A stretch of 9,745 nt of DNA from an uncultured Prevotella sp. (lineage in GTDB: Bacteria; Bacteroidota; Bacteroidia; Bacteroidales; Bacteroidaceae): contig CAMOQW010000066.1 of the NCBI GenBank assembly GCA_946623195.1, positions 1 to 9,745 on the forward strand. The letters run 5' to 3'. The notes beneath the pieces were generated by a model. It made no database searches, was not told where the DNA came from, and saw only the letters and a list, made by a program, of their open reading frames with translations. Positions 1 to 9,745 of this stretch are shown here, in pieces; position 1 is the first letter of the stretch, and the number at the start of each line of letters is the position of its first letter. The position numbers were made by a program, and so were the translations under genes.

Positions 1-2
1 AG

Positions 3-272
3 AACCGCCTGGAGCAGGAGCTCATCTACTATATTGAGAAGCTGGACATCAGCGAGGAGAAGCAGCGCCTGACCAACCACCTGAAGTATTTCCGTGAGAC
101 GATGGCCGACCAGCCCGGACAGGGCAAGAAGCTTGGCTTTATTGCCCAGGAGATGGGCCGCGAAATCAATACCACCGGTTCTAAGTCCAATCAGGCCGAG
201 ATGCAGAACATCGTGGTGATGATGAAGGATGAACTGGAGCAGATTAAGGAACAGGTTCTAAATGCACTGTAA
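3..272 (+). CDS. yicC: YicC/YloC family endoribonuclease, C-terminal part
   Basis: This is the last 89 residues of a YicC/YloC-family protein; the 5' part lies outside the window. The frame is open from base 3 and ends in TAA at 270-272. The translation carries the family's typical C-terminal pattern: a helical stretch ending in RLTNHLKYF, then GKKLGFIAQEMGREINTTGSKS, and then a closing helix with MKDELEQIKEQVLNAL. Family members are described as endoribonucleases, and the most conserved part (LGFIAQEMGREINT-GSK) is complete here. The gene sits 3 nt before gmk, a neighbour pair common in many bacteria, so the two are probably co-transcribed. The family call is firm. The RNA target in this organism cannot be told from the sequence. 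Confidence 0.9.
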   Translation, partial: NRLEQELIYYIEKLDISEEKQRLTNHLKYFRETMADQPGQGKKLGFIAQEMGREINTTGSKSNQAEMQNIVVMMKDELEQIKEQVLNAL

Positions 273-275
273 GCA

Positions 276-845
276 ATGGAAAAAGGCAAGCTTATCATCT
301 TCTCAGCCCCCAGCGGCACGGGGAAGTCGACCATCATCAGCTGGCTGATGCAGTTTCCTGAACTGCATCTGGCCTTTTCTGTCTCATGCACGTCGCGAGC
401 CCCTCGCGGCACAGAGCAGGACGGCGTAGAATACTTCTTCATCACCCCCGAGGAGTTTCGCGAGCGAATAGCGCGTGACGAGTTCGTAGAATACGAGGAA
501 GTCTACGAAGGGCGCTTCTACGGCACGCTGAAGTCGCAGGTGGAAAAGCAATTGGAGGCCGGCCAGAATGTGGTCTTCGATGTGGACGTAAACGGGGGTA
601 TGCGCATCAAGCAGTACTATGGCAGCCGGGCATTGAGCATCTTCATCCAGCCCCCGTCGGTGGCTGAGCTGCGTCGGCGGCTGGAGAGCCGGGCCACGGA
701 TGCCCCCGAGGTTATCGACCAGCGCATAGCACGGGCCGAATATGAAATCTCGCAGGCGGGGAACTTTGACTGTACGGTTGTCAACGACCAACTGGAGAAG
801 GCTGAGGAGGACACGCTGCGGATCATCAAACAGTTCGTTGGATGA
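276..845 (+). CDS. gmk: Guanylate kinase
   Basis: Guanylate kinase phosphorylates GMP to GDP with ATP in the cytoplasm, in purine nucleotide supply. At 189 residues it has the usual family length. The P-loop APSGTGKS is at residues 11-18. The GMP-binding region follows, with SCTSRAPR (37-44), EY at 52-53 and the YGT motif at 82-84. The FDVDVNGG stretch (101-108) corresponds to the conserved D-D-QG segment after the GMP domain, and the LID arginines lie in ELRRRLESR (131-139). ATG 276 is 3 nt after the yicC stop, and the protein begins directly with the beta strand before the P-loop, as expected. Its stop overlaps the nadD start (ATGA at 842-845), so translation is probably coupled. Nothing appears missing or unusual. 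Confidence 0.97.
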   Translation: MEKGKLIIFSAPSGTGKSTIISWLMQFPELHLAFSVSCTSRAPRGTEQDGVEYFFITPEEFRERIARDEFVEYEEVYEGRFYGTLKSQVEKQLEAGQNVVFDVDVNGGMRIKQYYGSRALSIFIQPPSVAELRRRLESRATDAPEVIDQRIARAEYEISQAGNFDCTVVNDQLEKAEEDTLRIIKQFVG

Positions 846-1381
846 TTAGGACGGGAATCTTCGGCGGGTCGTTCAACCCCATCCACGTGGGCCACATCGC
901 GCTGGCCAAGGCGGTGCTGCAGCAATGCCCCTTGGACGAGGTGTGGCTGATGGTGTCGCCGCAGAATCCGCTGAAGCAAGAAGCCGACTTACTGGCTGAC
1001 GAGCTGCGGCTGCAGCTGTCGCAAAAAGCCCTGGAGGGTGTCGGTGGTGTCCGGGCCGTTGACTATGAGTTCCGCTTGCCCCGTCCGTCGTACACCTGGA
1101 ACACGTTGCAGCACTTGAGTCAGGACTATCCGGACCGTCAGTTCGTCTTGTTGATTGGCGGCGACAACTGGGCCCACTTCGACCGTTGGCGCCACTGGAA
1201 GGATATCCTGCGGAATTACGATGTCATCGTCTATCCCCGTGACAACTATCCGGGTACTATCAATATGCCGTTGCTTGATGTCTCAAGCACGGAAATCCGC
1301 CGGCGCGTCAGACGAGGCGAGAGCATAGCGGGAATGGTGCCCGAGAGCATCATCCCCGATGTGATGAGGTATTATCAATAA
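842..1381 (+). CDS. nadD: Nicotinate-nucleotide adenylyltransferase
   Basis: NadD transfers AMP from ATP to nicotinate mononucleotide, giving deamido-NAD in NAD biosynthesis. The 179-residue protein has the nucleotidyltransferase signature GIFGGSFNPIHVGH at residues 5-18, with the two active-site histidines H15 and H18. Further family landmarks are PSYTWNTL (82-89), GGDNW (106-110), and the C-terminal ATP-phosphate motif SSTEIRRR (148-155). The start is fixed by the 4-nt overlap with the gmk stop and by the signature beginning at residue 5. The gene ends 13 nt before the cytidylyltransferase fusion gene. It is therefore the last clearly housekeeping gene before the glycan-decoration genes on the same strand. 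Confidence 0.96.
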   Translation: MIRTGIFGGSFNPIHVGHIALAKAVLQQCPLDEVWLMVSPQNPLKQEADLLADELRLQLSQKALEGVGGVRAVDYEFRLPRPSYTWNTLQHLSQDYPDRQFVLLIGGDNWAHFDRWRHWKDILRNYDVIVYPRDNYPGTINMPLLDVSSTEIRRRVRRGESIAGMVPESIIPDVMRYYQ

Positions 1382-1394
1382 TAATTAGGAAGAT

Positions 1395-3209
1395 ATGCAG
1401 GCAATCATTCTGGCGGCTGGCATGGGCCGCAGACTTGGAGAGAAAACACGCGACAATACCAAGTGTATGGTGGAGGTCAACGGCGTCAAGTTGATAGACC
1501 GCCTATTAGGACAGCTGTCGGAACTTTCACTCCGCAGGGTCATCATCGTGGTGGGCTATCAGGGGCAGAAGCTGATAGACTACATCGGGCATCGCTACGA
1601 TGGCCGTCTTGTCATAGAATATACCGAGAACCCCGTCTACGACCGTACCAACAACATCTATTCGCTGTCGCTGGTGAAAGACAAGATGCAGGAAGACGAC
1701 ACCTTATTAATAGAGAGCGACCTCATTTTCAGCGACCGGCTGTTCCCGATGATAGTGGAAAACCCGTACCCCAACCTGGCGCTGGTGGCCAAGTATGAGA
1801 CTTGGATGGACGGTACGATGGTGCGCATAGACCAGGAGCAAAACATCGTCAACTTCGTGCCGAAGCAGGCTTTCAAGTATGAAGATGTTGACCAGTATTA
1901 CAAAACGGTAAACATCTACAAATTCTCCCGCGAGTTTAGCGAACAGAAGTATGTTCCTTTCCTGGAGGCCTATTGTCATGCCTTGGGCAACAATGAATAC
2001 TACGAACAGGTGTTGCGCGTCATCACGCTGCTCGACAATGCCGACCTGAAAGCACTTCCTATAGGCGACGAGAAATGGTATGAGATTGACGACATCCAAG
2101 ACCTGGATATTGCCGAGACCGTGTTTGCCGAAGGCGACGAGATGCTGCGCCGCTTCAACTACCGTTATGGCGGCCACTGGCGTTTCCCCAAGATGCTGGA
2201 CTACTGTTATCTGGTGAACCCCTATTTCCCCACTCCCCGCATGAAGGACGAGTTGCGCAGCAGCTTCGATACCCTGCTGACGGAGTACCCCTCGGGCATG
2301 TTCGTCAACTCGCTGTTGGCCGCTAAATATTTCGGTATCCGTCAGGAGTACACCGTGGTGGGCAATGGTGCTGCAGAGCTTATCAAGAGTCTGATGGAGC
2401 AGACTACGGGCAAGATAGGCGTGGTCTATCCAACCTTCGAGGAATATCCTCACCGGCTCAAGAAAGAGCAGATTGTGTCGTTTCAGCCTGCGGGCCAGAT
2501 GCTACGCTATACGGAGGATGACCTCATCAGCTTCTTTACGGATAAGAACATAGAGACCCTCCTGCTCATCAACCCCGACAACCCTTCCGGCAATTTCATC
2601 GGCATGGAGGGGCTGCAGCGGCTGCTGGACTGGAGTCGGGAACAGCACGTCAGGCTGATAGTCGACGAATCGTTTGTAGACTTCAGCGACGATTTCGAAC
2701 ATAACACCCTGCTCCGCAACGACACGCTGGCTGCCAATCCGCAACTGGTTGTCATGAAGAGCATCTCCAAATCGTATGGTGTGCCGGGCTTGCGCTTGGG
2801 TGTGATGGCCAGCGCCGATGCCGACCTTATCGCTTTCGTCAAAAGAGACATCTCCATCTGGAACATCAACTCGTTTGCCGAATTCTATATGCAGATTTTC
2901 GGGAAATACGAGAAAGACTATCGGGCTGCCTGCCACCGCTTCATCCGTGAGCGTAACCGCTTCGGACAGCTGCTGCAGCAGATTCCCTATCTGAAGGTGC
3001 TGCCTACGCAGGCCAACTATTTCTGCATTCAGCTGACTGACAAATACACGTCGGCAGAGCTGACCAAGTTACTGCTGGCACGCTATAACATGATGATCAA
3101 AGACTGCGACACGAAAAACGGACTGAAGGGACAGAACTTCATCCGTGTCTCCGTACGCAGCACAGAAGATAACAACCAATTTATTCAAGCCTTGAAGGAG
3201 CTGGCATGA
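1395..3209 (+). CDS. LicC-like cytidylyltransferase fused to CobD/HisC-like PLP enzyme
   Basis: This 604-residue protein has two enzyme domains. Residues 1 to about 245 are a sugar-phosphate/choline-phosphate nucleotidyltransferase of the LicC type: LAAGMGRRLG (6-15), TKCMVEVNG (22-30, K23), and a metal-binding D109 in IESDLIF. Residues about 265-604 are a fold-type I PLP enzyme: GNGAAELI (323-330), NPDNPSGN (393-400), DESFVDF (424-430), PLP lysine K459 in SISKSYG, phosphate-binding R467 in PGLRLG, and R584 in the C-terminal substrate loop. DESF-DF and PGLRLG resemble the threonine-phosphate decarboxylase CobD more than HisC, which usually has Tyr after DEA. Inferred role: the PLP domain makes a phosphorylated amino alcohol, and the N-terminal domain couples it to CMP. 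Transamination rather than decarboxylation remains possible. The stop overlaps the next start (ATGA, 3206-3209). Confidence 0.88.
   Translation: MQAIILAAGMGRRLGEKTRDNTKCMVEVNGVKLIDRLLGQLSELSLRRVIIVVGYQGQKLIDYIGHRYDGRLVIEYTENPVYDRTNNIYSLSLVKDKMQEDDTLLIESDLIFSDRLFPMIVENPYPNLALVAKYETWMDGTMVRIDQEQNIVNFVPKQAFKYEDVDQYYKTVNIYKFSREFSEQKYVPFLEAYCHALGNNEYYEQVLRVITLLDNADLKALPIGDEKWYEIDDIQDLDIAETVFAEGDEMLRRFNYRYGGHWRFPKMLDYCYLVNPYFPTPRMKDELRSSFDTLLTEYPSGMFVNSLLAAKYFGIRQEYTVVGNGAAELIKSLMEQTTGKIGVVYPTFEEYPHRLKKEQIVSFQPAGQMLRYTEDDLISFFTDKNIETLLLINPDNPSGNFIGMEGLQRLLDWSREQHVRLIVDESFVDFSDDFEHNTLLRNDTLAANPQLVVMKSISKSYGVPGLRLGVMASADADLIAFVKRDISIWNINSFAEFYMQIFGKYEKDYRAACHRFIRERNRFGQLLQQIPYLKVLPTQANYFCIQLTDKYTSAELTKLLLARYNMMIKDCDTKNGLKGQNFIRVSVRSTEDNNQFIQALKELA
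3195..3200 (+). promoter_or_regulatory. Shine-Dalgarno-like AAGGAG before the opine dehydrogenase-LicD gene
   Basis: AAGGAG lies 5 nt upstream of ATG 3206, inside the last codons of the upstream gene. With the ATGA overlap it marks 3206 as the start and suggests translational reinitiation or coupling. Such purine-rich sites are often absent in Bacteroidales, and the bases also encode Lys-Glu, so chance is possible. Confidence 0.4.
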
Positions 3210-4993
3210 AGAAACAAAACATCTGCATCTGTGGCGGCGGCAATCTGGGCCACGTGGTGACGGGATTCCTGGCTGCCCGCAACGACTGTGAGGTAAGCCT
3301 GCTGACGCGCCATCCTGAGCGTTGGCAGCACACTTTGGCCATCAGCACCCCCGACGGCACGGTGCTGGAAGGTACGGTCGGCAGGATATCCGGCAGTCCG
3401 GCCGATGTCATACCTTCGGCAGACATCGTGATAGTCTGTCTGCCGGGCTTCTCCATCCGCGAGGAGCTGCAGCACATCAGACCCTTCCTGAAGGCGGGCG
3501 CGGCTGTGGGAAGCATCGTCAGCAGCACCGGCTTCTTCTTCGACGCCTTTGATGTGTTGCCCGCGACGACGACCCTCTTCGGTTTCCAACGCGTTCCCTT
3601 CATCGCACGTACTACCGAATACGGACATGCTGCCGACTTGCTGGGCTACAAACCGGCTCTGAAGGTGGCCATTGAGCAGACTGCCGACAAGGAGACGCTA
3701 CGCTCAGCGATAGAACAACTCTTTGGAGTGCCTACAGAACTGATGCAGAGCTACTATGAGGTCAGCCTGACCAATAGCAACCCCTTGCTGCATCCCTCGC
3801 GACTTTATGCCCAATGGAAAGACTGGCACGAGGGGGTGGTCTATCCTGCACGGAGCCTGTTCTACGAGCAATGGAATGACGAGGCTTCACAGCTGCTGAT
3901 AGACATGGACCGCGAGTTCAACGCCCTGCTGGACGTGCTGCCCGTCAGGAAAGGCAGCATACCCACCATCCTGGACTATTACGAGAGTACTGATGCCGCC
4001 TCGCTGACCCGAAAGCTGCAGTCCATAGAGGCCTTCAAAGGCATACCGTCGCCCATGAAGGAGGTTGACGGCGGCTACGTGCCCGATTTCTCCAGCCGCT
4101 ATTTTTCCGAGGACTTTCCTTTCGGACTGCGCATTATCCAGCAGCAAGCCCGTCGCCACCACGTCAGCACGCCCGTCATTGACCGGGTGATGAACTGGGG
4201 GCTGCGTATGATCTACAACCCCGACGGCTCTCAGCTGCGCCGCCAGCAGTTGCGTATGCTTGACATCCTCAAGGAGGTGGACGCCATCTGCAAGCGCCAC
4301 GACATACCCTATTGGCTCAGCAGCGGCACGCTGATAGGTGCCCTGCGCCACGACGGTTTCATTCCCTGGGACGACGACCTGGACATCGAGATGATGCGGA
4401 AGGATTATGTGCGGCTGCTCAGCGTGCTGAAGCAGGAACTGCCCGACTGGCTGGCCCTGCAGGATGACGATACCGACCCCGGCTACTTCTTCTGTTATGC
4501 CAAGGTGCGCGACCGCCGGTCATGTCTGAACGAGGGCAACAACTACGACCGCCAATGGAAGGAGAAGGGTATCTATATCGACATCTTCCCGATGGAGCGC
4601 CATCCGATATGGCTGCACAAGCTGACAGAGAAAACCATCGGCCACATGTATAAGGTCTGGCGAACCAGTACGGACGATGCGAAGGCCATTCGCAGCGTGC
4701 GGCGCATCTTCAACATCAACACCCGCGTGCTCTTCCCCCTGCTGCGTGCTTTCTGCCGGTTGCTGCCCGGCAAGACCATCACCAGCGGCATGGGCATTCC
4801 CTACCACAACCCACGCTATGCGGCAGAAATATTCCCGCTGACCACCCACGTGTTCGAAGACCGCCAGTTTCCCGTTCCCGGCCATGCCGACCTGCTGCTG
4901 CGCCGTCTGTATGGCGACTATATGCAGCTGCCCGACCTGACGAAGCTGGCACCCCACGTGGCACATCTTGAATTCTATGACCAAAACCAGTAG
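3206..4993 (+). CDS. Opine dehydrogenase-like domain fused to LicD phosphotransferase
   Basis: This 595-residue protein has two parts. Residues 1 to about 135 form a Rossmann fold with GGGNLGH (10-16). Basic residues after the second strand (TRHPER, 34-39) suggest NADP(H). Residues about 180-335 match the octopine/nopaline dehydrogenase catalytic domain: SNPLLH (191-196) with H196, then SRYFSEDFPFGL (297-308) with R298 and D303. The Arg-to-Asp spacing of five is the same as in known opine dehydrogenases, so the domain looks catalytically complete. Opine dehydrogenases reductively join an amine to a 2-oxo acid. Residues about 341-595 are LicD: SSGTLIGALRHDGFIPWDDD (372-391) followed by LDI, the motif of phosphocholine-type transferases. 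LicD proteins transfer a phospho-substituent from a CDP carrier to a glycan. The pairing with the upstream cytidylyltransferase fits this. The identity of the substituent is inferred. Confidence 0.88.
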   Translation: MKKQNICICGGGNLGHVVTGFLAARNDCEVSLLTRHPERWQHTLAISTPDGTVLEGTVGRISGSPADVIPSADIVIVCLPGFSIREELQHIRPFLKAGAAVGSIVSSTGFFFDAFDVLPATTTLFGFQRVPFIARTTEYGHAADLLGYKPALKVAIEQTADKETLRSAIEQLFGVPTELMQSYYEVSLTNSNPLLHPSRLYAQWKDWHEGVVYPARSLFYEQWNDEASQLLIDMDREFNALLDVLPVRKGSIPTILDYYESTDAASLTRKLQSIEAFKGIPSPMKEVDGGYVPDFSSRYFSEDFPFGLRIIQQQARRHHVSTPVIDRVMNWGLRMIYNPDGSQLRRQQLRMLDILKEVDAICKRHDIPYWLSSGTLIGALRHDGFIPWDDDLDIEMMRKDYVRLLSVLKQELPDWLALQDDDTDPGYFFCYAKVRDRRSCLNEGNNYDRQWKEKGIYIDIFPMERHPIWLHKLTEKTIGHMYKVWRTSTDDAKAIRSVRRIFNINTRVLFPLLRAFCRLLPGKTITSGMGIPYHNPRYAAEIFPLTTHVFEDRQFPVPGHADLLLRRLYGDYMQLPDLTKLAPHVAHLEFYDQNQ

Positions 4994-4999
4994 TGTGAC

Positions 5000-6031
5000 A
5001 TGAAACATCCTGCAAACGTAGACGTGGCGGTACTGCTGCTGTTTTTCAACCGTCCAGAGTCCTTGAGCCAAGTGTTTGCCGAAATCAAGAAGGCACGCCC
5101 CTCCAGGCTCTTCCTCTATCAGGACGGACCCCGTGGCGAGCGCGACCTGGCGGGCATAGAGGCCTGCCGACAGGTGGTCAGCGACGAGCAGATAGACTGG
5201 GAGTGCGACGTCCGCCGCAACTATCAGACGGAGAATGCCGGCTGCGACCCTTCGAACTTCAACGCCCAGAAGTGGGCTTTCTCGCTGAGCGACAAGTGTG
5301 TGGTGTTCGAAGACGACAGCATCCCGTCGGTGACGTTCATCCGTTTCTGCAAGGAGATGCTCGACCGCTACGAGCACGACGAGCGCATCGTGATGATAGC
5401 GGGCTTCAACACAGACGAGGTGACCCCCGGCGTGCCCTACGACTACTTCTTCACCACCGTGTTCTCCATCTGGGGCTGGGCGTCGTGGCGTCGCGTCGTC
5501 GACCAATGGGACGAGCACTATACCTTTCTTGACGACGAATACAATATGCACCAGCTGGAGGCCCTGACTGCCGAGCGCCGCTACCGCACCACCATGTTGC
5601 GCATGACCCGCGACCACCGGGCCTTGGGCAAGGCTTACTACGAGAGCATCTTCTGGCCGTGCATGATGTTCAACCACGGACTGGCCATCATGCCTACCCG
5701 CAATATGATCAATAACCTGGGCAACATGGCGGGCGGCGACTCCACCCACTATGCCGGTTCGCTGCGCACCATGCCGCGCCGTCTGCGCCGTCTGTTTACG
5801 ATGCCGCGCTATGAACTGGACTTCCCGCTGAAGCATCCACGCTATGTCATCGAGAACGTAGACTATCTGCACAGCAACTACCGGGTGAATGCCTACGGCC
5901 ATCCTTGGCGTAAGATAGGCTATTCGCTGGAGGAACTGTGGCTGAACGTGCGCTACGGCAACTTCGCCTTCATCTGGAAGTCGGTGAAGAACCGCGTGGT
6001 GAAGCTGCTGGGCATGAAGAAATATCGATAG
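5000..6031 (+). CDS. GT-A glycosyltransferase, HlpA-like
   Basis: This 343-residue protein is a predicted glycosyltransferase. It opens with a beta strand and loop typical of nucleotide-sugar binding (VAVLLLFFNRPESL, 9-22). A second strand ends in LFLYQDGPRGE (37-47). QTENAGCDPSNF (76-87) precedes a metal-binding acidic motif, CVVFEDDSIPS (100-110), where E104-D105-D106 take the DxD role. IWGWASWRR (157-165) is typical of proteins annotated as HlpA-like or GNT-I-like transferases in Bacteroidetes. There is no signal peptide or strong membrane segment, so it should act at the cytoplasmic face. It begins 6 nt after the LicD gene and may build the acceptor sugar that LicD decorates. Donor and linkage cannot be read. 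Its stop is 3 nt from the end of the convergent GT2 gene. Confidence 0.8.
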   Translation: MKHPANVDVAVLLLFFNRPESLSQVFAEIKKARPSRLFLYQDGPRGERDLAGIEACRQVVSDEQIDWECDVRRNYQTENAGCDPSNFNAQKWAFSLSDKCVVFEDDSIPSVTFIRFCKEMLDRYEHDERIVMIAGFNTDEVTPGVPYDYFFTTVFSIWGWASWRRVVDQWDEHYTFLDDEYNMHQLEALTAERRYRTTMLRMTRDHRALGKAYYESIFWPCMMFNHGLAIMPTRNMINNLGNMAGGDSTHYAGSLRTMPRRLRRLFTMPRYELDFPLKHPRYVIENVDYLHSNYRVNAYGHPWRKIGYSLEELWLNVRYGNFAFIWKSVKNRVVKLLGMKKYR

Positions 6032-6034
6032 CCG

Positions 6035-6877
6035 TCAGGCGTTGCTTTCCCTGACCCGTTGGCGAATGCGGTCACGCTCGTCGGCATACAGCTGATAGAG
6101 CAGACGCCCGTTGCGCTCGCTCTGTTCCTGGGTGAAGGCATTGTTCCACAACCGCATGCCGCCGGCTGTCAGCGAACGGAATCCGGCGTCGTACCACCCC
6201 ACCTGCAGGCCGCAGAGCCATGCGCGGGCACACAGCTCATAGTCGTCGAACTGGAACGGGGCGAAGCGGAAGTCGATGTGGTGCAGGTGCTGCATGAACA
6301 GCTGGCGGTTGATCCACATCGGGGCACGGTTGACGGAGGTGACAAAACAGAAGTCGCCCGTGGCCTGCGAGGCTCCGCCGTGGGCCCGCTTCCGGTCGTC
6401 TTCGAAGGTGATGTCCAGTCCGCCCTTTCCACCGAGGATGACCATCTTCGGATGCTGCTCAAACAGTCGTACGGCCTGCTCCACCCATCCCGTGCCGTCG
6501 AAGTCGTCGTCGTCCTGCATCAGGGCAATGTAGCGGCCGTTGGCCAGTCGGATGGCCTTGTCGTAGGTGACATTCTCAAACAGGTCGTTGGCACGCAGCA
6601 GAAACTCGTTGGCACCCGTCAGGGCTGCTGCCAGACGGCGGGTGTGCTCTTCCTTCGAACCGTCGTCGATGACGATAATCTCGGCATCCACATACTGCCG
6701 CAGCTTGGGCAGCACGTGACACACCTGCAGACTCTTGTCGTGCGACTGGAGGACGAACGTGACTGTCGGCTCCTTTCTGTATCCCTTGGCCACCCACGAA
6801 TCGTGGCTCTTCTTTTGCTGGGCTGTGCCCGTGCGCTTCTGCAGGGCCAGTTTGATTTTCTCTATGAGCAGTTTCAT
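6035..6877 (-). CDS. Family 2 glycosyltransferase
   Basis: This is a GT2-type (GT-A fold) glycosyltransferase of 280 residues, counted from the ATG at 6877. VTFVLQSHDK (39-48) is the first strand, VIDDGS (69-74) the UDP-sugar-binding motif, and ALMQDDDDF (118-126) the metal-binding acidic cluster. FDDYELCARAWL (210-221) is in the position of the catalytic-base ED motif. The N terminus (residues 1-15) is a basic amphipathic helix that could touch the membrane. A longer frame starts at 6925, but the promoter at 6895-6926 lies inside those 16 extra codons, so 6877 is preferred. It sits 61 nt after the flippase gene on the same strand with its own promoter. Donor and acceptor are unknown. The gene probably works on the same surface glycan as its neighbours. 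Confidence 0.85.
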   Translation of the reverse strand: MKLLIEKIKLALQKRTGTAQQKKSHDSWVAKGYRKEPTVTFVLQSHDKSLQVCHVLPKLRQYVDAEIIVIDDGSKEEHTRRLAAALTGANEFLLRANDLFENVTYDKAIRLANGRYIALMQDDDDFDGTGWVEQAVRLFEQHPKMVILGGKGGLDITFEDDRKRAHGGASQATGDFCFVTSVNRAPMWINRQLFMQHLHHIDFRFAPFQFDDYELCARAWLCGLQVGWYDAGFRSLTAGGMRLWNNAFTQEQSERNGRLLYQLYADERDRIRQRVRESNA

Positions 6878-6894
6878 CTTTTTCTTAATTTTCT

Positions 6895-6926
6895 GCAAAA
6901 ATACACATAAAAGTGCTAATATCAAA
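6895..6926 (-). promoter_or_regulatory. Bacteroidetes-type promoter of the GT2 gene
   Basis: On the minus strand, TTTG (6923-6926) is followed after 19 nt by TATTTTTGC (6895-6903). This matches the Bacteroides -33/-7 consensus (TTTG, about 19-21 nt, TAnnTTTG) in both boxes and in spacing. Transcription should start near 6892, leaving a leader of about 15 nt before ATG 6877. Confidence 0.75.
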
Positions 6927-6938
6927 ATTATTCTTAGT

Positions 6939-8381
6939 TCAACGGACTAATCTGTGCATCAGAAAAGAGGTGCATTCTTCAAATATCTTGACCCGCGCCA
7001 GCTTCATCACGCCGATGTAGAGCGCGGCGACGATGACGATGCGCAGGACTATCTGCACAATGACGGAGCCGATGTTGCGCGTGAGAAACCAGGCAATCAG
7101 GATGCTGGCCAGTGCCGACAGCAGGAAGGGCACCACGTCCTTCAGCATGTCGCGGAAGCGCAGGCCCATCTCCCGGCGGGCCAGATATTGCCATACGCCC
7201 GTCCAGAGGATGAGCATAGCGGCATAGGCCGTCACCATGGTCTGGATGCCCCACGTGCTGAAGATGACGATGACGCTGACCTGCAGCACAATCTGCGCCA
7301 CAGTACACCATAGGTAGTAATCGGACCGGCCGTGGCTGATGAACAGGTTCTGGTAGAGCGTATGGATGGGCAGGAAAGCCCCGCTGACGGCCAGCAGTCG
7401 CAGCAGGTGGACGCTGTCGGTCCATTTGTCGCCCATCAGCACGATGATGAAGTCGGCCACGAGGGCCAGTCCCAGCATGGTGGGCATCGAGAGGAATGCC
7501 GTGAATCGCAGCATCTTGCGGAACACGTTCAGCTGGCGCCCCTCTTCATCGTTGATGCTGGCCAGCACGGGTTGCGCCACCTGGCTGATGGTGCCCGAAA
7601 TGAGCGAGTGGCCCATCAGGTTCCACTTGGCGGCCTGCGTGTAGCTGCCCACGGCCCCTGCTGTGAACAAACGGCCGAAGATAAACGATAGCACATTGTT
7701 GTTCACCTGATTGATGATGTTGGTAATTAGTATCTTGCTGCTGAATCCGAACATCTCGCGGATGGGCCTCATGTCGATGTGCAGCGACGGCAGCCAGCGG
7801 ACATAGTACAGACGGCAGCTGTCAACCACGCACATGTAGGCAAACTGCTGCCAGGCCAGGCTCCAGTAGCTGTATCCGCAGAGCGCCAGGGTGATGCCCA
7901 CGGTGCCGCTGACGGTCATGGCCAGGGTATTCATGACGGCCTTTTCGCGGTTCATCATGTTGCGGAACATGTAGGCCGAGTGTGCCGTGCCGATGCCCGC
8001 CAGCACGAACGAGGCGAACACCAGCCTGGAGAGGCTGACCAGCTCCGGCTGGTGGAAGTAGTCGGCAATGAGCGGGGCCGCGAAGTAGAGCACGACGTAG
8101 AGGCTTAGCGACATGCACGTGCTGAACCAGAACACGGCATTGTATTCATGGTGAGTGGCCTGCTTCCGGTTGGTGAGGGCTGCCGTGAATCCGCTCTCCT
8201 GCAGCGAGCCGGCAATAGCCGAGAAGATGGCCAGCATACCCATCAGTCCGTATTCCGCTGGCGACAGCAGGCGTGCCAGCACGATGCCCAGCAGGGCACT
8301 CAGCAGCTGGGTGGCCATGTTGTTGGCAGCCCCCCAGAGCAGTCCCTTCGCGGTCTTTTCCTTCAGCGTCTTCTCACCCAT
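6939..8381 (-). CDS. Wzx-like polysaccharide flippase (MOP superfamily)
   Basis: This 480-residue polytopic membrane protein belongs to the polysaccharide-transporter branch of the MOP superfamily (Wzx, WzxC and TuaB relatives). It would flip lipid-linked saccharide across the inner membrane. The N terminus has the typical layout: a short basic stretch (TLKEKTAKGLLWGA), then a hydrophobic helix, then VLARLLSPAEYGLMGM, the conserved loop after the first membrane segment. Hydrophobic segments recur to the C terminus, in keeping with 12-14 helices. SYTQAAKWNLMG lies mid-protein, where related proteins carry a conserved Y-A/Q-R-A loop. ATG 8379-8381 follows a -7 box closely and has no Shine-Dalgarno sequence. 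No polymerase (Wzy) or initiating transferase is visible in the window, so partners must be encoded elsewhere. Confidence 0.88.
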   Translation of the reverse strand: MGEKTLKEKTAKGLLWGAANNMATQLLSALLGIVLARLLSPAEYGLMGMLAIFSAIAGSLQESGFTAALTNRKQATHHEYNAVFWFSTCMSLSLYVVLYFAAPLIADYFHQPELVSLSRLVFASFVLAGIGTAHSAYMFRNMMNREKAVMNTLAMTVSGTVGITLALCGYSYWSLAWQQFAYMCVVDSCRLYYVRWLPSLHIDMRPIREMFGFSSKILITNIINQVNNNVLSFIFGRLFTAGAVGSYTQAAKWNLMGHSLISGTISQVAQPVLASINDEEGRQLNVFRKMLRFTAFLSMPTMLGLALVADFIIVLMGDKWTDSVHLLRLLAVSGAFLPIHTLYQNLFISHGRSDYYLWCTVAQIVLQVSVIVIFSTWGIQTMVTAYAAMLILWTGVWQYLARREMGLRFRDMLKDVVPFLLSALASILIAWFLTRNIGSVIVQIVLRIVIVAALYIGVMKLARVKIFEECTSFLMHRLVR

Positions 8382-8408
8382 TGTGGTTGTAGAAAGTGAA
8401 ATTTGTGG

Positions 8409-8417
8409 GCAAAGTTA
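8409..8417 (-). promoter_or_regulatory. -7 box for the flippase gene
   Basis: The minus strand reads TAACTTTGC, matching TAnnTTTG. No TTTG is found at the expected -33 spacing, so only half of the promoter is consensus. Predicted transcription start is near 8406, leaving a leader of about 25 nt. Confidence 0.6.
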
Positions 8418-8440
8418 CAAAGAATTTATGAATTATTTCT

Positions 8441-8449
8441 TATCTTTGC
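8441..8449 (+). promoter_or_regulatory. -7 box for the acyltransferase gene
   Basis: TATCTTTGC matches the Bacteroidetes TAnnTTTG -7 consensus. A TTTG at the right -33 distance is missing. The predicted start near 8452 gives a leader of about 13 nt before ATG 8465. This box and the flippase -7 box lie only 23 nt apart in opposite orientations. Confidence 0.6.
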
Positions 8450-8464
8450 AGCAAATTATTGTCT

Positions 8465-9559
8465 ATGGAAACAAATATACCCCCCGTCAAGCGGAAACCG
8501 CGTCTGGAATGGCTCGATGCCCTCAGGGGTTTCACGATGATCATGGTTGTGGCCTATCACGTCTGTCAGCAGGGCTTCCTGCTGGATGCCAAGGTGTCGG
8601 CCTCCATGCCCTTCCTGGTGCTGTTCCGTATGCCGCTGTTCTTCTTTGTCAGCGGTTTCCTGGCTTACAAGGCCTCCGTGACGTGGACCCTCCCCACGCT
8701 GATGCAGCTGGTGGGCAAGAAGTTGCGCGTGCAGCTGATACCCACCGCCGTGTTCTTCTTCTTTGCCTGTGCCGTACTGTATCCGAAGTTCCTGCCGGCC
8801 GTGGAGCATAACTTCCTGTCGCCCACCAAGGGCGGCTACTGGTTTACCATCGCCCTGCTCTACATGTTCATCATCTATTACCTGTTTGCCTATCTGGAGA
8901 GCAAGCTCCGGTGGCGGTCATGGATACCGATAGTCTTGCTGTTTGTGGTTTCGCTGGTGCTCTACGAGACCTGCTATCTGCCCAAGTATTTCTGGTGGGC
9001 CTTCGGTCACAAGGGTGTGAAGCCTACGTTGTGGCTCGACCAGACGAGCATCATCCAGACGATGCAGTATCTGCCGTTCTTCCTCTATGGCAACATCGTG
9101 AGGCGCTACTGGCAGCAGTCGCAGCGCGTGATGGACTCGCGGTGGTTCTATCCGCTGCTGATTGTCGTGGTCATCTTCTGTACGCTCGACGTGCTGAAGT
9201 GGCACACGCTGCGCTTCCAGTGGACCAATCTGCCCCTGACGCTGGCCAAGTTTATCCTGCTGACCATTGTGTTCATGTATTTCCGCAACTACCACCAGTA
9301 TTTCACCAAGCTGACCTGGATAGGGCGCAGCCTGCAGTACATCGGGCGGCGGACGCTGGACATCTACCTGATTCACTTCCTCTTCATGCCCAACCTGCCG
9401 GGCGTGGGCACCTTCCTGACCAGCAACCGCCACAACTTCATTGTCGACACCACGCTGTCGGTGCTGATAGGCCTGGTCATCATCGGCTTCTGCATCATCA
9501 CGTCCAACATCCTGCGTGTCAGTCCGCTGTTCAAGAAGTACCTGTTTGGCAGGTCGTAA
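8465..9559 (+). CDS. Membrane acyltransferase, acyltransferase-3 (OafA/NodX-like) family
   Basis: This is an integral-membrane acyltransferase of 364 residues with about ten hydrophobic segments, the usual size for the acyltransferase-3 family. Such proteins O-acylate (often O-acetylate) surface sugars. The first segment carries the family's R-x10-H motif, with R21 in DALRGF and H32 in VAYHV. FRMPLFFFVSGFLAYK is the typical second segment, and the family's RRTLDIYLIH stretch (a TL-IYLIH pattern) lies near the C terminus. The frame can be extended to TTG 8459, but ATG 8465 is preferred because it begins METN, is the first ATG and fits the -7 box at 8441-8449. It may acylate the glycan exported by the divergent flippase. 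The acyl group cannot be read from the sequence. Confidence 0.9.
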   Translation: METNIPPVKRKPRLEWLDALRGFTMIMVVAYHVCQQGFLLDAKVSASMPFLVLFRMPLFFFVSGFLAYKASVTWTLPTLMQLVGKKLRVQLIPTAVFFFFACAVLYPKFLPAVEHNFLSPTKGGYWFTIALLYMFIIYYLFAYLESKLRWRSWIPIVLLFVVSLVLYETCYLPKYFWWAFGHKGVKPTLWLDQTSIIQTMQYLPFFLYGNIVRRYWQQSQRVMDSRWFYPLLIVVVIFCTLDVLKWHTLRFQWTNLPLTLAKFILLTIVFMYFRNYHQYFTKLTWIGRSLQYIGRRTLDIYLIHFLFMPNLPGVGTFLTSNRHNFIVDTTLSVLIGLVIIGFCIITSNILRVSPLFKKYLFGRS

Positions 9560-9561
9560 AG

Positions 9562-9600
9562 AAAAAAAAGGACTGCACATGAATTTGGCAGTCCTTTTTT
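9562..9600. terminator. Bidirectional intrinsic terminator
   Basis: GGACTGC (9570-9576) pairs with GCAGTCC (9588-9594) around an 11-nt loop. The stem is flanked by A8 (9562-9569) on the left and T6 (9595-9600) on the right. Read rightward it ends the acyltransferase transcript in a U-tract. Read leftward it ends metG, with U8. It lies 3 nt after the acyltransferase stop and 29 nt from the metG stop. Confidence 0.92.
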
Positions 9601-9628
9601 CTCTCTCTCTACTCTGTGAAATGCCCGC

Positions 9629-9745
9629 TTATCCCACCTGGCTGCCGGGCTTCACGTCCTTGGTGGTAGTCACCACGCTGAGGCTCTCGTCGCTGTCGAC
9701 AGCCGATAGTATCATGCCCTGGCTCTCGATGCCCATCATCTTGCG
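9629..9745 (-). CDS. metG: Methionyl-tRNA synthetase, C-terminal end
   Basis: A minus-strand frame enters from the right edge and ends in TAA at 9629-9631, giving 38 residues. The text RKMMGIESQGMILSA, followed by a short acidic loop and then VKPGSQVG at the end, is the close of the tRNA-binding (OB-fold) domain appended to many methionyl-tRNA synthetases. K-MGIES-GM-L is a recognisable pattern of that domain. A stand-alone tRNA-binding domain protein would share this pattern, so the metG symbol rests on the fact that in Bacteroidales this domain is normally the C terminus of MetG. The gene is convergent with the acyltransferase gene and shares its terminator. Confidence 0.8.
   Translation of the reverse strand, partial: RKMMGIESQGMILSAVDSDESLSVVTTTKDVKPGSQVG

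Follow-up and report, generated by a model that had tools for sequence, protein, structure and literature searches.

A candidate opine dehydrogenase-LicD pathway for N-carboxyalkyl phospho-substituents of surface glycans in Prevotella

In the LicC/LicD (lic1) route of phosphocholine decoration, activation with CTP is followed by transfer by LicD. A second point of comparison is the Pnt pathway, described in PMC6697681 (Rice et al. 2019), a paper whose main text uses neither the word dehydrogenase nor the word opine. N-[(R)-1-carboxyethyl]ethanolamine phosphate, the ethanolamine-pyruvate opine phosphate that an earlier sequence-only reading of the DNA analysed here had associated with some Proteus O-antigens, is indeed named as a component of Proteus mirabilis O-polysaccharides in the consulted part of PMC9630907. 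The genes for this substituent were not found in that part of the source, nor was an O14 gene list in the consulted part of the Proteus O-antigen gene paper PMC5560731. Searches of the literature outside subscription journals, some at the level of titles and abstract openings, returned no paper combining an opine dehydrogenase with LicD, no title pointing to an opine dehydrogenase in a polysaccharide locus, no report of N-carboxyalkyl phosphonate substituents, and no genes for N-(1-carboxyethyl)ethanolamine phosphate.

The locus that we compare with these systems lies in a 9,745-nucleotide stretch from an uncultured Prevotella sp. (the window). Its central feature is a single 595-residue open reading frame (3206-4993, + strand) in which an opine dehydrogenase (ODH) domain (residues 1-335; 3206-4210) is joined to a LicD phosphotransferase domain (residues ~343-595; 4232-4993). 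The earlier claim that the two domains share one chain is borne out, both Pfam domains scoring above their curated cut-offs (104.9 bits versus 30 for PF02317, the Octopine_DH alpha-helical domain; 138.1 bits versus 22.6 for PF04991, LicD). Immediately upstream, with an ATGA overlap, lies a gene that we call NTP-CobD (1395-3209, + strand), which encodes a LicC/PntC-like NTP-transferase (residues ~1-235; PF12804/PF00483) fused to a CobD-like PLP class I/II enzyme (residues ~265-604; PF00155). Six bases past the LicD stop codon begins GTd (5000-6031, + strand), for which the Pfam scan of the window proteins gave no match; its predicted model (pLDDT 89.9) points to a GnT-I/POMGNT1-like GT-A glycosyltransferase, with Foldseek matches to 5ggf/1fo8 at E 2-3e-11 and query-length TM-scores of 0.45-0.48. 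The same polysaccharide locus includes a GT2 glycosyltransferase (PF00535; 6035-6925, - strand), a Wzx-type flippase (Polysacc_synt_3; PF13440, 247 bits; 6939-8381, - strand), and a membrane acyltransferase (Acyl_transf_3; PF01757; 8459-9559, + strand).

We put at roughly 0.7 the probability that genes of the window serve to make an N-carboxyalkyl ("opine") phospho-substituent of a glycan. In the proposed pathway the CobD-like domain would produce the phosphate of a small amino alcohol (ethanolamine phosphate, formed from serine phosphate, is the likeliest), and the NTP domain, judging from its family, would activate this compound as a CDP-ester. The ODH domain would then condense this amine and a 2-oxo acid, for which pyruvate is our first guess, and reduce the imine with NAD(P)H. 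The LicD domain would detach the phospho group from CDP and place it on a hydroxyl of the growing glycan, which GTd and the flippase may also serve. Put simply, the fused enzyme probably converts ethanolamine phosphate to an amino-acid-like opine group, with which it decorates a sugar of the cell surface. Possible amine substrates are (CDP-)ethanolamine phosphate or aminoethylphosphonate, as well as amines of the serinol or aminopropanol type. An N-carboxyalkyl amine formed from phosphoethanolamine would carry an extra carboxylate, and this would be expected to change the charge of the surface and how it is recognised.

The model of the window protein contains the two-domain ODH fold and aligns to 3iqd, 3c7d and 1bg6 (Foldseek and VIA-align, the VIA-align list covering mainly residues 1-383); its pTM of 0.62 leaves the placement of the two domains relative to each other uncertain. 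By alignment, H196 and D303 correspond to the His-Asp dyad of octopine dehydrogenase, in which the Asp is presumably Asp329, and R298 is the counterpart of Arg324. All three residues, already picked out as catalytic by the sequence-only reading, are kept in 113/113 aligned ODH rows. The roles of the catalytic residues of octopine dehydrogenase, including Arg324, are described in the consulted part of PMC2924402, as is the coordination of the guanidinium by Glu142 and Trp278. The positions of these last two residues are occupied by Q128 and T254 in the window ODH (alignment, positions hand-counted), which therefore lacks the Glu142 and Trp278 of an arginine-using octopine dehydrogenase. Moreover, R129, next to Q128, is invariant in 113/113 ODH rows, and together these substitutions and the invariant arginine suit an anionic amine substrate. 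The reaction predicted for the window ODH is an NAD(P)H-dependent condensation of an amine with a 2-oxo acid.

In the LicD domain, the W-D-D-D-x-D motif was found where expected (WDDDLDI, residues 388-394), its W and Asp residues being identical in 38/38 LicD rows with letters at the site; phospho-group transfer from a CDP donor is the predicted activity. A survey for the same fusion found both ODH and LicD in 81 of 120 homologues among the matches listed, which argues that the fusion is no assembly accident. Four relatives (P0072, P0073, P0074 and P0076) carry a triple ODH-LicD-GTd fusion, and in a tree of 120 ODH rows built by a quick method, LicD-fused and separate ODH forms are intermixed in clades. 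LicD is fused to ODH in 15 of 80 related loci and lies within 500 bp of it in another 40, and 15 loci, some of them on short contigs, show no LicD within 5 kb. Note that in a control comparison LicD was found within 500 bp not only of ODH (55/80) but also of Acyl_transf_3 (15/26), GTd (11/36) and Wzx (14/55); proximity to LicD is therefore no special property of ODH here, which counts against our reading. We also entertained the idea that ODH and LicD, although co-transcribed, belong to two different pathways and that LicD acts as a phosphocholine transferase, the best-known role of its family. We give this idea almost no credence, because no choline-kinase or choline-uptake family was found among the eight window proteins scanned and because it sits poorly with the triple fusion and with the pattern of reductase replacement described below.

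The opine-substituent pathway depends on a supply of activated amine, for which NTP-CobD is a plausible route, leading to CDP-ethanolamine. The best NCBIfam match of NTP-CobD is TIGR01140 (CobD), whose score of 168.1 bits, below the equivalog cut-off of 290.55, marks it as a CobD homologue rather than a CobD equivalog. Its PDB matches are 6oux, 1lc5, 1jyk and 6pd1 (the last presumably a PntC-transaminase fusion), and at residue 456 it carries SISKSYG, which we take to be the PLP-lysine motif. The PLP domain is of class I/II; a class V aminotransferase domain, as in the PntC-AEPT type, is absent from the window and present in the related locus L173. With a score under the CobD cut-off, the CobD-like domain could, against our reading, be a transaminase giving serinol phosphate, or else a threonine-phosphate decarboxylase giving 1-aminopropan-2-ol phosphate, and the same module would then build its opine on serinol or aminopropanol phosphate. 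The domain is indeed only distantly CobD, and Campylobacter jejuni Cj1436 and Cj1437 make ethanolamine phosphate and serinol phosphate, according to the consulted part of PMC12409886. Nonetheless, we consider a different amine unlikely, given the relatives that lack NTP-CobD. In the two of 38 ODH genomes that lack this gene, ODH ends a 2-aminoethylphosphonate (AEP) operon, directly after NTP-Ppm-Ppd-AEP transaminase, and a PEP mutase was present in 4/4 examined ODH genomes without NTP-CobD. With the AEP operon next to ODH as the source of the donor, the amine used by that ODH clade must have a two-carbon aminoethyl skeleton, and these relatives would run the same ODH step on 2-aminoethylphosphonate.

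In 78 of the 80 related loci, the gap between NTP-CobD and ODH is below 200 bp (in every case within 164 bp, measured between tblastn matches), and the genomes behind the other two both encode a PEP mutase with 79-80% identity to that of L173. These PEP mutases and the LicD-specificity control pull in opposite directions. ODH stays beside a donor-synthesis gene even where another transferase family follows. This constancy, together with the 78/80 count, tells against a scheme in which ODH works after transfer, on glycan-bound phosphoethanolamine rather than on the free or CDP-linked amine. Fusion to the transferase does put ODH at the last step, and sequence cannot give the order of the reactions, but we regard such a scheme as very improbable.

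The family-level draw comprised 251 genomes, including the centre genome, which was chosen for having ODH; counts are raw, with phylogeny ignored. ODH was found in 38 genomes, 36 of which also have NTP-CobD (within 200 bp in 32). NTP-CobD was found in 58 genomes, 36 with ODH and 22 without. In 15 of these 22 a PF02423 reductase is present, adjacent to NTP-CobD in 10; in the other five the reductase and NTP-CobD sit on separate contigs, which weakens the case. Homologues of the PF02423 protein of locus L163 occur in 18 genomes and co-occur with ODH in none (0/18); the remaining three of the 18 have a PEP mutase 79-80% identical to that of L173, adjacent in one. Judged by these gene contexts, PF02423, which is non-homologous to ODH and has no match among the eight window proteins scanned, is a family that fills the same gene slot. 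Two counts run against our reading: neither reductase is present in 7/58 NTP-CobD genomes, and most PEP-mutase genomes of the draw have neither.

All 56 reductase genomes have NTP-CobD or a PEP-mutase-family gene. The PF13714 model for the latter also matches 6/14 control genomes, among them E. coli and B. subtilis, in which a match need not mean phosphonate synthesis, so the counts of 41 and 89 may include genomes without a phosphonate route; in the five reductase genomes that rest on PF13714, the genes are at least 79% identical to the L173 PEP mutase. It might also be argued that the product of ODH is an amino-acid opine, free or sugar-linked, of the alanopine or N-carboxyethyl-lysine type, that some other enzyme attaches it, and that the link to LicD is incidental. 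Such substituents occur on Providencia O-antigens (PMC10609480, consulted in part), and LicD is common near other genes of these loci. The LicD fusion, the near-constant adjacency of NTP-CobD, the AEP-operon context and the 56/56 co-occurrence render an amino-acid opine improbable. The sequence-only proposal that the fusion makes and attaches N-(1-carboxyethyl)ethanolamine phosphate or a relative is, by contrast, supported by comparative genomics, through adjacent donor genes and reductase replacement, because the neighbours would supply both an aminoethyl-phosph(on)ate amine and a cytidylyltransferase-like activation.

An even draw across the phylum found ODH (E <= 1e-20) in 1/395 genomes, namely the centre genome, which suggests that the system is concentrated near Prevotellaceae. 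With the L173 ODH as query, an order-level draw gave matches in 12/295 genomes including the centre genome, six at only 29-31% identity; two of these six (L218 and L219) showed no NTP-CobD and no LicD match, and in L213 (43%) and L216 ODH is present and NTP-CobD was not found in the stretch examined. A scan of viral contigs found no relative. By record titles, many ODH-carrying Prevotellaceae come from rumen samples. ODH also had matches on 46 plasmid records (best 40 of 46 listed), three of which were examined as possible relatives. The Burkholderia and Paraburkholderia matches neighbour tyrosinase, methyltransferase and phytanoyl-CoA dioxygenase, and the Proteus mirabilis H63 match (H11, L081, unannotated) follows an ORF judged by eye to be cysteine-synthase-like; a scan of its 25-kb stretch detected neither LicD nor NTP-CobD. 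A glycan role was supported for none of the three, and the Proteus substituent is thus still without linked genes here.

A broader reading, for and against which we see about equal odds, is that Bacteroidales possess a modular "phospho-opine" glycan decoration that makes N-carboxyalkyl phosphodiester and predicted phosphonate substituents. It would combine two amine donors (ethanolamine phosphate via NTP-CobD; 2-aminoethylphosphonate via Ppm-Ppd-AEPT-NTP), two mutually exclusive, unrelated reductases (PF02317 and PF02423), and up to three transferase families (LicD, CDP-OH_P_transf and Glyphos_transf), ODH-LicD, or ODH-LicD-glycosyltransferase in relatives, being its most compact form. Opine dehydrogenases would thereby take part in decorating the surface glycans of Prevotellaceae, and a phosphonate analogue of the substituent is predicted. 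Since two unrelated reductase families trade places, purified enzymes would allow a direct test of the prediction.

Among known systems, octopine dehydrogenase of Pecten maximus (3c7a/3iqd, PF02317) has the fold, Rossmann motif, His-Asp dyad and Arg in common with the window ODH, which differs in its Q128/T254 pair, its LicD fusion and its polysaccharide-locus setting. Taurine differs from aminoethylphosphonate in having a sulfonate in place of the phosphonate, and sponge tauropine dehydrogenases (OCD/mu-crystallin, PF02423) form an opine from a 2-aminoethyl acid, as predicted here; their family takes the ODH slot in relatives but differs from that of the window ODH. The lic1 system shares CTP activation and LicD transfer with the window, which adds ODH and in which the proteins scanned include neither a choline kinase nor a transporter. 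The Pnt pathway, with its PntC cytidylyltransferases, resembles the window in joining such an enzyme to a PLP enzyme that makes the aminoethyl donor, with LicD-like transferases close by. The NTP part of the window protein is matched by 6pd1, whereas the window PLP domain is class I/II and CobD-like, not class V. Finally, the Proteus mirabilis O-polysaccharide substituent N-(1-carboxyethyl)ethanolamine phosphate would, if pyruvate is used, be the very product predicted here, which makes the genes of the window candidates for the synthesis of a known substituent.

In the window, an ATGA overlap joins the NTP-CobD gene (1395-3209) to the downstream gene encoding an opine dehydrogenase (ODH) fused to LicD, and a glycosyltransferase-like gene, GTd, starts 6 bases past the stop codon of the fusion. 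That ODH and LicD share one chain, as the sequence-only reading had observed, was confirmed. Pfam identifies in NTP-CobD a nucleotidyltransferase (PF12804/PF00483) and a CobD-like class I/II PLP domain. The best NCBIfam match of this protein is TIGR01140 (CobD), at 168.1 bits against a cut-off of 290.55; since the score falls below the cut-off, the PLP domain is, judged by its sequence, a relative of CobD rather than a CobD equivalog. PDB relatives of the PLP part are threonine-phosphate decarboxylase-type entries (6oux, 1lc5), and those of the nucleotidyltransferase part are 1jyk (phosphocholine cytidylyltransferase) and 6pd1 (nucleotidyltransferase/class V aminotransferase). We take Cj1436 and Cj1437 of C. 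jejuni to be relatives of the PLP domain. A passage in PMC12409886 has Cj1436 convert serine phosphate to ethanolamine phosphate and Cj1437 produce serinol phosphate.

Of 80 loci retained from 426 relatives found in genome contigs, 78 have NTP-CobD no more than 164 bp from ODH (measured between tblastn matches), and in 76 the two are on the same strand. The two loci with no NTP-CobD near ODH, L022 and L079, come from genomes (G937 and G938) whose best matches to NTP-CobD are weak (E 1e-18 and 2e-23, 29% identity; short matches reach 33%). Both genomes encode a PEP mutase sharing 79-80% identity with its counterpart at locus L173, and thus they also show a sign of a phosphonate donor. (Note that 276-1381 of the window, directly 5' of the module, encodes a guanylate kinase and a CTP_transf_like protein, the latter presumably NadD-like; genes for both are present, on either strand, in 23 of the 80 loci.) At L174:9681-12041, NTP-CobD precedes a divergent ODH (33%) and, after it, the gene for an alanine dehydrogenase/PNT-domain protein; this arrangement may be a further variant.

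We surveyed an even draw of 251 genomes from the family, source genome included, for ODH (E ≤ 1e-30), NTP-CobD (E ≤ 1e-50), homologues of the PF02423 protein of L163 and PEP mutase (PF13714; both E ≤ 1e-20), which were present in 38, 58, 18 and 41 genomes, respectively. NTP-CobD accompanies ODH in 36 of the 38 ODH genomes, on the same contig in 35 and no more than 200 bp away in 32; in G618 the two are on two contigs. None of the 18 PF02423 genomes in the draw also carries ODH. NTP-CobD is found in 15 of these 18 (within 200 bp in 10, on other contigs in 5), and the remaining 3 have PEP mutase. Homologues adjoining NTP-CobD in genomes without ODH are at L163:8926-9870 and L165:1467-2408, both assigned by Pfam to PF02423 (the ornithine cyclodeaminase/mu-crystallin family), and in L150, L152, L155, L156, L159, L160, L166 and L167. 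The 22 genomes with NTP-CobD and no ODH comprise 15 with the PF02423 gene and 7 with neither reductase, which may make an unmodified tag. (An ORF judged by eye to be epimerase-like lies beside NTP-CobD at L151:9034-10026 and L153:6089-7081, in two genomes with neither reductase family.) Overall, an NTP-CobD or PF13714 match occurs in 56/56 reductase genomes versus 89/251 genomes overall (Fisher p 6e-33, uncorrected for phylogeny). Because PF13714 also matches 6 of 14 control genomes (E. coli, B. subtilis and four more), some of the 89 may have no phosphonate route.

The remaining two ODH genomes in the draw, G571 and G639, lack NTP-CobD; both have the gene order nucleotidyltransferase, PEP mutase, TPP-dependent decarboxylase and class V transaminase, followed directly by ODH. 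The four-gene set makes up the 2-aminoethylphosphonate route, a pathway outlined in part of PMC6697681. Operons ending in ODH span L172:3307-8539 (with the transaminase split over two overlapping ORFs) and L173:3302-8598 (annotated by Pfam); their PEP mutases, decarboxylases and transaminases are 86-92% identical by tblastn. In a quick tree the ODHs of G571 and G639 form a supported pair (SH-aLRT 99), which the ODH of G456 joins at SH-aLRT 94; the cytidylyltransferase adjoining the latter is 65% identical to that of L173. A PF02423 reductase adjoins PEP mutase close to a contig end in G507, and NTP-CobD, ODH and a PEP-mutase-like gene are consecutive in G613 (L236:4729-10534). (Beside this row, L236 has another ORF, of 494 aa, which is partly similar to PEP mutase.) The feature common to these donor routes is a 2-aminoethyl phosphate or phosphonate, which is therefore, most simply, the amine substrate of ODH.

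Octopine dehydrogenase binds the guanidinium group of its substrate through the side chains of Glu142 and Trp278 and the backbone of Met206, according to a section of PMC2924402. The two side-chain ligands align with Q128 and T254 of the window ODH; Q128 is identical in 111 of 113 aligned ODH rows and the adjoining R129 is invariant (113/113). With the acidic ligand lost and an arginine invariant, the pocket would fit an anionic amine. Taurine, the sulfonate analogue of aminoethylphosphonate, combines with pyruvate to give the opine tauropine. Sponge tauropine dehydrogenases belong to PF02423, as stated in portions of PMC4575208 and PMC4113996.

LicD is the usual transferase neighbour of ODH. 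At L173, a Glyphos_transf gene lies directly 3' of ODH, with LicD ~3.7 kb further along; at L214:4761-8397, from a genome of an order-level draw, NTP-CobD, ODH (38% identity) and a CDP-alcohol phosphatidyltransferase-family gene (CDP-OH_P_transf) are consecutive, and that 16-kb stretch has no LicD match. These transferase families are known for CDP-activated donors, which points to ODH tailoring the donor rather than the acceptor.

LicD is fused to ODH in 15 of the 80 loci, occupies an ORF of its own at most 500 bp away in 40 and lies 0.5-5 kb away in 10; no LicD was found within 5 kb of ODH in 15, some of whose contigs end near ODH. LicD lies within 500 bp of ODH in 55/80 loci, as against 14/55 loci possessing Wzx, 11/36 possessing GTd and 15/26 possessing Acyl_transf_3 for those genes. 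As LicD is generally frequent in these loci, its proximity alone is weak evidence for a link with ODH; fusion is better evidence. In four of the homologues listed (P0072, P0073, P0074 and P0076), a single chain combines ODH, LicD and a C-terminal GTd. GTd of the window (5000-6031) has no Pfam match; on the basis of a predicted model similar to GnT-I and POMGNT1, it is likely a GT-A enzyme of this type.

The ODH-LicD fusion appears to represent a modular system in one of its compact forms. The neighbouring NTP-CobD and the phosphonate-operon ODHs support, at the level of sequence, the proposal of an opine-type phospho-substituent and widen it. A figure legend and the glossary of PMC9630907 list the product put forward in that proposal, N-[(R)-1-carboxyethyl]ethanolamine phosphate, for P. 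mirabilis O-polysaccharides, and part of PMC10609480 describes Providencia O-antigens bearing the opine-type substituents alanopine and N-epsilon-carboxyethyl-lysine. We rate the predicted module as a variant of known CDP-dependent phospho-decoration of glycans, the variant itself being new.
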